64,000 nt of DNA, taken from positions 9,238,001 through 9,302,000 of the forward strand of contig JAHRBC010000001.1 in the NCBI GenBank assembly GCA_022702545.1. Reading direction: 5' to 3'. The position numbers and the translations under genes were made by a program. The DNA is from Phycomyces nitens (lineage: Eukaryota > Mucoromycota > Mucoromycetes > Mucorales > Phycomycetaceae). How positions within the stretch are numbered: the first letter of the stretch is position 1; each line of letters starts with the position of its first letter. The notes below the pieces were generated by a model that worked only from the letters and a program-made list of their open reading frames with translations, did not search any database and had not been told where the DNA came from. Positions 1 to 64,000 of the stretch are shown here, in pieces.

Positions 1-149
1 TTTGGACACTCATCTTGACAATAATTTGCAAAATTTGCTGAGCAACAGAATTCATGCATATTGCATTGTTAAAGGGCTATATGATGTTTTTTTTTGTAAT
101 TTTTGCATATTCTACTTTATCTTTCATACAAAAATAATATTTTACCAAC

Positions 150-1069
150 ATGTCACAAGAAAGAACAAACACTAATGCTGAAAGCAGCACCATAAATATC
201 CGTTTCAAGGAATGTAACCCTTCTTTGCCCATTAAAGAAGACAAGCCTCCCAGAGTAAATGGTTTCTGGACTGACAAGAAAGAGTTGGCACTCTTAAAAG
301 AGTATGCCAATGTCTTCCCACCTGCTTGCAAGAGAGGACAGCACAAAGAAGCATGGGAAGAAATCCTCGCCAGTGTGAATGGGGTGAATCCCAGTGATCC
401 ACCATTGAGTTATGACTCCTGTCACCGTGCAGTTGATCGACTTGTAAGAAGCTACGGAAAAAGCTTCGAGGAGTCAAACGTTGCATCTCTTTCTGGTGCA
501 AACAGAAATAGATCTGAAGTAGAGAAGGCTGTCTACGAGATCATCAAAAAGGTATATTTAATTTGTAAGAAATATTTTTACTATGCCCTAAACATATATT
601 GGTATCTTTGGAAACATAGAAGAATTCGTATGATGATCTTAAGAAAGAAGGGAGAGAGAAGGTTCTCGAGAGAAATTACTGTAAGGCAAATATGGAGCGG
701 TCCATGAGAGCCTTGGCCGGATCATTTGGGAATCACAAAAAGAATATCCGGAAAGAAATACGTGATCGCCGGCGTGTGGACAAGGAGGCAAACGCCAGGA
801 ACAATGAGCCTAGGATCCTTTCCCCTCCAGTTGAGGAATCTGCCAGTGGTTCTGGCAGTTTTCAAGAGACAGAAGTCCCGGTGGAGACAGAAGTCCCGGT
901 GGAGACAGAAGCAACCTCTGGTGATTGCCAGAATGGAGGGGACAGTGGGTCCCTTAGCACCAGCCAAGAGGAGCGGCTCAACAACATGGAAAGCCGGTTC
1001 ACCAACATGGAAAGCCGGCTCACCAACATTGAGAAGCTGTTGGAACAGTTAGTTAACAAAATTAAATAA
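150..1069 (+). CDS. Harbinger-associated Myb/SANT-like (trihelix-type) DNA-binding protein
   Basis: Two exons, 150-551 and 620-1069, join in frame across a 68-nt GT-AG intron to give about 283 aa. The N-terminal half carries a helix-rich region beginning near NGFWTDKKELALLKEY, typical of the Myb/SANT or trihelix partner of Harbinger transposases: a tryptophan-anchored first helix, then a spaced WEEI tryptophan. The middle is basic (NHKKNIRKEIRDRRR). The C-terminal part holds a duplicated seven-residue ETEVPVE motif and a tandem NMESR-type coiled coil ending near KLLEQL, a likely oligomerisation tail. It is convergent with the transposase. The family call rests on layout and domain pattern, and I did not identify a specific homologue. 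Confidence 0.7.
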
Positions 1070-1099
1070 ATAATATTATAAGATTTTCTTTTGTTTTTA

Positions 1100-2264
1100 T
1101 TAGATTATATAATCTTCATCTTCTCCATCAATCTTATCTCTTCTTAACCCAGAGATATACTCTTCAATTATCGGCAGCTCCAACCCAAAGTATGCATTGG
1201 TGGATGATCCACCACGATGCACACAATGCAACATGTTTTTGAAAACAGTTGAGAGAATGTAGACAACTCCAGGTTCATTCTCCCCCGTCTTCATTGCATA
1301 CTTGTACTTGCAATACTTGAAGTACTTCTCCACTTCAGCAAACTCCCACTCCACAGCTATTTTCATTTTTGACATGCTCTTGTTTATCAACTTGTCATCC
1401 TCTATTACACATAATTAATACACTGTTTATAGTTTCCCACCAGCTTGTGTTACTTTACCAGTAAGTCTTACACCTCCAAGTGGCGAGAACAAACATTTGG
1501 ACGACATGTATCCAGGGTCGCCATACAACACATAAGGGTACCCATAACCAGATGGGATATCCAGGTATCTCTCAATTCTTTGCTCAGTCCTTGAAGAGAA
1601 ATACACACTCTGGTCATGTCTTGAGCCAGCATAGGGACCAATTATGCTACTGGTTATCCCATCTGGAGTAACAATCGACTGGAACTTCAAAGCATGAAGA
1701 TGCTTCCAGCCATTGTACAAAGCCTTTTGGTCTTCTTCGCTGTGGCTTGGGCGAGATACTGCTTGCATTGTACCATCAATGAACCCAACAACATTTGGGA
1801 ATGCGGCACCTTTGTCATGCACGGCCTTGGCAAACTTCTTCAAGTTCTCTGGACTGAACTGCTTGGCGTTGAATTGGACGCCCCACTTTATTTGTTCGAA
1901 AACAAGGCTCTCCATCCCTCTGCAGACAACAGACACATTCGTCAGACTCATCCCAAAAAGTATAGACATATCACTCACACGTCTGGGAAAGCTGTAACGA
2001 TTCAGCAACATGGCAAACCCATAGTTTTTGCGAACTTGTATGCTCGAAAAGCGGTATATTTCAGGCAGCCTAAGTGCAGTGGTGATTGTCTCGATTTCAT
2101 CCAAAGTGAAACGGAAAAGGTATGTACAAGCACCATCACCAAGAGCGTTCAGGTTTAGTCTGGTGTACTTGGTTCTAGGGGCTCTTCTGGAGGAACCACT
2201 TTGCTCCTCTTGTGAAGTATAATCACCATCTTGATGTTGTTCGTTTTCAAAAAAAGTTGTTCAT
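1100..2264 (-). pseudogene. PIF/Harbinger DDE transposase (DDE_4 family), probably frameshifted
   Basis: The main reading frame (2104 down to 1427) has the DDE_4 endonuclease core: the first catalytic Asp in NVVGFIDGTMQAV, the second in VLYGDPGYMSS. The third acidic residue lies in AVEWEF on a separate segment (1390-1100), joined by a possible 39-nt GT-AG intron that is unusually short. Upstream the frame stays open to about 2248 but no ATG is in that frame. The nearest ATG (2262-2264) is out of frame by one base because of a run of seven T on the coding strand. I read this as a homopolymer frameshift that breaks the N-terminus, although a sequencing error is possible. The catalytic triad itself looks intact. 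Confidence 0.75.
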
Positions 2265-2294
2265 TTTATGAGATTTGAAGAATATTGGTAAGTG

Positions 2295-2321
2295 TAATAA
2301 TAATAATAATAATAATAATAT
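2295..2321. repeat. (TAA)n microsatellite
   Basis: About nine uninterrupted TAA units lie directly downstream of the Harbinger element. The rest of 2322-2596 is AT-rich and shows no gene. Confidence 0.9.
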
Positions 2322-2596
2322 AGAAAGGCAAGAGATTTATAAATGATAATAATATCAATATATTATGTGTGTTCATTTCGTTTCCTTTAGGATGATATCC
2401 TGCAAAACGTGTCATTTGCATAAGGTATTTCTGGGTTTGAAATGTAAAACAGTCCTTGTAAAAAAATTCTTTTTTTGGTAATGAGTTTTAGAGCAAATTT
2501 AAAATTGTCTCTATTAGATAATAAATAAGTGTCAAATTAGGGTTTTTATTATATTCAACATAAATCAACTAACGACAACTTCTCCATGACGCGTGA

Positions 2597-3257
2597 TGTG
2601 TTTGTATGGTTGTGTATGGTAACCGAACGGGCGACAAATAAAATATATAAAAGAAACAATGAAAGAACCAGTAAAAGACTAACGAAACTCAACAGAAATA
2701 TCCCCAAAATGACCGGGCAAAATATAACTGCTCTTCAGAGATCGAGAGCTTAAACTCAAAAGAATAAAATAACCGTAAAATTGATCGTAAAACTGACTGA
2801 TGATCTTTATTCATTAGAAAAGAATGTCTTTTATAGACAAAGAAAATAACTAAAAGAATAACCGAAAAATGAAATAATAAAATAATAAAATGATGCCATC
2901 AAGGCCAAAGGAAAAATATAATAAAAAAAAATACTATAACATAGTAAAGAAAATGGTAAGACAAAGAAGTAGGGGAAATAAACTAAAGAAGTACAGAATG
3001 GTGCAATCCTGCAAGAAAGTGAGAAAGGATTCACAAAGGAAATATAAAAGGAAAGAGTATAAAAAAAGGAAATAATAAAATGTGATAAAATAAAATAAAG
3101 AAAAATTGAAAAGAAAGAGAAATAAAGAAACTCGGGGATCGGCCATCCTTACTCGGCTCGGACTTCTTCTTCGGACTGGTCCGGCATCCGACCCCTCCTA
3201 GGCCTGTTCCGGGCCCTTGGTCCGGCTTTATGGTCGAAACCGAACCTGACCACAACA
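2597..3257 (-). mobile_element. Candidate solo LTR upstream of a tRNA gene
   Basis: Read on the minus strand, the stretch starts TGTTGTGG, has a GC-rich first part, then a purine/AT tract, then TATAAAAGACATTC followed about 16 bases later by AATAAA, and ends with an ACA. That order (U3, TATA box, R with polyadenylation signal, U5) is what an LTR shows. It ends about 20 bp from the tRNA-Leu gene, a favoured landing site for Ty1/Ty3-like retroelements. No clean target duplication is visible and no second copy is in the window, so this is inference. Short lysine-rich frames inside it are composition artefacts. Confidence 0.3.
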
Positions 3258-3276
3258 CACGTGTCATCCATCAAGT

Positions 3277-3359
3277 GGAGAGATGGCCGAGTTGGTCTAA
3301 GGCGTCACGTTAAGGCCGTGATCTCTTCGGAGGCGTGGGTTCGAATCCCACTCTCTTCA
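3277..3359 (+). tRNA. tRNA-Leu (anticodon AAG)
   Basis: The cloverleaf folds by eye. The acceptor stem GGAGAGA pairs with TCTCTTC (one G-T pair) with discriminator A. The D stem is GCC/GGC, and the anticodon stem TCACG/CGTGA encloses the loop TTAAGGC, giving anticodon AAG. A long type II variable arm follows, and the T stem GTGGG/CCCAC encloses TTCGAAT. The long variable arm and AAG anticodon identify a leucine tRNA reading CUU/CUC. No intron is present, and an internal A box and B box (GGTTCGAATCC) are intact. Confidence 0.95.
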
Positions 3360-4371
3360 TAACTTTTTGTTCTTCTTTTATTGTGTGTTACACAAAGAAG
3401 TGTGTCGTTTCTTATCTAGACAATCTTCCAATTCACTATAAACGTAGTCGAATTGGTCAAGATTTAATACACAGGAGTATTCAAAATAAGAGAGAGGATG
3501 AAAGATAGATTTTATTGTTTTGAATTTTGATATCTTATATAGTTTTCTAAAGGATTATTCATCTTTGACTACAACAAAGAGGTTTCTAATGCTCTTACAC
3601 ATTTCCGTAATTACAAACTAATGAATAATGATTTCAAATCCTGCTTCATTTGTAAAGACAAGTTACTAGAACTTGTATCACAAAAATTAAACATGATAAT
3701 TATTTTTATTTTTGTCAAGAAAATGTCCTTAATAATAATTGGTGATTGTGTTGTATATACACGAACAAAAAAGGTTTTTAAGCTGTTCTTTACATGACTT
3801 GCAACAGATGGATTTAAATTTCTAGTAGAAATTATAAAGAAATAACCCTGTAACAGGATCACTTCTATTGATGACTTTTGGCCATAATTCTAATACTAAT
3901 ATTCTTTTATCACTGAAAGGCTCATACTACCAGACATTTAGATAAAGTTGCACCAGTACTACGAAGCCTTACATTAGAATTACATTTATGCTGGCTATTT
4001 GATAATAATTTCTTTTTCAGTTACCAGCTTAATACCCTTACCAGTCTTTGATCCCCCTTGTCTCTCAAATATTTTTTAGTATCTATTCCAAGTTCTTATA
4101 ATATATTTTGTTTCGACAACAAAGATACTTTAGGATCTCAAGCCAAATATCTAGCCCATTAATGGGACAGAGACCTTTGAGCCCAATTTTACAATATATT
4201 TTACATTCCCTACTTCAACAATTCTATTTTATGGTTTTTCTTAGTAAAAAAATGTCTTTGATGAACTCACAACTATCATTGTAATTATATTCTGTATAAT
4301 CTTTTCTCAATGCTAAATCTAAATGCTAAATCAGACCTACATGTTCCTTGCACATTACTAATTCGCTTGCT
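3360..4371. other. AT-rich intergenic DNA, nothing recognised
   Basis: About 1 kb between the tRNA and the duplicated GPI12 block. A short open frame on the minus strand (3862-3611) has simple composition, no recognisable domain and no convincing splice partners. I see no gene here. Confidence 0.6.
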
Positions 4372-6021
4372 AAGTATCATGAATTGAATTGGCTTATGAT
4401 CAGTACTATCCTGCACTTTTCTACAGTTTACTATACATCGTTCATTGCCTTTTATTTGTCAATGAGTAGTGAAGCAAGAGAAAATCACATGGCTTATTAG
4501 AAGAAAAAGTCGCACACAATTATAACAGTATCCAAGTAGTTGAATACAAAAGACATTAACAAAATAACATGATGGAAGAGGATAATGAACAAAAAAAGAC
4601 TAAGACAATATAACACAAGGTTAATAGCTAATACTACTTATTCCACGTTCTCTTGTTTTAATTGATAGACCTAAATACTCGAGTCTTTAGTCTTCGGAAT
4701 AATAAAAAAAAAGGTTATAAAAAAGTCAATTGCCATTTGGCCTCTGTCTTCAACTGCTGCCACGATAATCGTCCTGCTTGGTTTCACGCTTGTCATCTCG
4801 GCGCTTACCTACAGTTACCATCTCCTTGCCAATTACCAACATCCTATACCTATTGGAAAAAATGTTTTGCTTTTGACGGCTCATCCCGATGATGAATGCA
4901 TGTTCTTTGGACCAACTATTCGAGGTCTAGGTAGACAACACAAAACACGCGTTCATGTATTGTGTTTATCAACAGGTTTGTTTTTAATTACAACAAATAA
5001 ACTTTGTAGATGAGTAGACTGACAAGAGATTGATTAGGAAATGCTGATGGGTTGGAGCAAATTCGAAAGCGGGAGCTGGTAAAGAGTAGTCAGATGCTAG
5101 GCATCCAACCATCGCATGTCAAAGCCCTCGAGGGTCCGTACGTGTTTGCTTTATACATATATATTTTTAAAAAAAATTCCGAGGGTTTAAAATGATTCTT
5201 GTTCCTTTTTATAGTGAACTTCAAGATGGAATGAAGTCTGTATGGCCTGCAGATAAAATTGCTCAACTAGTAAAAGATTATGTTTCCAAACAAAAGATTG
5301 GCACCGTGAGTTGGCTAGAAATAAATTGGATTTGGTAAAGTTTGTTTCTCAATTGGGTCAATCAATAGATCATTACGTTTGATGGACATGGTATATCTGG
5401 ACACCCTAATCATATAGTAGCATATGAAGGTGCAAAGTAAATGGTCGAAAAGATTATCGAGACTAATATGGCTATAGGCGATATGTGGAAACCCAAAAAG
5501 AACCAGCCAAGCTGTATACTCTGGACTCAATTCCTCTCGTACGAAAGTATATTGGAATCGGTGACTTGATTACTAGCAGCTTTGAGCAGGTTATGGCATT
5601 GATCAAGAAGGAAGAAAAGGGCACTGTCTTGATTGTATCGTCGCCAGGTGCCTACCTGGTCACCCACGAGACAATGCACCAACACAAAAGTCAATTGGTC
5701 TGGTTTAGGTGGCTCTATGTGACATTTTCTCGTTACATCTATGTAAACGAATTGTCTCTGGTCAATTTGACTGAGCAGCAGTAATGCAATGGCATGGACT
5801 TTATATCCATTTGTATTTTTTATGTACAGTAGAATAGTGGCTTTGTATCAGCATTTAGCTCCAATAAAACAACAAAGAAATATAAGTGGAGAGAGAGAGA
5901 GAGAAGGACATGTAATTGTAAAAGGTTATATGAGAGTGACATCAAGAAAGCCAGCCCTAGAAGCTTATTTGACTATTGCTATGGATAAAAGAAACATTCT
6001 CAACTGTCCATAATATCCCTT
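4372..6021 (+). repeat. 1.65-kb segmental duplication, copy 1 (GPI12 block)
   Basis: Sequence from AAGTATCATGAATTG onward matches 7980-9640 in the same orientation, with scattered substitutions and small indels. The block includes the whole GPI12 gene with its promoter and 3' flank. Similarity ends just after the TATCCCTTGTTT shared by both copies. Confidence 0.9.
4762..5784 (+). pseudogene. GPI12/PIG-L copy 1, start codon lost (ATG to ACG)
   Basis: This copy matches the intact GPI12 gene at 8372-9405 exon by exon, including the HPDDEC zinc-binding motif and the C-terminal QLVWFRWLYVTFSRY stretch. Its initiator codon is ACG at 4762-4764, and the next in-frame ATG follows the HPDDE motif, so normal initiation would remove the N-terminal membrane anchor and the catalytic motif. 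The intron 4 donor has also lost four bases (GTAAGTAAAT to GTAAAT), which weakens it. Other changes are conservative and all exons stay open. Either this is a very young pseudogene or translation starts at the near-cognate ACG. Confidence 0.8.
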
Positions 6022-6249
6022 GTTTTGCATTCATACAAACGCTGGGATAAATGTCGCAACAAGGAACTCATATAATGGTCATAATGGATGGGGATGTGTC
6101 AATAGGTGTAGATAGGCTGCACTGAGTTTTTTGCATATTTATTGAGAAATCCTTTGGATTCTAGTCTTTGAAGAGGGAAAATGGGGATGAGGGGATATTG
6201 TAACTCTGCGGGTAGAATGCTAATTTGGAGGCGAAAACACCAGTTCTCT

Positions 6250-6798
6250 TCAGAGGGGAGACACGATAGGGACGGATCGTTGCGAGGGGGAGCATATCAC
6301 GTGTATAGTTGCTTTTTGTTTAGATGATGTGGCGGTATCGCAGTCGCAGGGCTGACATGCTTTGAACCAAAAGAGGGGGGCATGCTTTGAACCAAGAGAG
6401 GCGTGCTTGCCCTTGTACAAATCCATTTGGTCGTTGATGATTGTGTTGATAGAGCACAGTTGATCCTTCAGGGCAAGAAGAGCGTCCATGGTTTCACCAA
6501 AACGGCGAAGGGACGCTGTTGACCTTGGATATTGCAGGCGCTGGCGTGACAAGGCGACATAAAGACCATCTTGGTCAAGGTGGACCAATGACACCAAATC
6601 TTGGAAGCCGTTCAATTGGACTACTATCTCCATCATGGCATCGGCAGTACGTTGCTCAACCGATGTGTCCAGCAGCTGGTCCAAGATATCCTTCCCTTCT
6701 CGCAGAAGTTTGGCATTGTCATTGATGATGTTGTCATTGATGATGATGTCATAGATGATGTTGTCATTGGTACTGCCATCAAGTGCTGCCTTGGGCAT
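6250..6798 (-). pseudogene. 5'-truncated inverted copy of the neighbouring uncharacterised gene
   Basis: The 182-aa frame is clearly homologous to the C-terminal half of the plus-strand gene at 6851-7846; shared stretches include KLLREGK, DGLYVAL and ALLALKDQLCSI. Homology begins around KAALDGS, so the N-terminal half is missing. An expansion of 15-nt units encoding the five-residue motif NDNII sits near its start, with only a single KDN-type element in the full copy. The two copies face each other head to head, about 50 bp apart. The C-terminus also diverges. I treat it as a truncated gene remnant, though it remains open. Confidence 0.65.
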
Positions 6799-6850
6799 AT
6801 CGCTTGTGTATCTCGATTAGTGGACTAACATGCATGCGCAATAGGAGTAC

Positions 6851-7846
6851 ATGTTCAAGGAGTCACTTACATTCACTCGACCTCCATATCTCCATCAAAC
6901 TTTGAGCCAACTCATCCGTTTCTACGAGCGGTCCAAAGAGGCTGCAGCAAAACTTTACCTGATGAAAGCAATGGAGGAGAACGACGTTGACGAGGACTCA
7001 ACGATTGGCTTGCAACTCCTCTGGCGGTTAATCACTTCGTTGACAATCCATCGTACAATGTTGGACCCCCTTCGAAAGATGGGACCAACAGAGTGCGATG
7101 TGGCATTCAAACTGTGGCTGCCACTGTTCGACCATTTGTTTGCTGGTACGCCTATCTCAACAAGAATTGGCGAAACCAGCAACACATTCACGGGCAACAA
7201 CAAGCAAGCAATGTACACGAGCGGAAACAACCATGCCATTGGTTTTAAAGTTGACATCCGTTTTGTGTACAACTGTCACCACACGTCAAAGCTGATCGAC
7301 GTTGCCGCGGCGGAGGCAGCCATTGATGGCAGCTCAAACGACAAGATCATCAAAGACAATGGGAAACTTTTGCGAGAAGGCAAAGGCATCCTCGACAAGC
7401 TGCTGGACATGTCAGTCGAGCAACATGCTGCCGATGCAATGATAGGGATAGTCATCCAATTGGATGGCTTCCAAGGTTTGGTGTCATCGGTCCACATTGA
7501 CCAAGATGGTCTTTATGTCGCCTTGCCCCGTCACCGCCTCCAATATCCCAGGTCGACAGCGTCCATTCACCGTTTTGGTGAAACTCTGGACGCTCTTCTT
7601 GCCCTAAAAGACCAACTGTGCTCCATCAGCACCATAATCAATGACCAGATGGATCTATACCAAGACAGGCGCGTTTCTCTTGGTTCGAAACATGCCCACC
7701 CTGCGACCACAATACCTGCACACAATCTGGGCAAAAAGCAACGAACCACTTGGTATTCTCCCCCTCGTAACGATCCGTCCCTGTCATATTTCCCCTCGGA
7801 AGAGGACTTGTGTCTTCGCCTCAAATCTAGCACTCTACCCCCATAA
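6851..7846 (+). CDS. Uncharacterised protein of a Mucoromycotina-type expanded family
   Basis: A single-exon frame of 331 aa. The N-terminal half contains AFKLWLPLFDHLF followed by a GFKVDIRFVYN segment. The C-terminal half has GKLLREGKGILDKLLD, then IQLDGFQGLV and DGLYVALPRHRLQYP, then an ALLALKDQLCSI helix. From memory this order (WxPLF, GFKVDxRF, KLxREGKDxLD, GLYVA) recurs in a large set of hypothetical proteins in Mucor, Rhizopus and Phycomyces. No enzymatic motif, signal peptide or membrane span is visible. The function is unknown. It lies between two GPI12 copies and opposite a truncated relative of itself, so it belongs to a locally rearranged region. Confidence 0.65.
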   Translation: MFKESLTFTRPPYLHQTLSQLIRFYERSKEAAAKLYLMKAMEENDVDEDSTIGLQLLWRLITSLTIHRTMLDPLRKMGPTECDVAFKLWLPLFDHLFAGTPISTRIGETSNTFTGNNKQAMYTSGNNHAIGFKVDIRFVYNCHHTSKLIDVAAAEAAIDGSSNDKIIKDNGKLLREGKGILDKLLDMSVEQHAADAMIGIVIQLDGFQGLVSSVHIDQDGLYVALPRHRLQYPRSTASIHRFGETLDALLALKDQLCSISTIINDQMDLYQDRRVSLGSKHAHPATTIPAHNLGKKQRTTWYSPPRNDPSLSYFPSEEDLCLRLKSSTLPP

Positions 7847-7979
7847 TTCCAATAACCCCCTCATCCTCATTTTCCCTAATAAAATAAACAGATAAAAGAA
7901 TGTTTGGACCTCTGCAAATAATTTTTTAAGGAAAGAAATGCTTATGTGGTGGAGAGCACCAAAAGATGAAGAGCACCTC

Positions 7980-9640
7980 AAGTATCATGAATTGAATTGA
8001 CTTATGGTTAGTACTATATTACACTTCTCTACAGTGTACTATACACCGTTCATTGCCTTTTATTCGTCGATGAATAGTGAAGCAAGAGAAAATCACATGG
8101 CTTATTAGAAGAAAAAGTCGCACATAATTATAACAGTTTCCAAGTAATTGAATACAAAAGACATTGACAAAATGACATGATGGAAGAGGATGATGGACAA
8201 AAAGAAGACCAAGGCAATATAACACAAGGTTAATAGCCAATACCACTCATGCCACGTTCTCTTGTTTCAATTGATAGACCTAAACACTCGAGTCTTGAGT
8301 TTTCAGACTAAAAAAAATAAAGGGTTATAAAAAAGCCAATTGTCATTTAGCCTCCGTCTTCAACTGCTGCCATGATAATCGTCCTGCTTAGTTTTACGCT
8401 TGTCATCTCGGCGCTTACCTACAGTTATCATGTCCTTGCCAATTACCAACATCCTATACCAATTGGAGGAAATGTTCTGCTTTTGACGGCTCATCCCGAT
8501 GATGAATGCATGTTCTTTGGGCCAACTATTCGAGGTCTGGGTAGACAACACAAGACACGCGTTCATGTATTGTGTTTATCAACAGGTTTGTTTTTAATTA
8601 CAACAAATAAACTTTGTAGATGAGTAGACTGACAAGAGATTGATTAGGAAATGCTGATGGGTTGGGGCAAATTCGAAAGCGGGAGCTGGTAAAGAGTAGT
8701 CAGATGCTAGGCATCCAACCATCGCATGTCAAAGCCCTCGAGGATCCGTACGTGTTTGCTTTATATATATATATATATATATATTTAAAAAAATTCCGAG
8801 GGTTTCAACTGATTCTTGTTCCTTTTTATAGTGAACTTAAAGATGGAATGAAGTCTGTATGGCCTGCAGATAAAATTGCTCAACTAGTAAAAGATTATGT
8901 TTCCAAACAAAAGATTGGCACCGTGAGTTGGCTAGAAATCAATTGGATTTGGTAAAGTTTGTTTCTCAATTGGGTCAATCAATAGATCATTACGTTTGAT
9001 GGACATGGTATATCTGGACACCCTAATCATATAGCAGCATATGAAGGTGCAAAGTAAGTAAATGGTCGAAAAGATTATCAAGACTAATATGGCTATAGGC
9101 GATATGTGGAAACCCAAAAAGAACCAGCCAAGCTGTATACTCTGGACTCAATTCCTCTCGTACGAAAGTATATTGGAATCGGTGACTTGATTACTAGCAG
9201 CTTTGAGCAGGTTATGGCATTGATCAAGAAGGAAGAAAAGGGCACTGTCTTGATTGTATCGTCGCCAGGTGCCTACCTGGTCACCCACAAGGCAATGCGC
9301 CAACACAAAAGTCAATTGGTCTGGTTTAGGTGGCTCTATGTGACATTTTCCCGTTACATGTATGTAAACGAATTGTCTCTGGTCAATTTAACCGAGCAGC
9401 AGTAATGCAATGGCATGGACTTTATATCCATTTGTATTTTTCATGTACAGTAGAATAGTGGCTTTGTATCAGCATTTAGCTCCAATAAAACAACAAAGAA
9501 ATATAAGTGGAGAGAGAGAGGGAAATGTAATTGTAAAAGGTTAGATGAGAGTGACATCAAGAAAGCCAGCCCTAGGAGCTTATTCGACTATTGCTATAGA
9601 TAAAAGAAACATTCTCAACTGGCCATAATATCCCTTGTTT
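7980..9640 (+). repeat. 1.65-kb segmental duplication, copy 2 (GPI12 block)
   Basis: Direct repeat of 4372-6021, about 3.6 kb apart. Visible differences include a longer TA run in intron 2 (8763-8783), an intact intron 4 donor and an intact ATG. The duplicated unit includes at least 390 bp of 5' flank, so both copies would have started with the same promoter. Confidence 0.9.
8372..9405 (+). CDS. GPI12: N-acetylglucosaminyl-phosphatidylinositol de-N-acetylase (PIG-L/Gpi12)
   Basis: This enzyme catalyses the second step of GPI-anchor synthesis, removing acetate from GlcNAc-PI on the cytosolic face of the ER. Five exons (8372-8585, 8648-8747, 8832-8922, 8986-9053, 9099-9405) join in frame to 259 aa, close to the usual family length. 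An N-terminal hydrophobic helix anchors it in the membrane. Family signatures are the zinc-binding LLTAHPDDECMFF, the LSTGNADGLG turn, the FDGHGISGHPNH motif carrying the second metal ligand, and the C-terminal HKSQLVWFRWLYVTFSRY block. All introns are GT-AG and 46-84 nt. It is the intact partner of the broken copy at 4762. Confidence 0.92.
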
Positions 9641-9761
9641 CGAACTATTTCTCAGCCTTTTTTCCTTCTTTCCATCTAATTTACCCTCAATTCTACCTTG
9701 ATATGAATGGTAAATTTTGCAAGAATATCAGGACTTTGGGATCAGCTTATTCAGCATTTAA

Positions 9762-10932
9762 ATGAATCTGCACATACCATGTGCAATAGACGACTCGCTT
9801 AAAAGAAAATACAAGTCGCTCAAGAGGCGGATCCGAGGAATAGAAGTCGTAAGTAGAATGCTGTTTAGAGACCCAAGCTATAATTAAATGCATGCAGAAA
9901 AATGACATTATCCAAAATGAACTTGCCTTGGCCAAGCAACACGTCAAGAGATTGAGAACAGAGAGAAAGTAAGCAATGCCATATCTTGTACAAAACGATA
10001 TTGATACATGGTATTTTTGACTAGGATTCTGCTTGAAGAACTTGAAGAAAAACTCTCAGCAAATCGATATCCAGACGACGATGATCTCAGTTGTGATTCG
10101 TATGACTCCGAATCTGGGTCAATTGCAGTAAGATGCCATTCGTGCTTAATAGAGTGCGTGCATGATAAATAAGCTCACAACACATAATCTACAGAGCCCA
10201 AGCAAGTTACGAAGAACCAAGGATATATTGGTAAACTCCAATCTCGAGAGGAATTTTGGAGAGAACAATAGTGGTGCGTCTACACCTCGGAAAAAGAAAG
10301 ATCCTTTTGCACCCAAAGGACCCGGAAATGTGTTCTTTTTGTTCTGCAGACTAGAAAGGGATAATATCAAAGACGAAATGCCCAATGAAAGTCTTGGAGA
10401 TGTTACCCGTGCACTAGGACAAAGGTGGAAGTCACTTTCAAAGAGTGAGAAGCAGGTACTGAACATAGAGACATGCACGTATATATATTTATATTGGAAT
10501 GAATAGAAATACTATGATTTGTACAAGAAGGAACAAATTGAATATGAGACAGCCATGAAGACATACAATGAGGCTGGAGGTGGAAATGCCGGAGCTACTG
10601 CTGTGGGCAATGCAGCCGATAAAAAACATGCATTGAAGCAAGAAGAAGAAATGAGAACTGTGATTGACGAATATGGCGGAGAAGAGATTGAATTAGGTGA
10701 GGATGATGAAGTGGATATGCTAGAAGAAGAAGAAGAATATGAAGAAGACCAAGACGAAAATATAGTACCATTGGAAGCCAAAAAGGACAAGCCAGATCAA
10801 CCTCCAATGGCTTTTGCTGAGGATGTTGAAAAAGAGCCTATGCCTGTAGAATCTATACAGAAAGTAGACTCATCTCCACAAATAACACCTCAGCATGATA
10901 CACCTACAGCCATAGATCTTCCAACTCAATAA
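9762..10932 (+). CDS. HMG-box protein resembling INO80 subunit Nhp10
   Basis: Five exons (9762-9848, 9898-9968, 10025-10127, 10195-10455, 10507-10932) give 315 aa. Residues 1-60 form a coiled coil (KRKYKSLKRRI, then QHVKRLRTERKILLEELEEKL), as in the N-terminus of Nhp10-type subunits. One HMG box follows at about residues 120-190: DPFAPKGPGNVFFLFCRLER, then SLGDVTRALGQRWKSLSKSE and KQKYYDLYKKEQIEYE. The C-terminal third is strongly acidic (EVDMLEEEEEYEEDQDE) and proline-rich, as in chromatin HMG proteins. The start was chosen because the upstream ATG at 9703 hits a stop before any splice site. The coiled coil plus HMG box favours Nhp10 over the small Nhp6 proteins, but the exact complex is inferred. 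Confidence 0.8.
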
Positions 10933-11256
10933 AATACACATTCCCCATTCTATTGTCTTTTTTTTTGCTTAACCGATCCTCATACATATTATTCTCTTTC
11001 ATATCTTATGAGTGTCAAGTCCCTTTACATTTTGTAGAGTCGAAAATAGATGAGAAATGGAGGTATATAGGACAAGGTCTACAAGGCAAGATCCACCATT
11101 TTGTTTCCCTGCTTTTCTATCAATTTTTGCCCACCTTTTTATTTCTCCAGAAGACAAGATGTGTGAGCAAGCAAGGGATCGTGATGGGTAGTGATAATAC
11201 ACTTTTGTATCTTTATAATGTTGATTTCCTTTTTCTTTTCTTTTGTCTGGGCTTCT

Positions 11257-12000
11257 TTAATTGATAGGCTTAATCTAAACACAAATTCAATCAGTTATAT
11301 AAACCATTGGCCAAAAAGGACTAAATACACATTAAATACCTTGAAGTTCAATGAAATCAGAGAGAATACAAACGCCTTCAAGTCTTGGACAAGGTAATAA
11401 AAGACACGAAGACCCTCTGGATCCTCACTATCCTGTACCTCTGCCAAAGATCCCAACTTTGCCGTCTAATAGCCATATATCAATACTGGTTTTCCCATTC
11501 TTATACAATATCCTACCTCAAAAGAGATGTGCTCATTGCCCAAACGGACCTCGAGTTCCTGACTACCAACTACGTTTCTGGTGGGCCAATGAGTGTCATT
11601 TGTCCTAAAGATCCCAGTAAGTATTAGTCATCCCATTACCTTTGTTCCTAATCACTTACTTCATCACGGTACTATCGGCGATGATGCGTTTGATTTCCTC
11701 TAGGACTGCAGGACTAATGTAGACTAGCGATGCAATAAATCAGCATTTGAATCCAACTGCTAATAAACTCTGATTATGTCAATGCATACCCTCTTTCTTG
11801 ATCAGCTCATCGTTCCTATAGTTGGAGTTGTTGGCGTAACGACAGAGACCATCAGACCGAAGTTCGAATTCGAGAAACTCATGACCATAACGTCCTTTGT
11901 GACCTGAGCTATTGTCGTTTGCTATTTAATGGGGGGCTCCATCAACTGGCGATTTTACAACTTACTAGTAACGAACGTAGAATTCCTCTTGACCAGCCAT
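11257..12000 (-). CDS. Mago nashi, exon junction complex core protein
   Basis: Six short exons on the minus strand (11966-12000, 11790-11908, 11660-11723, 11517-11604, 11340-11465, 11257-11274) join in frame to 149 aa, the normal Mago length. Diagnostic segments are [74 protein letters not shown] and the C-terminal SLNFKIKPI. Mago pairs with Y14 to lock the exon junction complex onto spliced mRNA. The last exon codes only five residues plus the stop. The loop normally reading DxxWPPPDR is altered (THWPTRNVV), a local divergence. The gene is convergent with the HMG-box gene and easily missed because no exon exceeds 126 nt. Confidence 0.95.
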
Positions 12001-12439
12001 CGCGTGCTTACAGTAAAAAAAAGATAAAAAATAGAGTCGATTTTTTAAACTTTCTTGCCATTTTTTTTCGCCCGTCTACGCGTAAGTCTCTCAAGCCACC
12101 TACGTCATGAAATATACAACTCTTTGGTTTCAAACTACAAGAGATTTATCTCTTTTGTTTACCATTAAAGGCCAATCCAATCAAACTCATCAAGAGTTCT
12201 TTATTAGGTGTTAATCCAACACAATTCTGATATTAGAAATATCATGTATGCATATATATAAATAATTGTCTTTATTATAATTATAATTGAATGTTTGAGA
12301 GGTGCAATGTTACAATAGGACATTCACATGAAAAGATCGATTTTGATTTTTTCTTTTGAATAAATATATGTGTAAATATATATATATATAAATATATGAC
12401 ATGTACACATACATACATAGATATATAAATATGTACGTA

Positions 12440-12478
<39 letters not shown>

Positions 12479-12577
12479 GTATGTATATGTATATATATAT
12501 ATATATATTAATTTATATATTAAGAGTCCACAAGAGTGATAGAGAGAGCGAGAGTGATAGAGCGAGAGTGATAGAGC

Positions 12578-12610
<33 letters not shown>

Positions 12611-12626
12611 GAGGGGTATATATTCA
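12001..12626. repeat. Intergenic DNA with TATG/TA and GA microsatellites
   Basis: No gene is visible. Around 12,360-12,520 there is a long mixed (TATATG)n/(TA)n tract, followed at 12,540-12,612 by imperfect units such as GAGAGCGAGAGTGATA and then pure GA. These produce long false frames on both strands. The repeats abut the 3' end of the small secreted-protein gene. Confidence 0.85.
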
Positions 12627-12910
12627 TCATTGCGGTACATTTTTAACTGGAGACTTTACAATACCACAGTGGCCAAAGTTGGGGTCCTGTTCAATGCAAG
12701 TCTCTCCATCTGGACAGTCATGTAGGCCTGGAAAACAGTTTCTTCCTGCACCTAGAACGCATCAGGTTAACTGGGTGCTCTATTGGATGCTTATCAAACG
12801 AGTCTCTTACTGGCAACGGCTGCACTGTCTACACTCTGGCCACATGAAATAAAGGCCACCAAGACAAACAGGACAAGGCTAGATAGTAGGCGAGGTTGAG
12901 TCAAAAGCAT
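12627..12910 (-). CDS. Small secreted cysteine-containing protein
   Basis: Two exons (12811-12910 and 12627-12751) with a 59-nt GT-AG intron give 74 aa. The N-terminus is a textbook signal peptide: a short polar start with one arginine, then [16 protein letters not shown], with likely cleavage near residue 25-33. The mature part is about 45 residues with four cysteines in the pattern C-x7-C-x5-C-x8-C ([14 protein letters not shown], then FGHCG), suggesting two disulphides. I do not recognise the family. A TATA-like TTTATATAG lies about 65 bp upstream. It could be a cell-wall, signalling or effector-like peptide; none of these is shown by the sequence. Confidence 0.65.
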
Positions 12911-13279
12911 AGTAAAGTTCCTATCGTTCTTTTCTGAAGAATGAAAGAATGAGAATAATGAGAATAGGATTTATTTATATAGAAACAGCTACAAATAAAT
13001 GACATTTCATTCTAATTCAAGAACGCAAAGGACAAATATCATTTGGGCCATTCACAGTCAATATATTTCATCCTGAACTACAAGAAGAAAGTAAATAAAT
13101 AAAGGAATAAACCACTCAAACATATAAATGTCCAAAAACACTTCCTTGGATTGAAACCATGTTCCAACCATCCAACACGTGACGTAACAAGCGCGTTAAA
13201 GGAGTATATGATATGATGGATATTATATATATATATATTCTTAATTAAAAAAATTGGCAAATTTACAAGTCTTGTAACA
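12911..13279. promoter_or_regulatory. Divergent intergenic region, secreted peptide / Aurora kinase
   Basis: About 370 bp separate the two divergent start codons. A TATTTATATAG box serves the minus-strand gene near 12,970-12,985. On the kinase side a TA run (13,225-13,238) lies about 45 bp before its ATG. No other gene is visible. Confidence 0.5.
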
Positions 13280-14755
13280 ATGATTGATGAATTCACAACA
13301 CCTGTCAGGCCAGATGGCATTCCTCGTATCAATACAGTAACCCCAATATCGGCTTATGTAGACTATACTCCTCGTCGACACTTTGAATCCGAAAGAAACC
13401 AAAACAACCAATCTCAACAATTGGCACAATCATCTGTGCGTCATGAACAAAGGCTAAATTATATGGATTCTCCAGAAGTTCGGAGACATTTTGGTGTAAA
13501 CAGCATGGTTGTGCCCATCAAGGAGATTAATACAAAGGACAGGAATCCACCAGTTGATCCTCATTTGGCTGATCAGTGAGTATACAAATTTGCTATATAT
13601 ATGTTCATATCGATCCTAAAATCAATTCCTTTTTTTTTTAAATAGCCACACTTGGACAGTGGGGGATTTTGAAGTAGGAAACACCATTGGCACCGGAAAA
13701 CTTGGGACAGTATATGTAGCCAGAGAAAAGAAGAGCCAGCATGTGGTTGCTCTTAAATCAATGTTAAAGAAAGACATGGTGGAGGCCAATGTAGTCCAGT
13801 TCCTAAAGCGAGAAATTGAAATCCACAGCCATCTGAAGTAACATGTTTTTTGGTTGATTTGCTTATTCTTAAGAACAAGACCTGATTACCAACAAAGCAA
13901 GAGTTGGCTAACATGATCTATAGTCATCCAAATATCTTGCCAATGTATGGCTATTTTCATGATCAAGAGCATGTTTACATTGTACTTGAACATTGTGCCC
14001 GAGGAGATCTTTATTTACACCTACAGAACGATGGTCCATTTGAGGAAGATACGGCAGCAGAGGTATGTAGAGTCAAAAAGATTCAATTGAATATATACAT
14101 TACATATTTAAGTCTATAAAATAAATAAATAAAGTATATTGGACAATTGGCCCGTGCATTAAAGTATCTTCATGGGTTTCATATCATGCACCGAGATATT
14201 AAGCCTGAGAATGGTGAGGTTCATTTAGTTGGTTAGATTCTAGAGTAGAGAGAATAACCACTGTTTTGTATCTACAGTCCTCATAGACCACAATGGCCAG
14301 CTTAAACTGGCAGATTTTGGCTGGGCTGTTCAGGACAAGGGACGGTAAGGAAACCAACAAGTACCATTCTGACGTTAATTCATCACAGTCGAGCAACATT
14401 CTGTGGTACTCTCGATTATCTCTCGCCCGAGATGATAGAGACCCAGATACACAATGAAAAGGTTGACATTTGGTCACTTGGTGTTTTGTGCTATGAACTA
14501 CTAGTAGGCAACCCTCCATTTGAGGTCGTTGACAGTGTAGCAGATACATACGCAAGAATCAAGCAAGTAGACCTCAGTTTTCCTTCCCATATCAGTCCAG
14601 AAGCAAGGCAATTCATCACAAAGGCAAGTAGAGCAGAAAATTATACTAGTTCTTTGCTAATGTCTATGCCATAGATCCTTGTCCATGATCCTCACAAGCG
14701 CCCATCGATCGTGACAATAGAAAAGGATCTCTGGCTCAACCGTACACAACAATAA
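13280..14755 (+). CDS. Aurora-family mitotic serine/threonine kinase (Ipl1-like)
   Basis: Seven exons (13280-13575, 13646-13837, 13924-14062, 14135-14213, 14278-14344, 14389-14623, 14675-14755) give 362 aa. Aurora kinases phosphorylate kinetochore and chromosomal passenger substrates. After about 100 residues of disordered N-terminus comes the kinase fold: the ATP loop [11 protein letters not shown], the lysine in VVALKSML, helix C in [11 protein letters not shown], catalytic [14 protein letters not shown], and the T-loop [14 protein letters not shown] with the Aurora-type threonine. [21 protein letters not shown] is nearly diagnostic. The ATP loop has Leu where Aurora kinases usually have Phe. 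The last intron (14624-14674) is a GC-AG intron with a perfect AAG|GCAAGT donor. The following gene starts only 88 bp downstream on the same strand. Confidence 0.93.
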
Positions 14756-14843
14756 GCCTAGGACAGGATAATCCTTAATATTGTATAACAAAAATAAAAG
14801 ACAAATATCAACAAAAAGGAGGTGACTGCACACTCTTTCTAGT

Positions 14844-16059
14844 ATGGATAAACAACAGTCAGAACAAGATAGTCTCCAGAATACCCTTCTTCTTCTTCAA
14901 AACAGGCTTTCTCAGGCACAGGAAGCACAGCGACAGACTAAACGAACCGTAAGCATACAGACCACTGCAAGAGTATTTTTTTTTTAAAAAAAGTAATGAA
15001 TAGATTGAGTCCAAGAATGCATTCCTTGACAATGCCCATGATATAATCCAAACCGAGTTTATAGACACATTTGAAATCACCACCAAAAAAACAAGTACAT
15101 TCCGACTCCATCCTCCACCTGGACTTGTTCCTCTCTTGTCAATCAAACGTACCTATGATGAATACATTGAACAAGACAATGAAGAGCAGCTCATTATTGA
15201 ATCATGCGATGCATGGATCAAAGGACATGATCAAACCCAAGTCTGGGTACGCATCATTGTACGCAATACATCAAGGTAAGAGTAATATCAATAACTTTAT
15301 GAATACAAAGCAATAATGGTTTTGTAAAAAAAAAGAAATGTATTGGCCCAGGCACATATACACATGGACACCTTACCTAGTACATGGATGCCCGACACAG
15401 CCATGAGGAATACCCAATGCACTATTCCTACAGACCACCCCACTGTTCTCTATGGTTCATTTCAAATTCTCGAGGATGTCTCTGTAGCAGATCTAAAGGC
15501 AGCACTCCGGGTAGGATGTAGACATGCTGCTGAACAAAAAGACACACGCGAGTGGAAGACAAGTAGGTTTGTGTGTCCCCAATGGCAAGAATACAGTAAA
15601 GAACATTGGTTACCCACCCAAGGTAAGGCTCATAAATATTGTGAATTCTGATCTCACAATAAATGGCCTATAGATCCATTGGAAACCCTTACAATGGCCA
15701 GGATATTCTATCCTTCTCATGTATCTATCCAAAGTACATGCATTCTAGAAGACATGCTTAAACTAAGGGCACACACACCATTCGTCTTTGTCTCGGAAGA
15801 TCATTCACTGCTCCTTTTGAAACATAAAGATATCCAACACTTGTTTGGTTTGACAGATAGATTGGTGTCCAATGCCTGCCACCAATGCAAATCATTTATC
15901 CGGGTTCATACTCCCCACTCAGAGACAATGGAGGAGATTCTGATAGGTCTATTGAATGAAACAGAATACAGAGGCGATGAATTCGAGGAAAAAGATTGTT
16001 GGAGTATGATTGCTGCCCGAGAGAACACATCATTAGCCCTAGCGAGGCTTTTGAAATAA
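14844..16059 (+). CDS. Unrecognised coiled-coil protein
   Basis: Four exons (14844-14948, 15004-15275, 15336-15622, 15674-16059) join in frame to 349 aa, with ordinary GT-AG introns. Residues 1-50 are glutamine-rich and form a coiled coil (TLLLLQNRLSQAQEAQRQTK, then a heptad-like FLDNAHDIIQTEF). The rest is a mixed alpha/beta sequence with FRLHPPPGLVPLL, PTVLYGSFQILEDVSVADLK, and several cysteines (VCPQWQEY, CHQCKSF) that do not form an obvious zinc motif. There is no signal peptide and no membrane span. I do not recognise the family. The consistent exon phases and coding character make the gene itself convincing. It is convergent with TRP4, about 100 bp between the stops. Confidence 0.75.
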
Positions 16060-16156
16060 GGATTCTATATATTTTAATATTAACATTGTTTGAAAACAAG
16101 CGTAACTATTACAATTATTTTTGTTGCTCTAATTGCCATTTTATACCGAATTCTAT

Positions 16157-17426
16157 TTACTGGGTTTCCTGTCGGAAGGCTTCCAAGACCTTTTTGGCCT
16201 GTCCACTCTTGATAGAGGCGCGCGCTTTGGATACACCGTCTTTGAAATCAGACGCTACACCAGCAACGACCAATAATGCAGAGGCATTGAGCAAGACAAA
16301 GTCCAGGATAGGGTTGTTATCCGGCAGTTTTCCTGACAGCAGTTGGTCCAAGATCAACACATTCTCATGACAATCGCCTCCCTTGACATCAGCCAAGGGA
16401 TGGGTGGGTAGTCCAAAGTCACGAGTAGGATGAAGGGTGCCGGTTGTAATCTCTCCTGTACTATGAATGCGCCAGAACTGAAATGGATCATTAGTATAAC
16501 CATTCAAATCTACCAATACTCTTTCTTGTCAGTCAAATCTTACCGTTGTCTCTCCTGCTGGACTAATCTAAATAATAATAATAATAATAAACAAGGTAAG
16601 ACTACCATCAAAGACTGCCCTGAACCACAATTTACCTCGTCTAGCTTCTCTGCTCCACACACAACCAAAGCTTCCTTTACTCCTGTCAATTGCAGTGCAT
16701 TGGCCATCAGGCTGCCGATTTGTGGGGAATGAACACCAACGACTGTACGCCTGGGAAGAGCAGGGTTGCTCATGGGTCCAAGCATATTGAATACAGTGGG
16801 AATGCCAATCTCTTTACGCAGAGCAGCCACATGCTTCATGGCTGGGTGGTAAGTCTGCGAGAAGAGGAAGCAAAAGTTGGTTCGGTCGATAATGCCAGCC
16901 ACCTGCTCTGGCTGGACACGGCTGATATGACAGCCATGGGCCTCTACTAAATCAGCAGAACCTGATTTGGATGATGCAGCTCGGTTACCATGCTATAAAG
17001 GCAAAAAACAAAACAAAAAACCTTTCTGGTCAACATATTTTGTCTGTAGGGGTAAAGCATTACCTTTGCTACTTTTGCACCTGCACCTGCAGCCACAATA
17101 GACGCTGTTGTGGATACATTATAAGTGTCATGTCCATCACCACCTGTGCCCACAATATCCACAATAGCCCCCTGAAGATGCTCATAGCCATCATACGGAA
17201 TAAGGCGTGCGAATCCTCGCATGGTCTTTGCACAGGCAGCAACAATCTTTGGGTCCGAGTCATTCTGCTGAAGTCTTAGGCCAACCAAGAAAGCAGAGAT
17301 CTGACTTTCGGTAGCCCGTCCTCCCATAACTTCCTGCATGGCCGTTTCGGCATCCTGTGGAGTAAATTGAATTGGGTTCTGAATGAGAGTCTTGAGAATA
17401 GCCTTCATGGTATGTGTTTCTGCCAT
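16157..17426 (-). CDS. TRP4: Anthranilate phosphoribosyltransferase (TrpD/Trp4)
   Basis: This enzyme transfers phosphoribose from PRPP to anthranilate in tryptophan synthesis. Four exons (17064-17426, 16636-16992, 16544-16567, 16157-16477) give 354 aa. Family motifs are the PRPP loop VDIVGTGGDGHDTYNVSTTA, KHGNRAASSKSGSADL around the second substrate site, TVFNMLGPMSNPALP and HSPQ. Exon 3 is a 24-nt microexon coding eight residues (ISPAGETT); skipping it would keep the frame but remove part of the loop before the C-terminal lobe. Introns 2 and 3 are close to 70 nt. As in other fungi it is a separate gene, with no fusion to anthranilate synthase. No tryptophan-responsive element could be recognised. 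Confidence 0.95.
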
Positions 17427-17589
17427 TGTTGGAGGTATATTGGAAATGAAGAGAAGAAAAGAAATGGTTCTCGAGTGGGTGCGGGATTATCAAGTGAGTC
17501 ACTCTGGCCAACACCATGCTAAAAATTGCTTGGCTGTTTAAAGAACCGCAATAATCTTATCTCCTTTCACCGACATCCAAGACGAAGCG

Positions 17590-17841
17590 TTATATGATGG
17601 CACCAGTCTTGATGACAATTTGACTACTTGGGTACCAATGCCTTTGTAGAGAACTTTTAAATATTGTAAATACAAAGTACACAGCTACAATGGCTAGGGA
17701 TCAAAATTGCACTAGAAATCTGTGCAATGATTCCATTTGACTGACTCATGGTGACACGCCTTTGTACACCACAGGCCTCGAGTTATTCACATCCATTACC
17801 ACAATGGCATAGTTGGTCTTTGGGGGAAATCCAAAGGGCAT
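17590..17841 (-). CDS. Possible 45-residue microprotein
   Basis: Two exons (17756-17841 and 17590-17641) around a 114-nt intron would give a 45-aa basic protein beginning MPFGFPPKTNYAIVVMDVNN and containing VYKGVHWYPSSQIVIKTGA. The donor GTCACC is poor, the acceptor ACAAAG is normal. In favour: both exons read as amphipathic, protein-like sequence, exon 1 opens with a clean ATG, and the stretch between TRP4 and RPC4 is otherwise empty. Against: there is no homologue I can name, and a second frame of exon 2 is also open to 17538. It could be a real small gene or a decayed exon. Confidence is low. Confidence 0.35.
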
Positions 17842-18020
17842 CTAGGGCACTTTATATTCCTATTACAAGGTTATATAATGGTCTGCATAGCTCAGCTAGA
17901 GATAATACACAATTTATTTACAATTGAATGTATCATATATGCTTCACTATGTCGAAAGATGATTACTACAGATGTATAAGATGAAGGGCATGAAAAAGAG
18001 GTACACTGGGGATTAATAGT

Positions 18021-19871
18021 TTATTCTGCACCAAAAAGCAAGCTGTCCATGTCAGGAGCACAGACAAACTTTTGAACGATATGGCCAAGTTCAATGGCTT
18101 TCTTGGTCTGATCTGTGTTGGCGTCAACAACCATGACATTCTCTAGGAAAGTAGAGCGTGTTCCCTGGGAGACGTCCATGTATACATCACCAATCTTGAG
18201 TTTCATCTTTCCGCTCTTGTAGATTACAAGCTTTCCAATCATTCCTTCACTCAGTTTATCAATATCCAGTCCACGCTTCTCTTTCTCTAATCGTTCATTC
18301 TTGGCATCTTCACTCTCGGGCTCCTCGTCTTCTGCTGGCACAGGCTTTTCTGCTTCAGGCTGCTTGAATCGAGGCAATAGTGAAGGCATTTGGAAAAACA
18401 AGAGTTCATCGTCTGCTACAGAGACAAGTTTTTTCTATTCACAGTAGATTTCATCAGCACAAACTAAAGCCAAGCAATAAATATGGTTACTTACATCTTC
18501 ATCAACTGCAAAAATATGTTGTGCAGGCGCATCATCATCCATAAATATTTTGGGCAATCCAGCTACCCTTAAGGCCTCTTCTTCTTCTTTTACTTTAATC
18601 TTTTCGGCTTCTTTGGCCTTTTCTTCTGCATGTACAATTTCGACTGCTATATCAGATGCTGCTGCCAGTTTTGAAGGATCGATTTCTGTCTTGGGGTCAA
18701 TATCCATATCATCGTTAATCGCGGTAGGATCATCCTTAACTATCATAATTCACGCTTAGTTTCCATTCATATTCTATCCACTCAATCTTATAGTTACCCT
18801 TGATGTCAGTATCGTCATCACTGCTGATTTCTTGCTTACGAGACTTGACAGTTAACCAAGCAATCTTTTTCCGAAGAACAGAAAGATCAATAGGGTCAAT
18901 GTCTCCTGCAGTACGTGAGATATGGGGGAAAGTGACGGGATTGGTGCCAGTTCCCAAGTTATCAAACTTGTTGTTGATATCGGTATCTTCACTGCTCTCC
19001 TGCTCAACACGAGAGGACGTATCTCCTGCATAGCCAGCAAAACCACCACCAGCATTACCACGTCCTCTAGAAGCTAAATAACATCATTAGAAACTAATAG
19101 CACAAACCAGGTCTAGATCACAATATTCCCCCCACTTTTTTTTTTTTTACTTACACATTGAAGATGGACCGAGCGAAAAGATACCAGATGCACTGGCTTC
19201 TACCTGAATAATACCACGGCCACCACCACGGCCTCTAGACGCACCACGGCCTCTACCTCTTCCACGTCCACGTTCGCCAAATCCACCACGCGAACCATCC
19301 TATTATACCACCGTTTATTAGTATATATATATATATACATGAATTTGTTTTGTGATTTCCTTACCGATGAGTTGAGTGCTTCATCAATGGCAGAAGTAGA
19401 TCTACATTAAATTACAAATAAAATGAGAAAACCTTCAAGCCATTCCACCCAGCCACATGCTTACACTTCTTTCTTGTTTCTTTTGGTAGGCACAGTAGGT
19501 TTGAATTTCATCTATAGCAGGTTCACATGGTCAAACAACAATCTTTTTTTTTTAAAAAATATAATACTAATCCAATGAATTCCAATCAGGATTTCTACCT
19601 TTGCAGCACCACCTCGAGTACGTTGGCCATCATTAACACTGGGAAGACGCCCTTGCGAATGCTCGGGACGAATGGTGCCAATTGGCTTGTTGGGAGTAGA
19701 GGGCGTTGTAGTTACTGCTGGTTCAGAAGACGAAGACCCGGCTCCAGCTGAAGCCTCTTCTCGCTTAACACCCGCAGCACCAGCACGTGCACCCCTCCCA
19801 CGAACACTAGGAGCAAATCGTCTGGTCTGCTTATTGACCGAAGGGTTGGTAGTGGAGGATGGATCTGACAT
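18021..19871 (-). CDS. RNA polymerase III subunit RPC4 (C53/POLR3D)
   Basis: RPC4 pairs with C37 in Pol III and acts in initiation, termination and reinitiation. The gene has many short exons. The N-terminus starts MSDPSSTTNPSVNKQTRRFA, and an Arg-Gly-rich segment (GERGRGRGRGRGASRGRGGG) follows, as in the family. An acidic and lysine-rich middle leads to the conserved C-terminal RPC4 fold: GKLVIYKSGKMKLKIGDVYM, DVSQGTRSTFLENVMVVD and FVCAPDMDSLL. The penultimate intron joins FAVDED to KKLVSVADDELLFFQMPS in frame. An upstream ATG at 19940 is in frame, but the segment it adds is cysteine-rich and unlike RPC4, so I chose the ATG at 19871. Exon boundaries in the Arg-Gly region are approximate. 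Confidence 0.9.
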
Positions 19872-19992
19872 TACTTCTTTAACAAGAGCCAGGCAGCAAG
19901 AGGTTCCTTTTCTGGTTTTTATGTATTCACAGTCACACATTTTTATCGGTAGTTAAATGCAACGCTATGCCACATTACAACAAGGTTTTTAT

Positions 19993-21012
19993 TTATTGAA
20001 TGGCCATGACCTTCTTGGTCACCATCTTGAATTTGAGATTAGTAGCATCAGCATCTTGATCAATCTCATCCAATATCTGGTTCTGGAGAGAAAGCTCATC
20101 TCCAATAGCAACTGCAATCTCTTTTTGGCGGGTAAGAATATCTACAAATTGTTCAATGTTGATATCTTGCTGCTTCATGATTTTCTGTTGATAGCCTAAA
20201 AGACCATCATTGTCCAGGGTTCGCGTCGTTGGAGTATCCTGCAAGAGAGGCTTTTTACCCAAAGGACCAAGGACGCGTCCTCTGGTCAGTGCTGGCTGGA
20301 CAGAGACCATCTCGGGCGTTTCATCGGCATGGGGAGTGGACGAGTCGGTATGACGACCGGCGTGGACAAGGCGGTGGAGAGAGTCTCTCTCTTCCTTCAA
20401 GGAGTTGAGCATATCTTGACGGCGGCGCTGCTCCCCTTCCGATAAACCGCCTAGGAGATGGGAAAGTGAGGCCAAACGAGTGGTGATTGAGTTGAGGAGT
20501 CTCTTGGCATGGACAGTACAATTGTGCGACGCAGATGTTTCGTTACGGGCCAAGTGGGTGGCACGACGGTTGACAAGTGCCCTGATCTGGTAGGCATAGT
20601 TATTCAGCTGCTCAAATTCCTCGAGCCAGCGCTCGGAAGGACAATCATTTCCTTGGCGACCAACTGGAACACCCATGAAGTCTCTCCATGCCTGAGTCTG
20701 CCTCCAGCGATCATCTTGGCTGGCCAGAATACCTCTCAGATATGCCTCGAGTGCCCGACGACGCTCCTCAACTCTTGCAGGGGAAGAGGCAGTGGACGGA
20801 AAGTATCGCTTGGCCGGAAAGGGGCTCGGGAGTGGATGGTGGGGAAATGTGTCTAGAAAGTACTCGTGGAGATGTGCAAATTCCGAGTAGCGCCTCCATA
20901 CCTGCCATGTACGTACTGCTGCATGTACATCGAGACAGTACACTGTATGTGCCTTGGGCTTGGGCCTGCTGTCAACCTTGGGTACGAATATGGCCTGGAT
21001 CATTTGAGACAT
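19993..21012 (-). CDS. VAM7: Vam7-type PX-domain Qc-SNARE
   Basis: A single-exon 339-aa protein. Vam7 is the soluble Qc-SNARE of vacuole fusion, held on membranes by PI3P and the HOPS complex. Residues 1-115 form a PX domain with VWRRYSEFAHLHEYF (the basic RRYSEF lipid-binding signature) and the proline-rich loop LPSPFPAKRYF. A helical linker follows. The C-terminal 60 residues are the SNARE helix (QQKIMKQQDINIEQFVDILT, then QKEIAVAIGDELSLQNQILD), with the zero-layer glutamine in LSLQNQ. There is no transmembrane segment, which agrees with Vam7 and argues against syntaxin 8. Its length is close to yeast Vam7. It lies tail-to-head with RPC4 and diverges from TBP. Confidence 0.92.
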   Translation of the reverse strand: MSQMIQAIFVPKVDSRPKPKAHTVYCLDVHAAVRTWQVWRRYSEFAHLHEYFLDTFPHHPLPSPFPAKRYFPSTASSPARVEERRRALEAYLRGILASQDDRWRQTQAWRDFMGVPVGRQGNDCPSERWLEEFEQLNNYAYQIRALVNRRATHLARNETSASHNCTVHAKRLLNSITTRLASLSHLLGGLSEGEQRRRQDMLNSLKEERDSLHRLVHAGRHTDSSTPHADETPEMVSVQPALTRGRVLGPLGKKPLLQDTPTTRTLDNDGLLGYQQKIMKQQDINIEQFVDILTRQKEIAVAIGDELSLQNQILDEIDQDADATNLKFKMVTKKVMAIQ

Positions 21013-21579
21013 TTTGAAGATAAAGAGAAAGAGAGTTGATTTTGACGCGAAATAAAGAGGGGGTTAATATCAAACAAATATATATATGTGTGTATATATA
21101 TATATATGTATATATATATAAAGTGCATCACCTGCAGTGTATCCAACGTCATGAAAACAAATCAAGTTATTCATGTTTGACTCCACTGTTTGTACCTGAC
21201 TCAAGAATTGCTATTGAATTTGGAATATTCCCTTTTTGTTTTTTACAATATGTTTTACAATATTTTTTTCTTTATTTTATTTTTATTTTCTTTATTAATT
21301 ATCATTACTGTTTCTTGGAACATGTTATTAAAAGAAGCCTATAAAAATTAGCATGAAAAAAAATAAGATCTTTGTATGTGAGGGGGTGGGAGGAGAAGAG
21401 GGATCCAAAGGGGAAGAAAAAGATGAGGAGGGTTTCGTGCTGAGGATGGATTTCACATCTGACAATGATTGTTGAATTCAATGTCCGATGTTGCCCCAGC
21501 CACCCATGGAAAGGTATAAATACAACCACCCTCCCTTCATCTTCATGAACGTACTTCTTGTCTTTGTCTTTTGTCCGTC
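21013..21579. promoter_or_regulatory. Shared VAM7/TBP intergenic region with TA/TG repeats
   Basis: The region holds (TATG)n/(TA)n repeats at 21,078-21,121, a T-rich stretch, then a purine-rich block (21,380-21,432). A TATAAATACAACC sequence lies about 65 bp before the TBP ATG, with a C/T-rich leader after it. No gene is visible. Confidence 0.6.
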
Positions 21580-22481
21580 ATGTCTGGATTCAATATCGCA
21601 ACCCCCGCCATGGCTACTCCTGCCGTCCAAACCCCGTCAGTCCCAACACCCCAATCGACCCCATTTGCATTGCCCTCTACACCCGCACCATTGGATGCAC
21701 CAACACCAAGAGACCACAACCCCTATGCCGTCGCTGGAATCACACCCACTCTACAGTAAGTTATTACTCTCCGTTATATTCCCCTTTACCACTGGGATCC
21801 CTGGGCCGATTAGTATTCTGTAATAGAAACATCGTTGCCACGGTCAATCTCGATTGTCGTCTTGATCTAAAGACTATTGCCCTCCACGCCCGCAATGCTG
21901 AATACAATCCAAAGGTAAAGGGAAATTTAAAAAAATAGGCACTTTTTTTTTGTCGTGGCCTTTGCTCATCTGTCTGTGCCCGATCAAGCGCTTTGCAGCT
22001 GTGATCATGCGAATCCGCGATCCCAAAACAACCGCATTGATCTTTGCATCTGGAAAGATGGTCGTCACGGGTGCCAAGTCTGAGGATGACTCCAAATTGG
22101 CTGCACGCAAATATGCTCGCATCATTCAGAAATTGGGTTTCCAGGCCAAATTCACAGACTTCAAAATCCAGAATATTGTTGGCTCATGCGACATCAAGTT
22201 TCCCATTCGTCTCGAGGGTCTTGCTTATTCGCACGGTCATTTCAGTTCTGTAAGTTGCTGTTTGGGTTGGCTTGGGCTGCCGAGTATATGGGTATTGACA
22301 ATATCTTCAGTATGAACCTGAACTGTTTCCTGGTCTCATCTATCGCATGGTCAAACCCAAGATTGTCTTGCTTATTTTTGTGTCTGGCAAGATTGTCTTG
22401 ACGGGTGCCAAAGTGCGAGAGGAGATCTATCAGGCCTTCCAGGCTATCTATCCCGTACTCACTGAGTTCAGAAAGCCATAA
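21580..22481 (+). CDS. TATA-box-binding protein (TBP)
   Basis: TBP nucleates transcription by all three nuclear polymerases. Four exons (21580-21755, 21827-21914, 21989-22249, 22311-22481) give 231 aa. The first 60 residues are a low-complexity Pro/Thr/Ala segment ([16 protein letters not shown]). The saddle then follows as two repeats: [20 protein letters not shown] with [20 protein letters not shown], and [20 protein letters not shown] with [20 protein letters not shown]. The DNA-intercalating phenylalanine in [13 protein letters not shown] is present. In the first repeat the equivalent segment is [13 protein letters not shown]. Initiation is at the ATG at 21580; a TTG nine bases upstream is in frame but is not a credible start. 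Confidence 0.97.
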
Positions 22482-22858
22482 AATTTTCCTCCTTTCTCTT
22501 TTATTCTTTATCCCCTCTTCTTCTGCTGGACTGAAGCGAAGACGGTAAGTGACACTTTACAACCACACCACACAACCACAACCACACAACCACACCTCAA
22601 CCACACCACACCAAAAAAAAAGGAATCAAGCACATCGCACACCAACCACAATAACACATTCAAAGAGAGAAACCCTTTATCTTCCTCTGCCCAGTGTGTA
22701 AATTCTCTTCATCATCACACAATAAACATCCCAAATCACATTATACCCTTCTTGTCAAAATTCACATCTTAACATTTTATAATTGCATACATATATGTAT
22801 ATGTATATATGTATATATATATATATTTATTTATTTTATTAAAAAAGAAGAAGAAGAT
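22482..22858. other. Convergent TBP/SPE3 intergenic region
   Basis: Contains ACCACA-rich simple sequence (22,560-22,615), an A run, and a TATATG/TA microsatellite (22,790-22,830) reaching the SPE3 stop codon. No gene is visible. Confidence 0.7.
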
Positions 22859-23941
<1,083 letters not shown>

Positions 23942-26696
23942 TGTGAATAAAAGTAAACAAGACAAGAAAGTGCGTTTGTGCGGACACAAATAATAGATAG
24001 ACAGGAAGAAAAGTTTTGTACTGTGACGTACTCTGCAAACAAAAGTCCGAAGCTCCGTGTGGATGGAAAGTTGATAGGGCTGTCAGTGGCCGAGAGTGAG
24101 ATCGACGGAGGAGCGTCATGCTGCCATGGCTACTGGAGGGCAAATGGTGACGTATAGAGTGATTTACAAGGCGTGCAAAAAGTCTAATCGACTGCATTAA
24201 GAGAAAAGAAGCCGGAGAAGCGGCTTGGCCACCTAGAGGACTGGCTAAGACTTATTTGATCTGGCTAGGGCATTGAAAAAAAAAATAGGCACACTTTCTA
24301 TTCATCATTAAAATCCAGCCAATTGATTGGATGGCTTCTTAGAATTTGACTCTGGAAATCGAATTGTTTTAAAGATGCTGGTGATGGTGGAATGTGGTGC
24401 GTTGCTAGGCATGTACCGGATCCTAATGGAAATACAAGTGGATTTGCCCAATTCATGCCAAAGAAGTCCATTTTTATTATATCTATACAATACATGAAAA
24501 AGAAAGTTTTATGGATGAAAATTGAAGCCGCATTCTTCAATTTTAAAGCATCAAAAATTTCCCAAAATAGCCTTGTCGCACCAAGCTTATCGTTTTCTGG
24601 ATGGAGTACAAGCATCTAGAATATACTATATTATTGATATCCTCTTGCTATTGTGCTTGAGCGAGTACCATTGTCTAGGGTAAAAGCCAATTTACTCTCT
24701 TGGAGTATTGTCATTAAATTAAGCAAGGTATTTTGTATTAATGGCCCTAGGCCTATCCTGTCAAATGCTCCAAGTTACGAATATTGCCTTTAATACGCCA
24801 AAGACTCAAGGTACATCATAATAATATTGTTCATGGCTAATAAAACATGAGCTGAAAATATGTACCATATTCCGACCAATTCTTTTTTTTTTTGGAAACT
24901 AGATAAAGTCCAGTTTTGTAAAGAACAAAGTAATAGTAGAGAATATTCATTGTATTCACAAACGGGAGAAATCTGATATCAATTGAAAACATTTCATTTC
25001 TCTTTTATTATAATCGCTTTTATGCCTGTAGAGAGCAAAAACGTGTTATGGCCGAGAAAGAAGTATTGTTTATGTTTGTTGCAGTGCTAGAATTGGTTCC
25101 TGACAGCTATCGTGGTACACTCCCGAATTGGATATTAACTAGAAGGCCTGTACATGACCATCTTTAGACTTTCCTTTCTTGTATACACACCCGCCACAGC
25201 CACCGGTCATCACTACTAGCCACACATTTACTCTAACCGCAAAACATATAAAGTAAACCACATTAAACCCAGGGCATTATTATTCTTGTCTCTCCTATCC
25301 AGTCCCTGACATGCTGGTGGATATCATGACGACCATCGATAATCTCGACCGAAATCTCGATATTTTCTATAAAATATTTGGCGAAACTCTTATAGAATCC
25401 AACCAAGAAGCAGCAAGATATTATATTAGCTTCCCAAAGAGTACAGAGTACACCGTGCAGAGGATCATGTGTATAAATATAAACATAAATATTCCACGTT
25501 GTAGTGAAATATGATGTCAATATTCACGAGGCTAATGCATTGAATATCATGAGGGTCAACGTGGCTATACCGTTTGTTTCCCTAATTTACAACCTATCAA
25601 CAGTTCATGGCAAGTAGCCAAAAGATAATAAAAACATATATATTTGTATTTGTATTTGTATTTGTATTTGTATTTGTATTTTGACCGTTGAATAATCAAT
25701 AATTCTCCAAAGTAATTGTACAAGGTACAAAATTATGTTAGATACAACCACCTGTTTGAACAATATATCTCAAGTGCAGCTACTGGAAATTATCCACAAG
25801 AGTAAGCACATCAACGGTTGATATATACACCACGAATATTCCTTAAACCTTGTACTTTTATATATATTAAAAAGGCATTCCGATTGTAAATGTCATTTTA
25901 TATATCACCAAGTTTAGAATAGACCCGAGCAAACACAGTGTATGTTTCTCAACCATTAGTTAGATTTGCTGTGGGTGCTAGATTAACCTGGATATATTAT
26001 TCCGTATTAAACACAGAGACAATGGTTGTCTTACAATTATATGTATTTGTTTAATTCTAACCAATTGCTCCTTTTCATTACTGCTAAAAAAATGCATAAT
26101 CATATCAATTTAGTACAAGTATTGTAATAGACTTGCAGGATATTTTAGAGCGTGGTACCAGCACAGATTGGTTATTTGGATCTATTGAAAATCATTATAC
26201 AATCTTGGGCCTATTGTTGTTATAGCACACACTTGTGAAATATATTATCAAGGAGTGAAGATACAATGCTTAAACGTATCCAGACTAGTCTTATATATGT
26301 ATTCTTTATAACTTTACCAGCTTTGGAGTTCCTCCTTTTCTTTATACACTATTTCATATATCCTATGCCCTAGACCAAACACTGTCCCAAGAAAAAGATC
26401 AATAGATAACAAGGCACAGTAACCAAATCATTGCAATAAAAAGGTTTGTATAAGGTGCAATTAAAGGGATTCTGGATTAAATGGAGAGCTACAAAAACAA
26501 AAAAGTTTATTCAGATGGATTATTAGTATCTAGTGTCTTGCAAGATGGCTTTGAGGGAGGGCGTAAAAGGAGTGTTGGAAATGTAATCAGATTTTTAGCC
26601 CTTGTAATAGAGGGTTTGGTACATTATTACTCAACGCCGGACAATAAGTCACTTTTCATGAGTCCGGTAAAATATATTAAATAGGCGCTTTAAAAT
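23942..26696. other. Gene-poor AT-rich DNA
   Basis: The SPE3 promoter occupies the first few hundred bases. A frame on the minus strand (24197-23862) begins with a mitochondrial-presequence-like stretch but ends out of frame with SPE3, so I do not join them. The rest has only short frames with no recognisable domain and no consistent splice pairs. A TTTGTA hexamer tract lies inside (listed separately). Confidence 0.6.
25640..25682. repeat. (TTTGTA)n hexanucleotide microsatellite
   Basis: About seven nearly perfect TTTGTA units, bounded by a short TA run on the left and GACCGTTG on the right. There is no associated gene. Confidence 0.9.
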
Positions 26697-26750
26697 AACG
26701 TCGTGTACGAGAGAAACGTCGTGTACGAGAGCGGAAACGTCGTGTTCGAA
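26697..26750. repeat. Three tandem 16-20 bp AACGTCGTGTACGAGAG units
   Basis: The core AACGTCGTGT(A/T)CGA occurs three times in a row (26,697, 26,715, 26,736). The units carry CpG-containing half-palindromes, unusual in this AT-rich desert, and lie directly before a Tc1/mariner remnant. They could be transposase-binding direct repeats of the decayed element or an unrelated satellite seed. Confidence 0.8.
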
Positions 26751-26754
26751 TCAT

Positions 26755-27150
26755 TAGCGATATCCAGACCTTTGAAGAGGGATATCTTCTCTATCTTGGT
26801 AGATTTAAGGAAAACACTTATTGGATACACCTTTACCTGCAAGAGGACAACACTATCTGTAATGTGAAAGAAGCTGCACAGACTGAAAGTTTGCATGACT
26901 AACTAACTCAAAGCCCTGATCTCAACCCAATTGAGCAACTTTGAGAATATATTGACAAGAGAATCAGATCTAAAATATATCTTGATAGTTTATATCATAT
27001 CAGGCATGATTTGGAGAGGGAATTGAGACTTGGTCCTAAGGAATACTTGGAAGACTTAATTTCCAGTATCAAAATCATTCTTGATCGTCAACTGATTATC
27101 ATACTCTGGAGACCTTTGAGGGAACATTTCATTGTTCTGCCCATATAAAA
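26755..27150 (+). mobile_element. Tc1/mariner transposase remnant
   Basis: Translated on the plus strand with interruptions, it shows LTQSPDLNPIEQL, a stop where Trp is expected, then EYIDKRIRSK and a helical C-terminus (RHDLERELRLGPKEYLEDLI). This corresponds to the last third of a Tc1/mariner transposase (the PDLNPIE motif holds the third catalytic acid). The N-terminal two thirds are absent or unreadable, and no ends are visible. Confidence 0.75.
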
Positions 27151-29989
27151 ATACAAAGGTTGGTTATATATGGAGCTCACATCATTCCTGAATACCTCGA
27201 TAGTAAGTATCTGGAGCGAAACCGTTACAGAAATTCACAAGGTTAAAGAAATCACAAGTACTTGTTCCCTTGATAAAACCTACAAATATACACTAATCAT
27301 CTTGATAGATTCATTTTCTACCTGTGCCTGTTCTCAGTATATATTAGACCACAATAAATGGCTATATCAGAGCAATCATACTTGAATAAAAAAAGGCAAA
27401 TCCCAAGATTACTCTGCAAGAATATCTTTAAAGAATATTCTGTGGTATAATAAAGAACAGAGGAGCCTTCAAGGTCAATAAAAATATCGTGTTCGTGAAC
27501 ACAATTCGTTTAGTTACCAGTCATCTCCTGCAGAATAGCGTGCTGACTCCTATTAAACATTTTCACCTTGTCTCTCGCGTGGTTCTGGTGCCTTGAATTT
27601 AACTATCCGGCACGGTGATCTTTAACCCCTTTAGATCCTTTTTACTCTTTAACATTCTTCCCCCTAGTTTGAACTCCTTACTATCCTTCATATCGCATTT
27701 TCCATCGACTTGCGACATTTGGTCCCCTGATTTCACAGTTTTTCTATTGAATATCTTTCCCAGGATCTACCTGTCTTTCTTTTTCTTTTCAAGTTCTCGA
27801 CCTTAACTGGCCTTCATATATTTGAATATTTGCAAGCGATTTAACACTATAGTACTAACTTTAGGTAATGTATTGAACATCAACCATTTTCTCTCCTAAA
27901 CTTATTTATGGTTCAGCCGTCGTTCACCGATTGGTAAAAAAAAAAACAACTGACATGTAGTTTCTTGGTCTTCAGCCCATTCTTTGTAGGTCTCGGACTA
28001 TATTTCTACAAGTTCAAATCGTCATTTCCCCCTGTCTTAGAAAGTTTTGGATATTTATTCCCTCTACAGCACCAGTCTTTTCAATCTTTTAAAACATTAC
28101 ACTATCATTATCTATCGCTCATGATATAAACCCTTTTTCATTAATAATACCCTTTTGTAATGTCTGGTTGTGTGACCTATGAAACATTTTCCAGGTTCTT
28201 TCTTACAGCACATTCAACCTTTGGGATTTCTCATCAAAATACCTTTGTCAATATTCAAAAAAAAATGGAAGTATATGTCTTTAGAAAATATATTCAGTTT
28301 TACTCTCCTTTACTTTATTTTAAGAATCTGGTACCACAATTTATAGATATCAAGAATGTGGATTTGTTCAATCTGGTCCTGGAAATATTGTTTGTGGCAA
28401 AAAAAAGTTTATTTGGCTTGGCCTATTGTCTATTGTGTATTACCTCCTGTATCCTCTTTTCTACATTACTACGTCCTAATCAATTAAAGGCCAAACATGT
28501 CCTCTTAATAAATTCAATAAATTATGGATTCAAATACTCTGAACAGAAAACAGAAATGATAGAAATGTCGAGATTTTATGCTTTTTTTAATACAGCTATT
28601 ATCTCACAATCAGGTCATTAAACAAACAAAGGTTCAGTAGAAACCCACGCCAGAATGTGACAGTGCATAAGGTTTCTTTATGGAATCCAACCTCATACCA
28701 GCCATGCAAAAACAAAAAGAAGGTTTGCATATTTACTTTTTGTATCTGATTCTCTTTAAAAAATAAATAAAATGATTATGAACAGAGACATGCCTACTCA
28801 ATTGGAAACGCTATAATTAATGGTCAGAAAATATATATACGATGCTGCTCGTATATTACAAGTTTTATAACCAACATATTTATTAATCCCGTTTGATTGG
28901 CATTTTTTAAAGTATATTGGTCATTGGTTTGCCTAAAATTGGTTTCAAGATTACTACTGTAAACGCCTTGTACGAGGCTTCAGGAATTGTGTTAAACTTT
29001 AACAGCCTATTACCATCACAGATCTCTTTAGCTGCTGCATAAAATAATTAAAGATGATTATTAGTTTTCATGAATTCTGTGGGTTGAGAACAAGAATGTG
29101 AATACAGGAAAAAATGATGAAAAGACTATGGGGTTCATTGAATCAAAGCATGTTTTGAGCTATTTATATTATATATACCGGCTTAAACATTGATACTCTT
29201 TAAAGACTTGCAATAATATCTATCTGAGCCTTTGTATATGTATATGACTAATTACCAACATACTGGTATTGTCCTACATCCTAGTCGCTACTAGCCATTC
29301 AGAACTTGGCGCATATCGGGTCTAGAATGGCTTATACAGGAATGAATAAAAAGTCTATTTAAATCTATAGACAATAAAATTAAAAATCAAAATCAAAATC
29401 AAAGCATGGACCAGCTAGCATTCATCAGTATCGACTTTAATCCCAATGACCCACTTTTACAGCTGCTGAGCGGTATAGAGTACAATAAAAGCTTTTTTTT
29501 TTCAATCAACAGTTGGATCTCTGGTTGGGTTTCTATTTAAAGGTATGGTTCTAATAATAAACAATCGAGAAAAGGAGCAATAATAACAGGTTTGATACAA
29601 TCATCAAAAGCCTTGAAGAGAACAACAAATACAATTACAGCTTTGAAAAGCCAGCGAGAATAATTGTCAGATATTCACTCTCTCTGAAATAATATGTCTC
29701 TGGATTTTTAGGTTGACAGCCCTCATGGACAACACTCTGAATATATAGATAATGGCTTTTTATATGTGGATGTTTGTCTATTTTATCGAGTCCTTTTGAA
29801 GAAACTGATGTACAGACTCCTTCCTATGGTAACGAGTCAACTCAATATCCACCAAATCAAAAAATAATAATAACTTCTTTAATTCTCTCACTGTATTATA
29901 CTCACATCTGTTTACTAAACCATAGCTGAAAATATACAAGTGGAAACAGACGATATTGAATGATAATAAAAGTGTTTATTAAACAAATT
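27151..29989. other. AT-rich DNA without recognisable genes
   Basis: The longest frame (28160-28621, plus) codes 153 residues rich in Phe, Leu, Ser and Tyr, as expected from AT-rich noise, with no family resemblance. Pyrimidine-rich stretches near 27,600-27,800 produce similar frames. I see no supported gene, RNA or transposon end. Confidence 0.6.
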
Positions 29990-31049
29990 CAGTACTTTGT
30001 GGAGCCACCACCTTCCTTTTTAATTTTGGCTATATGATTTGGCATTGACATGCAATGACTTTTACATACTTCAACGGGTAGTTTCTTCCAATCTTTGTGG
30101 ATTTCAGCATCCAGCTCTTTAATGTCTTTTTTTTTGGAGCTGACTCTCTTGCTATTACAATGCATCCATTATAAGCCCATAAGTTCTCAATAGGGCTGAG
30201 ATGTGAACTATTTGGAGATCATACCATTACTGTGATACTCTGACACTTCTTCCAGTCCTCATCCAGTTTAAGCTTACGAAAAAGAGCATTATTTTGATAA
30301 TTGAACTCTCTGTCACAAAGTTCATTCGAATTGTTCAAGAAAGGGTCAATTTTTTTTGCCCACTAAGTTGATCTAGCCACACTGCAGAGTGTTGATTATA
30401 GTCTTCAAAGGGTCGACCCCTCCTGCCCACACGCAGCCTCACACCATTAATGAGTCACCGTCAAACTAAATTCTTGGCACAATTCGATCTTTACTAGACT
30501 TCTACAGAAGAAAACGCCACATTTGCGAATTTCCATCCTTGGGAGCAAGCATGAATCTCAATTCATCGCTCTAGATGATGCGATCCTATCTTTGGTTGGA
30601 TTTTATGGAGTGATGGGAAAAAGTTAATCGTTTCTTTTTGTGCCTGGTGGGTAGCTGGGAATTAGATACAGTGCGACAAGAAGACATTCCAAACCTACGA
30701 ATGGCACGGCAGATGGTAGTTTTTAAAGTGTAATTGGTCATTGTGTCTCTCATGATGTTTGTCAGCTCTCCAAGTGTAGCCCTGCGATTCTTTTTTATTT
30801 CATTCCCAAGATGGCGTAAATTACGCTCATCAAGGATCCTTGAACGTCCTTTCGCTTTTTGGCAAATGAATTGCTTGTTTGTCTCCATCTTTGTATGGTT
30901 CTTTGAACAGTTGCTTTGGGTATGCCAGTTTTGCTTGAAAAGGCAGATTGTGTGATTTTATGAAAAGCACCTCTGATGATTAGATCTTTCTGGTAATCTC
31001 AAAGTTGGTTTGGTTGATAAAGAGGTTTATTGTTAATACTGTGAGACAT
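29990..31049 (-). pseudogene. Tc1-like transposase, full-length but heavily interrupted
   Basis: Read on the minus strand from an ATG at 31049 it shows the N-terminal paired-type helix-turn-helix (KATVQRTIQRWRQ), a frameshift near 30,860, the second DNA-binding domain (GNEIKKNRRATLGELTNIM), then SDELRFMLAPKDGNSQMWRF with the first catalytic Asp, LSPIENLWAYNG with the third acid, and the C-terminus DIKELDAEIHKDWKKLPVEV ending KEGGGSTKY. Many stops interrupt it, including TAG for the conserved Trp just before SDE. It is more decayed than the copy at 38.7 kb and its inverted repeats could not be recognised. Confidence 0.85.
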
Positions 31050-31968
31050 GATGTAATTCGAATGAGAAAAAAATGTATAGAAACAGAATAACAAGAATGT
31101 AGTATTAATATGCTATCTGGAAGAGTTTGAATGAGAATTCGTTACCAAGGGAATGAGTCTGTAAGTATAGGGTCACAGACCCTCTTAATAAAAAACAAGT
31201 TTTTTCTCGCCATCTACTCTAGAGGGTGTCTTGAACAGAACCCTGGATATATAATGCAAACCAAAGAGCTATTTATTTGCCTTTATTTTGTGATTGGACT
31301 GTACTTGTTTTGAGTAAACAAACAAGTAGCCCTCCCTCCCTGCTACATGAGAAGAATAGCCTATAACCGCTTCACAGGACTCAACCAGACTTTGGAGAGA
31401 GCCATTGCTTTCCTCAATCCTGACCAGCTCTCCTACTCTCTTGTTCCATTCCTGTTCTCGCCTCGGAGCCTGACCGTTTCATCACCCTTGCACTTCTTTC
31501 TACTGTATCCCAGCCCAATATTACACTATTTTTTTTGGAAAAAGCACGGACCACTTTAGAGTAACGCAAAAATTAAAGAATCGCCATTCTTGAACTTGTA
31601 CTCTCCAAGGTTACTGATACACCGATCAAGACCAACTCTTTACTTCTTTACTTCTTTACATGCAAAACACCGTTTCCATGACAATTTTACCTGGTCCGTT
31701 AACAAAAGGCAGATATTCTCACACACCTTAGCCTCTTATCATATGAATCTCAACTTCTGGCCAATAAGAATGCGTATTTTTTATCATGCCTGCATCAACA
31801 TGGTCGAAAGCAGTAAAAAGCGATGGTTATCATGTTTTTTCTCACACTGGCGTTGGGGTCTTATCGATCAGTTTGACACGAAATCCAAAAAATTCCTATA
31901 AGAACAAGCCCTTTTGGCGTCCTTCTTTTTTTCCTCTTTGCACAGCTTATCATCGTCTTTATTTCCAA
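31050..31968. promoter_or_regulatory. Intergenic DNA leading into the GC-rich orphan gene
   Basis: No recognisable gene. A CCTATAAGAAC sequence at about 31,893 followed by a pyrimidine-rich leader (CTTCTTTTTTTCCTCTTT) lies 70 bp before the ATG at 31969 and looks like a promoter and 5' UTR. An in-frame ATG at 31786 is open, but its leader has AT-rich, non-coding character. Confidence 0.5.
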
Positions 31969-34094
31969 ATGACTTATAACGCTTATTCTACCGCCTTGCA
32001 GACATTCCGTCTTGCCTCCAGCTTCCTTCTTGCGCTACCAGCTGTAGCTGCAGTTGCTTCTCCGTTTGCGCGTGCCTTTGACACGATTCTCTCTGCTCTC
32101 TGTCGTCTGTCCTTGGATGACATGGGTTTGGCCTATTCTCCTGCGCTTTTCGATGATGACCAGGATTCGATCGAATGGATCTGTGGTGTCAAGGAGGAGA
32201 AGACCGCCGGCCCTGTGCCGGACTCTTTGGGTGCACCTTTGGTTGGAAAGCCCTCTGACACCTCGTTGGGCGAGTGTCTAATGGGCCGACCGGGCCTTGA
32301 GCCTTTCGAGCGACTCTTTATTGAGTCAATCGATGCCGGAAGTGTTGGACTTCGCCTCCCGACCACCATGGAAGAAGTTCGGGAACAGTTTCCTGACGAA
32401 TTCAACCGGGGCACGTTGAAGATGTTCACAGGTGCCAGCAACAAGCGATCGGCGGGCACTCCAGTTCGTCGTGAAACTTTCTTGGGGGAGGAAACTCCAT
32501 TCACCTTCTTTGCCAAGCTAGAGGGTGCAACACCTGTTCGAAACGATTGGCTCAGGAAGACATACCTGGCCGATGAGTCAGACGAACTGTTTTCAGAGGT
32601 AACATGGAAGCAAGGAACCTCTGTCGAATTTGTCCGTGAATCTTCCCAAGTGGTGCCCGACGCTGCCAAAGAAGACGAAAGACACGATGTACCTAACGAG
32701 GTCGGCATCGTACGTACTGTATTCCGCGACTATAGGTGCACTTCTGTTGAGGAGGATGAGTCTTATGACTCTGATTCTTCTGATGATGGGTCCTTTGTCC
32801 AGCGCCTTCCTTGTTCGCCGTTGGTTGCAAGCCTTCCATCTTCCGGATGGGAGGTGACCGAGGATGAGATTGCCGACCTGGTGTCTCGTCTAGAGTCATT
32901 GTCGATCGATGATGCAAGTGAGCATTCGGCCTCTGAGACTGGAAATGGCATGGATGACACCCTCTTTGTCGATGATGCAGCTCTGACCGACCATACGTCC
33001 ATTATGGACTATAGTCCTGTGATGATTACGCAGAATCTTGACATGGCGGCATCCAATACTGTCCAACAGGCCGACGATGTTGGAGAAGAGGTGGCTTCGG
33101 GAGCTGCTCCTTTCTACGATGCTGGCAGAGTTGGAGAACCTTTTGTCTTTAGACAAGAGGTGATCCAAACCCTATTCAGGAAATGGACGCAGATCCCCAG
33201 TACGACGGATTGGTTGGTAACCCTTTTGTCTTTGGACAAGAGGCGATCCAGGGCCTAGTGCCCCAGAATGAGGTTCCAATGGAGCCGATTGATGCCAGTC
33301 CTGATGTCAAGTTTCCAGGATCGAGAATGGATGCAAGCTTGGGTACAGAGCCAGTCCAAATTGATGGCCCCGAGATGATTGGTCCTGCTGACGCTGGTGC
33401 CTCCACTGCCGGTGTCAATGACGATGTTTCCAACAGTGCTGTTGTGGCTGAAGCCACTGTTGAGACGGTCCCAGGTGTCGAAGGAGAGTTCGATGGCCGT
33501 CAAGAGACAGACGAAGCTTACTGGGACTCCTACTTCGATCCGATTAGTTGTCCTATCTTCGACAGCGATGAGTTCACTGTTCCTGTGACGAAGCGCTCCT
33601 CTTCTCCAGGTGAAAAGCTCGAAACGAACAAAGATGCAGTTCGTGTCCCGCAGCAAACTGCAAGCGATGTCAAGGGGAAAGGAAAGGAAGTCCAAGGACA
33701 ACGGTCCGAGGTTACCAAGTCTTCCCCCAGCCAAGGACAACCGGTCAAAGCTCCCTGTCCCGTATTTGTCTTTGGCGCTGGTGATGCAAAGGGTTCGAAG
33801 GATACCTTGAACAAGCCTTCTACTCCTGCCTTTGTCTTTGGCACTGGCATGGTTCCGAAGTGTGAGTTTGGGTCGTACAACGTCCCAAAGCTCCCAGGAT
33901 TGTTCGGTGTGCCCCCAAAACCGGACAAGACATCGAGGCCCGTTGTAGTTCCTGACGACGAGGCGCGGCTGGCTGAGTCTTCCGACGATGCCGAGGTTCC
34001 TGCCGAGGTTGAGGCGTTCAAGAACAGCCAGGTTCCTCTACGGCGTTCATTGATGAGCTTCCTTCAGAATCCTGATTCTGAAGAGGCCTTCTGA
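31969..34094 (+). CDS. Orphan acidic protein with repeated FxF(G) motifs, frame change at about 33,180
   Basis: The first frame runs from the ATG at 31969 to a stop at 33258 (about 429 aa). A second frame, open to 34094, continues the same character for a further 303 aa from its first Met at 33183. The protein is Ser/Asp/Glu-rich with no domain I recognise. The N-terminus has a hydrophobic stretch (ASSFLLALPAVAAVASPF). Phenylalanine motifs recur: PFTFF, EPFVFRQE, NPFVFGQE, PVFVFGAG, PAFVFGTG, rather like FG nucleoporins. The change of frame falls between two copies of an 83-bp tandem repeat (gttgg...PFVF...QE), a period not divisible by three. Either an intron such as 33093-33179 restores the frame or the gene is broken there. 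GC content and codon bias are higher than in all flanking genes. Function is unknown. Confidence 0.6.
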
Positions 34095-35774
34095 TTGGAC
34101 GTCAGAGGAACCCCCTTTACGTTCGGTCCCAATTGCTTGCAGATTCAAAGGTCTGGTTCATCTGTCTCTTTGAGATTGACACCATGTTCCGCCTGCTTGT
34201 TTGGGGCCGAGTCCTTATCCTGGATAATGACGATTCAAACTGGCCAGTCTATCTGTTTCAATGGAAATGGATACCGTGCCTACATGTTTGCATGTTTCTG
34301 AATCCTTGGCATAATTTGGATAGTAAAGGGAAGGTAGATGTGGAGTTGTCTACGTCGGTGTATTGGGAGGTGCTGGTTTGAGTTGTGGTCCCTCACGCTC
34401 GCCTATATGTGCCGTCTTGATATATCCGAAAGTTGTGGTAACGATGTTTGGATTCTCTCAAAGGTAAGGATTGTTCTTTTTATATTTGATTCATTGTTGC
34501 CCATTGACTTTTTACTAACTATGGTTATTTATAGTTGCCCATGTTCGTAGGGTCTTTGACGAGTTTCACCCACCCATGGTCTTGGTCACGGCCTTGGGTT
34601 TACGATTCTATCATGGTGCGAACCGCTCGATTTTCTGGTTTTCTGGCTTTCTGGTTAAGGCTCTCTGGTTAAGGCTCTCTGGGTCTCTGGTCTCTGTAGT
34701 CTATACTACTGGTTACGGGAGTTTGGTCTGTCAAGGTCCTCGGTTTTGTATACCCAAAGCATTGGCTGGTTCGGGTTCGGTTCAAGGAAGCACCAACATA
34801 TGATAGAATCGAGGAGCATGAATGTCGGTCCATCTGACATCCACCGGTCGTACGTATCTGTACTGGATGGATCTGTTTTCCTGACTGGCTTTTGCGAGCC
34901 TTTGATCGGGTCTGGTTTTTCTTGCGTGGACTTTTGTGAGTCTGTGGATTGACTCGTCTGAACTCAAGTTGGTTCAAAAATCCTGTCTGCGCATAGATCC
35001 AGCAGGTCCTGAAGGTGTCTGATGAATGGTCTGGCATGCATCACGGGAGACAAAGACCTGTTCTCAGCAGATTGTATGGCCAAACAGCCGAAAGTGTTTA
35101 GCCAAATAGTTGTCTGGGTACAAGAAATGCACAACTGCATGCCTGGGCAACACACAGTCCTATGAGATGGCAAAAAAACAACTTGGACTGTGATTAGGCA
35201 ACACACAAGTAGGCTGTCCATGGAAGCAAGGAGGAACAAGTACATATTCCCAATGTGTACTGTTCAACGGTAGCAAAAGCACAAGTCATTGACTTTCAAG
35301 AGTGTTTTCCACACCTGCCGCTTGAATTCAAGCATACTCCTTGTGGGTATATTCAAGCTGATCTGGATTGTTGCGTCAAATTCGACGAACCGGATCAAAA
35401 AAGGTTACACTTGCAATTGTCGCCAAGAGCAGATTGCATATGACAATTACAAAGGTACGCACACTACAAGACATTCCCTGACCAGGATAAGGTGTGTGTA
35501 TACTTGTATATGTCAAGGAGAAGCAACGCTCAATTCTGTGGCCCTGAGAGTACATTGTATATGCCCGGGTTCAACCGTCAAGACACACCTGGGCAGACAC
35601 TACAATTGTAAGCCAGTTTCCGGAACAAGCCTGTCTCTCGGGGCCGTAAAGTATTACAAGAATACTTTCAAGAATCCAGTCCACCAAGATTCTGGCAATG
35701 GAGATGGCAGCAACAAGAATCAACCAAGCCATGCAAGCCTCTACACTACAACAATTCAACACTACAAAGCAACC

Positions 35775-35890
35775 GTAAAATCCAACGATCCAAATCAACG
35801 ATCCAAATCAATGACCAAAATCAATGATCAAAAGCAACGATCCAAATCAACGACCAAAATCAACGGTCCAAAGCAACGATCCAAAGCAAA
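35775..35890. repeat. Degenerate tandem 11-13 bp repeats
   Basis: Units of the form AACGATCCAAATC, AATGACCAAAATC, AACGGTCCAAAGC follow each other about nine times with substitutions. In one frame they encode (N/K)DxxQRSK-type peptides, but the unit length varies and is not always a multiple of three, so selection for protein is doubtful. Confidence 0.8.
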
Positions 35891-37129
35891 TCCTCCAGCC
35901 AAAAACAAAAGCCAAAACGAAACATTCAAATCACGTAGAGCTGCCACTCCATTGCCAGTCTGTCCAGGTATGTCTTTGTCACTTTCCAAGATCTTCAAGC
36001 CAAAGTCGAATCGAAATCAGGCCGAGAATCCCAAGATCAGGCACAGATCCAGTCCTGATACAACAGCAAGAAACAACAACCACAAGATCACAGAAATGGA
36101 AGTAACAAAAAGCAGCCCAGAGTCTCGCCATCTCGCTGGGCTGTGGCAAAGGCATACCTGGACCTCGACAAGAATCAAGATCAAGTACAAGCCATCCGAT
36201 CCACCAAGAAATCAAATACGGGACATCAAGAAAATCAGGGGTAAGACAATCCATACAAACATCACTGACACTGGCAGGACTTTATAGGCTACCAGCAATC
36301 TACGAGGGAGCTCCCAACAGAACAGTGTGAACCCAAGCAGCGATACGGCACCAGATGGTATTGTCCCTCAAATCCGTATGATTGTGACAGCATCAAGGAG
36401 AGCCTTTAAGATAAGTATTTGTTCTACTATACTGTGTTTTATGCTATGGTGGATACTAACTATATAAATGGTTTTTTAGTTTCCTTATCCCGGCCTATGT
36501 ACTACAAGAGGACACCATCTGGAGGATGCCAGTGAGAGTGAAGAATGGTTCTTGCTAACGGCAGACCATTGAGTACGCTAGTCGTACTTCTCTCGCCCAA
36601 ATACTTACAGTGCCTTTGTGCCTGTATAGGGCCTTGGATCAACCAAGTCTGGTCATCCGTCTGCCGTTGATTGTCCAGCCCATTGTGGTGGACGCATCGC
36701 TCGAGTGGCACATGGCTTCTGTTGGCGGTTTCCTGTTCCCTTTGTTGGTAGTCTTGCTGGTCCTGCTGGTGGAGGTGATGGAAGTGGTGGATTGTATTAC
36801 CCCGCGTACCGTCTGTCCCGTTTACATCAAGAAAAAAAATCCGGTTGTCAACTCCTATCATCCATGGCAACAAAACAAAGAATACAATCTGTTCATACCT
36901 CAGCCGGTGTATGAACAGGGATCAACAAGAGATCCCCGAAATGCAAGTCAAGCTCAACCAAAGGCAGAGACCCACAGTCAAGGTAAAGTTGAAACGCTGA
37001 CTCTAACCAAGTGTTAATACTCACTGTCAAAATGATTGCAGATGACTGAAATCAACCAAGGGGTACAATTCACGGTCAAGAAATCTTTCAATTCAAGTCA
37101 ACCAAAGTCTACAGTACAAAGACCGAATA

Positions 37130-37430
37130 CGAAATCGACGCCTGCCAAAGTCCAATGTCGAGCTCAATCCAATTCCGATGCCAAGTTCAACTCCAAGTCC
37201 AATGCAAAGTTTAATGCAAAGTCCAGTGTTATGTTTGCTGCAAGGTCCAATGTATGGCTCAAGGTAAGTCCAAAGCAATGTTTAGTGTGGTCCAATGCAT
37301 GGTTTGATGTCTGGTCTGGAAGCCGAGTTCAATATCGAGTTGGATTTCCGAGTTCAAGGCCAAGTTCGAAGCCGAGTTCAGTACCAAGTTGGATTTCCAA
37401 GTTTGCTTCCAAGTTTGCTTCCCGAGTTTG
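37130..37430. repeat. Degenerate AAGTCCAATGC / CGAGTTCAA repeat field
   Basis: Short units around 11-13 bp (AAGTCCAATGCAAAG; GCCGAGTTCA, CCAAGTTTGCTT) recur in imperfect tandem. Three adjacent units near 37,405-37,430 are CCAAGTTTGCTTCC-like. It resembles the 35.8-kb field in being GTCC/GATCC-cored and of similar period. Confidence 0.7.
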
Positions 37431-37755
37431 ATGACAAGATCAATGCCGTTCCCTACAAATCCAATTATGAGTTTGATTCAAAGAAGAATTGAAATGAAAT
37501 TTCAAGCTATCAAGAAAAAAAAGGAGGAGTGCTAAAAAAAGGCGCCCTCCGCAAGAAGGAAGATCTCTCGAAAGACGCCTTCGGTGGTTAAAGTGGTGGT
37601 AGCATCCTTTATACAATTTGAACTGTAAGTACCTATTGATCTCTTGTGATTTATGATGAAGAACATGTACTAATATATATATGTATTATCTTTCTCTAGA
37701 TGTCCAAAATGTTAAAGATGATATAATGAAAGACGATGGTCCACAGGAGTCCTCC

Positions 37756-38026
37756 AGGAAAGAACATCTACTCATGTGCTTGCAACTCCCCTTAGGGCTA
37801 TCTGTCCTACAGGCATAAGGTATGTCTTTTGCTGTATCCTATGCAGCAGCGTATGCCTTTAGTATATTTTTATCTTTTGGAATAGCCCAATACAACGGGC
37901 CCTTAAGAAGGAAATATACAAAGTCATATGTTGCTATATGGTAAGAATCAGGGAAGACGTACCTTATGCCTGTAGGACAGATAGCCCTAAGGGGAGTTGC
38001 AAGCATATGAGTAGATGTTCTTTCCT
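37756..38026. repeat. 73-bp near-perfect inverted repeat with 125-bp loop
   Basis: 37756-37828 and 37954-38026 are reverse complements with only two or three mismatches (core TGCTTGCAACTCCCCTTAGG on one arm). Transcribed, it would give a very stable hairpin. The left arm runs into a GTATGT splice-donor-like sequence, mirrored as GTACGT in the other arm. It lies at the end of the GC-rich island. Confidence 0.9.
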
Positions 38027-38600
38027 CTAGGGCGCTTGTGAGGCTTGGTTTCCAAATTATCGACCATTTAAAAAAAAATTGAATGTACGGAATCCGTTAA
38101 AATTTGACAATGAACCTGAACAAAGTAAAAAGACAAGTACCGAATGAACAAAGAAATTGAAATTGGGCAAAGAAAGCAATCAAGGATCAAGCAAGGCGAA
38201 AAGACTTTGGACTGAATGGCGCAGAAGACCTGGATTGGATAAAGAAAGAAGACTTGCATTGAACGGAGCCAAAGGACCAACATTGAATTGTGCAGAAAGA
38301 CTAACATTGAACAGAGCGGAAGACCGAGCCTTGACAGTGCAGGAAGACCGAGTGGTGACATGGCCCGAAGACCGAGCTGCTGCGATGCGGGAAGATGAGG
38401 ATTGAATGGAAGCAGAAGAAGAAGGTTGAGCAAGGCAAAGGACAAGAGCAAGCCAACCCCAATCATTTCACACTACCCTTGACTTGACTTGACTTTGTAT
38501 TCCCTCAAATAAAATCTCTTGAAAAATCTTGTCTATCATACAATATTAAGCATTCTATTTTACAAATAATTTATATTTATTGATATCATAGTTATTGATA

Positions 38601-39926
38601 CAGGGTCTAATAAAAAAATGCAGCAGTTTTAATATCTGATAAAAAGATGAAAGTCTTGTATCTTTAATCATATAGTAAAGAATGTAAAGGCCACATATAA
38701 TACTGAGATTCACAGACTGATCTTCAATGCATGAAGTTTACAGTGGTAAAAATGGGCCATGTTTAATAAGTAATAGATGAATTTATTTGCCTTCAAGGCA
38801 GCTAATCGATTATCCATGTAAAGACAGTATCGTTCACAGACATCTACTGTCACCATTTTCCAGCTTTCTTTCAAAGCCTCTTTCAACTCGTTTAGGGTGG
38901 TAAGCTTGTGAGGCCTTATCCTCGGAAGGTCACCCAAAAGTCTCCAAATGTTCTCGATCGGACTGAGGTCTGGACTGTCTGTACGCTCCAAGACCTTCAG
39001 CCCAAGGTCTTCTTTGTACCTTTCTGACAGGGCTGCTTTATGGTAGGTAGCATTGTATTTTTGGTAGATGTAGCCACCATCATTGACATTTGGAGTATTC
39101 TCATAGAATGGCAAAAAAGAGTCTTGCAGAACCTTTACATCTTGGCATTCATATTTCCGTCCAAGACAAAAATTGGTCCAGCCCTTCCTGTCCAGATACA
39201 CCCCCATATCATCGTTGAACCACAATTTCCTTGTACTTTTGGAGTAAGGGAGCTGGGGGTGGTACTTCTCATTAGGCACATGCCAAACATGGACATGGCC
39301 ATTCTTCTTGAAGAGAAAGAACTTAGACTCATCGCTCTAAATCACCTTTTCCTATTGCTGATCCTAGTTTTTTTTTACAGCATTATAAAAAGCACGGCGC
39401 TTCGCAATGTGCTCCTTAGTTAGGAGAGGATTCGCGAGAGCTACACATAAATGAATATTCATTCTGTGTAAAGTTGTACTAATAGTCCTTGCACAAACAG
39501 ATCTTCCTGTATCTTCCTTCATGGTGCGAGTCATGTCGCCCAAAGCCTGATGACAATCTCTCTTCAAGTTTAAGACGAGATGTCTTTATTCTTTGGGAGT
39601 AGGTAGCTTTGGTCTTCCTGAACGGCTTTTGTCAGCAACAGACCCAGGTTCCTTGTATTTTTTAAGAATGCAAGAGATTGTAGTAGGTGGTACGTTTTCT
39701 TGTCTCGCAATGTCGGCAACTTTCATTTCAGCAATGTTAAGCCTAATTATGATTCATTTTCTCAAATCTGAAAGCCTTTGTAAAGACTTATGAGGCTGAG
39801 TTTTTTGTACTTTAGGCATAATAAAGTTATTAATGGAATTTAAGAGATCAAGAAAAGCAAAGTGTAAAGGTGTCTAAAGAGATAAGGATCAGAGATTAAA
39901 AGTACACAACTTTTTACCCGACCCTG
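38601..39926 (-). mobile_element. Tc1-like transposon with terminal inverted repeats and TA target duplication
   Basis: The left end CAGGGTCTAATAAAAAAATG and the right end, reverse-complemented CAGGGTCGGGTAAAAAGTTG, share the CAGGGTC start and an AT-rich follow-on. TA dinucleotides flank both sides (38599-38600 and 39927-39928), as Tc1/mariner insertion demands. At 1,326 bp it has the usual length for a one-gene Tc1 element. The enclosed transposase is broken. Confidence 0.88.
38710..39819 (-). pseudogene. Tc1-like transposase with in-frame stops and lost catalytic Asp
   Basis: From an ATG at 39819 the reading order is helix-turn-helix DNA-binding domains (IAEMKVADIARQENVPPTTI, then SVADKSRSGRPKLP), SDESKFFLFKKNGHVHVW with the first Asp, KYNATYHKAA where the second Asp of the usual DNA motif is Tyr, and SPDLSPIENIWRLL with the third acid. 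At least five in-frame stops occur, all in the first half: one TGA, one TAA and three TAG. Two of the TAG codons replace tryptophans expected in the WEKVIW stretch before SDES. The C-terminal 190 residues are uninterrupted. Confidence 0.88.
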
Positions 39927-39968
39927 TAAAAGACTTGGCTTTAACAAAAAGTAGATTAGAAACCGAAA

Positions 39969-40036
39969 CTGACATTTATGATGGCTGAATAGGCTCAGAA
40001 AAGATATTAAAGAGGACAATATTTCATTGAATAAAA
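39969..40036 (-). repeat. Fragment of the 623-bp tRNA-headed repeat
   Basis: GACATTTATGATGGCTGAAT onward through AGAGGACAATATTTCATTGA matches 63,538-63,605 (right arm of the terminal inverted repeat) with about five differences over 68 bp. It begins only about 40 bp from the right end of the Tc1-like element. This shows that the repeat is dispersed and not private to the inverted pair. The remainder of 39,927-40,212 is AT-rich and empty. Confidence 0.8.
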
Positions 40037-40212
40037 ATCATATTTGGGAAAAGACTAAATTACTTTTGCTAGAGCCCTGTAATATGATCAACAAAAGTTA
40101 ATCACTAGGCTATCTGCAGTAACCATAAGACACAGAGAAAATACTGATAGTAAAGAATGATAATTATCACCAAGTCTTTATGGCTATGACGATCTTCTTG
40201 GGATATAATACA

Positions 40213-42579
40213 TTACTGGACCCTTTTCAAGGCAGCTTTTTTATTAGCTTCATCAGCTTGGAATTTCCTTTTTGCCTTTTCATAAGCAGCTTTTTTCCAA
40301 ACTTCTATTTGTCCAAACTTCAGCCGAGAAATTAAATCCATAGCTTGTCCTTTTGAAATTTCACGCTTTGGAAACAATTTGGACTTTGAGAGAATTTTAA
40401 GCTGTGCCTCAGTGGCAGGATGATTTCTGTATTTTGCGCTGTGGTGGAGAGACATGAGAAGATGTGATGAGTCACTACCCTTGAGCTTCTTTTGAATCCA
40501 TGTGTCAGCTGCACGAATGGCAGAAAATCGTGTATCAGCAGTAAGTGAGATGTCGGTGGGACGTGTGCGCACTTTATTTCCCTCCTTGCCGATAAGTTCT
40601 CTTGAGAAGGTTCCCGTCCATATGCCATCATCATCACATTTGAGGACCACAGAACCAGAGTTCATAATCGATAACACACACGTATTATCTCCTACAGCAA
40701 CCCACGAGTATGAAGATGCGGTTCTTAGCTCATGTCCACCCGAAAAGTCGACTGCGATCTCTTCAATACTGTCATATTCTGTCACTTTCAAGCTCACAGC
40801 CGAAAACAGATTCTCATTTTCAAAATTATCAAATCCTAATAAAAAGAATAAAGTCAGAGAGATGTATAAGCCAGTTATGTGTCTTGCCTTTTTCTTCTTC
40901 TAGCAAGCGAGCAGCTTCAGCCTTAATTGCGCGCTTTTCCATATTCAAGATATTCTCGTTTTCCACCAGTTCGTTTCTATCTAAGCCAAGCAAGGTTGGT
41001 ACTGTCACTAGTCCATCCTTTCCGACTCTTTCAAAACTGTCTACAAAATCAATCACCAAGCAGTCCTTCTTGTTTGGGTAGAGACGCATGCCACGGCCAA
41101 ACATTTGCTGGAATAGTCCACTAGATCTTGTAGGTCTGGCCATCAAGACACAGTCGATGCGTGGGATATCAGTTCCTTCGGTAAGAATGCCACAATTAAC
41201 AAGGATAGGAAATTCCCCATTCTTGAATCTGTCGATAATATCGTGCCGTTCAATAGCGGAAGACTTGCTGGTAATATATTCTGCTGCGATTCCATTTTCA
41301 CGAAAGATATTGCACATATCCACAGTATGTGCAATATCGACTGCAAATACAATTGTAGCCAACCGGTCTTTCTGGGCATATTTTTGCCAGCTTTGAACAA
41401 TAATCTTATTCCGGACTGCAGTGTTGACAGCCCTGGAAAGCTCTCCTGGAAGAAAATCATCATAGCGGGTAGATACTTTACTAAGATCGACGCTAGTCTC
41501 CACAGTGGTTACTTTCATAGGAGATAGCCTAGAAGAGATATAAGAACATGTAGTGACAAATGAAACCAAGAATCAAAAAAAAAATTACCATCCCATCTCA
41601 AGCATATGCATTAGATCCATATGGAAACTTATTTCATCAAATGAGTTTGATAGACTGACACCATCATGTCTTCTAACCGTAGCAGAGCACCCCCATATAA
41701 ACATTGAAGAACCTTCTTGTGTGGCTCCAAAGTGATCCATGATTTTGACATAGGTAGGGGCAGAGGCATGATGGGCCTATACTCATATTAGACTCTTGTC
41801 TTTTCCAGAATGATTACTTACTTCATCAATGATGATAGCCTTGAACATTGCTGGGTCATATCTTTCTAGCCTCTTCATATCTCCTTTGGCGAGGGTTTGC
41901 ACAGAGGCCACAATGATGTCCGAATTCTCAAGATCTGCTCTTCTTTTGCCCTGATCAATAACCACATTCTGGACAGTATATTTGGTTTAGGGATATGATA
42001 CACATATTTGCCATCTTACCAAGTTGGGATTAAAGCGCTGTATTTGGGCTCTGGCTTGCTCCAAGAGTTCTACGCGATGGGCGATAATGAGGGTTTTTGT
42101 AGCAATTGGGGTAGGGTTTGGTAGTTTTGGGATAAGATTAGCCATTACTACCTAGAGTGCCAATAAAAGGAGAAAATGGGGTTGAATAAGTAACTTTTTT
42201 ACTCGTAGAGAAATGTTCATAATAAGTGCAATGCCATTATTGTGTCTTGATTTACCGTCTTTCCACTGCCTTGTAGTAGAAAACCATTAATATATATTTA
42301 TGAGAAAGGGCCTCAATTCTACTCACCAACTGGTAATGATACAACTTGTCTGCGTACTCCTTCTGACAGCTTATTTAGACATGCATCGATGCATTCTTGT
42401 TGATATTTTCTTAGGGTGGGTGTGAGGGAGTTTGTAGGTGCTTTGGTAGAGAATAATGTAGATCTTATTGGCGATCTGATTGCTGATTCTGTCCGTTGTA
42501 ATTCTAAACTGAATTGCCATGATCTAGATATATAAAATGGAGATCTCGGTAGACGAATGTGAGCCACTCTTGAATACAT
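40213..42579 (-). CDS. IRC3: Mitochondrial DEAD/H-box helicase, IRC3-like
   Basis: Yeast Irc3 is a mitochondrial superfamily 2 double-stranded DNA helicase needed for mtDNA maintenance. The N-terminus (MYSRVAHIRLPRSPFYISRS) is an arginine- and serine-rich presequence. Motifs in order are the Q-like LRKYQQECIDACLNKL, Walker A (PVGSGKT), motif Ia (LIIAHRVELLEQAR), an IIIDE Walker B at an exon end with AHH expected after it, motif IV-V (ILVNCGILTEGTDIPRIDCV, MARPTRS), and motif VI LFQQMFGRGMRLYP. The Walker A lysine lies in a 14-nt microexon (42256-42269) between exon 1 (42327-42579) and the exon starting VVMANLIP. The C-terminal 190 residues hold the Irc3-specific extension. Confidence 0.9.
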
Positions 42580-42794
42580 TGCTGATTATATAAAGCAATG
42601 AGAATGGCAAAAAACGAAATTCAGGAACAAGAAGAGAAAACAAAAATTAGAGTTGGACAGCCAGTCAATCTGCAAAAAGACTAGATCGGCGGATGAATTC
42701 AATTGATACATGAGCTTAGCTTTTGAGTAAGGTGTAGTGTTTATAAAGAAATCAAAAAGAAAAAAAACGGTAGAATGATAGGTATTTATGAAGA

Positions 42795-43627
42795 TCATTT
42801 AGACAGGGTTCGAATAACAAGGCGAGTCTTGTCAATACGATCCAGATACTGCTGGGTCAACCGAACACCTTCACGTCTACGCTGTCTTGCAGTCTCAAAC
42901 TCGGAAGGGCATTCAACGCCATCAAGAGTAATAAGAGCCTGAAGGAGTTTCTCAGACAGGTAGTTTCCCATGTCATGAAGCTTTTTGATACCTTCCTCAT
43001 CAAGCTTTTCGGTACCAGCTGTAGTTACATCTCCTTCCCACACAGTTATCTTTTCGTCAGAGCTCTTGACAAGTTTATCCAAAACACCCGAGATGCGAAC
43101 AATCAAACCGTATTCCTCAGCATTTCCAGAGGCCACCTGCTGAACATCCTCTTCCTACATCACAATCACTCAATATTTTTGATCATCTATACCACAGGTC
43201 CATTCACTACTTACACTGGCTTCTTCACCATTGAGCATAACCACAGAATTTGCATGGATACCCACACCAGACAGACTCGACGTATTGTCCTTGATATTAG
43301 CTAATTCCAAATATTTAAATCATCTGGCTGTTTATAAAAGGAAGCTTCACACTATTGTTACCTCCAGAGACCTGAAGACGCATGGTCGCAATGGGTACAT
43401 TGGTCATCATCTTGCATTTTTCTTTCAGATCCTTAACAGTTGCTTCATGTAATCCTCCTGGAAACTCCTTAAAGTTCATGTCATAGCGATGATCCTTCCA
43501 GGAGAGTACAACCCATGTCTGGCGTTCTTTCTCAGATATCTTGCGATACCCGACAATAGACGCCAGAGTGGCTGTAAAGACTCTCCAGAAGAAGAGGGCG
43601 AGTAGTATGATTTGCTGAATTGTGGCA
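42795..43627 (-). CDS. Membrane-anchored ubiquitin-like/BAG-domain protein (Snl1/Bag102 type), 5' end unresolved
   Basis: BAG proteins are Hsp70 nucleotide-exchange factors. The visible part starts with a hydrophobic helix (IQQIILLALFFWRVFTATLA), a likely ER or nuclear-envelope anchor. A ubiquitin-like domain follows (WVVLSWKDHRYDMNFKEFPG through SGVGIHANSVVMLNGEE), then a C-terminal BAG domain (EEGIKKLHDMGNYLSEKLLQ, ARQRRREGVRLTQQYLDRID). Two GT-AG introns split the UBL. A stop precedes the hydrophobic helix, so a further 5' exon must exist. A TATAAAACA box on this strand near 43,820 suggests transcription starts about 43,790, but I could not find an ATG that splices in frame. The start given is the first residue I can place. 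Confidence 0.75.
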
Positions 43628-43897
43628 GTTATCTAGTCCCTTGGACTTTGTTTCAATTGAAAGAAGAAGGTGACAAACGGCGTCGAGAATGTGCTTAGAC
43701 GAAAGTGATGAGGAGGCAGAACTTGAAGAAGTATCTACAAATGGCGGGACTACTACGGAGTTTGAATTTGATAACAGTCCATCCTGGCAACACCAGTACT
43801 TCTTTGACAAGTGTTTTATATCGTTTTGCTGCTACAACTATCAGCCCATATTGGTTATGCAATTAAAATTTTGATATACTAATACTCTGTACTGGAT

Positions 43898-44881
43898 CTA
43901 AATTGGTGGTGGTGGTGGTGTTGAAATACCGAGTTGAGCACGGAGAGTATCAAGTGGAACATCAAAATGGTCTTCAAAGTAAACCGTCATCAGAGGTGTA
44001 GCAGAAGCACCTGTCTGAAGAGCCCAAGGTACATATGTTCCAAACAGTCTTTGCTTTTCTGCGACTGACAGCCGAAGGGGACCAACTAGCGAAGACAGCA
44101 TGGTCATTGGAAGACCTGTCTGTGCCCACTCAAACCATTTCAGCGCAATCTCTTCTTCTACTGTTACTCCCAGGCCGGTTAATGTATGAAAGAAATCGTG
44201 TATTTCCCGGTAGCGCTTCATTACATACGCCAGCTCTTCATCGTCCACAAACCGTACCTTTGGTTTCAATCCAGGTCAATTTATCAATGGTTAGTATTTT
44301 TATGTTGATTTACGAGCCTTGTTAAGGAGAGTATACATACAGGTGATCTTGTGTCTGGTGTTACTCCTTCAGCATCCAACCAGGATACATATGCAGCACC
44401 AAATGTATTTGGTGCACAGTCTCTACGAAGTCTATCAAAGTCAATTGTAGAAGTGTGTATCGAAGGTCTTTCTCGGAGTATTCTTCTGCCAGAAGAAGTT
44501 GCAAGCATCTGGTCTCGCATGCTGGCCAAGAAACGTGTTCCTGTTGTTTCTCCAAGGGTCGCAACCATATCTATAGTGTATGGGTCATTATTGGATCCCT
44601 AAACATAATTATGAATTTAACTTACCACCTCGCAATGGGTTAATCAAGGCTGTGAAAGCTGATCCTACAGCCAAGACCACCTTTTCTGGTGTAGACACAG
44701 GCACATGGGTCTCGTACAATTTGGTTGCTTGTCGATGAGGCAATGCTGCCACTAAAGGATAATTCAGAAAAAGAAAAGATGGGCAATCAGTAAAACGTCA
44801 ACATAAATTTATGACATAAAGAGGCCTACCACGCGAATATGGCCTTGCATGCAGCAGAGTACTTGACAGGTGACGACGCAT
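43898..44881 (-). CDS. COQ4: Coenzyme Q biosynthesis protein Coq4
   Basis: Coq4 is a mitochondrial matrix-side protein required for ubiquinone synthesis. Several exons join in frame: a short presequence exon (MRRHLSSTLLHARPYSR), ALPHRQATKLYETHVPVSTP with AVGSAFTALINPLRGD, DMVATLGETTGTRFLASMRD, ILRERPSIHTSTIDFDRLRR, and TPDTRSP joined to VRFVDDEELAYVMKRYREIH. The metal-binding HDxxHx11E-type motif appears as HDFFHTLTGLGVTVEEE. The tail KWFEWAQTGLPMTML and WALQTGASATPLMTVYFEDH is also family-typical. The C-terminus ends in a run of five prolines coded by a GGT/GGTGGT-type repeat, which looks like recent slippage. It diverges from ATP17. Confidence 0.93.
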
Positions 44882-45076
44882 GGTAAAGGGAACAAGTGGT
44901 GCAAATAACAGAGCAGTATATAAATGGCAGGAAAGTGAGTGAAAGTAGCGGAACGTGATGTCATTGGGTGACTTGCTGTACCCCGGGAGGGGGGGAGGGC
45001 TACTCTCTTATTATTTTTTGGCTCTTTTCTTTTGGATACCAGCCTCTTAGTTTTTCAACCCCTTTGTAACTCCAGT
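44882..45076. promoter_or_regulatory. Bidirectional COQ4/ATP17 promoter
   Basis: Only 195 bp separate the two ATGs. On the COQ4 side a TATATAAATGG sequence lies about 30-40 bp from its start. A G-run (CCCCGGGAGGGGGGGAGGG, near 44,980-44,998) and a T/C-rich leader precede ATP17. Both products work in the inner mitochondrial membrane or matrix, so shared control is plausible. Confidence 0.55.
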
Positions 45077-45567
45077 ATGAACGCCATCTTCCGTCGCGCC
45101 TACACCACAAAGAGCCTCATTCCCCCTAACTTGGCTGCCTCCACCAAGACAACTGGTGCTGCCAAGGACGGTCAGATTTCCGAATTGGTCAGCTTCTACA
45201 AGGTAATACAAAACAACAACATAAAGAGAAAGAAGGAGAGAAAAGCACAATGCTCGCTTTGAATCCACAAGTGGTTTGGGTTATTTACAATATTTGTACC
45301 TGCAGAAATTGCCCAAGGGTGCCGCTCAGGTTGCCAAGCCCTCTGGTCCCTGGGGTCACTACAAGGCTCGTTACATTGACGGTGACAACGCGTCCATGAC
45401 CCCCATGTTCCATGCTCTCTTTGGTATCTTTGTCATTGGTTACTCCATCGACTACCACTTCCACTTGAGTATGTATTTAAATTCGCGTCAACTTGTGTTT
45501 TATTCGCGAATGTGTATTGATGATATTGCATTAAATAGAGCACCACAAGAACGTGGAGCACCACTAG
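45077..45567 (+). CDS. ATP17: Mitochondrial F1Fo ATP synthase subunit f (Atp17)
   Basis: Subunit f belongs to the Fo membrane part and peripheral stalk region and supports dimer formation. Three exons (45077-45202, 45306-45468, 45539-45567) give 105 aa, the usual size including the presequence MNAIFRRAYTTKSLIPP. Family features are SFYKKLPKGAAQVAKPSGPW, YIDGDNASMTPMFHALFG, then the membrane segment IFVIGYSIDYHFHL ending in a basic KHHKNVEHH tail. The last exon encodes only nine residues plus the stop. Convergent with RTC4. Confidence 0.93.
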
Positions 45568-45765
45568 ACGTATTATGCTGGTTTTCTAGCTGTTTTATCA
45601 AGTACAATATTGAAGGAGCACTTCTAGGAGTGACTTCTTGTTTCAATCCTCCATCGAGACTATGTTGCAATGACTATGTGAATGTTATAATTTTGTGGGG
45701 AAAGGACGTGGGGATGAAGGAGGTGGTGAATGCTATGTACATAAGAGGCAAGGGAGTTTGGCAGC

Positions 45766-47938
45766 TCAGTCGTCAGATTCAGAGAGAAGTATTATGGAAT
45801 TGGAGGATATGAACTCTACATCTGAATCTGAACTCATGCCAGTATTGGTTTCGATAAATGGGTGAATCATGCTACCATAATTGCTGCTCTCTTCCATTCT
45901 CTGCTTGGCGACATCGCTTAGGTTTCTCTTTGGCTTTGAGGCAGTCTTGCCAAATAGTTTCTTTTGGTTTTGCCAATCAATCCATAGGTCTTCTCGAATA
46001 AGACGAAACCCAATTTCTGGGATAAGTACTTGCTGTAGGTATTCCAATGGTGCCTGAGGAGCTGTCAATTCCGCTGTAAGGTGTCCAGTGTGCAAATAGA
46101 TTCGGCTTAGTACCTCTAGCATAATCGCAGAGCCTCTTGACCCATAATATCCAGGCTATATATAAATGTGCTGTCAGTATATGAATATCAACAAGACATT
46201 AAATACTTACCAAAGTAGCTTCAAAGCGTGCCATGACACCCATCGTACTTCTTGCCTTGTTTGTTCCCAGATCCTCATATGCCTTTAATGCAGCACTACG
46301 ATAGGAGCTCTGGACAATCCCAAACACCACATCGTCTAGTTCATCTTTGAAATTTAGTATACGATTCTCCAGATTCTCAAAGTCGATGTTTTCCGGATAG
46401 TTTTCCTTTCTGCCCTGAGGCTTGATCACTAGCTCAATTTCATGTAGACGACAAAAGGCATATTGCTCTCGAATGGGTGTCTTTCTCCTCTTTTGTGGCA
46501 TGGTCCACTGCATAGCAGACTTATCAGACATCTTTCCATCTTTTGAACTTTTGAGGCTTCGGGTATTTAGTTCTATTCGTTTCAGGGCATCTGCAACTGG
46601 CTCAGGTAAGGGCAACTCAAATGGTTCATGGCAATACGGACACTGGGACACTTTGGGTTGGGTGATTGGCGAAGTATTCAAAGCTCTTTTTTGTATCGAG
46701 TGCTTCATAACCGAGGAAAACGATCCATGAGATCTATTACGGTGGAGTTTAGAGGGTTTGGGCATATGAAGTTCAGGACGAGTGTTTTCATTGTTCGATT
46801 CGTCCGTTTCTGTTGTCGACAATTCCCTTTCATCCTCATCCTCATTTTCATCTTCATCTTCATCTTCGCTTTTAGATATCATCGTCATCTTACGCTTGTG
46901 GGAGCTTTCGATGCGAGGGGATTCATTAAAGTATCTTGATGATACCCCAGTACAACTGGCGGTTCTTTTAGGAATAACGAGTGAAACTTGGTCTGTAGTA
47001 TCATTGGGATATTCGGTAGATGTTTTGGAGGTGATTTTGCATGTCTCTTTGGATGGTTCGTCGTTTTGTTGGTGGCGAGACCGAGTGTTTTCTAGCACGA
47101 TGCAATGAGAATGTGTATCCTGGGAGGCATCGTCAATGATTATGGTTTGACTTGAATCTTTCTTGGGATATTCTGTTGTAGTCTTTTGGTAAATGTCTTG
47201 CTCAGTGTTGTTGTCGTCCTTTGTATGTCTGGCCAAAAGTCGTTTTTTGGAATGGTTTATATAGAATGGGTTGTATTCCTTATCAATATCATAGCCCTCG
47301 TCTATCTGAATGTCTGGAGATGGGTTACGAGGCTGACTGTATAGTTTTCCATCAGAGCTGATAACTCGGGGCTCATCATTATATTCTTTAATGGCCGTGG
47401 AAATCTTGACGTCTTGATCACCTTTGGGCTTATTTTCATCTTGTTTGAATTCTTTCAATAAATTAAATATAGTTGAATAGATTGGTCTTTGCCAAGAACT
47501 CTTTGGTAGAAGCAGTTTCTAAAACAGAAATGCCTATTTCTTCTTCTTCTCCTTATGTATATCTTTGTACGTACTGTTGTATTTACTCAGAGAAAGCATC
47601 TTCTTGGATTTGCTCGTCAATGACGGCTGAAAATTTCGATTCCTGTCACCAACTCTCTTGCTAAAAATGTCGAAAATCTTGGTATTTTTACTACTCGTAC
47701 TTGGTTGAGATGCCTTGCAAGATTTCAATGTTTTTTGATAAGAATCATCTTGCTTGTTTACAGGATGACTAGTACTTTTGGCAGAATTCGGGTTTTTCTT
47801 TAGTTTTGATGCAGCAATCGAGACCTTCTTTGACCAAAGAGGCATAAAGTCATCGACTTCATGATTTGGAGATGAGAAATCATGTGGTCCGGATCGATGC
47901 TTCCCTTGTCTATTGCTGAATGTGTTCCTAGTACTCAT
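45766..47938 (-). CDS. Rtc4-domain protein (restriction of telomere capping 4 family)
   Basis: Three exons are joined at about 47,574/47,453 (an intron with a GTACGT donor) and at about 46,210/46,155, where VMARFEATL joins PGYYGSRG. The long N-terminal part is disordered, Ser/Lys-rich, with an acidic run (SEDEDEDENEDEDERE). A CxxC pair (SQCPYCHEPFELPLPEPVAD) starts the conserved half, which continues FCRLHEIELVIKPQGRKENY, NRILNFKDELDDVV and PGYYGSRGSAIMLEVLSRIY. The last residues are acidic with DSDVEF and a terminal SESDD. In yeast Rtc4 influences telomere-capping defects; its biochemistry is poorly known. Length is larger than yeast Rtc4 because of the N-terminal extension. Confidence 0.82.
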
Positions 47939-48251
47939 GATGGAGAGAACAAGCCACCTTTTGCTGCGACACTATTTCGATTATGCGTGGTTTTAATGAA
48001 CAATAATTATTATTAGGAAGGTCTCTTTAAAAGAGAGTCTAAAGTTTGGAGCTTATAAAACACTTTTTTTTTCATTGGATATTTTTATTATTATTATTAA
48101 GAGTTCTTTTTCTTATGTTTTTAATTCTTTGACAAGACATGATGTATGGTTGATACTAGGCTGTGCCCATCAAGAGATACACTAATAAGCATGGACTGGA
48201 GAGAATTAAGGGATCTGGTCAGATGGATTGTCTTTTACAAAGAACAAGAAA
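47939..48251. other. Intergenic DNA, RTC4 promoter and I9-gene 3' flank
   Basis: AT-rich with ATT repeats near 48,085-48,100. No gene, RNA or transposon signal is recognised. Confidence 0.6.
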
Positions 48252-48594
48252 TTAATTATAATTACCTTCTTGGTCCTTTTCCATATAGTCCACATAGTCT
48301 TTGTTGTCCAAAGCACTGACATGTTCATCGGGTAAGGACACAATCAATCCTCTCGAACCAGTCTTGATTTCGTAAATGATCTTGCCACCAGCTGCCTTAA
48401 CATCAGCCCGGGCCTTCTTAATCTTGTCATCGGTCACTGGCTTTTTGAAGGCGACAATATAGTCTGTGAATCCCTCTATAGAAATAGTGAGATGAGATTT
48501 GTGGTAAAGGAGTATGCCTACCTTCAGCAGACACTACGAATGCAAACAATGAGAGGACGACGATGAGGCTAGTGAAAAAGTGTGTAAAACGCAT
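48252..48594 (-). CDS. Small secreted peptidase-inhibitor I9-domain protein
   Basis: Two exons (48522-48594 and 48252-48475) give 98 aa. Residues 1-24 form a signal peptide (HFFTSLIVVLSLFAFVVSA). The mature part matches the I9 fold of subtilisin propeptides and yeast proteinase B inhibitor: GFTDYIVAFKKPVTDDKIKK, AAGGKIIYEIKTGSRGLIVS, LPDEHVSALDN and the C-terminal VDYMEKDQEG. Unlike yeast Pbi2 it carries a secretion signal, so it probably acts on an extracellular or vacuolar subtilisin, either as inhibitor or folding chaperone. A frame-consistent ATG at 48621 exists, but the ATG at 48594 leaves a clean signal peptide. A TATATAAAAGC box lies about 90 bp upstream. Confidence 0.82.
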
Positions 48595-51500
48595 AGTAAA
48601 TGGTGTTGAATAAAAGGCCAAGAGAAATAGCCGTCTGGTTGGAGACTTCTTTTGTCCATTTGGTCACGAGACTGTCGTACGCTTTTATATAGGTTGCTCA
48701 AGGCCGAGGAATTGCTGAATTTTGAAATTTGGATGTTTCAAAAACAAGCCAAACACCAATACAATTCATATACAATAAAGCATGCCAAGCTTAGCTTGAC
48801 AATAGCCACCACAAAAAGGTCTTATGATTGTGAGTAGTTTCCTTTTGGTATATTTATTAGGATTTTGTTCTTGTTTGATAATAGTATCTTTGTAATATGA
48901 AAGGAGCACAGGAGCACAGGAGCACAACTGCCAAAGCAAACACACTATCAGCATGGCCCTTTATTTTTTTGCTTATCAATGTCATTTAAGCAGCAAGTGT
49001 GTTTAATGCCACAAAGCATGTCCAAATGACTTGACCAGTGTTCTCAACCCACATTGGTATTCACACCCAGTCCAGAAGGATGCCTGACTGGCATCTCTAT
49101 CGATTTTTTTTTTTACATTCTTGGCGTCTAATGGCCTTTGGGTCCATATCTCTTTTCTCTAGACAAATCCACATCCTCACTAAGCCAAGCAGTTCAATAT
49201 ACACAACGGTCTAAAGTACACCCTTGCTGTTTGATAATAATAAAACATAGTTTATTGTTTATCAGTACGTCAAGATTAAATGGCATACATATTGAATAAT
49301 GGGGGGTATATGGCTGCAGCAGATATGCTGTGGGACATTAAAAGTCTGGGGTTGTGAATAGACAGGCTTCACTTTGAGCACTTGTCATTAAAGCTGGTCA
49401 GAGATATCTATAGAGTATCTTGAGGCATAATTGGTTGTGCATTTATGATAAAAGGCCAAGATCTCAAGGGATTTGAGAGGTCGATAGAGTATTATCCATC
49501 TTGAAAGACGCCGATTGCTACATCGTATGCCATCCCTTTTTTTTCAAATTATCTGGGATGAATTAGCCAATTTTGCGTCATTTGAGATTAAAATTACATA
49601 TGCCGACATCTAATATATGCGCTTGATTTTGCGTTTACGATTACTAAATTTAAAATCTCTTGGAAACATATGTCTTGTTCTTTCTACAAACCAAACATAC
49701 CTAGCCAGTACAGACAATAATACAAAGATCAAGGGTGTCTTTATTAACTTCCATTTTTTGTTACTATATTTTTAAATATTTGTGAAAATCAGTGGTAGAT
49801 GGATCTGACCATGGTCTTTGGAACTTGTCGATCTTTTGCTAACCAGAGTCTCATACGAAAGCACTATAGAATATATGATCCTGGCATTTACAGTGTTCTC
49901 TAAAATTAATGGGATTGTGTTGGATTTGTACCATTATGCCGTAACTTATAAATACTATTACAAAAAGTTGATAATAGCAGCAACACTCCCCAATCTACAA
50001 ACAATATTCAAACTTTAGCCTAGTTGTGTCTAGACAAATCGGATCGGTACACATATAGTGTTTGTTGATAAATATTTTATACTTGCAAAATATGCCTTAA
50101 TCATTTCTATTATTGATATCTGTACAAAATAAGAGGTAGATGAAACTTTTGGTAGACCTGCTAGATAACCAAATACCCAATCAATCTGAAATACGATTCC
50201 ATTTCTCCAAAATATTCAAATGTACCCTGTAGAATCAGGTCTACTTAAATCTGGATTACTGTTGACTGGAGAGCTACTGGTAAAATGAACCACAAAAACT
50301 ATTTTTCAAAAAACAGATAAATACCTACACTACAGATTAGTTCATGATATACTCTAATCAATAAATCTTGTGGTTCTTAAAGGGGAGCCTTGAGCAGTGT
50401 TGCGATCTTGGTTTATAATAGAGACACCAAAACAATAAGTTTGGATTGTATTTCAGAGAATCTAGTAATCCATATCAGCTACATCACCCCACACGCCCAT
50501 TTGGCTAATAAATATCTTGTTTGAGTTTTGTAATATATCCTGAAATGGGAGCTTGGTGACAAGTTGCTATAGCATGGGGCTCAAAGTATCAAAATTAGCA
50601 AGAGGCGGTTTAATCAGGTGTTTAACAATTGTAGATGAGCAACTAGAAGAGTACATTTTTATATATTATGAATGAAAAGTTTGGTATTTTTTTTTTGTCT
50701 TGAAGATGAATGTTTAATAGTCAAATAAATAAGGCGCCTTGTGAATCAAACAAAAATAATTCTTATGGTTGGACACTCTAGAAATAAATATACCTTGAAA
50801 TACACTTTTAAATCTATAGTCGACTCGTGTCTAAATAGTCCCTAATATATGATCAATGGTTTTTGTATACAAAAATGATAATTACAGGGGCAAACATGAA
50901 TCTATATTACAGTATACCTTATCCAGCTTTGTAGGGGGTGAGAGTATTGGCTTTGTCATTTCTGTCCAGAACATCTGTACTAATTCCATGAATTTAATCA
51001 AAAGTTGTGTCTTTCTTGAGTACCACAGGTTTTCTTTTCTTAAAGGTTTATGAAAAAAAAAAGAACAAATGGTAAATGGAAGCCATCAATATTGTTATTT
51101 TCATTCTCTTTTATCTACTTTTTACAACTCTGGAATATCCACCTTTTGACCAACTATAGTTTCTTATTAAAGACACATTTTTCACAGATATGCTTGTATA
51201 GTCCAGGAGAGACTTGAGACCTTTTAACATGTTTACACGTCTTTTTCCTTGCTTCTTCAAGAACAATAGACGGGTTATTGTCAAACATTGTTGATTGAAG
51301 TTTAGGAATTGTGTCGAGATCAATAAGCATTAAAGGCTGTCATTTTCGATGACTATATTATCATATTCCTCAATAGCACTGTCATCAAATATTAGAAGCG
51401 ATTCTTCTTCAGGATTATAATGAATAAAATACATTTTTTTAGAATTAACTGAAAGGCGTCTCAATTGGTAATATGATTTTGTCTAAAAAATCACAAGTTG

Positions 51501-52755
51501 TCTCAATCTCAAGTAAAAAAAAACTGCATTGAAATGTTTGATGGGTCTCGATGAGCATATTTTAATAGAATACAATAACTTGTTTTTGGGTTTTGTATTC
51601 TTTTGTAAATATAGAGCCAAGAGTTGAGATTGATTTCCCCACGTAATCGCGTGATATGTGGAATGCATATCAGTACCCGTAATACAGCGTCCGCATAGAT
51701 AGAAAGAAAAAGGTAAAAACAATGAGTAATTGCTGAATAAATGTAACATATTTCAAAACCAATTGGCATTGTCATTGACATTAGTTTCTTGGAGAGAAAA
51801 TATACCTAGGTAAATGGTGCCTAGGTATCTAATGAAAAGGGAGCGGCTATGTGGGGTAATAGATTTGACAAGCCTACAAACTCATCTGGAATTTTTAAAA
51901 AGAAAGGAGTATTCCAGTTGCTTGTATCCTTGTCTCATTATAAAGGCTTGGCAGATTGGCAATATACACTGTCAAAAAAAAGTAGAATATCATAGTTGAG
52001 CTCGAGAACAGTCTGTCTGGAGGTGTCTAGATTTATGGCATGAGAAGCATTTGATGGAGTTTCCATGTCGTACAGGACAAGTCTTACTATTATCCACAAT
52101 AGCCCGGAATAATACCCAATAAGATCCAATTCGTGCCCCTGTGGCTAGAAAAACTGGATATCTCCAACATGTACATCTTGTAATGCTTGTCTTGAGGGGG
52201 TTGATCCCAAAAGTGCCATGAAATATGAACATTCAGCGCAAATTGGGCATTATACAAAATGTAAATTAATTCTCCGAGTGGTCGCAAACTCACCTTTTCT
52301 TTTTCTTTTTAAAAAAACCCCCCACAATACTCCGATGTGACTTGGGGTCAATGACAAAATAGGCAAAATCCGGATTTTGAGCCCTTACTGTTATACTTTA
52401 TGTGGCAAATTTACCTACTATAAACCCTTTTTATAGTTTTGATCGAAAAAATAAAAAGGTTTGTTCATATTTGACCTTTATTCTTTCTTGTTTCAATGTC
52501 ATTGACATCTTTAAGAGAAGGGTTAGCAAAAAGAAATAGATTGATTATATTACAGGAGGATGTTTTGTATTCATACTCCAGAGGGAATGTAAGCCATGAG
52601 TTCAATAAGTAAGATATCAGAGGGTAAAAGAAGAGAGATCAAGAGATAGTAGATCAAGGAGGGGGGGTAAATAGAGAAAGTATAAAGGCAAATGATAAAG
52701 AAAGAGATAAAGGAGGAATCTATACAGAATAATAATAGAAAAGCATAGTTTTTTT
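48595..52755. other. 4.2-kb AT-rich gene desert
   Basis: Only short frames with AT-driven composition are present. A minus-strand stretch at 51,940-52,310 reads as protein-like pieces (CPICAECSYFMALLGS, GHELDLIGYYSGLLWIIVRL) interrupted by stops, perhaps a decayed retroelement, but I could not identify it. A purine-rich tract runs at 52,620-52,740, upstream of the G-alpha 3' end. Nothing else is recognised. Confidence 0.55.
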
Positions 52756-54013
52756 TTATAGCAAACCCATATTTCTTAGACTGGTTTGGAGTACGATATC
52801 ATTGACAGCCGACATGACAAACTTGATCTGCTCAGTATCAGTTGCGCATGTAAAGTGGGAATAGATCTGCTTATCAGGAGATGTGTTTAGAAGAGTAAAG
52901 CGAGACATGAGGTATTGACTGGCTTGGTTATAGTCAGGGCCACCTATAAAGAGTTGTTAGTAAAAAACAATAATAATGATAATAAAAATAAAAGAATTGC
53001 TATGAATTACCCTTGTAGTCAGGGAAATAGTGCTCGAGAGGACTCAGAGGAAGCTTTTGCTTAAAGAGATCAGTCTTGTTGAGGAACAAGATGGTTGATG
53101 TCTTGGAGAACCAGCGAGAATTGCAAATAGATTCGAACAAGGTCAAGGCCTCTTGCATGCGGTTGACAGTCTCGTCTTCAAGCAAGACCTGATCGTATTC
53201 GCTGATGGCCACCAAGAAGATGATGGAGGTTACATTTTCGAAGCAGTGGATCCACTTCTTACGCTCAGATCTTTGTCCTCCCACATCAAACATTCTATAG
53301 GTCAGGTCACCCAAGACAAACTTTGTTTCTGTGATACCCGTTGTCTTTACACGAGATCTGAGGACGTCTTGGTCACTGGGAAGGTATTGTGGGTCACCAA
53401 TACGGTCCATGCACTCAAAGTAACTAGAAAAAGAGTCTTAGCATATTGCAAAGGGAACAGGATCGGGTAACCTACTAGGATGCAGAATCATTGAGTTGGT
53501 ATTCATTGCTTCTCTTGAATGTCTCTTGGATGCCGCCGTCTGTCCAAAGAGCGACAATGGCTCTGGCAATATCATCTGGCATCACATAGAGGTCCATCTG
53601 GCTCGGTTGGACTTTGATGTTTTCTTTGTGGCCTCGGTTGGCTGGATTTTCGAGTTGGATTCCAAGAGTCTCCATTGCCTCGACAATCACACTCATGGAT
53701 TGGATTGTATTGCTGTAGATAATCTCACGATAATTCATACGTTCGTCAGGAGAGAAGCCTCCGTCGTGAATCAACTTCATCTGTTTCAAGATGGTTGACT
53801 TTCCAGATTCACCAGCACCTGCAAGACATTGTTACTATCCAATCCCTCTTCCTCTAAGAAAAAATAAACCAGCTGAAATGGCTGCTCACCTAGCAAGAGA
53901 AGCTTTACTTCGTTTTGTTGATTCATCTTCTCCATTCGAAGCTGGTCCTCAATCTGGTCGTTACGCAACTTTCCAGTACCGTCCTGGGCCTCGACAGAAG
54001 CACAGCAACCCAT
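52756..54013 (-). CDS. Heterotrimeric G protein alpha subunit
   Basis: A membrane-bound GTPase that couples receptors to effectors. Exons on the minus strand run from [12 protein letters not shown] (N-myristoylation Gly2 and Cys3/Cys4 palmitoylation sites) to a C-terminal [10 protein letters not shown]. Motifs are [18 protein letters not shown] (P-loop), [14 protein letters not shown] (switch I with the catalytic Arg), [18 protein letters not shown] (switch II with the catalytic Gln), [10 protein letters not shown] (NKxD) and [13 protein letters not shown] (TCAT). The all-helical insert lies between. About 354 residues, standard for group I fungal G-alpha. The C-terminus lacks the Cys of pertussis-toxin-sensitive forms (four from the end it is Met). 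All sites for nucleotide binding look intact. Confidence 0.95.
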
Positions 54014-55084
54014 TGTGATAATTGGTATTTCTAAAGAGAAAAGAGACGTTGGAAATCAAATTGAATTAATATGAGGATTCGATATAATTAAAAAATGTAT
54101 ATAAATGGCATATCATATAAAGGGGGTGGGGCCAATATAAATATGTATTCTTTGAAAACACAAAGACTTTGGTCATCTCCAAGGTTGGTGATGAGGTTCG
54201 GGCTGAATGACTTACAAAATGAAAATGAAAGAAAGAAAGGGTTTGGTACAGACGAGAAAGTAAGAGAAAGAAGGAAGAAAAAGAAGGAAACCAAGATGGA
54301 TAGGGAAATATTAGACAGCGGATAGCTAATATAAATTGAACAGAGAAGCTTGCATGCGGGCATCAAAACAAAGGCAACACAAGCAAATACAAACTGGCTG
54401 TAAAGAAGTATTGAACCTGTGGAATATTTGGCACAAGATAAGATTGAGATCCTGAGAATACTACAAGCCAACTTCTTGCTTTTTGACTCTATTCTGGCGC
54501 AGTATACGCTTTGGCCAAGTGGAATAAGGGCTTTTGGTTTTAGATGATAAAGTACAAGATACATTTAATAAAACCTTGTAGGAGATGTGTAGCCAGTCTA
54601 ATTTTATTTTACTATATAGTTTTTGTATCTCTCTCTTTTTTTTTTACATACTTCTTTGACCAGAACACGTTGTTATAATAACCCAATAGTACAATGTCAA
54701 TAAATCGTATCAGACGATTAAAATGGTCGACCTTGGGGCTGGTTAGACATGAGTATCCCATTTGACGTCACATAGAGCACGTTTTCAAGAACTAGAATAA
54801 GCCTATTGTGCGAAACAAAAGGGTTAAATTGGAAAGACAGTGTATGATAAGTTGTATATTCCTATGCTGTATATAGAACAGGCTGTTTTATTTAGATTTC
54901 ATGTCTGCCCACCAACTTTTTAAGCTTGACTTGTCGTGTCACATCCAACAAGAGAAAACATGGTCTTTGGCAGCGATCTCATCTTCAATTATGTGTAGGC
55001 AAGTATAGTAAGCCACAAGCAAACCACGCACTGTTTTTAGGCGGGGTATTTTTAATTATCATTATTATTATAATAATAAGAATA
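54014..55084. promoter_or_regulatory. G-alpha upstream region
   Basis: No recognisable gene. A purine-rich block (54,215-54,300) may lie in the long 5' leader or promoter of the G-alpha gene. An open minus-strand frame (54564-54088) is Leu/Ser/Phe-rich and reads as the pyrimidine strand of that block, so I do not call it. Confidence 0.5.
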
Positions 55085-56245
55085 TTAATCATTGCAGGCT
55101 ACACCACCCTTTCCGAGTCCTACTGCCTTTTCTACGACTTCTCTCATCAAATCAACCAGCGTAGAGCATGTCAGGATCAATAGGGCTTCAAACAGCTCGG
55201 ATCGATCTACAGCTGCTACTATCTTCCGATCGACTAGCAGGCGGCCTAGCTGGATAAAGTACCCCATACCATGGCTATCAAACTCTGCAACCCGACGCCA
55301 TCCCCGCCCTTCATCGTCTTCATTTCCCTGGTAAAGCGGTCTGATGTCACACACCATGTCGTGAGAAACAAGGCTAGGTCGCTTCCAACGTATGCGATTA
55401 CCCTCATACCGGGTTTCATATACGAACAGAAAGTTGGATTTGGTCTTGCTCTCTAGACCATCGCTCTTGAGACTAGCCTCGTTTCCTTCGCTGTAGTCTC
55501 CCCATTCGAGTGTAATCTCCTTTTGATTCGCCCGTCTCCGGGCCTCAACCACCTTTGTAGCCTCACTTGGGGCATTCTTATCGACAGCACGATAAAGCAC
55601 ATTCTCAAATCCCCATGCATAAGAATATTGCTGGATCTTGAGGTATACGAGTCGTTTGGTCAAATGGTTATAGATATCATGGAGGTGTGGCCGGACCAGA
55701 GAGTGTTTTCGCATATCAAATACCAGCACTTCTGTCTTTGGACGCTTTTTGAGGCTTAGGCGGCTTCCTTGCGGTAGACTAGTGGTGCTGGATGAGGAAT
55801 TGCTCGTGGTTGAGCTTGCGAGACTGACTGTACTTTTGTTGTAGAGTGGATCGTTAGGGAGGATAATAGATCCAGACCTTTTGGGACCTCCTTCATATTG
55901 CTGTTTTTCTGCATAGGGTGGGGGAGGGGTATTTGGTATTTGATCCCTGGTTTCATTCAATTCCATAATAATGTTGGGGCGATTGGTGATTGTGATGACT
56001 GGAGGTGAGATTGTCACGGAATCTTCAAGCTGATTTGGGATTCCAGTTGGCTGGACACTGGGTTCTTCATAGGCATTTGGTTTTTCAAAGATTGGGGAAT
56101 CCAAGGCATTAGGTTTTTGTGGAGTGTTTTTGGTATTTTGCATGATACAAGAAAGATAAAGGTGGAGAAAGAAAGGTGAGTACGAATAATTTGGTGCGAC
56201 CAAGGTTGGAATCTCAGCAATCAGAGGGGTTAGGGTGAAGGGCAT
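55085..56245 (-). CDS. Unrecognised cytosolic protein with PPxY motif, possible tubby-like C-terminal fold
   Basis: A single-exon frame of 386 aa; an alternative start at 56143 (MQNTKNTPQ) avoids a hydrophobic leader and is perhaps more natural. The first 150 residues are disordered and Pro/Ser/Thr-rich with NTPPPPYAEK, a PPxY motif that could bind the WW domain of a Rsp5-type ubiquitin ligase. The C-terminal 200 residues are folded: KTEVLVFDMRKHSLVRPHLH, YAWGFENVLYRAVDKNA, FLFVYETRYEGNRIRWKRPS, VAEFDSHGMGYFIQLGRLLV, ELFEALLILTCSTLVDLMRE. That pattern of short strands followed by one long hydrophobic helix resembles tubby/LURP-like barrels, but this is only an impression. Confidence 0.65.
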   Translation of the reverse strand: MPFTLTPLIAEIPTLVAPNYSYSPFFLHLYLSCIMQNTKNTPQKPNALDSPIFEKPNAYEEPSVQPTGIPNQLEDSVTISPPVITITNRPNIIMELNETRDQIPNTPPPPYAEKQQYEGGPKRSGSIILPNDPLYNKSTVSLASSTTSNSSSSTTSLPQGSRLSLKKRPKTEVLVFDMRKHSLVRPHLHDIYNHLTKRLVYLKIQQYSYAWGFENVLYRAVDKNAPSEATKVVEARRRANQKEITLEWGDYSEGNEASLKSDGLESKTKSNFLFVYETRYEGNRIRWKRPSLVSHDMVCDIRPLYQGNEDDEGRGWRRVAEFDSHGMGYFIQLGRLLVDRKIVAAVDRSELFEALLILTCSTLVDLMREVVEKAVGLGKGGVACND

Positions 56246-59200
56246 GTCTATTTTGGTACTGAATTCTAAAGATAATTATTATTATTGCACTTGGAGTGCT
56301 GGTGATTGTCGATTGTAGGCAATATCTAATGTAATGGTGTGCGCATAGATATAGCGTGTATTGTAATTCTTTTGGGACAATAAGAATCAGACAATGGCTT
56401 GAGGGATATAGACAATTGTCTGTACTGGGCAATATAAGCTATATTCTTTTGGGCCATCATGCTTTCAATATTTGACAAGCTCAAGATAAATAGAGAAATG
56501 ATATTTCTGAACACCAAGGGTCTTGTATCTTTATTTTGGTTTTTTGGTTTTTTGGATACAAACATGGTACAAAGTAATAAGTGGTTGAAATTTGTTGATG
56601 ATTGTACTCAAACAATCTCTATTTGGTCTTACTTGAGTTGACATACTATGTATGTACACTCTTATTTCTCTAGTCCTACAGACATTTTAGACAGATATAT
56701 ATATTCTATCAGACGATTTGCGTGCATGTTTAGAGGTATATTTTCGCACAAGGCAAAAGAATAATCAGAGAATAATTTGCAGATTCATATGGTTTTCACA
56801 ACATATACACTGATTACTCTGGACAATCAGTACTGAACAGGCTATGAACCATTCAGAGACCTCGTCTTCATAAATACACCCATTCACAAGCCAAAAGTAA
56901 TAGAGTGCACAGGTCATTAATTATATAAATTGGCTTCATTTCATTAGACTCATTTGAACTCTATATACCAGAATCAATGTGTGCGTACAAAGTACAAAAG
57001 AGAACATGTGGATAGTTTTTTTTTGGTTTTTGAATATCAAACTTTCTTATTTGTTTCAATATTTAAAGCACAAAAACTCAAATCCTTGTTAGAAAAGGCG
57101 CACAGCCACACACGCCCTTTTTTTAGGAACAAGGACAGAAACCTTGTTATGGACCCACAAGTTTGATGATGAAACAGCATGATGATATAAGAGTTAATAT
57201 TCGGTATTACCAAACCATATATTGGCCTCCCAAGCCAAATTCAATCTTACTCTCAAGAGTAGCCGATACTAAATACACAAGAAAACAGCTATAAAATGTC
57301 TCATTGGCTTTGAAATAAGAATATACCTCGTTTTCAAACAATACAGCCACATTTGTCAATGATAGTGTTTTTTTTTAAATAAAAAAATAGCTATCATGTC
57401 TAATAATCTATTAAATATTCACAAAGAGATCCAAATATAAACCAATGATCTTTACTTTGCAACCATCATTGTCGAATGTCAATGGAATTCATCTTTTTCT
57501 ATAAGTCATAAAGACCAATACTCTACCTCTGAAAATGCTTTGGGATATTAATGGGCATGGATCAACGGTTTAGATGCATATATCCAATCATAAAAAAACG
57601 CGATGAATGTAAAAGCGTCTGAACCAAGCTCATATTAGCCAAAGGTTGGAGTTTAAACACACTGCCTATCCGCAATGCTCGTAAAATGCCAAAGCAATAA
57701 TATTCCAAGCTTGATTAATGAATCAGAAAAATGTGTCAAAGATTACGGCTGCATTTTAACAATGATCGTATCTCTCAGACAATCAGTTCTCTATATAAAC
57801 CCTACTGATCATCAACCTTTTGCTCTTCCTGCATTCTTATACCCTTCATACCCGCATCCCATATACCCAACCATATACCCTAATACTCTCTCATAATCTT
57901 ATTGTATAATACGATCCTCATACACTCCTTGTAAATATCGCATTTCTATCATACACACCAATCTCTCTTTCAAGCAAAACCAAGATCCTCAGAGAAAGAT
58001 AAACCAAGACCAAGGCTAAAATAATAATATTTTTTCAAAAAAAAAACAAACATCAAGACTAAATGAAAGGCAGGCCCTTACTGTTTCCAAAAGCTACAAA
58101 AAAACAGCCTCTCTGACAAGCCGCACCAGTAAAAACAACAGAGCCGACATAATGTTGATCATACTTGTCTCATGTACATTTCAAACCCTTACTTTTATCA
58201 TTCATACTACATCTTATATACTACTACTTACTTCCCGCCTAATATTTTCCGCCTAATATTTTCCACCTAATACTCTGTACTTATCAATCCACACTTAATT
58301 CTTACTTAATATAAACTATAAACTATATCGAAAACATCTTGTTAATAACCACGTTTTGTAATATATAACACCACCAACTCCACCAAAGATAATAGAATAA
58401 AATAAAGTATTCTAAATTGAAATATATTTATGTCCAAGATCTTACATCATTTAGAAATGCGGCTTGATCGCTCTCGTATTCCAAATGGTATATTACTTGG
58501 CTGTGATAAGCTTATCTTCAGGATAATACTATTCCCTTTATTTCGTCAAGAGTTTATTGAATGTCTTATATTTTTAGCACCAAAATTAACCACTTGGAGA
58601 GTGTCAGTGCCATAAATCATATTGGGCCAGTCAAATCGCCGACTGACGCAAAGTCCTGCGACGAAGGTCTGAAAAACAAAATGATTCATTTTCAATGGTT
58701 CGTAAAGGTGCTCTACTTTTGATAGGTTTACTCTCTCTAAAGTATAACTAATCCAATTTTTAAAATGATATTATAGAGTTAAACACAGAGATTGATGCCA
58801 TGGATAATTCACATAAACGTCAAGGGTAGAAAACAGGATGACTATAAAAATATCAAAGACATTGTGAATTCCAAGACAAATACACACATTATGCAACCAA
58901 GTACTTGTCTTTGAAAATTCAAGCAAGTGGATCTAGACAAGTTAATATTCTATCCCGATAATTGCTAGAGATTGATTAATACATTCTTTCGAGTTGTGAG
59001 ATTGAACGTTTGAAAGAATCTTCATGCCCTTTCAATCTGCACATAAAAGCAAGATATTCAAAATATATTACTGTTAAAGTGTATATTGAATTGATTTCAT
59101 AAGTATCAAGATGGGTACAAGTAACGCTACGAGAATGACAATAATAATCCAAACCCTTCATACTTTGAATGGGTTAATCACAGCTCTGAAACTATTAAAG

Positions 59201-60859
59201 ATGTGAATTATCTTTGATCAAAATATAGTAAGTAGATATGTATTGTTCGAATATAATAAATAAGAGGGAGAAAACTTGATAGATAAATATCATAAGGTGT
59301 TGAGCATCGGCTCAAAGGACCCTCCAGGATATTTGGTAAATGAAAAATGTTTGCATACATACTATTAGAATTTCCGTAATACTATATTTTCATAAACCAA
59401 AAGCTTCTTTTTGCTTTAGTAAATTTTGATACTTTGTTTTCATAGTAAAAAAAAAACGAAATCAGAGAGGGTAATATATATATATAAATTGTCAAATTTG
59501 TGCCTTTAGCCAGCCTACGGAATTGTAGCTGCTATATCTAGTCTATTTGATTAAGCCCAAGAGCATGTCTTGAAAAGTGTCAGCATTTCTTGTTGTCACG
59601 ACTGCAACCCTTTACCTTGTATTTTCCGTCAGATCCTATACAGCGCAGCTAGAGATAAAAGTATCCTTTCCAACTCACTTCTTTTGAGCAGATTTTGACA
59701 TGTGCGGGGTCACTAATAAATCGAGAAATTGTAAGCTTGGGAATAAAGTACAAATGAAAGACATGTCTTTACAGTGATTTTATTATTGATACATACAAGA
59801 AATCAATTTAGCAACCTGTAATTATAAGTTATATCATGTATAGTTTATATAATAGAAGCAATGCATTTATTAAATATGAGATAGATCTACCTTTATATAC
59901 TTTTTAAAAATAGTGATATATATAATACACGAAAACAACAACAACAACAACAATTCTTATCCCATACTTATCCACTCTTTGGTCAGAGTCTCTCTCAATT
60001 GCTTTAGTATTGTAGGTTAGATTGACCTTGGCTCATATTACAGTCCAATCTATTTCAGAGGGTTTCAATTCAATTCAAATGAAGACTATTTGATAGGCAG
60101 TATAGAACATCCCAGGTTCATCCTTACATCTTTTTAATATTACAGCTTTATGTGGCGTGAAAAAGGAATATATATATATGAGCAAATATTGCAGGGAATT
60201 GACAAACTCACTGATTTTATAGCCAGTCTGTATATTAAATGAATAGTTTGATGTCCTTTGGGGTATCAAATGCACTTTTCCATCATCAACTCGACACCAG
60301 CTTAATTACACTAGCAAAAAATTGTGAAAAGAGGATCTACTGCACCTATTTTTGTTTAACATTGTTCTGGTCTAGTTTATTTTCTTGTCGTTGACATAGA
60401 AGATACCTTGCTATACTATTTATTTATTTTTAATAATGACTTTTTATCGTTGGTCTTTGGTTCGAGTACACCGCGTTAATTAAACCGATATTGATTTCAA
60501 GAATTCAAATAGTTTTTATAGAGAAAACAAGAGGGACGGATGAATGCAAGTTCATTGTTTCCTTTCTTCTTGAACATTGGCTAATGCGAGAAATACTTGG
60601 TATTTTTTTGCTGCTGGCAGAATATTGATTCAGTAGATTATGTAAAAAAAAAAGGGTAATCTCAATGGGAATCTACTGCATTAGCTTCAAAGACTTTTTT
60701 TTGATATATTTAAAATGCACTAGAGGAAGCAGCAGAAAAACAAAAATAAAGTGGAATGGAATGGAATGGAATGGATTAGCATGAGACTTGGTGATTAGCT
60801 ACAGATGTAAAGATTCTATATTATTATTTTGAGTGTAGAAACCCATCAGACACTATAAA
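56246..60859. other. 4.6-kb AT-rich gene desert
   Basis: The first ~250 bp are the promoter of the PPxY gene. Beyond that I found only short AT-driven frames, an (AAC)n tract at 59,936-59,951, small TA runs and a GGAAT array (listed separately). No splice-consistent coding segments, tRNA or transposon ends could be recognised. Confidence 0.55.
60752..60775. repeat. (GGAAT)n short array
   Basis: Four full GGAAT units and a partial one in a row, within an AT-rich stretch about 85 bp before the left arm of the large inverted repeat. Confidence 0.9.
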
Positions 60860-61482
60860 GAGTATTTTACCATAAAAGGCAAGCAAAGAGTTGCACGTAT
60901 TTCTTAATTTTCTATACACCGGTAATACTGGTGTATGACTCGGTTGGTTGAGGCGTTGGATTTTCAATGTTCAGGTCGGGGGTTCGATCCTCGGGCTTGG
61001 AAATTGGGGAAAAGACGCTTTCGCCGACTGGGTTATATACTGGGGCAGTACCTGGGACTTTGGCCAAGTCTCAGCTTGGACTTCGGTGGCCGCGGGGATT
61101 CCAATCTACCAAGCTTAGCTTGGTAGAGTACTGTTGCATTTTTTTTTTATTTATTTTTTGTCGTTTTGGATCTGTATTGTTCTTTCAATGCTATAATACA
61201 CCCAATATTGACCAAACCCACTGGGAATCGTAAACGAGGATAGAATGATAGATTCTTTTTCATTCAATGAAATATTGTCCTCTTTTATATCTTTTCTAAA
61301 CCTACTCAGCCATCATAAATGTCTGACACTTTGGTGGCCTCAAAGATTCCAGTCTACTAAGAAGGAGAGCTTAGTAGACTATTACTATTTTTTAATTTTT
61401 TTTAATTTTTTTTTAATTTTTCAAATTTATTTATTAGGGGGTTTCATTGATTTTTATTTTCCAAGTTTTATTTATTGGCAAT
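60860..61482 (+). repeat. Left arm of a 623-bp inverted repeat
   Basis: From GAGTATTTTACCATAAAAGG to TTGGCAAT the sequence equals the reverse complement of 63378-64000; the only difference I saw is one T/C near the inner end. Peptides translated from both arms are the same over the whole arm. The arm carries tRNA-like A and B boxes near its outer end, two short hairpins each preceded by a related ggtggcc...gattcca sequence and each followed by T-rich runs, and a simple T/A tract toward the inner end. The outer boundary may lie further left only if the right arm continues past the window end; flanking sequence to the left cannot be compared. Confidence 0.95.
60914..61148 (+). ncRNA. Candidate Pol III transcript with tRNA-like head (SINE-like)
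   Basis: An A-box-like TATGACTCGGTTGGTTGAGG (60,935-60,954) and a perfect B box GGTTCGATCC (60,981-60,990) are spaced as in a tRNA. The anticodon arm does not pair well, so this is not a working tRNA. About 115 bases further lies a perfect 10-bp hairpin with one-base loop (61,106-61,126), then ten consecutive T (61,139-61,148), which would end Pol III transcription. The same unit occurs inverted in the right arm (about 63,712-63,946). A tRNA-derived SINE is the simplest reading. Confidence 0.5.
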
Positions 61483-62159
61483 TAATATTTTGAAAATATG
61501 TTATTGAACCCCCCCCCCTCTTTTTCTTTAATCGGTTCTAGATATTTTATCCAAACAATATTTGTATGGTACTCATGGTGCCAAATAGCTGTTTTGAAAA
61601 GACTAGTGGCACCTTTTTTGCAAAACCAATCGGTGGTCTTTATAAACCCAATTCATAGTAAGGTATTTAGATTTGTTAGTATTTCATGGGAAATGGGAAT
61701 ACTATAAGAGCTGTTTATCGACAAAAGAGTACTATGTGTGGTATACCTACCGCTGCCGAGTGACGAAAGGGTCTATAACCGATGTCTGGTTACTCTTTAC
61801 TATTGACCATATATTAAAAATGAGGGTGATATCTGGGCTGTTTGATAGCCATAACATTATTGACCCACCTAGTGCCTTCTTTCATTTCACAAGTGTGGTA
61901 TACACACCACAGTTGAGTGAAATACAGACTCCACAGCCGATCACCGGTTACTACTTGCTAATGACCCTGGCAAGTTAACATCTCAGGAACAGTTACACAC
62001 CGGGTACACATACAACTCACACTGCCACAGTGATAACCAGCAATTATATGACGGGAACTCTAATTACAAGGGAATTTGAATAATAGTATATAAGCAATCA
62101 TAATATTCTTTCTTCAATAAATAACACTCTCACAGTATTCTTATTTCCCTTAAAAGATA
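61483..62159. other. Spacer of the inverted repeat, left part
   Basis: AT-rich with a C-run (61,509-61,518). Short open frames at 61498-61707 and 61673-61978 have no recognisable domain. Nothing else is seen. Confidence 0.5.
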
Positions 62160-62640
62160 CTAACAAACCATATGCCACAACAAGATTTGACTTTTGCATT
62201 GGGCATTTTCCACTTGATAAACAAGCTCTCGGTTGTTTTCTTCATTCAATTTCCCGAAAAATGGAAAGGCTTCTTCCCGGCAAGTTCATATACGCTTGCT
62301 GTATAAGCATACCCTTGATCATCTTAAAGGACCTATGGCTCCTGCCCGTATACATCACTAGAGCATAATGGAGCCTCCACTAAGCTGCATTCTTGGCTTT
62401 AAATAATCTGCTTCATAAACTCGGGGCTAAACACACGTGTTTCTACCTTTCGGAAAAAGCATAACTCTCGACTAATCGCTCCGGATGACACACTCCCATC
62501 TTTGATTAGCTTTATTGGAGTGATGAAAAATCTTAATCGCTTCATCTAATGTGCTTTTAATAGCCGTGGCTCGCATACAAGTTGCTGTTTTGTTGAGACA
62601 TGCCGTGATTCGAATGAGGAAAGCGCCTTTAAAAAAATTA
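62160..62640 (-). mobile_element. Tc1/mariner transposase remnant between the inverted arms
   Basis: Read on the minus strand with interruptions it gives KSTLDEAIKIFHHSNKANQR, WECVIRSD, a stop, then SRVMLFPKGR, and after more stops MQLSGGSIML and AGAIGPLR, ending near LVYQVENAQC. This is the central part of a Tc1-type transposase (the SDESRF and GGGSIMVWG region), strongly decayed. It resembles the 30-kb copy more than the 38.7-kb copy (shared HHS...K.NQR). Confidence 0.75.
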
Positions 62641-62763
62641 TGGTGCTGACTCTTTATTTTGTGAGGTTTAAATCAATTGTCCTTAATCTTGGTATGGGTC
62701 TGTACGAATATTAAATCAAAGAAAGAAATATTTAGAGAATAAAACTATCTAAAAGTCTCTGTG

Positions 62764-62840
62764 AGATTCGAACTCACGGTATTCCAACCAAGGCCAGAAA
62801 ACTGCCTGTCAAGTCAACCAAAGTCAACTATAGACCGAGA
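62764..62840 (-). other. tRNA-like sequence (degenerate)
   Basis: On the minus strand CCGTGAGTTCGAATCTCAC forms a perfect T arm with an intact B box, and a GTCTC/GAGAC pairing can stand in for an acceptor stem. The D arm and anticodon arm are poor, so it is not a convincing functional tRNA. It may be a tRNA pseudogene or SINE head. Confidence 0.4.
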
Positions 62841-63039
62841 CAGGATGTTCAAAAGAACAACAAAATTCAAAAGACTAGGGCTATTCCTCACTGTTTTAAG
62901 CAACAAAGGCTATATTCAGTTACGAGACCCCGCCTCTTTCGTTTCATCTAAACGCGATTTTACATTCTCTGGATTAACATTATCAAAGTACTCTTGGGTA
63001 TAACTACTAGAGTAGTATAACCAAAAGCGATGAATATAG

Positions 63040-63115
63040 TCTTGTAGCCCAGAGGACTACGGGCGAGAATTGAACATTGTTTCCAGCGCAAGATAATGGC
63101 CTAAAGACGTTCAGC
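63040..63115 (-). other. Second tRNA-like sequence (degenerate)
   Basis: On the minus strand AGGATTTTGGCTGAACGTCT, TTAGGCC and TGTTCAATTCTCGCCC recall A and B boxes and the outer AGGA/TCCT can pair. The B box is degenerate and the anticodon arm uncertain. It lies in the spacer of the inverted repeat close to the other tRNA-like sequence. Confidence 0.3.
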
Positions 63116-63377
63116 CAAAATCCTGACAAGCACATCTTCACAGCACCTGGTTCCATTAACCGACCACGAGAGATTGGAGGCTTGAATAAAGTATGACTTT
63201 ATACACTGTTACGATATTGATTGCCGGACAGCAAGAGATTGGCCAGATATCACAACGGCCATGTACCACACTCAGGGCTGAAATCCCTACTCAGGCTTGG
63301 TAAAAGTACGGCCCAACTTGAGAAGACAGTTATACCCCAGACACAGAAGTGCCTCTCGCACAGGCTGAGTTGGTTTG

Positions 63378-64000
63378 ATTGCCAATAGATAAAACTTGGA
63401 AAATAAAAATCAATGAAACCCCCTAATAAATAAATTTGAAAAATTAAAAAAAAATTAAAAAAAATTAAAAAATAGTAATAGTCTACTAAGCTCTCCTTCT
63501 TAGTAGACTGGAATCTTTGAGGCCACCAAAGTGTCAGACATTTATGATGGCTGAGTAGGTTTAGAAAAGATATAAAAGAGGACAATATTTCATTGAATGA
63601 AAAAGAATCTATCATTCTATCCTCGTTTACGATTCCCAGTGGGTTTGGTCAATATTGGGTGTATTATAGCATTGAAAGAACAATACAGATCCAAAACGAC
63701 AAAAAATAAATAAAAAAAAAATGCAACAGTACTCTACCAAGCTAAGCTTGGTAGATTGGAATCCCCGCGGCCACCGAAGTCCAAGCTGAGACTTGGCCAA
63801 AGTCCCAGGTACTGCCCCAGTATATAACCCAGTCGGCGAAAGCGTCTTTTCCCCAATTTCCAAGCCCGAGGATCGAACCCCCGACCTGAACATTGAAAAT
63901 CCAACGCCTCAACCAACCGAGTCATACACCAGTATTACCGGTGTATAGAAAATTAAGAAATACGTGCAACTCTTTGCTTGCCTTTTATGGTAAAATACTC
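63378..64000 (-). repeat. Right arm of the 623-bp inverted repeat, reaching the window end
   Basis: Reverse complement of 60860-61482 up to the last base of the window, so the arm may continue beyond it. It has the same tRNA-like head, hairpins and T/A tract. The 1.9-kb spacer between the arms holds a Tc1 remnant and two degenerate tRNA-like sequences. Confidence 0.95.

Follow-up and report, generated by a model that had tools for sequence, protein, structure and literature searches.

A probable old family of foldback-type palindromes in Phycomyces nitens with a candidate structured RNA gene in each arm

The window, by which we mean the whole stretch of 64,000 nucleotides of Phycomyces nitens DNA analysed here, ends within a long inverted repeat. 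Upstream of the repeat, at 55085-56245, it encodes a protein 83% identical to a Phycomyces blakesleeanus protein, the other listed proteins from named fungi being at most 50% identical and including a more distant P. nitens protein. On self-comparison, positions 60860-61485 match 63375-64000 over 626 nt with two mismatches, around a spacer of 1,889 nt. An earlier note, made from the letters of the window, had described two nearly identical arms of 623 bp; the inverted repeat is confirmed, but the length was set by the window edge. The right arm does leave the window, as that note had seen, and when the DNA beyond 64,000 was added, as it had proposed, full arms of 1,779 and 1,778 bp were recovered (59707-61485 and 63375 to ~65152). 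The features of the locus are the following:

59707-61485, plus strand: left arm, full length 1,779 bp (self-comparison of the extended stretch L009)
60912-61140, plus strand: left copy of the RNA gene candidate, 229 nt (alignments A1 and A2, covariation, 258 bits with model R1)
60945-60955, plus strand: A-box-like stretch (tRNA consensus TRGYNNARNNG)
60982-60990, plus strand: B box GTTCGATCC at the tip of the long hairpin (sequence reading and fold)
61042-61136, plus strand: 3' domain of the RNA, a closing stem with three hairpins (invariant columns in 14 loci, and fold)
61139-61148, plus strand: run of 10 T, possible Pol III terminator (sequence reading)
61323-61378, plus strand: second, degenerate copy of part of the 3' domain (model R1 positions 165-216, 17.3 bits)
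61486-63374, no strand: spacer, a mosaic of old pieces common to other loci (comparison between loci)
61894-62179, no strand: 286-bp insertion, missing at four related loci
62861-63374, minus strand: decayed 3' end of LSU rRNA (RF02543, E 4.9e-7)
63375-64000, minus strand: in-window part of the right arm, which runs on to ~65152 outside (self-comparison)
63720-63948, minus strand: right copy of the RNA gene candidate (258 bits with model R1)

Over their full length the two arms align in 1,781 columns at 99.3%. They differ at 13 single positions, 11 of which fall in homopolymers or a simple repeat (four in A runs, one in a T run and six in a GGAAT-type repeat at 60754-60770), the remaining two lying at the inner edge (61472 and 61483); across 60771-61471 there is no difference at all. 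Near-identity of this kind would be expected of a false palindrome created during assembly. However, the flanks of the left and right arms bear no relation to each other, which makes a fold-back artefact unlikely; moreover, the arms enclose a 1.9-kb spacer and the same design recurs at many loci, each with arms of its own. An assembly artefact is thus hardly credible.

The spacer had been described as old, decayed DNA, and its contents agree with this. The 286-bp insertion has empty sites at C1:2160, C9:3298, C1:1070 and C7:3741, where its flanks overlap by 5 bp. The degraded LSU rRNA fragment, seen in a narrower Rfam scan after having been missed by a 58-kb one, scores below the Rfam threshold (36.7 bits; gathering score 50). 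Of the badly mutated Tc1 remnant that had been reported, only weak Tc1-like traces are seen in the spacer (best relevant tblastn E 0.014), and Pfam detected no transposase family in two spacer frames. With no transposase in the two frames tested and a TA at one end only, the locus does not qualify as a Tc1/mariner transposon in its own right.

The Phycomyces genome (49.0 Mb in 11 contigs), searched with one arm as the earlier note had advised (641-bp query), contains at least 42 arm matches, a lower bound because 40 of 200 candidates were scored. The arms are therefore not confined to this locus and, with flanks that differ, the scenario of unique arms and a false palindrome, which the note had named as its own refutation, falls away. 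The genome has 67 matches, 54 of them exact, to a 35-nt pattern taken from the RNA core (34 letters fixed, three mismatches allowed), and none to the reversed control. Neighbouring RNA cores less than 12 kb apart form 24 convergent, four tandem and two divergent pairs, and 12 copies have no neighbour. At 18 of 21 merged loci the main inverted repeat measures 0.96-8.5 kb at 92-99.9%; the three outlying loci are C10:365500 (581 bp at 81%), C6:1661500 (184 bp at 72%) and C5:1928000 (none). Long inverted repeats around a shorter centre, the design of foldback-type elements, are thus found at many places in this genome. A search for the RNA core in viral, bacterial and archaeal contigs gave no match, a scope that says little about fungi.

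If the arms are either recent or held alike by gene conversion, as had been suggested, their likeness within and between loci is informative. Using a fixed extraction, we compared the arms of 16 loci with one convergent RNA pair: divergence within a locus is at most 1.1% in 11 of them and 6.3, 13.6, 15.4, 24.6 and 38.3% in the other five. The extraction overran the shared arms at C5:1595500, C9:1258000 and C6:1938200, so that high divergence there is at least partly artefactual, and over a shorter stretch the values become 3.1, 5.4 and 0.1%, respectively. Truly unlike arms are those of C10:365500 and C5:1152000 (81 and 78%). Among 83 locus pairs with homologous spacers, which are not independent of one another, both within-locus values are lower than both same-side between-locus values in 72; the between-locus values range from 0.9 to 45%, mostly above 10%, and include poorly aligning outer parts. 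Over shorter stretches, the partner arm is the nearest relative, ties counted, for 34 of 46 arms. The exceptions include nested loci and two chimeras: the arm at C5:1152612 is 3.4% from the C5:1414 arms and its partner 3.9% from C4/C10 arms, and the arm at C10:367667 is 1.9% from a C4 arm, with its partner 23.5% away. A contrary case is the pair C5:1911 and C5:2032, in which spacers (97.2%) and arms (~1% different) are both alike. On the whole, arms are more alike within than between loci of common origin, behaviour of the kind conversion would leave, and copying of one arm onto the other appears to maintain their near-identity within a repeat.

Exchange seems to reach beyond the partner arm. 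The spacers of C5:6686 and C5:6930 are alike at 98.6%, and the inner 3.7 kb of these loci differ by ~1%, with a jump to 36-58% on both sides; despite this outer divergence, the two arms of either locus are identical. In this pair divergence jumps ~300 bp upstream of the RNA, in C1:7442/C1:7729 ~700 bp upstream. Between the locus under study and C1:2160 divergence rises more gradually, within ~140 bp of the RNA start, and C5:1911/C5:2032 show no contrast between inner and outer parts. Inner cassettes thus look exchanged between loci, and their boundaries vary from one locus pair to another, a pattern more readily explained by ectopic conversion than by transposition of a composite or insertion of a unit with fixed ends. 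The earlier idea that the pair of arms moves the spacer therefore stands insofar as spacers are common to several loci, but what is shared is an inner cassette of variable boundaries. Insertions are also mirrored: at C5:1409000, where the 3.7-kb arms of the palindrome align at 99.2%, DDE_3 matches occupy symmetrical positions in the two arms (Pfam E 4e-17 for the left one), and the palindrome at C9:849600 carries the 286-bp insertion in both arms.

The arms look like the very long terminal inverted repeats of an old foldback-type element. Their ends have TACAGGGTTACTA... in common and share TACAGGGTTACTAnAAnAATATTGAG, and a 34-letter end pattern has 22 matches in the genome at up to three mismatches and none with the control. 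Such shared ends would be expected of an ordinary non-autonomous DNA transposon with long terminal repeats, moved in trans (perhaps Tc1/mariner-like, with a TA target), in which the RNA would be a passenger and arm identity would be a product of transposition and gap repair. TA opens 16 of the 25 end matches present in the fetched DNA, though the scan pattern itself contained TA, and Tc1-type transposases are common in the genome. However, only four (C6:433015, C9:3156815, C5:6686 and C1:1070) of the nine elements for which both ends were seen between different flanks have TA at each end; the other five (C9:3299, C5:1911, C5:2032, C4:7172 and the present locus, which has it at one end) do not, and a TA target for the family is at most possible. 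We found no empty site for any complete element, nor did inspection of the 40 longest open frames of the merged loci reveal a transposase belonging to the family; the Pfam transposase domains in these loci are confined to two stretches resembling nested Tc1-type insertions. Variable cassette boundaries and an RNA whose covariation a passenger would not need also speak against this explanation, which we regard as possible but doubtful. The proposal of the earlier note that the pair forms the ends of a larger element fits insofar as a larger element is bounded by inverted arms, but transposition of a fixed composite fits less well.

Each arm was also said to have A and B boxes, a hairpin and a T-run terminator, and this is largely borne out across the family. 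Signals were counted in 38 arms from 20 fetched stretches, partial arms being left out. A T-run (at least six T within 35 nt of the 3' core) is present in all 38, and the B box GWTCRANNC in 36, both arms without it belonging to one locus. The A-box consensus of tRNA genes, TRGYNNARNNG, occurs within 60 nt before the B box in 27 arms, against 2.1 expected from letter shuffles. The looser consensus TGRNNNNNNGR, printed in a passage of PMC4267658, is uninformative here (17 of 38 arms against 17.4 expected). For the left copy the predicted folding energy is -110.3 kcal/mol (z -9.0), a value that none of 200 shuffles equalled. The predicted fold consists of a short hairpin, a long hairpin of ~42 pairs whose tip holds the B box, and the three-hairpin 3' domain on its closing stem, which has z -3.6 when folded alone. 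Folded singly, 17 of the 20 sequences of alignment A1 form the long hairpin (it is absent in L012, one sequence of L020, and L025), as do five of six further sequences (all except L029). The eight sequences of the C6 subfamily miss the last hairpin, and L042, the copy that has diverged most, has altered hairpins but retains the general layout. As far as the predicted fold goes, the arms thus carry what a small RNA gene should have, namely, a conserved hairpin with internal A and B boxes followed by a T-run.

No Rfam family reaches its threshold for the RNA candidate. A tRNA gene was considered and rejected: ARAGORN calls tRNAs in three of 20 stretches (L022, L024 and L028), but the Rfam tRNA model gives partial scores of 16.0 and 20.6, below its cut-off of 29 bits, and a single long hairpin, not a cloverleaf, is the predominant fold of the region. 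A DNA cruciform or replication origin was likewise rejected, since G-U pairs are frequent in the helices, which points to RNA rather than DNA structure.

To assess conservation, we used 14 of the 21 loci, seven being dropped as non-homologous downstream, partial or near-duplicate. Invariant columns number 85 of 95 in the 3' domain, as against 216 of 470 (46%) in the flanking core, so that this domain is specially constrained. By the same measure the tRNA-like part, with 35 of 76 columns invariant, no more than the flanks, is under no special constraint; the linker has five of 29 and the outer arm five of 750. Covariation supports the fold, including the ~42-bp hairpin. In A1, under the fold of its first sequence, two-sided change affects nine pairs, a number reached by 50 of 500 shuffles, and comprises 24 two-sided cells against 10.4±2.8 in shuffles, reached by none of 500. 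In A2 (36 sequences aligned without structure), 21 of 89 pairs show two-sided change (15.6±1.5 in shuffles, reached by none of 500), with 120 two-sided cells (48±5.9, again none of 500) in a tally in which related rows count many times. 'Further pair types' were not above shuffles (482/500). Pairing in A2 is 89.6%, compared with 32-49% when partners are slid, the slid versions having 3-31 two-sided cells; the structure was derived from one A1/A2 sequence, and these percentages therefore favour it. The position of the RNA could also be predicted: at nine places outside the 67-copy list, where it was expected from outer-arm homology alone, R1 found it at seven (L065-L071, 109-146 bits) and detected nothing at L072 and L073, while all nine known copies in the same run were matched.

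The earlier note had proposed that an arm could be a SINE. A tRNA-derived retroposon inserted twice in inverse orientation would explain the B box, the T-run, the A-box matches and the partial tRNA-model scores. Nevertheless, the RNA was not seen as a free-standing unit. We read seven of the 12 copies without a neighbour (L027, L057, L059, L060, L061, L062 and L064) and C5:1904575 (L063), the sole neighbour of which is divergent, and in all eight of these copies without a convergent partner arm homology reaches beyond the RNA into adjoining arm DNA. The single long hairpin in place of a cloverleaf also disagrees with a SINE, which we reject as very improbable. Alternatively, a host RNA gene family might happen to sit in palindromes and be kept intact by arm conversion, as in sex chromosomes. 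The strong constraint on the 3' domain and the covariation would suit such a family, and palindromes maintained by conversion are known (PMC7023750 and PMC8981503). Yet every copy read sits within the arms of a single repeat family, whose ends are shared, and some copies are damaged, the RNA being shortened in L060 and L061; a host gene family is therefore improbable.

The existence of the family, the convergent RNA pairs, the concerted evolution of arms, the shared cassettes of variable boundary and the covarying fold are established at the level of sequence. Our preferred explanation, to which we assign a probability of roughly 65%, is an old multi-copy family of foldback-type palindromes, each arm of which carries a ~229-nt RNA gene candidate and which is homogenised by gene conversion. 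In such a family, RNA polymerase III would read the candidate gene from the A and B boxes to the T-run, and the centre of the palindrome would tend to break. Repair from the other arm would keep the arms identical, whereas repair from another palindrome would spread the inner cassette. The RNA would be kept for its fold, in which the ~42-bp hairpin most likely offers double-stranded RNA for Dicer-like processing or a scaffold that binds protein and serves the element. A bolder version, which we consider rather unlikely, is a selfish element whose spread depends mainly on double-strand-break repair: breaks at mirror centres would be mended from sister palindromes, and inner cassettes would thereby home into other copies. 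Its payload would be a Pol III hairpin RNA of a new class, required by the element, e.g. for silencing rivals or for steering its own breakage or repair.

We found no report, in open papers, of a conserved structured, apparently Pol III-type RNA in the arms of a foldback-like element. If the preferred explanation is true, two questions meet in one fungus and can be tested there: how the arms of palindromes stay identical while their centres are exchanged, and whether a DNA element can persist through the hairpin RNA gene that it carries. In addition, the numerous arm pairs of this single genome would allow gene conversion to be measured.

Several known systems resemble the Phycomyces family in part. 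Internal A and B boxes and a terminal T-run are features of tRNA-derived SINEs and are present in the Phycomyces arms too; however, the Phycomyces RNA has not been seen free and a long hairpin replaces the cloverleaf. The Pol III pre-miRNA genes of bovine leukemia virus, as described in PMC4267658, similarly combine compact type 2 signals with a hairpin, which holds the A box, and a T-run end, but have the B box beyond the terminator, whereas in the Phycomyces candidate, known from its sequence, the B box lies at the hairpin tip and a second, 3' domain follows. Galileo of Drosophila and other foldback-type transposons with long terminal repeats share very long inverted repeats, near-identity within a copy and variable structure, the two repeats of one Galileo copy being 98-100% identical while copies differ (passages of PMC3573991 and PMC4079207). 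A P-type transposase was not seen in the Phycomyces family, the arms of which, in turn, carry a covarying RNA of a kind that those passages do not mention. Finally, sex-chromosome palindromes also have near-identical arms kept by conversion but are much larger and contain protein genes (PMC7023750 and PMC8981503), whereas the Phycomyces palindromes form a dispersed repeat family the members of which exchange their centres.

Near-identical palindromes may be common in the Phycomyces genome, since DDE_3 transposase matches form inverted pairs with equal or nearly equal scores, spanning 1.5-18 kb, at nine places chosen by eye among the matches listed. In the palindrome at C5:5440300 (contig and place on it), the arms are 1.9 kb or longer and 99% identical. 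Two positions are given as examples:

C5:5441410 and C5:5445638, DDE_3 matches

The spacer between the two arms of the palindrome in the window contains a module (62580-63374), including the decayed LSU rRNA fragment, of which dozens of genome copies at 91-97% identity, many of them on contigs C6 and C7, were found among the best 40 of 577 candidates. Its minus strand, as read from the sequence, carries a B-box-like GAGTTCGAATCTC near 62765, and therefore the module may represent a second repeated unit.

A 67-bp inverted copy of the arm's second unit (61257-61323), with 92.5% identity, is present at window 39971-40037 without the remaining arm. Two further repeats lie within the window:

4372-6025 and 7980-9640, direct repeat, 1.7 kb, 94%
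6174-6738 and 7337-7877, inverted repeat, 78%

L065 is a stretch at C6:451350-451850 with a copy of the RNA gene candidate found in each arm. At L065 130-356, an inner portion of the RNA 3' domain appears to run in the opposite direction to that of its relatives, a pattern that a template switch at short inverted repeats would produce.

Thirteen tRNA matches in the genome, each of 73 nt, have the same score (65.1 bits). Eleven of them are located no more than 38 kb from a contig end of known position, which suggests a subtelomeric tRNA copy. Examples at contig ends are:

C4:4394, C5:22648, C7:5287, C9:13199, C1:9938416
C4:8928401, C5:8031694, C6:6554068, C10:2199162 (further examples)
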